DNA from: Nocardiopsis halotolerans DSM 44410
GTDB taxonomy: Bacteria; Actinomycetota; Actinomycetes; Streptosporangiales; Streptosporangiaceae
Direction: 5' to 3'
DNA length: 37,988 bases
Assembly: GCF_000341065.1 (NCBI RefSeq)
Contig: NZ_ANAX01000223.1
Coordinates: 1 to 37,988 of the forward strand
Shown one piece after another: positions 1 to 37,988 of the stretch; the stretch's first letter is position 1, and every line of letters begins with the position of its first letter. The notes beneath the pieces are model-generated. The model saw only the letters and a program-made list of their open reading frames with translations. It did no database searches and was not told the DNA's origin. Position numbers and translations under genes: made by a program.

Positions 1-678
1 GTCGTCGGCCGGGGCGTTCCCCTCGTCGGCCTCCGGAGCGTCCGTGGCCCCGGGCGACTCCGGCTCGGCCGGCGCGCTCGGGTCCCCGCTCTCCTCGGGG
101 GAGGTCGGATCGGCCGGATCGGTCGGGCCGACCGGGTCGGTCGGCTCGGGGGACTCGTCCGGGGTCTCCTCCTCGGCCGGAGGCGTGGAGGGCTCCTCCT
201 CGGGGGCGGTCGGCTCCGGCTCCTCAAGGGGCTCCGCGCAGTCGACCTTGAAGACCTTGTGCTTGGCGTCGCTACTGTGCTGCCCCTCGAAGGTCCAGTC
301 GAGTTTGTAGTGCCCGTCATCGAGCTGGAGGATCTCCGTGCTGCCCGAGCCGTCCCCGTCGAGGACGAGGGTGCCGTCCAGCACGACGTCGCTCCAACCG
401 CCGCCGTCCTCCGGCTTGGCCAGGATCTCCCAGGACACCTCCTGGACCTCGTCGAAGTTGTCGGCGACGACCTGGAACTCGCAGACCTTGGGCTCGTTGC
501 GGTTGTCGTCCTCGGAGGTGGCGGGATCGTGGATCTTCACGGTCCCGTTGTCGCCGGGAGGGCTGGCGGGGGAGGCGGCGAACGCCGTGGAGGCGCCGCC
601 GACGACGGCGCCCATGGCCAGGGTGGCGCCGAGGAACAGACGGGCGCCGAACGCGCCCGCACCGGGAGTGGGGGACAA
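1..678 (-). CDS. Secreted LPXTG-type surface protein, partial (runs off left edge)
   Basis: The frame is open from a TTG at 678 to base 1 (226 codons, no stop), so the C-terminus lies outside the window. TTG is chosen because an AGGAG sits 6 bases upstream and a signal peptide follows at once: a short N-terminus, a hydrophobic core (about residues 10-30) and an AFAAS cleavage-like site. The next ~100 residues form a compact domain (GTVKIHDPAT, KVCEFQVVADNFD, HYKLDWTFEG, KHKVFKVDC) with two cysteines. It resembles a family of actinomycete cell-wall proteins that end in an LPXTG sorting signal. From about residue 150 the chain is a Pro/Glu/Asp/Ser-rich stalk, typical of wall-spanning regions. 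The LPXTG motif itself would be off the edge, so sortase anchoring is inferred. No enzyme motif is seen. Confidence 0.8.
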   Translation of the reverse strand, partial: MSPTPGAGAFGARLFLGATLAMGAVVGGASTAFAASPASPPGDNGTVKIHDPATSEDDNRNEPKVCEFQVVADNFDEVQEVSWEILAKPEDGGGWSDVVLDGTLVLDGDGSGSTEILQLDDGHYKLDWTFEGQHSSDAKHKVFKVDCAEPLEEPEPTAPEEEPSTPPAEEETPDESPEPTDPVGPTDPADPTSPEESGDPSAPAEPESPGATDAPEADEGNAPADD

Positions 679-823
679 GGGGACTCCTGGGGTTAGAGAT
701 ACCCGCGTGACAGAAGCGGGCTCACGTGCGAAGAGTGAGTCGAACCTATCGCCATTCCCATGTGTAAGGGCCGATACCCGTATTACAGATCGCCAAAAAT
801 ACGGAACGCCTTCCCCGGACGGG

Positions 824-1153
824 TCAGGCATCGACGGCCAGAGTCCACACCATCATCGATCCGAGGGTCAGGGAGAAGACCACCGACATCACGAACACCG
901 ACACCTGTGGCCAGCGTGTCCGCCCGGTCTCCGTCGGGGCCCGGACGAGGAACCACGCCGCGACGGTGAGGACGGCCGCCGTCAGACCCACGCCGAACGC
1001 GCAGAGGACCAGTGGTGTGACCTGCCCGACCCAACGGTGACCGGTCTCCGGCCAGGGCACGAAGCCCAGGGAGAGGAACACGATCCGCAGCCGACCCAGC
1101 AGACGCTGGAGGATCAGGGCGCGGTGGCGCAACATGAGGGAGATCAGGAGCAC
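824..1153 (-). CDS. Small hypothetical membrane protein
   Basis: 109 codons from a GTG at 1153. The chain has a basic N-terminus (LRHRALILQRLLGRLR) and two clear hydrophobic segments, about residues 45-68 (VTPLVLCAFGVGLTAAVLTVAAWFLV) and 82-105 (VSVFVMSVVFSLTLGSMMVWTL), joined by a charged loop (RAPTETGRTRW). This predicts a two-helix inner-membrane protein. I recognise no family. The start is uncertain: the frame stays open upstream without a better start, no strong ribosome site is visible, and an internal ATG lies at 1135. It lies apart from its neighbours and shows no operon context. The hydrophobic pattern supports a real gene better than the overlapping frames on the other strand, which read as low-complexity Arg/Pro/Gly protein. 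Confidence 0.45.
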   Translation of the reverse strand: MLLISLMLRHRALILQRLLGRLRIVFLSLGFVPWPETGHRWVGQVTPLVLCAFGVGLTAAVLTVAAWFLVRAPTETGRTRWPQVSVFVMSVVFSLTLGSMMVWTLAVDA

Positions 1154-1608
1154 GGGCGGAGCACCACCATCAGAGTCGTCACGGGTCCGGGCGAGGCCGT
1201 CCTGCCGTGGCCGGACGGACCGCCGCTGCCTCCTCCGGGAGCGGGGGCGGGGGTCGACGGAGGACCTGTCTCCAGCCTGCCGTGGACGGGATCGCCGGGG
1301 AAGTCGCCGCTGTCACGCACAGACCGTGAGGATCCGGCGGTTTCGTGATGACAAGTGTCATGCCCAGATCCCTCGGGGAGCCCCCGAGAACCCGTGGCGC
1401 GCACCGGACCGGGACGGGAGAACGCCCGGGACCGAGCGGGAGGCGCGTGCCGCGTTCGGGCGGGTCCACGTGTGCCGACGCTTCCGGCTCGCGCTCGCGC
1501 CGGAGGGGCGATACCCAGCCCGAGAAGGGTGAAACGCCGGCTTCCTCCGCCTGTGGATAGGATGCCGACCGCGAGGATCCGACACGCGCCGTGACCGAAG
1601 GAGCAGGG
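1154..1608. other. Gene-free stretch before the TPR/AAA gene
   Basis: About 455 bases with only Arg/Pro-rich shadow frames. The one clear structure is a 14-bp inverted repeat at 1348-1361. A TAGGAT at 1558-1563 could be a -10 element for the gene at 1609, but no good -35 is seen. Confidence 0.4.
1348..1361. promoter_or_regulatory. Perfect inverted repeat, candidate operator
   Basis: ATGACA-AG-TGTCAT is a perfect 6+2+6 dyad, the size of a typical dimeric repressor or response-regulator site. It lies between the leftward small membrane gene and the rightward TPR/AAA gene and could serve either. The binding protein is unknown. Confidence 0.35.
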
Positions 1609-2085
1609 ATGCCCTCCCCAGATCCCCGGCTGATCGCCAGCATGACCTCCGCCGTGACGGCATCCCCCGACGATCCGGTCCTGCGCCTGCACCTGGGCGA
1701 ACTGCTGGTGGACTCCGGGGACCTCCAGACGGCCATCCCCCACATCGCCACCGCTCTCCAGCAGGACCCCGCCTCGGAGCGGGCCCAGCAGCTGATGGCC
1801 CGGGCCCTGAACCCCGGTTCGCCACCCGCGACCGCCACCACTCCGAACCCTCCGACCACCACCCCGGGCCCTTCCGCCACGCCTCCGCCCCCGGCGGACT
1901 CCTCTCCCCCTCCGGCTCCCCGTCCGGAGTCCTCGACGCCCCGGCCCTCCAGGGAACGGGACTGGTCGGCGCCCTCCAACGACGACCACGGCCCCATGCA
2001 CCCCGACGACTACGAGTTCACCTCCTCACGCGTCACCCTCGCCAACGTCGCGGGCATGCAGACCTTGACTTCCTCTCCCTCGTGA
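1609..2085 (+). pseudogene. 5' remnant of a TPR/AAA+ ATPase gene, truncated by a TnpB element
   Basis: ATG at 1609 is chosen for the AAGGAG at 1598-1603; a GTG at 1591 is in frame. Residues ~1-65 look like tetratricopeptide helices (DDPVLRLHLGELLVDSGDLQTAI, then PASERAQQLMARAL). A ~60-residue Pro/Ser/Thr linker follows, then SSRVTLANVAGMQ. That last piece matches the segment just before Walker A in a common actinomycete AAA+ family, where it normally continues into a VKxxLE helix and the GPPGCGKT loop. Here the match stops at about base 2064, and the last codons (to the TGA at 2083-2085) are read from the right end of the inserted element. The product therefore lacks the whole ATPase domain and is probably non-functional as an ATPase. 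No rest of the AAA domain appears on the far side of the element, so host DNA was also lost. Confidence 0.75.
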
Positions 2086-2300
2086 ACGAGGGAGATTCCG
2101 ACCAGGCCTTGCGGCCCGGTGGCGCTACGCGCCTCGCGGCGCGCGCTGGTTCCTGCTTCGTCGACATGGCACCCCAGAGGTCTTGGCAGGCTGGCACGGT
2201 TCACCCCGAAGGGCTAGTCCATCCGCGCGCAAGAATGTTTCGGGCCGCGTTCACGTCCGCATGAGCCGTGTGCCCGCACGCACCGCACCGGAAGATCGAT
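2065..2300 (-). ncRNA. Candidate omega-RNA (reRNA) scaffold of the TnpB element
   Basis: TnpB proteins use an RNA made from the 3' end of tnpB and the right end of the element. Here the minus strand folds into three successive hairpins after the tnpB stop: CGCGCC/GGCGCG with a GCGA loop (2128-2143), CCGGGCC/GGCCTGG with a GCAA loop (2102-2119), and the terminal 9-bp stem (2074-2095). GNRA loops are typical of folded RNA. The scaffold would end at TCAA (2065) and the guide would be host sequence from 2064 downward. The 5' boundary given is approximate. Confidence 0.5.
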
Positions 2301-3370
2301 TGGCTCTCTCGATTCTCCGACGCGACATGCCCGCACGGGTGACAGGTCTGGGACGTGTACGCGGGATCAACCTCCACGATCTGAGTTCCGGTCCGGCGGG
2401 CCGCGTTCTGGCAGGCGAGCTTGAAGCCGTACCACCCCTGGGACAGGATCGCCCGGTTCAGCCCGGCCTTCTGCCGCACGCCTCGGCCCGGGGCGTCGGT
2501 GGTGCCCTTGGCCGAGGCGGTCATGTTCTTGGTGTTGAGCTTCTCCAGCACCACGACCGCGTTCTTGGCACACAGCGTGTGCGCGGTCTGGGCGGCGAAA
2601 TCAGCACGGCGGGCCCGCACCCGCCCGGTCAGCTTGCCCAGGGCGGCCTTGGTCCTGGCCCGGTTGTTCGAACCCTTACGCTGGCGGCACAAACGCCTGC
2701 GCAGACGGCGTTCACGCTCAGCTTCCTTGGGGGTCTGAAACACCCGGTCGAACAGGTCACCGTCGGAGGTGGCCACCGCCACCGCCACACCCCGGTCCAC
2801 ACCGACCGCGCTGTCGGGACGCTCGTGCACCTCGGGGGTGGTCTGGCCGTCCTCGCACAACAGCGACACATACCAGTGTTCACCGTCGCGGGAGACGGTG
2901 GCCGACCGAATGGTGCCCTTGGGTGCGCGTGACCAGCGGAAGCGTACCCACCCGAGTTTGGGGAGTTTGACCCGGCCCCATTTGCGGCTCAGACGCTGGA
3001 TGCTCATCCACTTGCTGTCGGGGAAGCGGAAGGAGGGCTTCCACCGCCCCTTGGCGCGCCAGCGCACGGTGAACGTGCCATGGTCCCGGCACGCGGTGTC
3101 CAGGTCCTTCAGAGTCTGCTGGAGGATGTGGGACGGGGCGTCCTTCAGCCAGGTCTCCTCGGTCTTGGCTTCGGCGAGCTGGCGGGCTTGGAGGTGGTAG
3201 CCGCAGTAGGGCAACTGGTGGCCGCGCTGCCACCGGGACACGGCCTCACGGCGCTGTTCCAAGCCGGTGTTCCACACCGCCCGACAGATGTCGCCGTAGA
3301 TCTGGCACTGCTCGGCTTGCTCGTCGGTGAGCGCGAGCCGGTAGCGAAACCCCGTCAGCACGGTGTGCAC
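2201..3370 (-). CDS. tnpB: TnpB, RNA-guided DNA nuclease of an IS200/IS605-family element
   Basis: 389 residues, full length for TnpB. The RuvC-like acidic residues are all present: D192 in VGVDRG, E276 in VVLEKL, and D372 in HADVNAA. The zinc finger lies between the last two acidic residues, with C343-x2-C346 and C362-x2-C365. The N-terminal helix-turn-helix region (LTGFRYRLALTDEQAEQCQ) and basic bridge region (ERRLRRRLCRQRKGSNNR) are also intact, so the protein looks active. The GTG at 3370 gives the longest form, but the GGGGGAGG lies only one base before it; the GTG at 3361 (MLTGFRYRL) has better spacing and may be the real start. By family knowledge TnpB cuts DNA matching the guide RNA beside a short motif and helps the element persist. 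Its position on the far side of a truncated AAA gene shows a past insertion. Confidence 0.93.
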   Translation of the reverse strand: MHTVLTGFRYRLALTDEQAEQCQIYGDICRAVWNTGLEQRREAVSRWQRGHQLPYCGYHLQARQLAEAKTEETWLKDAPSHILQQTLKDLDTACRDHGTFTVRWRAKGRWKPSFRFPDSKWMSIQRLSRKWGRVKLPKLGWVRFRWSRAPKGTIRSATVSRDGEHWYVSLLCEDGQTTPEVHERPDSAVGVDRGVAVAVATSDGDLFDRVFQTPKEAERERRLRRRLCRQRKGSNNRARTKAALGKLTGRVRARRADFAAQTAHTLCAKNAVVVLEKLNTKNMTASAKGTTDAPGRGVRQKAGLNRAILSQGWYGFKLACQNAARRTGTQIVEVDPAYTSQTCHPCGHVASENRESQSIFRCGACGHTAHADVNAARNILARGWTSPSG

Positions 3371-3476
3371 ACCTCCCCCAGATCAGCACCGAACCTAGTA
3401 GTGGCCTACGACATTCCGATGGGGGCGGCTATCCCCACCCTGAAGGTCGGGGACAGCACCGCCAACGAAACCGGCC

Positions 3477-3821
3477 ATGGGCGTCCTCGGAGCGGTCGAC
3501 GAACCCGGCGTACTCGCCACCAGGATCGCCGTCACCCTCCTCCTGACCTGCCTGCCCGCCTGGCACCTGGCCAGGATCCTGGCCATCCCCGCCAACGTCC
3601 GGGGATACCTGCGCGGCTTCAACGGGTTCACGGGCTGGATGACGGGGCTGGTGCTCATGCCCGTCTCCCTCCTCGTCCTCGGACTGCTGCCCGTCCCCTG
3701 GGGGCTGTGGGGGCTCGCCCTGCTCCTGACCGGCTACCTGTGGCAGCGCTACGGGCGGAGACTGGCGCAGGCCGACATCGTGTCCCGGGAGAGGGCGAAC
3801 GACCGGTCCTCGGCCCGCTGA
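3477..3821 (+). CDS. Small membrane protein, possibly a 3' gene remnant
   Basis: 114 codons from ATG 3477. It has a hydrophobic segment at about residues 13-32 (TRIAVTLLLTCLPAWHLARILA), an amphipathic linker (NVRGYLRGFNGFTGWMTG), two adjacent hydrophobic stretches (LVLMPVSLLVLGLLPV and WGLWGLALLLTGYLW), and a charged tail. There is no ribosome site before the ATG, and the frame stays open upstream to the edge of the TnpB element. It may therefore be the C-terminal end of a longer gene whose front was lost with the AAA domain. In related actinomycetes such AAA genes can sit next to TPR proteins with C-terminal membrane helices; that link is from memory and unproven. A terminator follows at 3869. 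Confidence 0.5.
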   Translation: MGVLGAVDEPGVLATRIAVTLLLTCLPAWHLARILAIPANVRGYLRGFNGFTGWMTGLVLMPVSLLVLGLLPVPWGLWGLALLLTGYLWQRYGRRLAQADIVSRERANDRSSAR

Positions 3822-3868
3822 GGGCTCCGGAACACGGCGCTTCCGGGTTCCACGGGCTCCACGGGAGA

Positions 3869-3899
3869 AGGCGGCCACCCGGGTCCCGGATGGCCGCCT
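3869..3899. terminator. Bidirectional terminator hairpin
   Basis: AGGCGGCCA (3869-3877) pairs with TGGCCGCCT (3891-3899) around a GC-rich loop. It lies between the rightward membrane ORF and the end of the leftward peptide-transport operon, so it can serve both. Confidence 0.65.
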
Positions 3900-3912
3900 C
3901 CCGCCGGTCGGC

Positions 3913-5019
3913 TCAACCGGCGCCGTGCACGATGCGCTCGGCCATCTCCTCCCTGGGGTGGATCTCACCGGAGAGGATCTGCTCCGCGTAGTGGCAGGCC
4001 ACCCGGTGGGTGCCGCTCCCGTCGGCGCCCCGGACCGGACGCATCTCGGGCCGTTCGGTGTCGCACCGCTCCTCCTGCCGCCAGGGGCAGCGGGTGTGGA
4101 AGCGGCACCCCTTCGGCGGGTTCGCGGGCGAGGGCAGGTCACCGGCCAGCAGGATGCGCTCGCGTTCGTCCTCCACCTGCGGGTCCGGGACCGGCACCGC
4201 GGACATCAGCGACCGCGTGTACGGGTGCATCGGCGTCCCGTAGAGGTCGTCGCTGGGCGCCTCCTCCACCAGCGCGCCCAGGTACATCACCCCGACCACG
4301 TCACTGACGTGGCGGACCACCGCCAGGTCGTGCGCGATCACCAGGTAGGTCAGCCCCAGCTCCTGCTGGAGGCTCTCCAGCAGGTTGAGCACCTGCGCCT
4401 GGATCGACACGTCCAGCGCGGACACCGGCTCGTCGCAGATGATCAGGTCCGGCTCCAGCACCAGCGCGCGGGCGATGCCGATGCGCTGGCGCTGCCCCCC
4501 GGAGAACTCGTGCGGGTAGCGGGTGAGCGCCTTCGCCGACAGGCCCACCCTCTCCAGGGCGTCGACCACGCGACGGCGTTGGTCCTCCAGGACGAGCGCG
4601 CGCCGCTCCTTCCCCTCCGTCGGCCCCTCACCCTTCGCGGGGCCGCCGATGCCGTGGGTCTGCAACCCCTCCATGAGGATGGACCCGATGTTCTGCCGGG
4701 GGTTGAGGCTGCCCAACGGGTCCTGGAACACCATCTGGAGGTTCCTGCGCTCGCGGCGCATCGACTCCCCGTCCAGACCGGCCAGGTTCCGGTCGTCGAA
4801 GAGCACCTCCCCCTCGGTGACGTCCACCAACCGGAGGATCGCCCGTCCCAGGGTGGTCTTGCCGCAGCCGGACTCCCCCACCAGGCCGTAGGTCTGTCCC
4901 TGCCGGATCTCCAGGCTGACGCCGTCGACCGCGCGCACGTGGCCGACGGTGCGGTCGAAGAGCACCCCTCGCCTGATGGGGAAGTGGACCTTGAGGTCGT
5001 TGATACGCAACAGGCTCAT
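3913..5019 (-). CDS. Oligopeptide/dipeptide ABC transporter ATP-binding protein (OppF/DppF-type)
   Basis: 368 residues; ATG at 5019 overlaps the upstream TGA as ATGA, so translation is coupled. Walker A is GESGCGKTT (48-56), the Q-loop is VFQDP (97-101), the signature SGGQR (173-177), Walker B LIICDEP (192-198) and the switch histidine H230. After the nucleotide-binding domain comes the Opp/Dpp C-terminal module with the cysteine cluster GCRFHTRCP...C...C, known in this family to bind an iron-sulfur cluster. It powers import with its partner ATPase just upstream. One oddity is a hydrophilic insertion of about 20 residues (roughly 123-146, rich in Gly, Glu and Lys) between the Q-loop and the signature. 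It is the last gene of the operon, followed by a terminator. The substrate is probably peptides; no linked gene narrows it. Confidence 0.92.
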
Positions 5020-6146
5020 CCCTGTGCCTCCTCCTCGTCGCCGCCGGCCACGGCCGGGCTCTCCGTCACGGGCTGGTCCGCCACGTCCGCGTGCCGCACG
5101 GGGTTCACGCACCGGTGCACGTGTTCGGCCCCGGCGCCGGACGCCCCGGCGGAGGCTCCGCCGGAACCGCCGCCCTCCACACCGGCGGCGGTGCCGACCG
5201 CCACCAGCTCGGGCGGGCCCTGGAGGCACTCCATCGTGTAGTGGTCGCAGCGGGGCGCGAACGCGCACCCCTGCGACCAGGCGATGTTGTCGTTGACCGA
5301 CCCGCGGATGGGCGTGAGCGGTTCGCCGCGCGGGGCGTCCAACCGGGGGATCGAGCTCAGCAGGCCGACCGTGTAGGGATGGGTGGGATCGGAGAACAAC
5401 GGCGTGCGCGGCGCCGTCTCCACCGCCCTCCCCGCGTAGAGGACGTTGATGTCGTCGCACAGTCCGGCGACCACGCCCAGGTCGTGGGTGATCATCAGAA
5501 GGGCGGTGCCCTCCTCGGTGACCAGGTCCCTGAGCAGCTCCAGGATCTGCGCCTGGATGGTGACGTCCAGGGCGGTGGTGGGCTCGTCGGCGATCATCAC
5601 GCGGGGTCGGCAGGCCACCGCCATGGCGATGAGCGCGCGCTGGCGCATACCGCCCGACAGCTGGTGCGGGTACTCGCGCAGCCGCCGCTTCGGGTCGGGG
5701 ATACCCACCCGGTCCAGGAGGTCGGCGGCCTCCCGGTCGGCGACCGAACCGCGCAGGCCCCGGTGTCGGCGGAGGATCTCGGTGACCTGGCGCCCGATGG
5801 GCACCACGGGGTTGAGCGAGCTGAGCGGGTCCTGGAAGATCATCGCCAGCTGCGACCCGCGCAGGTCGCGCATCCGTCTCTGCGGCAGGGTCAGAAGGTC
5901 CACCCGGTCCTCCGGCAGTCGCATGACGGCACTGCCGCCGACGCGCACCCCCCGATCGGGGAGCAGGCCCATGAGGGCGAGCGAGGTGACGCTCTTGCCG
6001 CAGCCGGACTCGCCGACCAGGCCGGTCACCCGTCCCTCCTCCAGGGTGAAGGACACCCCGTCCACGGCCCGCACCTCGTCGGAGCCGTGTCCGTCGAACA
6101 CCACGGACAGCTCGTCCACCGCCAACAGCGGCGTGCTGGAACTCAT
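5016..6146 (-). CDS. Oligopeptide/dipeptide ABC transporter ATP-binding protein (OppD/DppD-type)
   Basis: 376 residues from ATG 6146, chosen because GAGGAAG lies 5 bases before it; an in-frame GTG at 6152 overlaps the previous stop and is the alternative. Walker A is GESGCGKSV (45-53), followed by a Q-loop [11 protein letters not shown], signature LSGGMRQR, Walker [13 protein letters not shown] and switch THD. The C-terminal Opp/Dpp module has cysteines in [10 protein letters not shown] and HRCV. Unlike most relatives, the last two cysteine groups are separated by a flexible Gly/Ala/Ser-rich insert ([19 protein letters not shown]), and the tail is acidic. It overlaps both neighbours, as expected for a tightly coupled operon, and should pair with the following ATPase as a heterodimer. 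Confidence 0.92.
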
Positions 6147-6148
6147 GG

Positions 6149-7192
6149 TCACTTCCTCAGCTTGGGGTCGAGCGCCTCCCGCATCGCCTCACCCAGCAGG
6201 GTGAAGCCCAGGGCGGTGACGATGATGGCCAACGCCGGGTACACGGCGAACTGCGGTGCGCTGGACAGGAACCGCTGGGCGTCGGCGAGCATGGTCCCCC
6301 ACTCCGGGAAGGCCGGGTCCGGGTTGCCCAGACCCAGGTAGGACAGGGCCGCCGCGTCGATGATGGCGGTGGCCAGGGTGAGCGTGGACTGCACGATCAC
6401 CGGGCCGAGCGAGTTCGGCAGGATGTGCACGAGCGCGATCTTGCGCTTGCGCACTCCCAGCGCGCGGGCGGCCAGCACGTAGTCGCGGCTGCCCTGGGAG
6501 AGCATCGCACCGCGCAGGAGGCGGGCGAAGATCGGGACCTGGGCGACGCCGACCGCGATCATGACCGTGGTGAGGCTGGGGCCGACGAGGGCGGCGACGG
6601 TGACCGCGAGCAGCAGGGTGGGCAGCGCCAGCATCATGTCGATGACGCGCATGACCGCATTGTCGACCCGGAGTCCCCAGCGGCCGCCGAGGACCGCCGA
6701 GGCCCCGGCCGCGCCGCCGAGCAGCGCGCCGACGCCGAAGCCGACCAGGGTGGCCACCACGCCGACCAGGAGGGTCTGGCGCGCGCCGATCACCATGCGG
6801 GAGAACTGGTCGCGGCCGAGGTTGTCCAGGCCGAGCCAGTTCTCGGCGCGCGGGCCGACGAACACGCTGCGGTTGGGGAAGACCTCGGCGCCCCAGGTCT
6901 GGGCCACGGGATCGTACGGGGCGATGAGCGGCGCGAACAGGGCCACGACGATGAACACCGCGACGATCACGGCGCCGGTGATGGCCATGGGGCTGCGGCG
7001 CATGCGGTCGAGGGCGGTGCGCCACACCCCGGCGCCGTGTCCGCCCTCCTCGCGCCCGCCCATGAGTTCGGCGAGCCGGTCGACCCTGGCCGCCTTGCGG
7101 CCGAGGAGGGGGGCGCGCCCGTCGGCGGTGTCCGCGGTTTCCGGGGCCTTCGGGGGCTCGGACCGGTTCTGGGAGCTCGGTGTCGTCGGCAT
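6149..7192 (-). CDS. Oligopeptide/dipeptide ABC transporter permease (OppC/DppC-type)
   Basis: 347 residues; the ATG at 7192 shares one base with the upstream TGA (TGATG). A ~65-residue hydrophilic N-terminus precedes the first membrane helix ([27 protein letters not shown]), which matches the OppC N-terminal domain. [21 protein letters not shown] is the usual post-helix-1 signature of this subunit. Several more helices follow, and the cytoplasmic coupling loop ([23 protein letters not shown]) is the EAA-type contact with the ATPases. The chain ends [13 protein letters not shown], typical for OppC. The N-terminal extension is longer than in many relatives. It forms the translocation path with the permease encoded just upstream. 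Confidence 0.92.
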
Positions 7193-8196
7193 CACTGGGC
7201 CCGCACTCTCGGGTCGAGGAGGCTGTAGGAGATGTCCACCAGCAGGTTGATGATCACGTACATGGTCGCGATGAGCAGGATGAATCCGGTGAGGACCGGG
7301 TAGTCGCGGGTCTGCGTGGCCTCGTAGATGAACGAGCCGATTCCGGGGAAGGCGAAGACGCTCTCGGTGAGCACCGCCCCGGAGAACAGGGCCCCGGTGA
7401 GGAGTCCGACCGAGGTGACCACGGGGAGCAGGGCGTTGCGCAGCACGTGGCGGGTGCGCACGGTGTTGCGGTGCAGGCCCTTGGCGTTGGCGGTGCGCAC
7501 GTAGTCCTCGCCGACCACCTCCAGCACACTGGCGCGGGTCATGCGGACGATCACGGCGAGCGGGATCGAGGCCAGGGCGACCCCCGGAAGCGCCAGGTGG
7601 AGCAGGCCGTCCCACACCACGTCGAGCTCCCCGGTCCTGAGACCGTCCAGGATGACGAGGCCGCTGAGGTCGGTGCGGGCCAGACCGGGCGAGAGCCGGA
7701 AGGCCGAGGGGAACCACCCCAGCTGTTCGGCGAGGACCACCTTCAGGATGAAGGCGAGGAAGAACACCGGCGTGCAGATGCCCAGGAGGGATCCGCCGAC
7801 GGCCATGAAGTCCAGCGCGGTGCCGCGTCTGCGCGCGGCGAGGTAACCGAGGGGGACTCCCACGGCGACCGCGATCAGCATCGCGGTCACCGACAGTTCG
7901 AACGTGGCCGGGAAGCGCGTGAGGAACTCCTCGGTGACCGGGCGCCCGGTGGCGAGCGAGGTACCGAGGTCCCCTTCGAGGATGCGACGCAGGAAGGCGA
8001 GGTACCGAACCGTGACGGGTTCGTCCAGGCCCAGGGACTCACGCAGCTCGGCGCGCTGTTCGGGCGTCGCGTCGTCGGGGAGGAGGGCGTACTCCGGTCC
8101 GCCCGGCAGCCGTTGCAGCCAGACGAACAGCAGGATCGACAGGCCGCCCAGTGTCGGGATCAGCTGGAGGAGACGCCTGACGATGAATCGCAGCAC
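7192..8196 (-). CDS. Oligopeptide/dipeptide ABC transporter permease (OppB/DppB-type)
   Basis: 334 residues from GTG 8196 (MLRFIVRRLLQLIPTLGGLSILLF), preceded by GGCGAAGG. Longer upstream readings are Arg/Pro-rich and unlike the family. The first helix starts right at the N-terminus, the periplasmic loop carries LRESLGLDEPVTVRYLAFLRRILEGDLGTSL, and the coupling loop is DYVRTANAKGLHRNTVRTRHVLRNALLP. The end LLVDISYSLLDPRVR is a standard OppB/DppB C-terminus. About six membrane helices are predicted. The gene is the second of the operon, separated from the binding-protein gene by 339 bases holding a strong hairpin, which may lower its expression relative to the binding protein. Confidence 0.92.
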   Translation of the reverse strand: MLRFIVRRLLQLIPTLGGLSILLFVWLQRLPGGPEYALLPDDATPEQRAELRESLGLDEPVTVRYLAFLRRILEGDLGTSLATGRPVTEEFLTRFPATFELSVTAMLIAVAVGVPLGYLAARRRGTALDFMAVGGSLLGICTPVFFLAFILKVVLAEQLGWFPSAFRLSPGLARTDLSGLVILDGLRTGELDVVWDGLLHLALPGVALASIPLAVIVRMTRASVLEVVGEDYVRTANAKGLHRNTVRTRHVLRNALLPVVTSVGLLTGALFSGAVLTESVFAFPGIGSFIYEATQTRDYPVLTGFILLIATMYVIINLLVDISYSLLDPRVRAQ

Positions 8197-8535
8197 CTTC
8201 GCCGCCTTTCGCCAGTGGTGGGAACGATGGACGCGAAGCGTCCCCGCCGGGGTACGGCGGGAGTTCGAGCGAGTTTTCGGATGAGTCCGGGAACGGTCCC
8301 GGACGGCACGTACCCGTGCTGACGGCGCGCCATACCGGGGCGCGCCGAGGGCCGCGGACGCGTGCCCGCGGGCCGGGGAGCCGGAGGGCCGGTGTGGCCG
8401 GCGGGGACACCGCCGACGACACCGGGGGATCACGTGGACCCCCTCCCCCGGGGCCGCAGGGGTTCGGCCCCGGGCAGTGTGCGGGCCCGACCGGGGGGAC
8501 GGTCGGGCCCTCCCGGCTCGTGGAGCCGGACCGGC
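8197..8535 (-). other. Intra-operon gap between binding-protein and permease genes
   Basis: 339 bases with no supported gene. It holds the strong hairpin at 8483-8510 directly after the binding-protein stop. No promoter for the permease genes was recognised. Confidence 0.5.
8483..8510 (-). terminator. Intra-operon hairpin (partial terminator or mRNA 3' stabiliser)
   Basis: GGGCCCGACCG (8483-8493) and CGGTCGGGCCC (8500-8510) form a perfect 11-bp stem with a 6-base loop, 26 bases past the binding-protein stop. Such hairpins commonly raise binding-protein mRNA over the downstream permease mRNA. There is no U tract, so full termination is not assumed. Confidence 0.65.
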
Positions 8536-10203
8536 CTACTTCCAGGAGGCCTCGGCGAACTGCTCCTGGGTCAGCGGGCTGACGTTGGGCGGGTTGACGT
8601 TGGACGCGAACGCGATGGACGGCGGGGAGCTGGAGAGGGGCAGCCCCGGCAGGATGTCCATGATCATGTTGTTCAGCTCCTGGTAGGCGGCGACGCGCTC
8701 CTCCTCGTTCGGGTTGGTGCTCGCCTCCTCCATGGCCTGGAACAGCTCCTCGTCGCGGAAGCCGAACTCGCTGTTGTAGCCGGAGAACCAGGTGCCGATG
8801 AAGTTGTAGGCGTCGTTGTAGTCGCCCGTCCAGCCCAGCAGGTACATCGGGCACTCACCGGAGTTGGTCTTCGGGATGTACTCGGTCCACTCGTAGGTGA
8901 CCGGTTCCACGGTGACGCCGACCGCCTCCAGGTCCGAGGCGATGACGTCGAAGATGTCGCGCGGCGCGGGCATGTAGGGGCGGGTGACGTCGGTCGGGTA
9001 GCAGAACTCCACGGTCAGGTCCTCGTGCCCGGCGTCGGCGAGCATCTCCCGGGCCAGTTCGGGGTCGTGCTCGTAGGTCTGCACGTCCGGGGACCAGCCG
9101 TCGAGGGTGTCGGGGTGGAACTGGGTCGCGACCTCACCGCCCTCGGGGAGGATCGTGTCGACGATCCGCTGCCGGTCCACGGCGTGGGCGAGGGCCTGGC
9201 GCACCTCCAGGTCGGCCAGTGCCTCGTGGGCCTCCTGCTGGTAGGCCATGTACAGGACGTTGAACACATCCCGGGTGGGCACCTGGAAGCCGGCCTCCGT
9301 CAGCGGGGCGACGTCGGCGGGCGCGACCAGGTCGTAGCCGTGGATGTCACCCGCCTCCAGCGCCTGGCGGCGTGCGGTCTCGTCCGGGATGGCGCGCAGG
9401 ATCATCGTCTCGAAGCCCGCGGGTTCGCCCCAGTAGTCGTCGAAGCGCTGGAGGGTCACCTCGGCCTGGTCGTGGTCCCACTCCTCGACGGTGAAGGGAC
9501 CGGTACCGGCGACCGTGCCCGCCGTCTGGGTGTACTCGGGGAGGGTGTAGTTGCCCTCCTCGCCGCTGATCTCCGCGTCGGCGATGGCCTCCAGGGTGCT
9601 GGGGCTCATGATGCCGAACGAGGCGAGGCTGAACCCGCCCGGGAAGATCGAGGAGTACTCGTCGATCGTGATGACCGCGGTCAGCTCGTCGGTGGCCTCG
9701 CAGGAGACGTAGCGGGACTCGGGGAGGTCCTCGCTCTCGTTCTCCGCGAAACCGCCGAAGATCGACTGCCAGTAATAGGAGTTGTTCGAGCTCTGGTAAC
9801 CGCCCGAGAGGTTGTGCCAGCGGTCGAAGTTGGCGCAGACCGCTTCGGCGTTGAACTCGTCTCCGTCATGGAAGACGACGCCGTCGCGCAGGTGGAAGGT
9901 CCATACGGTGCCGTCCTCGGACTGTTCCCAGCTTTCAGCCAGCCCGCCGACGATTTCGGTTCCGCCCGATTCGTGTTCGAGCAGGGTCTCGAAGACCTGT
10001 CGGCTGTAACGGAAGGTCTCGCCGTCACTGGTGAGGAAGGGGTCGAGGGTCTTGATGTCACCTGCGGAGGCGAAGACGAACGGCTCCGACGCGTCGGTGC
10101 CGTCGCCCTCTCTGGTGCTCTCGGCGCATGCCGTGGCCACCAGGGTGAGTGCCGCCGCGGAGGCCAGGAGGGCCAGCGGCTTTCGGGAAGGCTTCGTGAA
10201 CAT
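8536..10203 (-). CDS. Peptide ABC transporter substrate-binding lipoprotein (SBP_bac_5 family)
   Basis: 555 residues from ATG 10203, with GAGGTGG just upstream. The N-terminus is a lipoprotein signal (KPSRKPLALLASAAALTLVATAC) with the lipidated cysteine at residue 26. The mature protein has family-5 landmarks: SAGDIKTLDPFLTSDGE near the start, VWTFHLRDGVVFHDGDEFNAEAV, GTGPFTVEEWDHD, LAHAVDRQRIVDTILP, and a late EYIPKTNSGECPMYLLGWTGDYNDAYNF segment. It is anchored outside the membrane and delivers substrate to the permease pair encoded downstream. A peptide substrate is the default for this family, but nickel, sugars and heme are also known, so the assignment rests on the lack of any contrary context. 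No regulator gene is adjacent. Confidence 0.93.
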   Translation of the reverse strand: MFTKPSRKPLALLASAAALTLVATACAESTREGDGTDASEPFVFASAGDIKTLDPFLTSDGETFRYSRQVFETLLEHESGGTEIVGGLAESWEQSEDGTVWTFHLRDGVVFHDGDEFNAEAVCANFDRWHNLSGGYQSSNNSYYWQSIFGGFAENESEDLPESRYVSCEATDELTAVITIDEYSSIFPGGFSLASFGIMSPSTLEAIADAEISGEEGNYTLPEYTQTAGTVAGTGPFTVEEWDHDQAEVTLQRFDDYWGEPAGFETMILRAIPDETARRQALEAGDIHGYDLVAPADVAPLTEAGFQVPTRDVFNVLYMAYQQEAHEALADLEVRQALAHAVDRQRIVDTILPEGGEVATQFHPDTLDGWSPDVQTYEHDPELAREMLADAGHEDLTVEFCYPTDVTRPYMPAPRDIFDVIASDLEAVGVTVEPVTYEWTEYIPKTNSGECPMYLLGWTGDYNDAYNFIGTWFSGYNSEFGFRDEELFQAMEEASTNPNEEERVAAYQELNNMIMDILPGLPLSSSPPSIAFASNVNPPNVSPLTQEQFAEASWK

Positions 10204-10293
10204 GGTCCACCTCAATGCGGGGCCGGTCAGGCCCTGGAACGATTGAGTGGACCCTAAGCCTCTCCGCGAGGAACTGGGAAGGTAGACGGCTGG

Positions 10294-10303
10294 GTATTAA
10301 TAC
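10294..10303. promoter_or_regulatory. AT-rich palindrome, likely promoter/operator of peptide operon
   Basis: GTATTAATAC is a perfect 10-bp dyad about 90 bases upstream of the binding-protein start. On the minus strand TATTAA could act as a -10 element. A role in control is inferred from place and composition only. Confidence 0.3.
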
Positions 10304-10429
10304 AACCGTTTCACATCTGTGCCGTGATCCATAGACGCCTTTTCGGATACGAGTTGTCGAAGATGGGATCTCAGTATCACGGAAATGCCGTGGGCGACAC
10401 CCCTGTTGCTCCGAAAAAACTTTTCCTGT

Positions 10430-10445
10430 CATCTGATATCCGATG
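10430..10445. promoter_or_regulatory. 16-bp inverted repeat, candidate operator
   Basis: CATCTGAT/ATCCGATG pairs at 7 of 8 positions with no spacer. It lies about 97 bases before the acidic protein gene and 227 bases before the peptide operon. The regulator is unknown. Confidence 0.3.
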
Positions 10446-10529
10446 ATGGGACGAAATGGAGACGCCGTGCGGGGTGGTCCCCGGTTCCCGGGCGCGGGCT
10501 CCGGTGTCGGCGGAAGGCCCGGGCAGGCC

Positions 10530-10535
10530 TATGAT
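10530..10535 (+). promoter_or_regulatory. Candidate -10 element of a leaderless promoter
   Basis: TATGAT matches the -10 consensus at 5 of 6 positions and ends 6 bases before the ATG at 10542, so transcription would start at or next to the A of ATG. No convincing -35 hexamer is seen. Confidence 0.4.
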
Positions 10536-10541
10536 CTGGCA

Positions 10542-10949
10542 ATGACCACACCGCTTGACGACGCGGCGCTGACCGCGTTCCTCGAAGGCCAGGAGGCTGC
10601 CTGGCTGGCCGAGCAGCTCATGCTGGCGGCCGACGAGGATCCCATCACCCGGATCCGGCTGACCGCCGCGGCCGGATCCGAGAGCGCCGTGGACGAGGCG
10701 CGCGCCACCGTCCTCGCCATCGTCGTGAACCACCTCCCCCAGGAGTCCGCCGCGGACCCCGACGACGGCGACGAACTGCACCGGGCCCTGGACCTGCTGG
10801 ACGACCTGGCCGACTACGGGTTCGAGGACGAGGCCGCCGACATCGCGTACGAGGCGCGCGAGGTCTACCTGGGTCGCCATGGCGAGGACGACGGCGAGCA
10901 CCTGGCGCGGCTGCACACCCTCGCCGACGGCGAGGAGGACGAGGAGTAG
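10542..10949 (+). CDS. Hypothetical acidic helical protein
   Basis: 135 residues from ATG 10542. The earlier frame (from 10443) is low-complexity and lacks a ribosome site, so the later start is preferred. The sequence is strongly acidic and mostly helical (DDAALTAFLEGQEAAWLAEQLMLAADED, then a DDGDELHRALDLLDDLADYGFEDEAADIAYEAREVYL block) and ends in an acidic run DGEEDEE. No signal peptide, membrane helix or catalytic motif is seen, and I do not recognise the family. There is no Shine-Dalgarno site; a TATGAT at 10530-10535 lies 6 bases before the ATG, which fits a leaderless transcript starting at the initiation codon. A strong hairpin follows at 10971. Confidence 0.65.
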   Translation: MTTPLDDAALTAFLEGQEAAWLAEQLMLAADEDPITRIRLTAAAGSESAVDEARATVLAIVVNHLPQESAADPDDGDELHRALDLLDDLADYGFEDEAADIAYEAREVYLGRHGEDDGEHLARLHTLADGEEDEE

Positions 10950-10970
10950 GAGGAGGCCACGGACAGCAGG

Positions 10971-10999
10971 GGGCCGGTGACGAAGCGCGTCACCGGCCC
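10971..10999. terminator. Bidirectional terminator overlapping a stop codon
   Basis: GGGCCGGTGACG (10971-10982) pairs perfectly with CGTCACCGGCCC (10988-10999) around a 5-base loop. It lies between two convergent genes and contains the stop codon of the leftward one (10990-10992). Confidence 0.75.
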
Positions 11000-11592
11000 A
11001 GTTTCCCCCGGAGCCAACGGCCGAGGGATCCGCGTGTGTCCCGCTCGGAGATCCGGGGGGAGCCGAGGCCGCACCAGCGGCGGACCCCGGTGCTCCACAG
11101 CGCGATGTTGACGATGATGGTGACGGCCGCCACGAGGAGGCCGGCCAGCAGCAGGGGCGTGTCCGCCAGCCGCGCGGCCGTGTACAGCCCGGCGGGAGCG
11201 ACCCCCATCCCGACCACGGCGGTGACCTGGGCGGCGCGGCACAGGGCGTCGCCGCCGCGGCGCACCGGAAGGGCCAGGGCCGCCAGGACCAGCCCCACCA
11301 GGGCGGCGAGGACCATCAGGACGCGCAGGCCGCCGACGAGGTCCTCGGACGGGCCGGAGAGCATCCGGTCACCCGCCAGGTAGGCCAGGAAGCCGTACGC
11401 GGGCACGGCGGCGAACATGAGGACGCAGGTCTGCCGCACGTCCGACGGGGGACGCGTACCGGGGTGGCGCTCCGCCAGGAGGTCCGCCGTGAAGTTCCGG
11501 ACCGCGCCGAGGGACCGGGAGACCGGGGCGGCGGGGGAAGCCGGAGCGGTGGGGGCGTCAGGGACGGTAGGGGACGAAACGGATTCTTGCAT
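10990..11592 (-). CDS. Hypothetical membrane protein with four predicted helices
   Basis: 200 residues from ATG 11592; a TTG at 11619 would add nine residues, and neither start has a clear ribosome site. The first ~65 residues are soluble and Pro/Ala/Ser-rich, then a short conserved-looking stretch (RNFTADLLAERHPG). Four hydrophobic segments follow: VLMFAAVPAYGFLAYLAG, VLMVLAALVGLVLAALALPV, VTAVVGMGVAPAGLYTAARL and LLLAGLLVAAVTIIVNIALWS. A basic cytoplasmic tail ends the chain. No family is recognised. Its last codons form part of the terminator stem shared with the convergent acidic-protein gene. Confidence 0.6.
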   Translation of the reverse strand: MQESVSSPTVPDAPTAPASPAAPVSRSLGAVRNFTADLLAERHPGTRPPSDVRQTCVLMFAAVPAYGFLAYLAGDRMLSGPSEDLVGGLRVLMVLAALVGLVLAALALPVRRGGDALCRAAQVTAVVGMGVAPAGLYTAARLADTPLLLAGLLVAAVTIIVNIALWSTGVRRWCGLGSPRISERDTRGSLGRWLRGKLGR

Positions 11593-11704
11593 GCCGAACA
11601 GGGTTTCGTGCCCCGACAAACCGGTGCAAGGCTCCCGTGAACCCGTGGACGAAAGGTGATCCGACGGTGACGTGCCCGTGGTCCCCGTGCCTCCCGCCGG
11701 ATCC

Positions 11705-12235
11705 TCAGTCCCCGGCGACCGGGGTGTTCGCCTGCCGCACCCTCGGGCCCACGTACTCCAGCGCCTGCCCCAACAGCGACTCCACGTCCTCCCGGACGTC
11801 GAGTTCGAGACCCGGTTCGTCCGGAGCGAGCCGTTCGAGGGTCTCCATCTGCGACGCCAGCAGCGCGGGCGGCATGAAGTGGCCCTGGCGTGCGGCCAGC
11901 CGCTCCAGGATCACGGCGGAGGAGCCGTGCATGTGCAGGAAGTGCACCTCGGGCGCGGCCTCGCGCAGGACGTCGCGGTAGCTGTGTCTGAGCGCCGAGC
12001 AGGCCATGACCGTGGACTCGCCCGCCGCCTCGTGCTCGGTGATCCACCTGGCCAGTGCGCGCAGCCACGGCCAGCGGTCCTGGTCGGTCAGGGGGGTTCC
12101 CGCCTCCATCTTGTCGATGTTGGCCGGGGGATGGAAGTCGTCGGCCTCGGCGAAGGGCAGTCCCAGTTGCCTGGCCACACGTTCGGCGACGGTGGTCTTG
12201 CCGCTACCCGAGACGCCCATGAAGACAAAGTGCAT
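11705..12235 (-). CDS. gntK: Gluconokinase
   Basis: 176 residues, the usual length for the GntK/IdnK family, which phosphorylates D-gluconate to 6-phosphogluconate with ATP. ATG 12235 follows GGAGAAACC. The P-loop is GVSGSGKTT (residues 7-15). Family motifs follow: EADDFHPPANIDKMEAGTPLTDQDRWPWL (substrate and lid region), STVMACSALRHSYRDVLR, and GHFMPPALLASQMETLE. It is cytosolic. It is divergent from the gntR-type regulator, sharing a 137-base control region with a likely operator at 12286-12296, and the gluconate symporter lies just past that regulator. The product enters the pentose phosphate pathway. Confidence 0.95.
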   Translation of the reverse strand: MHFVFMGVSGSGKTTVAERVARQLGLPFAEADDFHPPANIDKMEAGTPLTDQDRWPWLRALARWITEHEAAGESTVMACSALRHSYRDVLREAAPEVHFLHMHGSSAVILERLAARQGHFMPPALLASQMETLERLAPDEPGLELDVREDVESLLGQALEYVGPRVRQANTPVAGD

Positions 12236-12285
12236 GGTTTCTCCGTGTCGTGGTGCCCCTGCGCGACCGCAAGCGCCACCATCAA

Positions 12286-12296
12286 TAGTGATATCA
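12286..12296. promoter_or_regulatory. Candidate FadR-type GntR operator in the gntK/gntR divergent region
   Basis: TAGTGATATCA fits the FadR-subfamily pattern TnGTnnnACnA at all but one fixed position and contains the dyad TGATATCA (12289-12296). It lies 51 bases from the gntK start and 77 bases from gntR, so one site could control both. The better match in front of gntP (14583-14593) supports the reading. Confidence 0.5.
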
Positions 12297-12372
12297 ATCA
12301 GTCCGACTAGGCTTCAGCGTGACCCCCGGCCGAACGCGGCCGACCCGCCGGCCCCGGAGCGCGAGGAGAACG

Positions 12373-13089
12373 ATGGCCACTGACCACCGCACGCTGCACA
12401 ACCGGGTGCTGGCGGTGCTCGGACCCGCTATCGCCGCAGGCGAGTACAGGACCGGCCATACCTTCACCCTCCAGGGCCTCGAACAGGACTTCGGCGTCTC
12501 CCGGACGGTCGCGCGCGAGGCCATCCGCGTCCTGGAATCCATGCGGCTGGTGGTCAGCCGCCCCCGCACCGGCATCCGCGTGCGCCCGAGCAGGGACTGG
12601 AGCGTCTTCGACCCCCAGCTGATCCGCTGGCGCCTGGCCGGATCCGGCCGGATGGAGCAGCTGCGCTCACTCAACGAACTGCGCGCCGCCCTGGAACCGG
12701 GAGCCGCCGCCCTCGCCGCCGAACGCGGGGACGCCGAGGAGCGGGCCCAGCTGGTGGTGGTCGCCGAGCAGATGGTCCGCACCGGCATCGCCGGAGACCT
12801 GGAGACCTTCCTGGAACTGGACGTCACCTTCCACCGCCGCATCCTGGAGCTCTCGGGCAACGAGATGTTCTCCGGCCTGGCCCAGGTGGTGGCGGAGGTC
12901 CTGGTCGGACGCACCTCCTACCACCTGATGCCGAGGAACCCCCGTCATGAGGCGCTCCGGCTGCACAAGGCCGTGGCCCAGGCCATCCGGGACGGCCTCC
13001 CCGACGTCGCGGAGGCCGCCATGCGCTCCATCGTCACCGAGGTGTCCGTCGCCCTGAAGGACGACCCGGGCGCGGAGTCCGCGTCCTGA
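12373..13089 (+). CDS. gntR: GntR-family regulator, FadR subfamily (FCD domain), gluconate type
   Basis: 238 residues from ATG 12373, preceded by AGGAGAACG. Residues ~5-72 are the winged helix: TLQGLEQDFGVSRTVAREAIRVLES is the helix-turn-helix and RPRTGIRVRP the wing. Residues ~95-230 form the all-helical FCD ligand domain; D150, H154 and H197 lie where metal-binding FCD proteins have their ligands (ELDVTFHRRI and LRLHKAV). The gene sits between gntK (divergent) and gntP (convergent), with GntR-type sites in front of both, so it is most likely a repressor released by gluconate or a phosphorylated form. The effector is inferred from the neighbours only. Confidence 0.9.
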   Translation: MATDHRTLHNRVLAVLGPAIAAGEYRTGHTFTLQGLEQDFGVSRTVAREAIRVLESMRLVVSRPRTGIRVRPSRDWSVFDPQLIRWRLAGSGRMEQLRSLNELRAALEPGAAALAAERGDAEERAQLVVVAEQMVRTGIAGDLETFLELDVTFHRRILELSGNEMFSGLAQVVAEVLVGRTSYHLMPRNPRHEALRLHKAVAQAIRDGLPDVAEAAMRSIVTEVSVALKDDPGAESAS

Positions 13090-13117
13090 GGGGCGGGCGG
13101 GAGGACCCACCCGCCCC
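13090..13117. terminator. Bidirectional terminator between gntR and gntP
   Basis: GGGGCGGGCGGG and CCCACCCGCCCC form a 12-bp stem with one mismatch and an AGGA loop, directly after the gntR stop and 6 bases before the end of the convergent gntP. Confidence 0.7.
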
Positions 13118-13122
13118 CTGGG

Positions 13123-14499
13123 TCACAGGACCAGGCTGAGGAGCAGCGCGAGCCCGAAGCCGATGAAGCCGATGAGGGTCTCCATGACCGTCCACGTCTT
13201 CAGTGTTGTCTTGACGTCCATACCCAGGAAACTGCCGACCAGCCAGAATCCCGAGTCGTTGACGTGCGACAGCGCGGTGGCGCCGGAGGCGATCGCGATG
13301 ACGATCAGGGCCAGGTCGATCGAGGACAGCCCCGAGGAGGCCGCCACGGCCGGGGCGACCAGACTCGCCGCCGTGGTGATGGCGACGGTCGCCGACCCCT
13401 GGGCGACGCGCAGCGCGAGCGCGATGACGAAGGCCGCCACGATGACCGGCAGGCCGGTGGACTCCAGGCTCTCGGCGAGGGCGCCGCCGATGCCGCTGAC
13501 CTCCAGCACACCGCCGAACATGCCGCCCGCGCCGGTGATGAGGATGATGGCGCACACCGGGCCGAGGGCTCCGCCGACGAGCTCCTCCACCCTGTGGCGG
13601 GTGAAGCGGCCCTTGCTGAGCACGAGCATGGCGTAGAGCGTGGCGATGAGCAGCGCGATCGGGGTCTCACCGACCAGCTGGGCGGCCTGCACCCACCCGG
13701 CGTCCCCGGAGACCACACCGGTGGCGACCAGGGTGCTCAGGCCGGTGTTGGCGAAGATCAGCAGCATCGGCAGCAGGAGGATGCTGAGGACGGTGCCCAG
13801 CTTCGGCGGGTCGTCGTGCCTGACGGTGCCGTCGGACATGATGTCCTCGGGGACCGGCAGCGCCCACCTCTTCCCGGACCACAGGCCGTACAGGTAGCTG
13901 GCCAGGTACCAGGTGGGAACGGCCAGGACGGCGCCGACCAGGAGCACCAGGCCCATGTCCGCACCGATCTCGGTGGCGGCGGTGACCGGTCCGGGGTGCG
14001 GGGGCACGAAGGCGTGCATGACCGCGAAGGCACCCGCCGTGGGCAGTGCGTACATGAGCACGGGGCCGTTGAGGCGGCGGGCCACGCTGAAGACGATCGG
14101 CAGCATGACGACGAGGCCGACGTCGAAGAAGATCGGGAAGCCGAAGAGCAGGGAGGCGACACCGAGTGCGAGTGGTGCGCGCTTCTCACCGAAGAGCCTG
14201 ATCAGCGCCCCGGCCAGGACGGCCGCGCCGCCGGTGACCTCCAGCAGGCGGCCGATCATCACGCCGAGCCCGACGAGCAGGGCGACACTGGCGAGCGTGT
14301 CACCGAATCCGTACAGGAGGGTGGGCACCACCCCGGAGGCGGGGATGCCGGTGGCCAGGGCGGTCAGGACGCTGACCAGGATGAGCGCGACGAAGGCGTG
14401 CAGCCTGAGGCGGATGATCAGGAACAGCAGAAGGGCGATGGCGCCCGCAGCGATCCCGAGAAGGGGGCCCGTCCCGTAGACGGGTTCGAAGTTCTCCAT
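13123..14499 (-). CDS. gntP: Gluconate:H+ symporter, GntP family
   Basis: 458 residues, about 12-14 membrane helices, the normal size for GntP. ATG 14499 follows GGAAGG. Family landmarks are visible: LLFGFPIFFDVGLVVMLPIVFSVAR, the AFVPPHPGPVTAA loop after a helix, GGMFGGVLEVSGIG, and SHVNDSGFWLVGSFLGMDVKTTLKTWTVMET near the C-terminus. It brings gluconate in with protons across the cytoplasmic membrane. A perfect FadR-type operator lies 84 bases upstream of the start. Together with gntK and gntR it forms a complete uptake and activation module; other GntP-family substrates (such as fructuronate or glycerate) are possible but less likely beside a gluconokinase. Confidence 0.94.
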   Translation of the reverse strand: MENFEPVYGTGPLLGIAAGAIALLLFLIIRLRLHAFVALILVSVLTALATGIPASGVVPTLLYGFGDTLASVALLVGLGVMIGRLLEVTGGAAVLAGALIRLFGEKRAPLALGVASLLFGFPIFFDVGLVVMLPIVFSVARRLNGPVLMYALPTAGAFAVMHAFVPPHPGPVTAATEIGADMGLVLLVGAVLAVPTWYLASYLYGLWSGKRWALPVPEDIMSDGTVRHDDPPKLGTVLSILLLPMLLIFANTGLSTLVATGVVSGDAGWVQAAQLVGETPIALLIATLYAMLVLSKGRFTRHRVEELVGGALGPVCAIILITGAGGMFGGVLEVSGIGGALAESLESTGLPVIVAAFVIALALRVAQGSATVAITTAASLVAPAVAASSGLSSIDLALIVIAIASGATALSHVNDSGFWLVGSFLGMDVKTTLKTWTVMETLIGFIGFGLALLLSLVL

Positions 14500-15140
14500 G
14501 ACGGAGCCTTCCGTGGGTGTGCGGTGGTGCTGAGCTGTACGGAGGCACGGCTCTGACCTGCTCTGGGGGCAGGCTCCGAGAATGGTAATACCATTTGTGA
14601 GGTTGTGTGAACCACGGCGTTCGGTTCTGTTACCCCCGCGAGACCTGCGTCACCGCGAACCCGGCCCGCGGGCAGCTTCTCGGCGGTCCGGTGACATGCG
14701 TCACGGCCCGCAGGACCCTTCGACGCGAACGAGGCCCCGGCGGAGCGGCGCGGCACCTTCGCGACACTATGCAGCCATGCGCGAACCGTCCGTCGACACA
14801 CCCGGGGTCGCCGCCGGAAATCGGTCACCGATCACCACGTCGTACAGGGGCAACCTCCCGAAACGGGATCCGCGCACCGACGGCCCCGCATCCACGGACG
14901 CGTGGCGGCGGACCGCGGAGCGCCCGCCCCCCGGCAAGGGGTAACCTCCCGGTTTTCTTCGCGGAGGATACGCACCCACAGAGAGACCGAAAAAGCACGG
15001 CCGGCGCCTCCTGATCCATGATGGCCGTGGGAGCGCCACCCCTCCGACCTGCGGAACAGCACATATGCCAACAAAAAGTGCAGGAACAGCGATCACTCCA
15101 GGGCATTGACAGCACATTGTCACAATGACAGCATGCTGTC
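14500..15140. other. Gene-free divergent region between gntP and the PfpI/MarR operon
   Basis: 641 bases without a convincing gene; the frames that cross it are Arg/Pro/Ser-rich. It contains the gntP operator (14581-14595), a GTGAC-ATGC-GTCAC dyad (14693-14706) whose TGCGTCAC half is repeated at 14646-14654, and the PfpI/MarR promoter with its palindromes (15106-15141). I see nothing in the middle part. Confidence 0.45.
14581..14595. promoter_or_regulatory. Operator in front of gntP (FadR-type GntR site)
   Basis: AATGGTA-A-TACCATT is a perfect 7+1+7 dyad whose core TGGTAATACCA fits the FadR-subfamily pattern TnGTnnnACnA exactly. On the minus strand TATTAC within it could be the -10 of the gntP promoter, with TTCACA (14606-14611) as a -35 at short spacing, so a bound repressor would block RNA polymerase. 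Confidence 0.65.
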
Positions 15141-15141
15141 A
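15106..15141 (+). promoter_or_regulatory. Leaderless promoter with alternating TGACA/TGTCA palindromes
   Basis: A consensus -35 TTGACA (15106-15111) is followed after 17 bases by CAGCAT (15129-15134). A start site 7 bases later falls on the ATG at 15141, so the mRNA would have no leader. The region is tiled by half-sites TGACA (15107, 15126) and TGTCA (15118, 15137). TGACAGCATGCTGTCA at 15126-15141 is a perfect 16-bp palindrome over the -10 and start. The MarR-type protein encoded by the second gene is the likely repressor. Confidence 0.6.
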
Positions 15142-15773
15142 TGATCGAAGGCACAAGGCAGACCGTCCACCTCGCCGTCTACGACCAGCTCGCGGACTGG
15201 GAGATCGGGCACACCACCTCCACGATCCGCAGCGGCGACTGGCAGCGCGACCCGGGCCGCTACGACGTGGTGACCGTCGGCCTCACCGGCGCGCCCGTCA
15301 CGACCGCTGGCGGGCTGACCCTCCTACCGGACATCACCCTGCCCCAGCTCAAACCCTCCTCCAGCTCGATGCTGATCCTCCCGGGGGCCGACGGCTGGGA
15401 CCTCGACCCCGAGTCCCTCTCCCCGTTCGCCTCGGCCGCCGGGGTCTGGCTCGACGCGGGGGTCCCCGTCGCCGCCATCTGCGGCGCCACCGCGGGGCTC
15501 GCCCGCGAGGGCCTCCTCGACTACCGCGACCACACCAGCGCCGCCCCCGAGTACCTGCTGGCCACGGGGTACTCCGGCATGCGGCGCTACCGTTCCGAGC
15601 TCGCGGTCACCGACGACGGGCTCATCACCGCAGGCCCCACCGCTCCCCTGGAGTTCGCCCGCGAGGTCTTCGCCGCCCTGGACCTCTACACCCCCCGCGT
15701 CCTCGACGCCTGGTACCGGCTGCACGCCGAGCACGACCCGGGCGCCTACCACGTGCTGCTGGAGGGGGCCTGA
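15141..15773 (+). CDS. DJ-1/PfpI superfamily protein (glutamine amidotransferase-like)
   Basis: 210 residues. The ATG has no Shine-Dalgarno site, which fits the leaderless promoter described just upstream. The fold markers are a first strand with VHLAVYDQLADWEIG, the strand SMLILPGADGWD, and the nucleophile elbow VAAICGATAGLAREG with the presumed reactive cysteine C114. A later strand reads YSGMRRYRSELAVTDDGLITA and ends with the characteristic ITAG-type piece. Members include proteases, chaperone/deglycase-like enzymes and regulators, so the reaction cannot be named. The MarR gene follows after 2 bases with its own ribosome site, so the two form an operon, suggesting a stress- or electrophile-responsive role. 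That role is inference. Confidence 0.85.
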   Translation: MIEGTRQTVHLAVYDQLADWEIGHTTSTIRSGDWQRDPGRYDVVTVGLTGAPVTTAGGLTLLPDITLPQLKPSSSSMLILPGADGWDLDPESLSPFASAAGVWLDAGVPVAAICGATAGLAREGLLDYRDHTSAAPEYLLATGYSGMRRYRSELAVTDDGLITAGPTAPLEFAREVFAALDLYTPRVLDAWYRLHAEHDPGAYHVLLEGA

Positions 15774-15775
15774 GC

Positions 15776-16231
15776 ATGGCCCGGACCGAGGACAGACACT
15801 CCGATCTGCTCACCGGGACCGCCCTCACCGTGTTCCGTCTCAACGGCCAGCTCCTGTCGGTCGCCGAGGAGCTGGCCAGGACCGCGGGACTGACCGCCGC
15901 GCGCTGGCAGGTGCTCGGCGCGGTGACCCGCGAACCCCTGTCGGTGTCGGCGGTCGCCCGTCGTTTCGGCACCAGCCGCCAGAGCGTGCAGCGCATCGCC
16001 GACCTGCTGGTCGAACAGGGGCTCGCCGAATACCGTCCCAACCCGGCGCACAGCCGCGCCAAACTGCTCGCCGCCACCAGGGAGGGCCTGAGCGCCCTCA
16101 GACGCATCGACCCCGATCACAGCAGGGTCGCCAAGGCCCTGGTCACCGAGCTGGGCGAGGAGGACACCGAACGCGTGCTGGAGTCGCTGCGCCAGCTCTC
16201 GCAGGCCCTGGACCGGCTGGGAGACGGGTGA
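15776..16231 (+). CDS. MarR-family transcriptional regulator
   Basis: 151 residues from ATG 15776, with GGAGGGGG upstream inside the end of the PfpI-like gene. The winged helix covers residues ~38-100: TAARWQVLGAVTREPLSVSAVARRFGTSRQSVQRIADLLVEQG, with recognition helix about 66-80 and wing LAEYRPNPAHSRAKLLAATREG. The N- and C-terminal helices would form the dimer interface. It is co-transcribed with the PfpI-like gene, and the operon promoter carries a 16-bp palindrome of the size MarR dimers bind, so it probably represses its own operon until a small ligand or oxidant releases it. No conserved sensing cysteine is present in the chain. Confidence 0.9.
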   Translation: MARTEDRHSDLLTGTALTVFRLNGQLLSVAEELARTAGLTAARWQVLGAVTREPLSVSAVARRFGTSRQSVQRIADLLVEQGLAEYRPNPAHSRAKLLAATREGLSALRRIDPDHSRVAKALVTELGEEDTERVLESLRQLSQALDRLGDG

Positions 16232-16294
16232 GGGCGGTCCGGAGACGGGCGGGGGCAGTATCGTCGTGCGCGTACCCGGCCCGAGGAGGACCCC

Positions 16295-17299
16295 GTGATC
16301 GACCTGCGCTCCGACACCATCACCCGTCCCACCCCGGCCATGCGCACGGCCATGGCCGAGGCCGAGGTCGGCGACGACGTGTGGGGCGAGGACCCGACCG
16401 TGCGCGCGTTGGAGGAGGAGACCGCCGGGCTGCTGGGCATGGAGTCCGCCCTGTACGTGCCGTCGGGGCACATGGCCAACCAGCTGGGCCTGTACGTGTC
16501 CACCCGCAGCGGTGAGGAGGTGTGGGCCCACGAACACCACCACCTCATCGGCGACGAGCAGGGCGCCACGGCGGTGCTGGCACGGGCCCTGCCCCGCCTG
16601 TACTCGGACGGGACCTTCCCGACCGACGCGCTGCTGGAGTCGTGGATCGCGGGCCGGGGCGACGTCCACCGGGCCGAACCCGCGCTGGTGTGGCTGGAGA
16701 ACACGTTCACCGGCCGTGTGGTGCCGCTGGCCGAACAGCGGAGGGTGACCGGCTTCGCGCACCGGCACGGGCTGCGCGCCCACCTGGACGGAGCCCGCCT
16801 GTGGAACGCCTCCGCCGCCCTGGGGGTCTCCCCGGCCGAGGTCGCGAACGGGTTCGACACGGTGTCGGTCTGCTTCTCCAAGGGCCTGGGCGCCCCGGTG
16901 GGCTCGGCGCTGGCCGGAGACGCGGACACGGTGTCGCGCGCGCGCCGCGGGCGCAAGCTGTTGGGCGCGGGGATGCGCCAGGTCGGCATCATCGCCGCCG
17001 GGGCGCTGTACGCCCTGCGCCACCACCGGGAGCGGATGGTGGAGGACCACGAGCGCGCGGCTGAACTGGCCCGGCTGGTCACCGACCTGTCCGGGCTGGA
17101 CGCGCGGGCGCGGACCAACATGGTGCTGGTGGAGGCGCCCGGCTGCCAGGGAGCACGGTACGCCGAGGTCTTCGCCCGGCACGGGGTCGCGGGACTGGGC
17201 ATGGGGGACGCCGTGCGCCTGGTGGTGCACCTGGAGATCACCGACGACGATGTCGAGAAGGCCGCCCGGGGTCTGGCCAAGGCCGCCGCCGAGCTGTGA
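16295..17299 (+). CDS. ltaE: Low-specificity L-threonine aldolase (PLP enzyme)
   Basis: 334 residues from GTG 16295, preceded by GAGGAGG. The start MIDLRSDTITRPTPAMRTAMAEAEVGDDVWGEDPTV is the family hallmark. PLP contacts follow: SGHMANQ (57-63), the HLDGARLWNA segment with D165 and R168, and the Schiff-base lysine K196 in SVCFSKGLGAPVGS. The enzyme cleaves threonine or allo-threonine to glycine and acetaldehyde in the cytosol. It stands 63 bases after the MarR gene and could be read from the same transcript, though it has its own strong ribosome site and no functional tie to that operon is evident. The stereospecificity (L-threo versus L-allo) cannot be told from the sequence by eye. Confidence 0.93.
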   Translation: MIDLRSDTITRPTPAMRTAMAEAEVGDDVWGEDPTVRALEEETAGLLGMESALYVPSGHMANQLGLYVSTRSGEEVWAHEHHHLIGDEQGATAVLARALPRLYSDGTFPTDALLESWIAGRGDVHRAEPALVWLENTFTGRVVPLAEQRRVTGFAHRHGLRAHLDGARLWNASAALGVSPAEVANGFDTVSVCFSKGLGAPVGSALAGDADTVSRARRGRKLLGAGMRQVGIIAAGALYALRHHRERMVEDHERAAELARLVTDLSGLDARARTNMVLVEAPGCQGARYAEVFARHGVAGLGMGDAVRLVVHLEITDDDVEKAARGLAKAAAEL

Positions 17300-17433
17300 A
17301 CCCGCGGGACCCGCGCGTCGGGTCCGGCCCCGGTGACCGGGCGGAACGGGACGCGGATCTAGACTGTGCCGGTTGTGTGGCCGCCCGCGCTGCCCTGGGC
17401 GTGCCACGCGTCACATCGCGTAGTAGCATTCGC

Positions 17434-17450
17434 GTATGACATTGTCGTAC
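17434..17450. promoter_or_regulatory. GylR-type operator upstream of the IclR gene
   Basis: GTATGACA-T-TGTCGTAC is a 17-bp dyad with 7 of 8 positions paired, 20 bases before the regulator's ATG. The same core recurs at 18473, 21184 and 21320, in front of glpK and glpD, which suggests autoregulation and shared control. Confidence 0.65.
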
Positions 17451-17470
17451 TAGAGAGTGGTAGCACCGCA

Positions 17471-18262
17471 ATGCCGGGAAGAATCCAGTCGATCGAACGC
17501 GCGGCAGCCATCCTCCGGATCCTGGCCACCGGCGCCCGGGGGCTGAGCCTGGCGGAGATCTCCCGGTCCCTGGAACTGCCCAAGGGCACCGTGCTCGGCA
17601 TCCTGCGCACCCTCCAGCACGTCGGCTTCGTGGAGCAGGACACCGAGTCGGGCCGTTACCGCCTGGGCGGGGGCATGCTCAGCCTGGGCACCCGGTACCT
17701 GGACGGCAACGAACTGCGCACCCGCGCCCTGAACTGGGCGGACAGCCTGGCCTCGCGCAGCGGTGAGAGCGTGCGCATCGGCACGCTGCACAAGCACCAG
17801 GTGCTCGTGGTGCACCACGTGTTCCGCCCGGACGCCTCCCAGCAGACCCTGGACGTGGGCACGCTCCTGCCGCTGCACGCCACCGCCATCGGCAAGGTCC
17901 TCATGGCCTTCGACCCCCTGGCCGCGCCCGAGGAGGACCCGTCGATCGCCGAGAGCGGCGGGGACCCGGCCCTGACCTCCTTCACCCGGCACACCGTCAC
18001 CTCCCCCGCCGTGCTGGAGGCGCAGTTGGACGAGGTGCGCGACAACGGCTGGTCCTGGGAGGCCGAGGAACTCGTGGACGGCGAGGTGTCCATCGCCGCG
18101 CCCATCCGCGACCGGCGCGGCACGACCGTCGGCGCCATCGGTGTGCGCGGCGCCGTCGAACGCCTGCGCGGGGACGACGGCAAGCCCGACATGGAGCAGG
18201 TCTCCTACGTGCGTGACGCCGCCCGCGCCATCTCCCGCGAGCTCGGCGTCACGCCGTACTGA
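17471..18262 (+). CDS. gylR: IclR-family regulator of glycerol genes (GylR-like)
   Basis: 263 residues from ATG 17471 (MPGRIQSIERAAAILRILA), the usual IclR start; the longer upstream frame has no family features. A weak AGAGTGG site precedes it. The helix-turn-helix lies at about 26-50 (LSLAEISRSLELPKGTVLGILRTLQ), followed by the wing EQDTESGRYRLGGGML. The effector domain has VRIGTLHKHQVLVVHHV, LLPLHATAIGKVLMAF and VSIAAPIRDRRGTTVGAIGV, all standard IclR features. It lies directly before glpK, glpF and glpD; in Streptomyces the equivalent gylR controls the gylCABX glycerol operon. A shared 17-bp operator in front of this gene, glpK and glpD supports the same role here. The inducer is probably glycerol or glycerol-3-phosphate. 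Confidence 0.88.
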   Translation: MPGRIQSIERAAAILRILATGARGLSLAEISRSLELPKGTVLGILRTLQHVGFVEQDTESGRYRLGGGMLSLGTRYLDGNELRTRALNWADSLASRSGESVRIGTLHKHQVLVVHHVFRPDASQQTLDVGTLLPLHATAIGKVLMAFDPLAAPEEDPSIAESGGDPALTSFTRHTVTSPAVLEAQLDEVRDNGWSWEAEELVDGEVSIAAPIRDRRGTTVGAIGVRGAVERLRGDDGKPDMEQVSYVRDAARAISRELGVTPY

Positions 18263-18333
18263 GCCGCGCCCCGGGCTCCGCCGCGCCCCGCCCGAACGCC
18301 CCGAACCCCGACACGCCACGTCCCCTCCGCCGT

Positions 18334-18353
18334 GCCGCCTCCCGCGCGGCGGC
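18334..18353 (+). terminator. Possible weak terminator after gylR
   Basis: GCCGCC and GGCGGC form a 6-bp stem with an 8-base loop, followed by a pyrimidine-rich TTCCTCCTGTTCCCC. It lies 72 bases past the gylR stop. Confidence 0.4.
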
Positions 18354-18431
18354 TTCCTCCTGTTCCCCCTCCCCTGGCAGCGTTGTGCGGCGGACCACGT
18401 GATCCACGCGACACGATTGCGTCACGCGGCC

Positions 18432-18505
18432 TTGACATGGGAAGGAAAAACGGATGAAACTAACGGCTAATCATGCGTCAATGTCGTACGACGTGCGGGT
18501 ATAAC
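18432..18505 (+). promoter_or_regulatory. glpK promoter region with GylR-type operator
   Basis: A consensus-like -10 TATAAC lies at 18500-18505, with a weak -35 region (18477-18482) inside the operator ATGCGTCA-A-TGTCGTAC at 18473-18489 (5 of 8 dyad positions paired). An upstream TTGACA at 18432-18437 may belong to a second promoter. The operator over the -35 fits simple repression. Confidence 0.55.
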
Positions 18506-18561
18506 CCGAAGCCGCGTGCGGCCAGCCCCGTCCCGAGCCCCACCCTGAAGGCGAGCACCCG

Positions 18562-20061
<1,500 letters not shown>

Positions 20062-20085
20062 CACGGACCCGACCCCACCGAACGA

Positions 20086-20132
20086 CCGGTTCCCGAAGGC
20101 CCCGGCTGCCACCCTCAGCCTCCGGGAACCGG
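20086..20132 (+). terminator. Stem-loop after glpK
   Basis: CCGGTTCCCG (20086-20095) pairs perfectly with CGGGAACCGG (20123-20132) around a 27-base loop. There is no U tract; it may reduce rather than stop read-through into glpF. Confidence 0.45.
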
Positions 20133-20272
20133 CCCGCGGAGCGCCGCAGGCGTCCCGCTTCCATCCCATTCCTGTGACGGGTGTGTCTGATTATCCCCGT
20201 GTCCGGCCCACCGCCGGACCGCGGGACGGCAGCCCCCGTGACCCGGTTCCCCCTCACGGGGCGGAGGTCTCC

Positions 20273-21025
20273 ATGGTTTATCTGGCAGAGTTCATCGGCA
20301 CGGCGATCCTGACCCTGCTCGGCTGCGGTGTCGTCGCCGGTGTCTCCCTCGCACGCTCCAAGGCCCTCAACGGCGGCTGGATCGTCGTCACGTTCGGTTG
20401 GGGCATGGCGGTCGCGATGGCCGTCTACGTCGTCGGCGCCACCAGCGGCGCCCACATCAACCCGGCGGTCACGATCGGCCTGGCCAGTATCGGCGACTTC
20501 GACTGGTCGCTCGTGCCCGGCTACGTCCTCGCGCAGATCGCCGGTGGTTTCACCGGCGCCGCACTGGTCTACCTGGTCTACCTGCCGCACTGGAGGATCA
20601 CCGACGACCCGGAGGCGAAGCTGGGCGTCTTCAGCACGATCCCCGCCGTGCGCAACGTGGTGACCAACGTCCTCACCGAGATCATCGGCACCGCGATGCT
20701 GCTCCTGGGCATCCTGGGCATCGGCGCGAACTCCGGATACGTCTCCGTCGGGGGCGGCGTCGACCTGAGCGGCCTGTTCACCAACGGCCTCGCACCGCTG
20801 CTGATCGGTCTGCTGGTGCTGGCGATCGGCCTGAGCCTGGGCGGTCCGACGGGATACGCCATCAACCCGGCCCGCGACCTGGGCCCGCGCATCGCGCACG
20901 CGCTGCTGCCCATCCCCGGCAAGGGCTCCTCCGACTGGCGGTACGCCTGGATCCCGGTGGTCGGTCCCGTGGTGGGCGGCGTGCTCGGCGCGTGGCTCTG
21001 GCACCTGACCGGGTTCGGGAGCTGA
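20273..21025 (+). CDS. glpF: Glycerol uptake facilitator (aquaglyceroporin, MIP family)
   Basis: 250 residues from ATG 20273, chosen for the GGAGG 6 bases upstream and because the first helix begins at MVYLAEFIGTAILTLLGCG. Both pore boxes are present: HINPAVT (NPA 63-65) and INPARDLGPR (NPA 198-200). The aspartate right after NPAR (D202) is the mark of glycerol rather than water channels. Six membrane helices are visible. It lets glycerol diffuse in, where GlpK traps it. No separate GylR-type operator was found in the 211 bases before it, so it is probably transcribed with glpK despite the hairpin between them. Confidence 0.95.
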   Translation: MVYLAEFIGTAILTLLGCGVVAGVSLARSKALNGGWIVVTFGWGMAVAMAVYVVGATSGAHINPAVTIGLASIGDFDWSLVPGYVLAQIAGGFTGAALVYLVYLPHWRITDDPEAKLGVFSTIPAVRNVVTNVLTEIIGTAMLLLGILGIGANSGYVSVGGGVDLSGLFTNGLAPLLIGLLVLAIGLSLGGPTGYAINPARDLGPRIAHALLPIPGKGSSDWRYAWIPVVGPVVGGVLGAWLWHLTGFGS

Positions 21026-21056
21026 CCGGCCCGGTTCCGACATCCCTCCCTCTCCC

Positions 21057-21078
21057 GTTCCCGCCTCGCGGCGGGAAC
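21057..21078 (+). terminator. Terminator after glpF
   Basis: GTTCCCGCC-TCGC-GGCGGGAAC is a perfect 9-bp stem with a 4-base loop, 32 bases past the glpF stop. It separates glpKF from the independently promoted glpD. Confidence 0.65.
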
Positions 21079-21183
21079 GCTCTCCCACACCGCCCCGGGG
21101 CGTTCGGCCAGTCAGCCGTGCGCCCCGGGGCCCCCTTGTGCGCGCGCCCCGCCGCGCGGGAGGGTCGCCCACGCGATCCTAAT

Positions 21184-21200
21184 GTTCGACAATGCCGCAT
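21184..21200. promoter_or_regulatory. GylR-type operator, distal glpD site
   Basis: GTTCGACA-A-TGCCGCAT carries the same core (CA-A/T-TG flanked by CG) as the gylR and glpK sites, with 5 of 8 dyad positions paired. It lies 136 bases upstream of the proximal glpD site, a spacing that would allow looping. Confidence 0.55.
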
Positions 21201-21310
21201 CTCTTGTGCCCCTCGTGTTCACTTGCCTCCCTTCCGCAACTTCTATTCGGCACCCTCTCACTCAGAGGGCGCGCTGGGCACCCTTCCGACAGGCCGAACG
21301 CCCCTCCTTC

Positions 21311-21339
21311 TTCACCAGCGTTCGGCATTGTCGTATTAT
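21311..21339 (+). promoter_or_regulatory. glpD promoter overlapped by a GylR-type operator
   Basis: TTCACC (21311-21316), a 17-base spacer and TATTAT (21334-21339) make a good vegetative promoter. The operator GTTCGGCA-T-TGTCGTAT covers 21320-21336, that is the spacer and the start of the -10. Transcripts would carry a leader of about 70 bases. Confidence 0.65.
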
Positions 21340-21418
21340 GGGGTCGATACATCATCGGAAACGTGGAGCCTGTTCAGGTACACGCGAGACCCCTCCATCC
21401 CTCCGAGGAGCAGCAGCC

Positions 21419-22987
21419 ATGACCATCAGCGCCAGCCAGAACCCCACCACCTCGGCACGGGCCCGCACCCGGGACGAACTCTCCCGGGGAACCTTCGACC
21501 TCCTGGTCGTCGGCGGCGGCATCCTCGGTACCTCCGTCGCCTGGACCGCGACCCAGGCGGGTCTGCGCGTGGCCATGGTCGACGCCGGGGACTTCGCCGG
21601 AGCCACCTCCAGCGCCTCCTCCAAACTGGTCCACGGCGGACTGCGCTACCTCCAGACCGGCAACGTGCGCCTGGTCGCCGAGAACCACAAGGAGCGCCGC
21701 TCCCTGGCCTCCGACGTGGCCCCGCACCTGGTGAACCACATGCCGTTCCTGGTCCCCGTCTACTCCGGCGGCCCCCACGGAGCCGCCAAGATGGGCGCCG
21801 GGGTGTTCCTGTACTCGGCCCTGTCGGCCTTCGGCGACGGTGTCGGCCGCCTGCTCTCCCCCGCCCAGGCGCGGCGGCTCGCTCCCGGCCTGCGTACCGA
21901 CGGACTGAAGTCGGTGGCCGCCTACAGCGACCACCAGATGAACGACAGCCGGATGGCCGTCATGACCGTGCGCGCCGCCGTCGACGCGGGCGCCGTGGTG
22001 CTCAACCACGCCGAGGTCGTGGGCCTGCGCACCACAGGGGGCCGGGTCACCGGCGCCGACCTGCGCGACCGCGTCGACGGTGAGGAGCTCGGGATCGACG
22101 CGCGCCTGGTCCTCAACGCCACCGGCCCCTGGGTGGACCGGCTGCGCCGCATGGAGGACCCGTCCGCCGCCCCCAGCGTCCGCCTGTCCAAGGGTGCGCA
22201 CCTGGTGCTGCGGACCCCGGAACCGTGGCGTGCCGCGCTGACCATCCCCGTCGACAAGTACCGGGTGTCGTTCGCGATCCCGTGGGAGGGCAGGCTGCTG
22301 CTGGGCACCACCGACGAGGAGTACACCGACGACCCGGCCGACGTGTCGGTGCTGCCCGGCGACGTCGAGCAGATCCTGGGCGAGGCGGCGCTGGGCATCG
22401 ACGCGCCCTACCTGGACGCCTCCCACGTCGACTACTCGTTCGCCGGTCTGCGGGTGCTGCCCGGCGGCCCCGGGGGCACCAGCGCGGCCAAGCGGGAGAC
22501 CGTGGTCAGCCAGGGCCGGGGCGGAATGCTGTCGGTCGCGGGCGGCAAGTGGACGACCTACCGGCACATCGGCCGGACCGTCCTGGAGGAGCTGCGCCGG
22601 GTGCGCGCCGTGCCGCTGGCCGAGGACATGGCCGACCCGCTGCGGACGGTGCCGCTGCCCGGCCTGGCCAGTCCGGACGCGGTGGCGCAGCGGCTCATCA
22701 TCGACCGCTCCTCCGGTGCCCCTCTGGACCCGCTGGTGGCCCGCCACCTGGCGTCGCACTACGGGAGCCTGGCGATGGACATCGCCGCGCTGGTGCGCGA
22801 GGCGCCGGAGCTGGGCGAGCGCGTCCACCCGGACGGGCCCGACATCTGGGCGCAGGTGGTGTTCGCCCGTGACCACGAGTGGGCGGTGACCGCGGACGAC
22901 GTGCTGCGCCGCCGCACCACGGTGACGGTGCGGGGGCTGGACACCCCCGAGGTGCGCCAGCGCACCGAGGCCCTGCTGAGGGGCTGA
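21419..22987 (+). CDS. glpD: FAD-dependent glycerol-3-phosphate dehydrogenase
   Basis: 522 residues from ATG 21419, preceded by GAGGAG. The FAD-binding fold starts with FDLLVVGGGILGTSVAWTATQAGLRVAMVDAGDFAGATSS (GGGILG 32-37), followed by SSKLVHGGLRYL, a GlpD/GlpA signature with residues that contact FAD and substrate. Other landmarks are LNATGPWVDRL, KGAHLVLR, PWEGRLLLGTTDEEY, VAGGKWTTYRHIGR and the C-terminal cap domain. It oxidises glycerol-3-phosphate to dihydroxyacetone phosphate and passes electrons to the membrane quinone pool. It has its own GylR-controlled promoter rather than being an operon with glpKF, and ends at a very strong terminator. Confidence 0.95.
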   Translation: MTISASQNPTTSARARTRDELSRGTFDLLVVGGGILGTSVAWTATQAGLRVAMVDAGDFAGATSSASSKLVHGGLRYLQTGNVRLVAENHKERRSLASDVAPHLVNHMPFLVPVYSGGPHGAAKMGAGVFLYSALSAFGDGVGRLLSPAQARRLAPGLRTDGLKSVAAYSDHQMNDSRMAVMTVRAAVDAGAVVLNHAEVVGLRTTGGRVTGADLRDRVDGEELGIDARLVLNATGPWVDRLRRMEDPSAAPSVRLSKGAHLVLRTPEPWRAALTIPVDKYRVSFAIPWEGRLLLGTTDEEYTDDPADVSVLPGDVEQILGEAALGIDAPYLDASHVDYSFAGLRVLPGGPGGTSAAKRETVVSQGRGGMLSVAGGKWTTYRHIGRTVLEELRRVRAVPLAEDMADPLRTVPLPGLASPDAVAQRLIIDRSSGAPLDPLVARHLASHYGSLAMDIAALVREAPELGERVHPDGPDIWAQVVFARDHEWAVTADDVLRRRTTVTVRGLDTPEVRQRTEALLRG

Positions 22988-22994
22988 GACAACG

Positions 22995-23031
22995 CGAACG
23001 CCCCGGAAGGCGGTGCCTTCCGGGGCGTTCG
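22995..23031. terminator. Strong bidirectional terminator between glpD and the cold-shock gene
   Basis: A perfect 17-bp stem (22995-23011 with 23015-23031, GGT loop) followed by TTCT on the plus strand. It lies between two convergent genes and is the strongest hairpin in the window. Confidence 0.9.
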
Positions 23032-23047
23032 TTCTACGTCTGAGGTC

Positions 23048-23251
23048 CTAGATGGCGACGACGTTCTCGGCCTGCGGGCCGCGGGTCCCCTCGACGACCT
23101 CGAACTCCACGCGCTGGTTCTCCTCCAGGTTACGGAAGCCCGTGCCCTGGATGGCGCTGTAGTGAACGAAGGCGTCGGGGCCACCGCCGTCGGGGGAGAT
23201 GAAGCCGAAGCCCTTCTCGCCGTTGAACCACTTCACAGTTCCCTGAGCCAT
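23048..23251 (-). CDS. Cold-shock domain protein, CspA family
   Basis: 67 residues from ATG 23251 with AAGGAG 6 bases upstream; a longer reading from 23287 adds residues foreign to the family. It is one OB-fold domain: [35 protein letters not shown]1 is KGFGFI (13-18) and RNP2 is AFVHY (27-31), the aromatic single-strand RNA/DNA contacts. The end [13 protein letters not shown] is standard. Such proteins melt RNA structure as chaperones in the cytosol. The 735-base gene-free stretch upstream would allow a long 5' leader, as is common for cold-shock genes. Neighbouring genes give no further hint. Confidence 0.95.
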
Positions 23252-23658
23252 GTTCTCTCCTTCAGCTCGGTGTACACGGACGCACACTCACGTCCGAAAA
23301 TTGCCGCGAGCCGACTCCCAAGAGAAACCGCCCGCCGGTCACAAACTCCGCGGGCAAGACACCAACTGCGAAATTCAACGACTAACAATCCCCTTGAACG
23401 TATCACAGCGCGACCCGCTCGCGGCGGATTTCGGTGTGGCAACCCACACGGCCCCGGAGGGAATACCTCCGGACCGTGCGGGGTACGCGTGTGACGTACG
23501 TTACGGTCACCAGCATATCACGTTATGTTCACGGAAGTGTAGCCATCGCGTCGTTTGCCCACTTCAGAGCGGGTGTGACCAGCATCGCGTCCGAGCCCGG
23601 TCCGGTTACACACGCCATCGCGAGGGCGTACCGCTTCCCCGGGCGGCGGTACCACCGG

Positions 23659-23680
23659 GGAGGTGTCCGCGGACACCTCC
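23659..23680. repeat. Perfect 22-bp palindrome without spacer
   Basis: An 11-bp arm reading GGAGGTGTCCG is followed directly by its exact complement CGGACACCTCC. It lies about 400 bases upstream of the cold-shock start and 306 bases past the second ABC operon. It has no loop, so it suits a dimeric DNA-binding protein better than a terminator. Confidence 0.5.
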
Positions 23681-23939
23681 GAACCGGGTTCTCCGGCGCT
23701 TCGGACCGGCTCCGCAAGCGCGTCCGAGCCCGCACCGCCACACGAAAATGCGAACCGGCGGCCGGGGATTCGAAAAATTCCGGTTTCCCGGTACTCGTCC
23801 CGAGATCGCGCGCGGAACCGCCACCCCTTCCCGTGGGTACGGATCCCGCATCCGCCCCGTCCCCGGGACACACCGCCCGGGGACGGAGGCGGGCGCTCAC
23901 CGCCGTGGACGTGGCGCGTGGAGGGGCCGGAAACACCGA

Positions 23940-23966
23940 GGCGCCCGCGGGGGGTGGACGGGCGCC
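23940..23966 (-). terminator. Terminator of the second ABC operon
   Basis: GGCGCCCG (23940-23947) and CGGGCGCC (23959-23966) form a perfect 8-bp stem, 20 bases past the last stop codon on the minus strand. Confidence 0.55.
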
Positions 23967-23986
23967 GGGCGAGGAGGACCGAGGGC

Positions 23987-24895
23987 TCAGTCCTGGTTGA
24001 TCCCCACGAAGTGACCCTCCTCGGCCTCGATGAGCGGAGCCGAGTCCTCGTCGGGCGCCGTCGGAAGCACGACGTCCTCGGGCGGGTTGGCGTCCAGTTC
24101 GGCGTCGACCTCAGCCCAGGTCCGGTGCAGCTGCGGCACGCAGGACAGCAGGTGGCGGCTGTAGGGGTGCAGCGGGTTGTCGAACACCCTCTGGGTCGGA
24201 CCCATCTCCGCGATGGCGCCCTTGCGCAGGATCACCGACTTGTCGCTGACGTAGTTGCCCAGCGACAGGTCGTGGGTGACGAACAGGATGCCCAGACCCC
24301 GCTCCTTGAGGTCGGCGAGCAGGTTGAGCACGTCGATACGCGTGGAGGCGTCCAGCATGCTGATGATCTCGTCGGCGACCAGCAGCTTGATGTCCAGCAG
24401 CAGCGCCCGCGCGATCAGCAGCCGCTGCAACTGGCCGCCGCTGAGCTGGTGCGGGTACTTGTTGAGGACGTTGGCCGGGTCCAGGCGCACCGTGGCGATC
24501 GCGTCCAGCACCTTCTCCCTCCACACCCCGTCCGGAGTACCCGGGAAGTAGGAGGAGCGGACCATATCGAAGACCCGGTCGGCCTTGAAGATGGGGTTGA
24601 AGCAGCTGAACGGGTCCTGGAAGACCCCCTGCACGTGGCGGTAGTACTCCTTGCGCGCGGCGTGGCCCCTGATCGTGGTGATGTCGGTGCCCTCGAACGT
24701 GATGCTCCCGGAGGTGGGCCTGAACAGCCCCAGCACCATCTTGCCGATGGTGCTCTTGCCGCTGCCGCTCTCACCGATCAGCGAGACGACCTCTCCCGGC
24801 GCCACCGTCAGGTTCACGTCGCGCACCGCGCGCAGGCGGCCACCGCCGAACGTGCCCACCTTGTACACCTTGTGCACGTTGCTGAGTTCCAGCAC
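23987..24895 (-). CDS. ABC transporter ATP-binding protein (DppF-type, probable oligosaccharide importer)
   Basis: 302 residues from GTG 24895, preceded by GAGGTAG and 8 bases after the upstream stop. Walker A is GESGSGKST (41-49), Q-loop VFQDPFSCFNP, signature LSGGQ (151-155), Walker B LLVADE (171-176) with the catalytic E176, and switch H208. DEIISMLDASTR replaces the usual DEPVSALD, a form I associate with the Opp/Dpp-type sugar importers rather than classic peptide ones. The cysteine module of the partner ATPase is missing; the tail is short and acidic. As last gene of the operon it pairs with the ATPase encoded just before it. Confidence 0.88.
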   Translation of the reverse strand: MLELSNVHKVYKVGTFGGGRLRAVRDVNLTVAPGEVVSLIGESGSGKSTIGKMVLGLFRPTSGSITFEGTDITTIRGHAARKEYYRHVQGVFQDPFSCFNPIFKADRVFDMVRSSYFPGTPDGVWREKVLDAIATVRLDPANVLNKYPHQLSGGQLQRLLIARALLLDIKLLVADEIISMLDASTRIDVLNLLADLKERGLGILFVTHDLSLGNYVSDKSVILRKGAIAEMGPTQRVFDNPLHPYSRHLLSCVPQLHRTWAEVDAELDANPPEDVVLPTAPDEDSAPLIEAEEGHFVGINQD

Positions 24896-24903
24896 GGTCT
24901 ACC

Positions 24904-25860
24904 TCACCCCGTCTTCCAGCAGGCGGCCCAGTGGCCGGGTTCGATCTCCACCAGCGGCGGCTGTTCGGAGCACTTGGAGAACGCCATCGGGCAGCGGTCC
25001 TTGAACCGGCACCCGGTGGGCGGGTTGAGCAGGCCCGGCGGGGTACCGGGGATACCCTCCAGGCGGCCCCCCTGCGCGGTGGAGGTCGAGCCGACCTCGG
25101 GCAGCGCTCCGATGAGCATCTGCGTGTAGGGGTGCTTGGGCTCGTTGATGATGGTGCTGGCGGACGCCTTCTCCGCGACGTGTCCCGCGTACATCACCAT
25201 GATCGTGTCCGCCATCTGGTACACGAGCGAGATGTCGTGGGTCACGAAGATCATGCTCTTGATGTATCCGCGGTCGCGGAACTCCACCATCGACTCGGCG
25301 ACGGAGCGCTGCGTGGACACGTCCAGGGCCGAGGTGACCTCGTCGGCGATCAGCAGCGACGGGTTGAGCAGGGTCGAGATGACCATGACGACGCGCTGCT
25401 TCATGCCGCCGGACAGCTCGATCGGGAACATGTTGAGCACCTTCGGCTCCAGGCCGACCAGTTCCAGGCGGCGGTGGAGCTCGTCGGTGACGTCAGCGGG
25501 CCGCACACCTCGGGCGCGCAGCAGCTCGTTGATCATCTTCCCGATCTTGCGGGTCGGGTTGAGGGCGCTCATCGCGTACTGAGGGATGAGCGAGATCTCG
25601 TTGTAGCGCAGGGGGACCATCGCGTCGTCGTCCGCGATGGGCACGTCCTTGTCGTCCAGCTCGATGGTGCCGCCGACGTGGCGCATCCGCGAGTCCAGGC
25701 GGATCAGGCTCTTGCCCAGGGTGCTCTTGCCGCAGCCGGACTCCCCGGCCAGGCCCATGATCTCCCCGTCCGCGAGGTCGAACGTGACGCCGTCGAGGGC
25801 GTGGACGTCCCCGCGCAGGGTCTGGTAGTAGACCTTCAGGTCGTTGACGCGCAGGGTCAT
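24904..25860 (-). CDS. ABC transporter ATP-binding protein (DppD-type, probable oligosaccharide importer)
   Basis: 318 residues; ATG 25860 shares a base with the upstream stop (TGATG). Walker A is GESGCGKST (39-47), followed by ISLIPQYAMSALNPTRKIG in place of the usual Q-loop FQDP, signature LSGGMKQR, Walker B LLIADEVTSALD and switch VTHD. The C-terminal module keeps the cysteine cluster GCRFKDRCPMAFSKC...C typical of the Opp/Dpp family. The SLIPQ and NPTRKIG segments mark the same sugar-associated subgroup as its partner. It is cytosolic, docking on the two permeases. Confidence 0.9.
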   Translation of the reverse strand: MTLRVNDLKVYYQTLRGDVHALDGVTFDLADGEIMGLAGESGCGKSTLGKSLIRLDSRMRHVGGTIELDDKDVPIADDDAMVPLRYNEISLIPQYAMSALNPTRKIGKMINELLRARGVRPADVTDELHRRLELVGLEPKVLNMFPIELSGGMKQRVVMVISTLLNPSLLIADEVTSALDVSTQRSVAESMVEFRDRGYIKSMIFVTHDISLVYQMADTIMVMYAGHVAEKASASTIINEPKHPYTQMLIGALPEVGSTSTAQGGRLEGIPGTPPGLLNPPTGCRFKDRCPMAFSKCSEQPPLVEIEPGHWAACWKTG

Positions 25861-26771
25861 CACAGCTCCCGCAGCTTGGGGTTGAACACCTCGTCCAACC
25901 CGACGTTGAGGACGTACAGGGCACCCACGATCGCCGTGATGCCGAGTCCCGGCGGGACGAACCACCACCACATGCCGAGCTGGAGGGCGCTCCAGTTGAC
26001 GGCGCTCTGCAACATGGCGCCGAGGGACACTCCGTTGGACGGGCCGAGGCCGATGAAGTCCAGCCCCGCGGCGGTGAGGACGGCGCCACCGAAGAGCAGG
26101 ATGAAGGACATCACCAGGTAGGAGCTCATGTTGGGCGCGACCTCGGTGGTGATGATCCGCCACGTGCGCCGACCGCTGAGCCGGGCCAGGTCCACGTAGT
26201 CGCGGGTGGCCAGCGACAGGGTCTGCGAGCGGACCGCGCGGGCCGCCCACGGCCAGGCGCTCAGGCCGATGAACATGCCCTGGGTGAACAGGCCGCGCAC
26301 GTCCAGGTAGGCGATCGCGACGATGAGGACGACCATGGCGGGCAGGACCAGCACCACGTTCGTGAGCATGTTGAGGATGTCGTCGACGATCCCGCCCTTG
26401 TACCCGGCGACGAAACCGACCGTCATGCCGATGAGGAAGGCGACGCCTCCGCCGAACAGGCCGATGACGAACGTGGAGCGCACCCCGTACACGAACTGGG
26501 CCCAGATGTCCTGGCCGAACGTGGTGGTGCCGAACCAGTACTCGCCGTTGGGCGGCTGCGTCTGGGGGCCGACGTACTCGTTGGGGTTGTCGCTGAGGAA
26601 GAACGGGCCGATGAATCCGAGCAGCATGAAGGCGAGGACGATGCCCGAGCCGATGAGCAGCTTGGGGTTGCGCCGGGCGAAGTGCAGGGCCTCCGAGCCC
26701 CTGCGCTCGCCGGCGGGTTCGGGGGCGTCCGCCCTGTCCGTGGTTCCCGGTGCTCCGGCGACGTCCGTCAT
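25860..26771 (-). CDS. ABC transporter permease (DppC-type, probable oligosaccharide importer)
   Basis: 303 residues; ATG 26771 overlaps the upstream stop as ATGA. A ~40-residue soluble N-terminus leads into helix 1 (LLIGSGIVLAFMLLGFIGPFF), then YWFGTTTFGQDIWAQFVYGVRSTFVIGLFGG, the OppC-type motif. The coupling loop reads YVDLARLSGRRTWRIITTEVAPN. The chain ends YVLNVGLDEVFNPKLREL. The helix count and order match OppC/DppC. It forms the pore together with the permease encoded before it. The substrate is inferred from the operon's operators, not from this subunit. Confidence 0.9.
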   Translation of the reverse strand: MTDVAGAPGTTDRADAPEPAGERRGSEALHFARRNPKLLIGSGIVLAFMLLGFIGPFFLSDNPNEYVGPQTQPPNGEYWFGTTTFGQDIWAQFVYGVRSTFVIGLFGGGVAFLIGMTVGFVAGYKGGIVDDILNMLTNVVLVLPAMVVLIVAIAYLDVRGLFTQGMFIGLSAWPWAARAVRSQTLSLATRDYVDLARLSGRRTWRIITTEVAPNMSSYLVMSFILLFGGAVLTAAGLDFIGLGPSNGVSLGAMLQSAVNWSALQLGMWWWFVPPGLGITAIVGALYVLNVGLDEVFNPKLREL

Positions 26772-27763
26772 GAGGAGCCTCCCGTCATCTGGACCCGGGT
26801 GCGCGGGTCGACCAGCACGTAGATGATGTCGATGATGAAGTTGGCGATCAGCACCCCGATGACCACGAACAGGAGGATGCCCTGGAGCAGGAAGAAGTCG
26901 CGGTTCTCCAGGGAGTCCAGGATGAGGGTGCCCAGGCCCGGGTAGTTGAAGACGACCTCGGTGAGCAGGGAGCCCGCGATGATCGTGCCCAGCTGGACCG
27001 CCAGGCCGGTGATCTGCGGCAGCATCGCGTTGCGGAACGCGTAGCGGCGGATCAGCCTGCGCGGCGCTCCGAGGGCCTGGAGGTAGTTGGAGTAGTCCGC
27101 CTCCAGCTCGTAGATGATCATGTTGCGCATACCGATCGCCCAGCCGCCGAGCGCCACCAGGAACATGGACAGGAACGGCAGGAACCAGTGGCTGATCAGG
27201 TCGTAGATGAACACCCAGCTGAACTCGGGGCGCAGTGAGTAGCTGAAGCCGCCCGCGGTCGGGAAGATCCCGGCGACGATGCCCAGGGTGTAGGACAGCA
27301 GCAGGGCGATCCACATGTACGGCGTGGCGGTGAGGACGTAACCGACCGGCAGGACGGTGTTGTCCAGGGCCTTGCTCCGGGCGGCGAAGGCGCCGAAGCG
27401 GTTGCCGACGATCCAGCTGAGCAGGATCGCGGGGAGCAGCAGACCCAGGGTGTAGGGGACCGACCCCATGATGACGTCGGTGACCGGTTCGGGGTAGCGC
27501 ATCACGCTGATGCCCAGGTCGCCCTGGAACAGGCTCACCCAGAAGTTCAGGTACTGCTGGTACAGGGGCTCGTCGAGACCGAAGAGGTCCTCGTAGTAGG
27601 CGGTCATGGACGCCATGGCCTCGGGGTCGTTGATCGCGGCCCGGGAGAGCATGTTGCGGACGGGGTCGCCCGGCATGAAGCGCGGGATCATCCAGTTGAT
27701 GGTGACCGCGACGATGAACGTAAGCAGGTAGATGAAGAGCTTACGACCGATGTAGCGCCACAC
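26768..27763 (-). CDS. ABC transporter permease (DppB-type, probable oligosaccharide importer)
   Basis: 331 residues from GTG 27763, chosen for the GGAGG 5 bases upstream; the longer open frame before it is Arg/Pro-rich. The first helix follows at once (YIGRKLFIYLLTFIVAVTINWMIPRFMPGDPVRNML), and the PGDP motif after helix 1 is typical for OppB. The periplasmic part has LFGLDEPLYQQYLNFWVSLFQGDLGISVMRYPEPV. The coupling loop is YSNYLQALGAPRRLIRRYAFRNAMLP. It ends in FIIDIIYVLVDPRTRVQ. It is separated from the binding-protein gene by 176 bases with two hairpins. Confidence 0.9.
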   Translation of the reverse strand: MWRYIGRKLFIYLLTFIVAVTINWMIPRFMPGDPVRNMLSRAAINDPEAMASMTAYYEDLFGLDEPLYQQYLNFWVSLFQGDLGISVMRYPEPVTDVIMGSVPYTLGLLLPAILLSWIVGNRFGAFAARSKALDNTVLPVGYVLTATPYMWIALLLSYTLGIVAGIFPTAGGFSYSLRPEFSWVFIYDLISHWFLPFLSMFLVALGGWAIGMRNMIIYELEADYSNYLQALGAPRRLIRRYAFRNAMLPQITGLAVQLGTIIAGSLLTEVVFNYPGLGTLILDSLENRDFFLLQGILLFVVIGVLIANFIIDIIYVLVDPRTRVQMTGGSS

Positions 27764-27809
27764 ACGTTCCTCCAGGTGATGGCGGCGGACAGTCGAGTGG
27801 CCCCGGGGG

Positions 27810-27846
27810 GCGCGGCGCGGGCCCTGTGGGGGGATCCGCGCCGCGC
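27810..27846 (-). terminator. Second intra-operon hairpin, binding protein to permease
   Basis: GCGCGGCGCGG (27810-27820) pairs with CCGCGCCGCGC (27836-27846), an 11-bp stem with a 15-base loop. With the hairpin at 27919-27935 it probably lowers permease mRNA relative to the binding-protein mRNA. Confidence 0.5.
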
Positions 27847-27918
27847 TCACTCGCCCGGGGCGTCCCCCGGCCGGGCTTCTCGCGCCGTGCCTCGGCCGGG
27901 GGTGGGGAGCGGTCGGCG

Positions 27919-27935
27919 GGGGGAGAGCCTCCCCC
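27919..27935 (-). terminator. Hairpin just after the binding-protein gene
   Basis: GGGGGAG-AGC-CTCCCCC is a 7-bp stem with a 3-base loop, 4 bases past the stop codon on the minus strand. It is placed like the 8483-8510 hairpin of the first ABC operon. Confidence 0.5.
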
Positions 27936-27939
27936 GGTC

Positions 27940-29649
27940 CTAGCCGACCGGTTCGATCTCCGCGAGGGTGTTGATACCGCCCATCTCGTACCAGCCCTCC
28001 CACATGACCGCGGCGCTGTTGGGCGTGCCCTCGGCCTCGCTGGGCCAGTTGGTCCAGTGGGTGTTGTTGGCCTGCGACCACTGGCCGTTGTACCAGAGCG
28101 GGATGACCGGGAGCTCGGCCAGGAAGATCTCCTGGAGCTGCGAGGTGACCTCGGCGGCGGCCTCGACGTCACCGGCGGGGACGCGTGCGAGCTCCTCGGT
28201 GAGCTGCCACGCCTCCTCGTTCTCGTACCGGTGGAAGTTCACCGTGGTCTGCTCGTCCTGGATGGGCAGCTGGAAGAGGTAGTCGTAGTAGGTCCACGGC
28301 GAGTTGCTCAGCTGCCGGGCGTTGTTGATCACCAGGTCGTACTCGCCGGCGTTCCGGTTCTGGTCGAGCAGACCCTGGTCGGGGAACTCGGCCGTGATGT
28401 TGATGCCGACGTCCTGGGCGTGCTGCTCGATGAGGCGGGCGGCCTCCATCCAGTCGGTCCACCCGGAGGGGACCTCCAGGGTCAGGGCGATGGGCTCGCC
28501 GTCGGGCGTCTCGACGAAGCCGTCGCCGTCCTCGTCCATGTACCCGGCTTCCTCCAGGATCGCCACGGCCTCGGCCGCGTCGTGGCTGAAGCCCTCCTCG
28601 GAGACCAGTTCGTGGTCGATGTAGGCGTCCCACTCGGGCAGCAGGCCGGTGGGGTTGGCCGGCTGGACGAGGTTGGCGTACGGGCCCTCGACGATCTCGG
28701 TGATGTTGATCGAGTGGGCCAGGGCCTGGCGGAAGGCCGTGTCGTCGAGCGGCGCGCGGTTGTGGTTCGGGACGAGCCACGCCGTGTTGGCGCTCTTCAT
28801 GTACGGGGGGCCCTCGTAGAAGCTGACGATGTTCTCGTTGCTGTTGAGGAGCTGGTCGATCCCCGGGAGGAAGTTGTTCGAGAGGTCGACCTCACCCTGG
28901 GTCAGCATGCCCATCGTCACGTCGTTGGAGGCGTTGACGATGTCGACGATGTAGCGCGCGTCCATGGTCATGTCGAGCGCGTCGGTGGCCCACCACTCGT
29001 CGTTGCGCTCCCAGATCATGCGGTCGTCGGTGTGCGACTCGTAGACGTAGGGGCCGGTGCCGACCGGGTTCTCGTTGGCGCTGTCGGTGATGTCGGTGGC
29101 CGACATGTCACCCCAGACGTGCGCGGGGAGGATGGGGTTGGAGTAGGCCCAGTTCATCCACTCCTGCGGGCGGCTCTCCGAGAAGGTCACGGTGACCGTG
29201 CGCTCGTCGGTGGCCTCGACGTTCTCGATGTAGTCCCAGACGTTGCCGTAGGGGACTCCGTCGGTCTGGCCGAGCTCCAGCGTGGTGACCACGTCCTGGG
29301 CGACCAGCGGCTCACCGTCGTTCCACGTGACGCCCTCGCGCAGGGTGATCTCGTGGACGGTGTCGGAGACCCACTCGTCGCTCTCGGCGAGCCAGTGCAC
29401 GTACTCGCCCGTCTCCGGGTCGTAGTGGAAGAGCGACTCGTAGACCAGGCCGATCGTGCCGACCGCGAATCCGCCCCTCATCATGGGGTTCCAGCTGGTC
29501 GGCGCGGACCAGGCCGTACCCGTGGTGTACAGGGTCTCACCCCGGGGGTAACCCGAACCAGGGCCGCCGTCCCCGCCGTCGGCACCCGCGCAGGCGGTGG
29601 CCGCGAGGGCCAGCGCCGCGAGTGCCGCCGGAAGCCTCAGCATTCTCAT
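27940..29649 (-). CDS. Substrate-binding lipoprotein (SBP_bac_5 family), probable oligosaccharide binding
   Basis: 569 residues from ATG 29649, preceded by GGAAGGAGGAG. The lipoprotein signal (MRMLRLPAALAALALAATAC) puts the lipidated cysteine at residue 20. Family-5 features include TSWNPMMRGGFAVGTIGLVYESLF, HEITLREGVTWNDGEPLVAQDVV, NPVGTGPYVYESHTDD, FRQALAHSINITEIVEG and a late LINNARQLSNSPWTYYDYLF-like segment. It is rich in Trp/Tyr in likely binding loops (EWWATD, QEWMNWAYSNP, WTNWPSEAEG), as in sugar-binding members. A CelR/CebR-type box at 29707-29720 and a LacI-type gene upstream support cello- or other oligosaccharide uptake. A peptide substrate remains possible. Confidence 0.88.
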   Translation of the reverse strand: MRMLRLPAALAALALAATACAGADGGDGGPGSGYPRGETLYTTGTAWSAPTSWNPMMRGGFAVGTIGLVYESLFHYDPETGEYVHWLAESDEWVSDTVHEITLREGVTWNDGEPLVAQDVVTTLELGQTDGVPYGNVWDYIENVEATDERTVTVTFSESRPQEWMNWAYSNPILPAHVWGDMSATDITDSANENPVGTGPYVYESHTDDRMIWERNDEWWATDALDMTMDARYIVDIVNASNDVTMGMLTQGEVDLSNNFLPGIDQLLNSNENIVSFYEGPPYMKSANTAWLVPNHNRAPLDDTAFRQALAHSINITEIVEGPYANLVQPANPTGLLPEWDAYIDHELVSEEGFSHDAAEAVAILEEAGYMDEDGDGFVETPDGEPIALTLEVPSGWTDWMEAARLIEQHAQDVGINITAEFPDQGLLDQNRNAGEYDLVINNARQLSNSPWTYYDYLFQLPIQDEQTTVNFHRYENEEAWQLTEELARVPAGDVEAAAEVTSQLQEIFLAELPVIPLWYNGQWSQANNTHWTNWPSEAEGTPNSAAVMWEGWYEMGGINTLAEIEPVG

Positions 29650-29706
29650 CTCGACTCCTCCTTCCACCCGGCCGGTCCGTGGGGGGCCCTCCGAGAGGCG
29701 GAAGGT

Positions 29707-29720
29707 TGGGAGCGCTCCCA
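29707..29720. promoter_or_regulatory. CelR/CebR-type operator
   Basis: TGGGAGCGCTCCCA is a perfect 14-bp palindrome identical to the operator known for CelR in Thermobifida and CebR in Streptomyces, which control cellulase and cellobiose-uptake genes. It lies 58 bases before the binding-protein start, just downstream of the likely transcription start, so it would act as a block to transcription. Confidence 0.85.
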
Positions 29721-29741
29721 GTAGTGAGCGCACAAGACCGT

Positions 29742-29759
29742 TGCTGAACCGGGTAAGTG
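29742..29759. promoter_or_regulatory. LacI-type operator, proximal site of the ABC operon
   Basis: TGCTGAACCGGGTAAGTG matches 15 of 18 positions of the site in front of the LacI-type gene (31031-31048). It lies near the expected transcription start of the binding-protein gene. Confidence 0.6.
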
Positions 29760-29789
29760 ACGTTAACAACAACACGCCAGCAGGAAGAC

Positions 29790-29795
29790 AGTCAA
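29790..29795 (-). promoter_or_regulatory. Candidate -35 of the ABC operon promoter
   Basis: TTGACT on the minus strand. Weak -10 candidates (TGTTGT or TGTTAA, about 29763-29771) lie 18-21 bases downstream, which would place the start near 29756, inside the proximal LacI-type operator. Confidence 0.4.
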
Positions 29796-29861
29796 TCCCC
29801 AACACTTCGCTGTTATTCGCTTGTAACAGCACAGATGCGGGTATGTCAGTAAGTTCGGTCG

Positions 29862-29879
29862 CGCTGAACCGGTTCCGTA
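29862..29879. promoter_or_regulatory. LacI-type operator, distal site of the ABC operon
   Basis: CGCTGAACCGGTTCCGTA matches 14 of 18 positions of the site at 31031 and keeps the AACCGGTT core. Its centre is 120 bases upstream of the proximal site. Confidence 0.5.
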
Positions 29880-29960
29880 CGGGCGTTTCCGCCCTGTTCG
29901 GACCCGGCGGACCGCCGCACTACGACCGTGCGGCTCCCGGCCGCGTGTGACGATGGGGTA

Positions 29961-31010
29961 TCACTTCGGTGTCCTGTCCCACGCCCCCTGCGGCCCGGTG
30001 CTCCCACGCGGGTGCAACTCGCCCCGGGCGCCCTCCTCGTCACCGACCGTCCCGCCCTCGATCGCCCTGCCCAGCATCAGCGCGGCCTGGCGGCCGTAGG
30101 ACGCGACGTCGCGCGTGAGAGCGGTCAGCGAGGGGCGGACCAGGCGGCACAGCACCGAGTCGTCCCAGGCCACGATGGACAGCTGTGAGGGCACGTCCAC
30201 ACCCATCTCCTGGGCCACGCCCAGTCCGGCCAGGGCCATGAGGTCGTTGTCGTAGACCAGGGCGGTCGGCCGTTCGGTGGCGGCCAGGAGCCTGCGTGTG
30301 ACGCGGGTGCCCATCTCACCGGTGTAGTCGGCGTGCACCGAGCGCGCCTCGCCCAGTCCGGCCTGTTCCGCGGCGCCCAGGAACGCCCTCGCGCGGGCCC
30401 GGGTGTGCAGGAACTTCTCCGGCCCCGCCACCTGCACGATGTGCCGGTGGCCGAGCGCGGCCAGGTAGTGGACGACCTCGCGCATGGGGGTGGCCTCGTC
30501 GCTGTACAGGCACGGCAGGGAGCCCACGCCCTCGGGCCCGCCGAGGACCACGGCGGGCAGCCGGAGTTCCTCGACCACCCGGACGCGCGGGTCGTCCACG
30601 CGCAGGTCGACCATGATGACGCCGTCGACACGGCGTTCGGTCGACCAGCGCCGGTAGGCCGCGATCTCGGCGCCCATGTCCTCGGTGACCTGTAACAGCA
30701 GGTCCATCCCCGAGGAGGCGAGTTCGGCCTCGATACCGGAGACCAGCTGCATGAAGAAGGGTTCCAGGCCGAGCGAGTGGGCGGGACGGTCGACCACCAG
30801 GCCGATCGCGCCGATCCGGCCGCCGGGCGCGAGCGCCCGCGCCGGGCTGCTGGGCGCCCACCCCAGGTCACGGGCGATCGCCAGGATGCGTCCCCGGGTC
30901 TCCTCCGAGACCCCGGGGCGGCCGTTGAGCGCGTAGGACACGGCTCCCTTGGACACCCCCGCGGCCCTGGCGATGTCCATGATCGTCGGACGCCGCATCA
31001 AGCCCCCCAT
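29961..31010 (-). CDS. LacI-family transcriptional regulator
   Basis: 349 residues from ATG 31010 with AGGGGG upstream; an ATG at 30998 (MRRPTIMDIARAAG) is an equally typical LacI start. The DNA-binding helix-turn-helix spans about 10-29 (IMDIARAAGVSKGAVSYALN), followed by the hinge helix region SSPARALA. The periplasmic-binding-like ligand domain has GAIGLVVDRPAHSLGLEPFFMQLVSGIE, VDGVIMVD, YLAALGHRHIVQVAG, TALVYDNDLMALAGLGVAQEMGVDVPSQLSIVAWDDS and RPSLTALTRD. It lies upstream of the ABC operon in the same direction. Matching TGCTGAACCGGTTAAGCA-like sites sit before this gene and twice before the operon, so it should repress itself and the transporter until a sugar binds. It is not the expected owner of the CelR-type box. 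Confidence 0.92.
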   Translation of the reverse strand: MGGLMRRPTIMDIARAAGVSKGAVSYALNGRPGVSEETRGRILAIARDLGWAPSSPARALAPGGRIGAIGLVVDRPAHSLGLEPFFMQLVSGIEAELASSGMDLLLQVTEDMGAEIAAYRRWSTERRVDGVIMVDLRVDDPRVRVVEELRLPAVVLGGPEGVGSLPCLYSDEATPMREVVHYLAALGHRHIVQVAGPEKFLHTRARARAFLGAAEQAGLGEARSVHADYTGEMGTRVTRRLLAATERPTALVYDNDLMALAGLGVAQEMGVDVPSQLSIVAWDDSVLCRLVRPSLTALTRDVASYGRQAALMLGRAIEGGTVGDEEGARGELHPRGSTGPQGAWDRTPK

Positions 31011-31030
31011 TCGTCCCCCTGATCACGCGA

Positions 31031-31048
31031 TGCTGAACCGGTTAAGCA
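31031..31048. promoter_or_regulatory. LacI-type operator, autoregulatory site
   Basis: TGCTGAACCGGTTAAGCA is an 18-bp dyad with one mismatched pair, centred on CCGG as is typical for LacI-family sites. It lies 20 bases before the LacI-type start codon. Confidence 0.7.
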
Positions 31049-31116
31049 GACGGTTGGGGATTGTACTGCATGCCCTCAGAGTTAATCCGACAAAGGGGAC
31101 TTAAGGCCCTTGAAGA

Positions 31117-32001
31117 TCACAAACCACCCTGGCATCCGGGGCACCAGTAGAGAGTGCGTCCGGCCAGTTCCGACGAGGCGACCGGAGAGGAGCACACGCG
31201 GCAGGGGTCACCGGTCCGGTAGCACACGTAGAGGGTGTCGGGCCGGGGCACGGGACGCGCGTCGGGGTCGGGACGGTGTTCGGGGAGGGTCGTGATGATG
31301 TAGCCGTCGCGGACACCGTCGCGGAGCAGCCCCGAGAGGTCGTCCCACAGCCGCGCCCACTGGTCGGGGGTGAGGTCGCGGCCCGGGGTCATGGGGTCCA
31401 GGCCCGCCCGGAACAGCGACTCCGCGCGGTAGATGTTGCCGATGCCCGCGACGACGTCCTGGCGCATGAGCAGCGCGGCGACACTGGTCCGGGAGCGGCT
31501 GATCACGCGCCATGCCCGTTCCGGGTCGGCGTCGTCGCGCAGGGGGTCGGGTCCCAGCCTCTCCTGGACGGCCCGCTTCTCGTCCTCGGTGATGACCTCG
31601 CAGGCCGAGGGGCCGCGCAGGTCGGCCCAGCCTGAGGAGTTGACCAGGCGTGCGCGCACCGCGCCGACCGGCTCGGGTGGAAGGACGAAGCCCTCGTCGT
31701 CGCGGACCAGGTCCAGGCGGGCCCCGCCCTCGGCCCGCGGGGCGCCCAGGTGGCGTTCACCGTCGGCGTCACCGAAGGACCAGGCGCCGTACAGCCCCAG
31801 GTGGACCCGCAGCCACTCCCCCGAGTCGAACCCGAGGAAGAGGTGCTTGCCGTGCGCCTCGCTCTCGGTGAGGACCCGGCCGTCGACGCGCGCGGCACCG
31901 TCGGCGAAGCGTCCCTGCGGGCTGCTCGCACGCACCGTGCCGCCGCCGAAGGTCTTGTCGAAGTGCGCCGCAAGCCGGTGCAGCGTGTGGCCCTCAGGCA
32001 C
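31117..32001 (-). CDS. nei: Fpg/Nei-family DNA glycosylase/AP lyase (endonuclease VIII-like)
   Basis: 294 residues from GTG 32001; the mature protein must start PEGHT, since the family uses the N-terminal proline as nucleophile and E3 (MPEGH) as proton shuttle. Longer readings would bury these residues. The N-terminal beta-sandwich carries ESEAHGKHLFLGFDSGEWLRVHLGLYGAW, with the conserved lysine in HGKHLF. The helix-two-turn-helix includes LLMRQDVVAGIGNIYRAESLFRAGLDP. The zinc finger has C267-x2-C270 and C287-x2-C290, with the DNA-contact arginine in GRTLYWCPGC. It removes oxidised bases in base excision repair. HTLHR after the PEG is typical of the Nei rather than Fpg branch. It appears to be a single-gene unit. 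Confidence 0.93.
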   Translation of the reverse strand: MPEGHTLHRLAAHFDKTFGGGTVRASSPQGRFADGAARVDGRVLTESEAHGKHLFLGFDSGEWLRVHLGLYGAWSFGDADGERHLGAPRAEGGARLDLVRDDEGFVLPPEPVGAVRARLVNSSGWADLRGPSACEVITEDEKRAVQERLGPDPLRDDADPERAWRVISRSRTSVAALLMRQDVVAGIGNIYRAESLFRAGLDPMTPGRDLTPDQWARLWDDLSGLLRDGVRDGYIITTLPEHRPDPDARPVPRPDTLYVCYRTGDPCRVCSSPVASSELAGRTLYWCPGCQGGL

Positions 32002-32200
32002 CCGTGTTCCCCTCTCCCGTCCGCACGGCCCGGGAACCACCGCGTTCCGGACATCCGGGACCCAGGGTAGTGCGCGCCCGGCCAGCTCTGTCCGCCGCGA
32101 TCTTGTACTCATGGCGAGGCTCGACGGTCGAGGCAGGCCACAGGCACAAGATCAGCTCAGGTCAGAGTGTTCCAGTCACACCGGCAACGTATTCGGTCGA

Positions 32201-32232
32201 CCCACTGGCCCCCGTCAGGGCCCGTCAGTGGG
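32201..32232 (-). terminator. Stem-loop at the end of the pseudo-helicase gene
   Basis: CCCACTG (32201-32207) pairs with CAGTGGG (32226-32232), with an inner GCCC/GGGC pairing. It overlaps the stop codon of the leftward gene (32225-32227). There is no U tract. Confidence 0.45.
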
Positions 32233-35200
32233 CGACGAGGATCTCCTGGACGAGGGCGCGCGTGTCGGCCAGGCAGCGCCATGCGGGCACCACGACCACG
32301 GGGTCGCCGGTGGCCCGGTTGAGCGACTCGCCGCGGGCGAGCAGGCGGCGCAGCGACCGGCCGTCGGGTTCACGGTCGAGCAGGAGCAGCAGGCGGCGGG
32401 AACCGAAGCGGACCACCATGTCGGCGGTCCAGCCCTCCACCGTCTGCTGGAGGGCCACCCCCGTGCCCACCCGGCGCAGCTCCTCCACCAGCGCGGAGGC
32501 GGCCGGATCGGTCCGCGCCGGAGGGGTGCCGGAAAGCTGCGCCTCCAGGTCGCCCAACGGGCCGTCGTCCTCCGACCAGTACTTCCGGTCACCCACCACC
32601 ACGAGCCGCTGGCGGGGACGGGTCAGCACCGACGACCACAGGTGTCCCATCCGGCGGATCCGCCGTTCGGCGATGGCGGGGGCTCCGGCGGTGAGCATCG
32701 GTGAGAGCACGGTGACGTCCGCCGCGTCGTGGTCGTCCGCCAGCAGGTCGGGGCCGCCCACCCGCACCTCGTGGCGCAGGACGCGTGTACCCAGCAGGCG
32801 GCGTACCAGGGCCACCTGGGGCTGGGTCGGCGCGACCACCGCGACCACGCGGTCCGCGGGGAGCCGCTCGTCGATCTCGTCCACCACCACCGCCACGCGG
32901 TAGGCCTCGTCCCGGTTGACGTAGGAGGCCCCCGGCGCCGCCTCGCAGACGCCGGTGACGTCGCGCCAGGCGAACTCCGGGCCTCCGGTGGGATCGGGGT
33001 TCGTGCACACCGTGAGCCTGTCCCCGTAGCAGTGCCGCGACGCGGCCCCGGCTAGTCGCGGCGGCGCCCCCTCGTGCTCGTCCAGCCAGAGCATGGGCGG
33101 CGCCGCCCGGTGCAGGGCGCGCAGGGCCGAACCGGAGCCGTGGCGCAGGCCCCGGTCGTCCAACTGGTCGGCGGCCAACCCCGCCGCGGCCAGCGCGCGG
33201 CGCTCCTCGTCCGGTTCCAGCACGCTCACCGGACCCGGGTGCGCGGGGTCGCCGAACACCACGGCGCGGTTGGCACGGTAGAGCACGGGCAGCAGCTCGG
33301 CCAGCCGTGTGCGTTCCGCCCCGACCACGACCACCAGGTCGAACAGGCCCGCACGCGGCGGCAGGACCCGGACCTGGTCGGTGCGGCACGTCCAGGTGGG
33401 CAGGGTGTCGAGCAGGTTGTCCATACCGGGCCAGCCGCGACCGTGGTACCAGTTGAGGGTCTCCAGACGGTTCTCGATGGCGGCGCGGCCCCGCCACAGC
33501 CGGGGTTCGCTGACCGCGCGCAGACAGGCGGCGCTGGACCTGCGATGCCGGGCGAGGGCGTCGGCCAGTTCGGCGGTCAGTTCGCCCAGCGGCGCGCAGC
33601 GGGTGCGCCGGTCCACGGCCGCCCGCCACTCGCTCTCCAGGCGGGCGACCGCGTACAGGCGCGCGAGGCCCTCGGGGTCGGTGGCCGCACCCAGTTCACG
33701 GCGGACGGCGCCGCGGTGCGCCATCGCCGTGACGCCGCCCGCCCTGGCGCGTTCGATCCGCTGCGACCAGTACTCGGGGCCGCCCCGCTCCGGAGTGAAG
33801 AGGGCGTCGGGGTCCCAGCCCTGCGCGATGACGCGGTCGCGCTCCTCGGCCAGGCGGGCGAGCGTGTGCCCGTCGGAGGCCATGGTGTCCATGGCCAGCC
33901 ACGCGTCGCGGACCCCCGCCCAGTCCTCGGCCAGGTTCGCCCGCTGGGCGGTGGGATCGTCCCCGTCCGGTTCGGTGGCGGGCAGGCTGCGGGAGTGCTC
34001 GGTGAGGAGCCGGGTGAGCATGAGGACCTCGGCGGCGCGGTGTTCGCGTCCGCCCACGCGCACGACCGGGTGCGCCGGGGAGGTGTCCGCCCGGACAGCG
34101 GTCGCGGTGACGTCGGCCTCGCCGTGTCCGCAGACCAGGACGCGCTGGCCCTTGCTGACGGCGGTGCGGACGAGGGCGTCGACCAGGTCGTGCACACCGC
34201 TCCCGGGAGGGGCGGCGGCCACGGTGAGCTGTTCGCGCATGGCGGCGCACAGGACGGCGTACTGGGACTGGTTGAGGGCGGTCGCGGAGATCGGGACGGG
34301 AGGCCCCTCGATGTCCTCGGGGGGACCGGTGCGCGCGGCGCGCCGGGTGCTGGCCCGTCCGCCGCGGAAGAGCCGTCCGGGCGCGGCGGGAGCGGTGGCA
34401 CCGGCACGTCGGCCCGCGGCGGCCTGCCCGAGCAGGGACTCCAGCGCGGTCCCGCTGACGTCGTCGGGGTTGAGGCCGTCGCGGTCGGAGGTGTCGAGGT
34501 CGGCCAGGACGCCCTCGACACCGAGGGGTTCGTCCTCGTCGGCCTCGTCCTGACCGCCGGGACCGGCGCGGAAGAGCACGGCGACGTTGTGGGCGCCGTC
34601 GGCACCGGCCCGGAGGGAGTCCCGGACGCCGAGGGGAGCGATGTCGTCCGCCCTCTCGATCCCCATACGGGCGAGGAGGGTACGCACCCTGGTGGCGAGG
34701 TCGGTGACGGCGGCGGGGCGCCGTACGGGGTCGGGCGCCTCGGAGCGCAGCCGGGTTCGGAGTTCGAACAGGTCCTCGGGGTCGGTGACGCCGAGGCGCC
34801 TCAGGAGGGCGGGGTTGACGTCGGGCGGGCCGACCGCGCGGACCAGCGTGTCCCCGGGCGCGGTACGGGGGCCTCCGGTCTCGTCCACGGCCCGCACGTC
34901 GACGGTGAGCAGCGGCAGGGCGACGCGGTCGGCGCCCCGGCCCAGGACCACGAGCGGATAGCCGTAGCGCGGTGTCTGTCCCCGCTTCTGGGCCACGCGC
35001 AGCACCCGTGCGGTCTCGGCGTGCAGCGGGAGGGTCTCCCCGAAACCGCTGAACAGGACCTCGGGTCCCGGCGGCAGGCACGCGCAGAGGTCGGATCCGA
35101 GGTCGTCGGCCAGGATCGTGTGGGTGTGCACGGCCTCGCGCCGCAGACAGGCGCGCAGGTAGGACAGGAGGGAGCGCACCTCGGAGCGGTCGACCGGCGG

Positions 35201-35353
35201 CTTCCAGCGCAGCGAGGCGGCGCCGACCCCCGACCGGCCGACCGGGCCGGGTGCCGCGGGAGGGTCCCCGGAGATCCCCGGTGCCAGCCCCGGCACGCCC
35301 CTGTACCCGGCCTCGTGCTCGTCGTCCCGCAGTGACCTCAACGTCGCCCCCAC
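32225..35353 (-). CDS. SF1 (UPF1-like) helicase homologue with degenerate ATPase motifs
   Basis: 1042 residues from GTG 35353; the start is uncertain (no clear ribosome site, a ~50-residue Gly/Pro-rich lead). Residues ~55-155 form an N-terminal domain of unknown role, ~180-245 two helical repeats (LRRLGVTDPEDLF, LLARMGIERADDIAPLG). Residues 358-420 match the start of the UPF1/DNA2-type helicase core: SATALNQSQYAVLCAAMREQLTV, then APPGSGVH (381-388) where GPPGTGKS is expected. Residues 671-710 match motifs II-III: FDLVVVVGAER where FDLVIVDEASQ is expected, then AVVFGDPAHPGPV. Motif VI is kept: SSVLTRPRQRLVVVGDRKYW (907-926). So the Walker lysine and both DE acids are gone. The C-terminus (~951-1042) resembles a restriction-nuclease-like fold seen behind such helicases, also without clear catalytic residues. 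The length and frame are intact, so it is a conserved-looking pseudoenzyme, not decay. Confidence 0.75.
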   Translation of the reverse strand: MGATLRSLRDDEHEAGYRGVPGLAPGISGDPPAAPGPVGRSGVGAASLRWKPPVDRSEVRSLLSYLRACLRREAVHTHTILADDLGSDLCACLPPGPEVLFSGFGETLPLHAETARVLRVAQKRGQTPRYGYPLVVLGRGADRVALPLLTVDVRAVDETGGPRTAPGDTLVRAVGPPDVNPALLRRLGVTDPEDLFELRTRLRSEAPDPVRRPAAVTDLATRVRTLLARMGIERADDIAPLGVRDSLRAGADGAHNVAVLFRAGPGGQDEADEDEPLGVEGVLADLDTSDRDGLNPDDVSGTALESLLGQAAAGRRAGATAPAAPGRLFRGGRASTRRAARTGPPEDIEGPPVPISATALNQSQYAVLCAAMREQLTVAAAPPGSGVHDLVDALVRTAVSKGQRVLVCGHGEADVTATAVRADTSPAHPVVRVGGREHRAAEVLMLTRLLTEHSRSLPATEPDGDDPTAQRANLAEDWAGVRDAWLAMDTMASDGHTLARLAEERDRVIAQGWDPDALFTPERGGPEYWSQRIERARAGGVTAMAHRGAVRRELGAATDPEGLARLYAVARLESEWRAAVDRRTRCAPLGELTAELADALARHRRSSAACLRAVSEPRLWRGRAAIENRLETLNWYHGRGWPGMDNLLDTLPTWTCRTDQVRVLPPRAGLFDLVVVVGAERTRLAELLPVLYRANRAVVFGDPAHPGPVSVLEPDEERRALAAAGLAADQLDDRGLRHGSGSALRALHRAAPPMLWLDEHEGAPPRLAGAASRHCYGDRLTVCTNPDPTGGPEFAWRDVTGVCEAAPGASYVNRDEAYRVAVVVDEIDERLPADRVVAVVAPTQPQVALVRRLLGTRVLRHEVRVGGPDLLADDHDAADVTVLSPMLTAGAPAIAERRIRRMGHLWSSVLTRPRQRLVVVGDRKYWSEDDGPLGDLEAQLSGTPPARTDPAASALVEELRRVGTGVALQQTVEGWTADMVVRFGSRRLLLLLDREPDGRSLRRLLARGESLNRATGDPVVVVPAWRCLADTRALVQEILVAH

Positions 35354-35450
35354 CCCGAATACGTCATCGGCTGATCACCCTCTGACAGCAAGCCATTGTG
35401 GTGGATGGGTGGGCTCCGGACCCTCCGAACGCCGGAAACCGCCGTGACTT

Positions 35451-36908
35451 TCACCCCGGGTGATCCCGGGAGGCCCCGTGGACGCGCAGGGCGATCCAGA
35501 GTTCGGCCCGGTAGTCGGGGTCGTCCAGGTCGCCGGGGAGCAGGTCGCGGATGCGCCGCATACGGTAGCGGAGGGTGTGCCGGTGGATCCCGAGGGTCTC
35601 CGAAGCCGCGTCCCACCGGCCCGAGGCCGCGAGGTAGGCGCGCAGCGAGGCGAGCAGTTCGGCCGAGGTCCGCTGCTCCAGGAGGGGAGCGAGCAGGTCC
35701 CCGGCCATGCGGGCACCGGCGGGTGTGTCCGCCAGTCCGAGCAGGCCGCCGGGCAGGTCACCGACCCGGAGGACCTCCTCCCCCGCACCGCGCGCGGCGG
35801 CCAGCGCGCGTTCGGCCTGGGAGAGGGCGGCGGCCAGTTCCGCGTAGGAGGACGGGTCGCTCACCCCGACCGGACCCTCCAGGACCTCACCGATCACCGC
35901 GGTGCCCGTGTTCGCCGGGGCGAGCAACAGGGCCCGGCCGTCGTGCTCGGTGGCCAGGACGCCCTCGGGCGGGTGCGCGGGCCCGGTCGCGTCCGCGGTC
36001 GCCACCACGACCGGTTCGGGCGGAAGGACCTCCCGCAGGCGCGCCGCTCCCGGATGGAGCGGGTCCAGGGCCCCGGTGAGCAGGGCCGACAGCACCCCCT
36101 CGCGCACATGCGCGGTGGCGTTGTGCGCGCTGCGCTCCAGTTCGAGGGAGAGCAGCGACACGGCCGCGTTGACCAGCGTGCGCTCGTCGGATCCGAGCCG
36201 CCCGCCGGTGCCCACGGCGAGGAATCCGCGGATGCGGCGGCCGGTGGCCAGGGGCTGGACGGAGACGTGTTCGCCGCCCGAGGTCAGGGAGACGCTGGCG
36301 CGCAGCCCCGCGTCGCGCAGCCTGTCCAGCTCCGCGGCCAGTCCGGCGGCGCGCCCGGCGGCCCGTGCGGGGGCCGCGTGCCGGACGTCCCCGTCGGCGG
36401 TCAGCAGGAGCACCCAGGCGTCGAGGTCGCGGGCCAGCCGGTCCGTGACGGCCGCCGCGCCGGTGAGCGCGGCGCGGGTGAGGTCGCGCTGGGCGGCGAA
36501 GGCCCGGCTCAGACCCTCGTACTCCTCCTTCGCCAGGAGTCGGGACACCTCCTTGCCGATCGCGATGAAGGGGGTCTCCCGGCTCACCTCCAGCAGGGTG
36601 AGGCCGAACTCCTCGGCGGCCTCGTGGAGCCGCTCGGGGGTCCGCTCCAGGACCACGCCGACCGCGAAGCCCAGCGCGGTGACGCGGCGCTCGGCCAGGC
36701 GGCGTGTGTAGTCGCGCAGGTCGGGCACACCGGTGGCCCAGCGCACGCCGGTGGTGAGGAGGAGCTCGCCGCCCGCCAGGTAGGGGGTGGGGTCCTCCAG
36801 CTCGCTGACCGCGACCCACTCCACCTGCCGGTCCAGGTTCTCCTGGCCGGTGAGCAGGTTCAGGCGCAGGCGCGGTGTGCGCATCAGGGCACCCAGGGTC
36901 GGTGGCAT
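35451..36908 (-). CDS. PucR-family transcriptional regulator
   Basis: 485 residues from ATG 36908, preceded by GGAGGGAGAG. The N-terminal PucR domain is clear (TLGALMRTPRLRLNLLTGQENLDRQVEWVAVSELEDPTPYLAGGELLLTTG). A central GGDEF-like/ligand region follows, and the C-terminal helix-turn-helix reads ASLRAYLAASGRWDAASETLGIHRHTLRYRMRRIRDLL, the typical HTH_30 end. In other bacteria PucR-type proteins activate purine, GABA or amino-acid catabolic genes. It is divergent from the gabT-type aminotransferase with 176 bases between the two starts, so it most likely controls that gene in response to GABA or a derivative. No specific operator was found in that gap. Confidence 0.93.
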   Translation of the reverse strand: MPPTLGALMRTPRLRLNLLTGQENLDRQVEWVAVSELEDPTPYLAGGELLLTTGVRWATGVPDLRDYTRRLAERRVTALGFAVGVVLERTPERLHEAAEEFGLTLLEVSRETPFIAIGKEVSRLLAKEEYEGLSRAFAAQRDLTRAALTGAAAVTDRLARDLDAWVLLLTADGDVRHAAPARAAGRAAGLAAELDRLRDAGLRASVSLTSGGEHVSVQPLATGRRIRGFLAVGTGGRLGSDERTLVNAAVSLLSLELERSAHNATAHVREGVLSALLTGALDPLHPGAARLREVLPPEPVVVATADATGPAHPPEGVLATEHDGRALLLAPANTGTAVIGEVLEGPVGVSDPSSYAELAAALSQAERALAAARGAGEEVLRVGDLPGGLLGLADTPAGARMAGDLLAPLLEQRTSAELLASLRAYLAASGRWDAASETLGIHRHTLRYRMRRIRDLLPGDLDDPDYRAELWIALRVHGASRDHPG

Positions 36909-37084
36909 CCGTCTCTCCCTCCTCCGGGTGTGCTCCGTGTGAACCCTGACGCGTTGGCACAAGGCTCAGCCCCGATTATCCACCGTGTCCATGTGTGAGG
37001 TGCTCGGCGCGTCCTAGTGTCATGCCAGGCCGGGGAGCCCACCCCCGGCCTTCCTCCCCGTCGAGCGCAGAAGGAGGCAGCCGT

Positions 37085-37988
37085 ATGGCAGCGACCGAGG
37101 TCGTCCAGTCCCGTCGGGTCGTCACCGAGATCCCCGGCCCCAAGTCCCGCGCGATCCAGGAGCGCCGCCGTTCGGCCGTCGCCCAGGGCGTGGGCAGTGT
37201 CCTGCCCGTCTACGTCGAGCGCGCCGGTGGCGGCATCGTCGAGGACGTCGACGGCAACGCGCTGATCGACTTCGGTTCCGGCATCGCCGTGACCAACGTC
37301 GGCAACGCCGACCCGCGTGTGGTGGAGAGCGCCGCCGAGCAGCTCGGCCGCTTCACGCACACCTGCTTCATGGTGAACCCGTACGAGGCGTACGTGGACG
37401 TGTGCGAGGCGCTGAACCGTGTCACGCCGGGCGACCACGAGAAGCGGTCGATCCTGCTCAACTCGGGCGCCGAGGCGGTCGAGAACGCGGTGAAGATCGC
37501 CCGCAGCGCGACCGGCCGCCAGGCGGTGGTGGTGTTCGACCACGCCTACCACGGCCGCACCAACCTCACCATGGGGCTGACCGCGAAGAACATGCCCTAC
37601 AAGCAGGGCTTCGGTCCGTTCGCCGGTGAGATCCACCGGATGCCGATGGCCTACCCGTACCGCTGGCCCACGGGCCCGGAGAACTGCGGCCCCGAGGCCG
37701 CGGCCATGGTGATCGAGCAGATCACCAAGCAGATCGGCGCCCAGAACGTGGCGGCCGTGGTGATCGAGCCGATCCAGGGCGAGGGCGGCTTCATCGAGCC
37801 CGCTCCCGGCTTCCTGCCCGCGGTGGTCGAGTTCTGCCGCGCCAACGGCATCGTGTTCGTCGCCGACGAGGTGCAGACCGGTTTCGCCCGTACCGGCCAC
37901 ATGTTCGCCAGTGAGCACGAGGGCGTGGTCCCGGACCTGATCACGACCGCCAAGGGCATCGCGGGCGGCCTGCCGCTGGCCGCCGTGA
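37085..37988 (+). CDS. gabT: 4-aminobutyrate aminotransferase, partial (runs off right edge)
   Basis: 301 codons are present from ATG 37085 (AAGGAGG upstream); the frame is open at the edge. It is a class-III PLP aminotransferase: VERAGGGIVEDVDGNALIDFGSGIAVTNVGN, ILLNSGAEAVENAVKIARSATGR (the phosphate-binding SGAEA), FDHAYHGRTNLTMGLTAKNMPYKQGFGPF, VIEPIQGEGGF, and VADEVQTGFARTGHMFA with the PLP-ring aspartate. The Schiff-base lysine is K290 in TTAKGIAGGLPL. GABA aminotransferase is the best fit by the GFGPFAGEI and NMPYKQG pieces. The reaction gives succinate semialdehyde and glutamate. A succinate-semialdehyde dehydrogenase gene might follow beyond the edge. The divergent PucR gene is the likely regulator. 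Confidence 0.92.
   Translation, partial: MAATEVVQSRRVVTEIPGPKSRAIQERRRSAVAQGVGSVLPVYVERAGGGIVEDVDGNALIDFGSGIAVTNVGNADPRVVESAAEQLGRFTHTCFMVNPYEAYVDVCEALNRVTPGDHEKRSILLNSGAEAVENAVKIARSATGRQAVVVFDHAYHGRTNLTMGLTAKNMPYKQGFGPFAGEIHRMPMAYPYRWPTGPENCGPEAAAMVIEQITKQIGAQNVAAVVIEPIQGEGGFIEPAPGFLPAVVEFCRANGIVFVADEVQTGFARTGHMFASEHEGVVPDLITTAKGIAGGLPLAAV

Follow-up and report, generated by a model that had tools for sequence, protein, structure and literature searches.

We show that a gene conserved throughout the sequenced genomes of Nocardiopsis encodes a protein with the predicted fold of an Upf1-like superfamily 1 (SF1) helicase and without the residues that such enzymes use to bind and hydrolyze ATP. 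The pseudoenzyme state is strongly supported by the agreement of its orthologues, and the origin of the protein, newly identified here, appears from sequence comparison to lie in an EACC1-associated caspase-helicase effector. We consider it reasonably likely that an effector of a conflict system was decommissioned and then co-opted as a non-catalytic body, and we infer that its present function is that of an ATP-independent scaffold or adaptor.

The window, the whole stretch of 37,988 nucleotides of Nocardiopsis halotolerans DSM 44410 that was analyzed, carries this gene in a run of minus-strand genes encoding a PucR-type regulator, the pseudo-helicase, a Nei/Fpg-type glycosylase, a LacI regulator and an oligopeptide-type ABC transporter. 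The gene and its immediate surroundings are as follows:

31117..32112, minus strand: gene for a Nei/Fpg-type DNA glycosylase, with a probable start (VPEGH) at 32001; conserved downstream neighbor
32225..35353, minus strand: pseudo-helicase gene, 1042 codons as listed, with a probable true start at a TTG at 35341
35318..35338, minus strand: conserved N-terminal peptide RSLRDDE, residues 6-12, a candidate binding motif in a tail predicted to be disordered
35451..36962, minus strand: gene for a PucR-type regulator; conserved upstream neighbor
36995..37988, plus strand: start of what we take, by eye from the sequence, to be a 4-aminobutyrate-aminotransferase-like gene, divergent from pucR and part of the conserved site

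The open frame that the initial annotation had placed at 32225-35353 is real and has the 1042 codons reported, and its strand is the minus strand, as the plus-strand reading of the same interval contains internal stops. Overlapping plus-strand frames, such as one of 753 amino acids at 33074-35335, are without a family match and were dismissed as a by-product of high G+C. Because the other orthologues begin with V/M/L-RSLRDDE, translation probably starts at the TTG of residue 5. The residues R-S-L open all 33 full-length Nocardiopsis orthologues, and residues 1-50 have a pLDDT under 50 in the AlphaFold2 model.

Evidence for the pseudoenzyme state comes from the helicase motifs, whose positions we read from a correct-frame alignment of the protein with its intact homologues:

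34190..34213, minus strand: remnant of Walker A (motif I), APPGSGVH, residues 381-388, which keeps the glycines but not the Lys and Ser/Thr
34106..34144, minus strand: region of the former motif Ia, residues 404-416, without the STNN of the intact relatives
33314..33325, minus strand: former Walker B (motif II), VGAE, residues 677-680; DE lost
33230..33253, minus strand: motif III, GDPAHPGP, residues 701-708; Gln replaced by His
32717..32767, minus strand: region of the former motif V, residues 863-879, with a new conserved RVGGPDLL and without the THxFQGGE of the intact relatives
32588..32644, minus strand: motif VI, residues 904-922; arginines retained

In this alignment V387 falls on the Walker A lysine and H388 on the Ser/Thr, while V677-G678 fall on the DE pair of motif II. 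The initial annotation had read the former site as a Walker A without lysine or Ser/Thr, and for the lysine this reading held across the family: it is absent from all 33 full-length Nocardiopsis orthologues and from 8/8 orthologues of other genera, and it is kept by the 11/11 intact relatives in the alignment. The Ser/Thr position is occupied by His in most orthologues and by Y, T, D, N or A in the others. The replacement of motif II by VGAE was likewise correctly noted, and the DE pair is missing from all 33 full-length Nocardiopsis orthologues, but the losses go beyond those first recognized, including the motif III Gln (GDPAH in place of GDPHQ), the YRCHP site, which reads EGAPP in the window protein, and motifs Ia and V, the latter with its FQGxE sequence. 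Since all orthologues agree, chance and a sequencing or frame error can both be ruled out as the cause of motif loss, and the alternative that orthologues read in the correct frame would prove intact was not borne out.

Among the orthologues of other genera, motif II is DEAD in L068, keeps its first Asp in L070 (DAAD) and L072 (DRAE) and has lost it in the rest. Because motif II differs among these proteins and all of them are without the lysine, the simplest history would place the loss of the lysine before that of motif II, which then decayed in several lineages. Where the motifs once stood, the Nocardiopsis orthologues share strictly conserved new residues, namely G678, E680 and RVGGPDLL. 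What remains of the ancestral enzyme includes the motif IV Gln and motif VI, which reads TRPR in the window protein, TRTR in most others and TRAR in the intact relatives, with R912 and R916 kept in 25/25 Nocardiopsis alignment rows. The retention of the P-loop glycines and of the motif VI arginines makes non-canonical ATP binding possible. Pfam AAA_11 and AAA_12 match the protein only below their cut-offs.

Despite these losses, the predicted model has an Upf1-like SF1B fold, with two RecA domains bearing Upf1-type insertions. AlphaFold2 with a 44-row alignment gave a pLDDT of 86.4 and a pTM of 0.86, and on residues 53-944 VIA-align returned UPF1 (Z 21.6, 457 residues aligned), IGHMBP2 (Z 21.4) and DNA2 (Z 19.6); we rely on the VIA-align values because Foldseek alignments of the full-length model have rmsd of about 17-37 angstrom in the UPF1-like rows. 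The prediction did not show a non-helicase fold, which would have spoken against the original assignment to the UPF1/DNA2 type. IGHMBP2 was the sole solved structure reached by sequence search, and only weakly. The two ends of the folded region are as follows:

34424..35191, minus strand: N-terminal part, residues 55-310, which superposes within the UPF1/IGHMBP2 helicase fold (the model range begins at residues 53-57)
32228..32521, minus strand: C-terminal restriction-endonuclease-like fold, residues 945-1042, with D978 and D993 invariant

When residues 934-1042 were predicted alone (pLDDT 89.7), the domain matched 3hrl (Z 10.3), I-Bth0305I (Z 10.1) and Hjc (Z 9.6); a profile search with the C-terminal region found nothing credible. 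D978 and D993 are invariant in dead and intact relatives, and an (E/Q)xK motif is unrecognizable in either. Given the two invariant aspartates, residual nuclease activity of this domain is possible.

The gene is present in 40/40 Nocardiopsis genomes, as a full-length copy in 33, cut by contig ends in five and disrupted in two (G009, whose assembly is 84% complete, and G028), so that the frame is intact in 33/35 genomes in which the locus is uncut by a contig end. An alignment-based scan gave 32 loci, and a plasmid search with the protein found no match. Orthologues with about 37-51% identity over the aligned parts occur in eight other genera of the same family, and many genera of the family are without the gene. 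The order gabT-pucR-X-nei, where X is the pseudo-helicase, is conserved, and nei follows the pseudo-helicase gene on the same strand in every Nocardiopsis genome checked for it and in 7/8 other genera, even where other genes have moved in between. The statement that no obvious partner gene lies nearby therefore needs qualifying. In one genus (G049), pucR stands beside nei, separated by one unrelated membrane-protein-like frame, which implies that the pseudo-helicase gene was either added to or lost from an older pucR-nei neighborhood. Pairwise distances among the orthologues track those of the neighbors (r of 0.84 for nei, 0.91 for pucR and 0.90 for lacI), as expected for vertical descent. Judged by gene order and sequence divergence, the pseudo-helicase gene belongs to the vertically inherited core of the genus and sits between pucR and nei.

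The median pairwise dN/dS of the pseudo-helicase gene is 0.44-0.46, obtained by pairwise counting, a method that is rough at such G+C. In the same genome set, the corresponding values are 0.16 for nei, 0.35 for pucR, 0.30 for lacI and 0.13 for the aminotransferase gene, so that the pseudo-helicase gene is the fastest-evolving of the five neighborhood genes measured and its constraint is moderate (omega of 0.44 versus 0.13-0.35). The value near 1 that decay would produce was not found. The nucleotide tree of the 33 orthologues has a length of 7.6 substitutions per site, and in the absence of constraint one would expect about 458 nonsense changes, versus none seen in the 33 frames, which were chosen as full-length and leave the two broken copies outside the set. 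The gene is therefore held by purifying selection, and its product, although it evolves faster than the neighboring ones, is not a relic. Together with the UPF1/DNA2-type fold and the motifs of the orthologues, the dN/dS bears out the earlier description of a selected pseudo-helicase.

Among intact proteins, the closest relatives of the pseudo-helicase are caspase-SF1 helicases of the EACC1-associated kind. Such a second protein, of about 1240 residues, is encoded in about a dozen Nocardiopsis genomes; it has all the helicase motifs and about 32% identity to the pseudo-helicase over about 1000 residues. One of these relatives, L031, starts with a caspase domain (Pfam C14, 7e-17) and scores 152 bits against the NCBIfam model 'caspase, EACC1-associated type' (NF047832), for which the cut-off is 140. 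Directly upstream of the intact gene is a small gene that encodes a single hydrophobic stretch, and a similar one occurs in 13/13 intact loci; we call it EACC1-like from its position, mutual similarity and description, as it is unnamed by Pfam and NCBIfam. No such gene was found at the dead loci searched. A tree of the helicase part, rooted at the midpoint only, separates an intact clade (11 sequences) from a dead clade (33 sequences), each with support of 100/100.

Intermediates within the dead clade bear on how the change took place. One branch, comprising L068, L070, L071 and L072 from four genera, still carries the caspase domain, and in these four proteins the catalytic His has become R, G, Y or V and the Cys has become Q, H, R or G. 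L068 matches the EACC1-caspase model at E 3e-14. The caspase His and Cys are kept by 14/14 intact relatives. The domain is absent from the other branch of the dead clade, to which Nocardiopsis belongs, and the window protein is without a Pfam C14 match. It is tempting to hypothesize, although we do so tentatively, that a caspase-helicase-nuclease effector was decommissioned stepwise, losing first the caspase pair, Walker A and the partner gene and later both motif II and the caspase domain, and that it became a core protein, conserved but non-catalytic, in a new cellular role.

The two-gene EACC1-caspase conflict system was described by Kaur et al. 2020 (PMC7159879), whose section on the system names no SF1 helicase fusion or dead derivative, while the figures and supplementary material may list one. 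The EACC1 literature that we found represents one line of work. Because they have an EACC1-like gene upstream and an N-terminal caspase, the intact loci match this system, and they also share its variable effector C-terminus, here an SF1 helicase with an endonuclease-like domain. The dead clade aligns to the intact relatives over its length. In contrast, the window protein has a dead helicase and no caspase domain or EACC1-like gene, and its gene belongs to the core of the genus and occupies a fixed site, whereas EACC1 systems are patchy.

How might such a protein act? In the reading that we favor, it would work without ATP as a rigid helicase-shaped body, extended by the C-terminal nuclease-like domain and by the disordered N-terminal tail with its RSLRDDE peptide, and this scaffold would bind a protein partner, possibly with a static nucleic-acid contact. 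Such a role needs no EACC1-type caspase, as the window's genome has none. Motifs Ia and V contact the nucleic-acid backbone in active relatives. Their degeneration weakens the earlier suggestion of a nucleic-acid sensor, and it also makes less likely than a scaffold the related idea of an ATP-independent reader like RecC, in which a dead helicase and a dead nuclease would recognize a DNA or RNA feature and signal to another protein. This idea draws on the retained Upf1-like nucleic-acid-binding fold, the restriction-endonuclease-like C-terminal domain, the motif VI arginines and motif IV Gln, and the precedent of Deinococcus PriA, a pseudohelicase that still binds DNA (PMC4504706). Because Nocardiopsis has lost motifs Ia and V and the other genera have degenerate versions of them, we regard it as unlikely. 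It is more doubtful still that the protein is an accessory factor of the neighboring Nei/Fpg base-excision glycosylase, as the same-strand linkage to nei might suggest. The two genes lie about 100-200 bp or more apart, without overlap or a tight operon; relatives of nei occur without the pseudo-helicase in G049, G045, G054, G055 and G096; and pucR, lacI and the aminotransferase gene share the synteny, so that the linkage may reflect ancestral order.

The direct homology to an effector, and the roughly one dozen Nocardiopsis genomes with both proteins, could alternatively point to a protein that regulates intact EACC1-caspase systems of its own cell or serves as a decoy for them. However, the EACC1-type caspase family (NF047832) is without any match in the window's genome and in 17 others of the genus, all of which keep the dead gene, so the protein cannot serve in general to regulate an intact copy, and the Nocardiopsis copies are without the caspase domain that would be the expected route of interaction; we therefore give this explanation very little weight. 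Just as improbable, in our assessment, is a functionless relic in slow decay. The rapid evolution of the gene relative to its four measured neighbors, the two disrupted copies and the many genera of the family without it would fit decay, but the gene is found in every genome of the genus, nonsense changes are absent from the full-length frames, and G678, E680, RVGGPDLL and RSLRDDE are newly and strictly conserved. An intact frame combined with new conserved motifs led us to disfavor this reading.

Animals and plants offer well-known pseudoenzymes that derive from effectors of immunity and cell death; to our knowledge, clear bacterial cases with intermediates are few. If the proposed history is true, the Nocardiopsis protein would be a bacterial equivalent of the pseudoenzymes that arose from immune effectors, with steps that can be read across genera, from the intact EACC1-caspase-helicase through a doubly dead caspase-helicase to a caspase-less dead helicase encoded by a core gene. 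These proteins provide a ready series for testing how a toxic effector turns into a household protein. They also carry a warning, as homology-based helicase annotation can name dead proteins.

Comparison with other families places the protein more precisely. It shares with the Upf1-like SF1B helicases (UPF1, IGHMBP2, DNA2 and Sen1/senataxin) the fold over residues 53-944 and the motif VI arginines, and differs from them in the loss of the Walker A Lys, DE, motif III Gln and motif V and in its restriction-endonuclease-like C-terminus. In Mokosh, MkoC is an SF1 helicase fused to a phospholipase-D-like nuclease. The best defense-library profile matches of the window protein were to Mokosh (MkoC/MkoA), Hhe, ProA and PLuB and covered the helicase core only (MkoC 4e-13); Mokosh membership was rejected, as this core match is partial and low-scoring and Pfam finds no PLD domain in the window protein. 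E. coli RecC is a pseudohelicase with a dead nuclease domain and a RecB-like SF1A fold, and no recB/recD-type genes were recognized beside the pseudo-helicase locus. Like RecC and the bacterial pseudohelicase PriA of Deinococcus radiodurans (PMC4504706), the Nocardiopsis protein is helicase-derived and kept by selection without ATPase motifs. Unlike them, it is Upf1-like and appears to come from a conflict effector, whereas PriA (SF2) and RecC (SF1A) are parts of known repair or replication machines. Finally, the pseudo-orthocaspases of cyanobacteria and Alphaproteobacteria conserve a caspase domain without the His-Cys pair (PMC6426788), as do L068, L070, L071 and L072. There the pair is replaced by Tyr/Ser, whereas the replacements here are varied and a dead helicase is fused to the domain, with which the Nocardiopsis proteins have dispensed.

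Two Nocardiopsis genomes, G009 and G028, carry a disrupted copy of the pseudo-helicase:

G009, contig C1, 1141000-1149500 (L047): pseudo-helicase in several frames, with TGA
G028, contig C75 (L027): pseudo-helicase interrupted by TAG

Because the G009 assembly is only 84% complete, errors are likely in its copy. In a third Nocardiopsis locus (L040, G039:C11:106500-113000), the interrupted gene is that of the intact-type caspase-helicase, the relative that has all helicase motifs, which here is broken into several frames and still adjoined by the EACC1-like gene; this locus is apparently a conflict system in decay.

Within genus g31, the pseudo-helicase was found in one of the four sampled genomes (G069, locus L073), with no match in the other three, a distribution that reflects either patchy loss or transfer. 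Near the G069 gene, nei, the DNA glycosylase gene that usually lies downstream, is absent.

An orthologue with 79% identity lies in a record titled 'Glycomyces fuscus' (NYMS01000012.1, L100), which is probably a misnamed Nocardiopsis genome, its counterpart in the genome set (G012:C4) being placed in the genus of the window. Title and genus assignment also disagree for NZ_CP113264.1 (L109; counterpart G038:C1), which is titled 'Streptomonospora nanhaiensis' and assigned in the genome set to the window's genus.

The window itself contains two very long open frames, both antisense to real genes and without any family match:

33074-35335, plus strand
27826-29724, plus strand

These frames are a by-product of high G+C content and represent a trap that could mislead gene callers.
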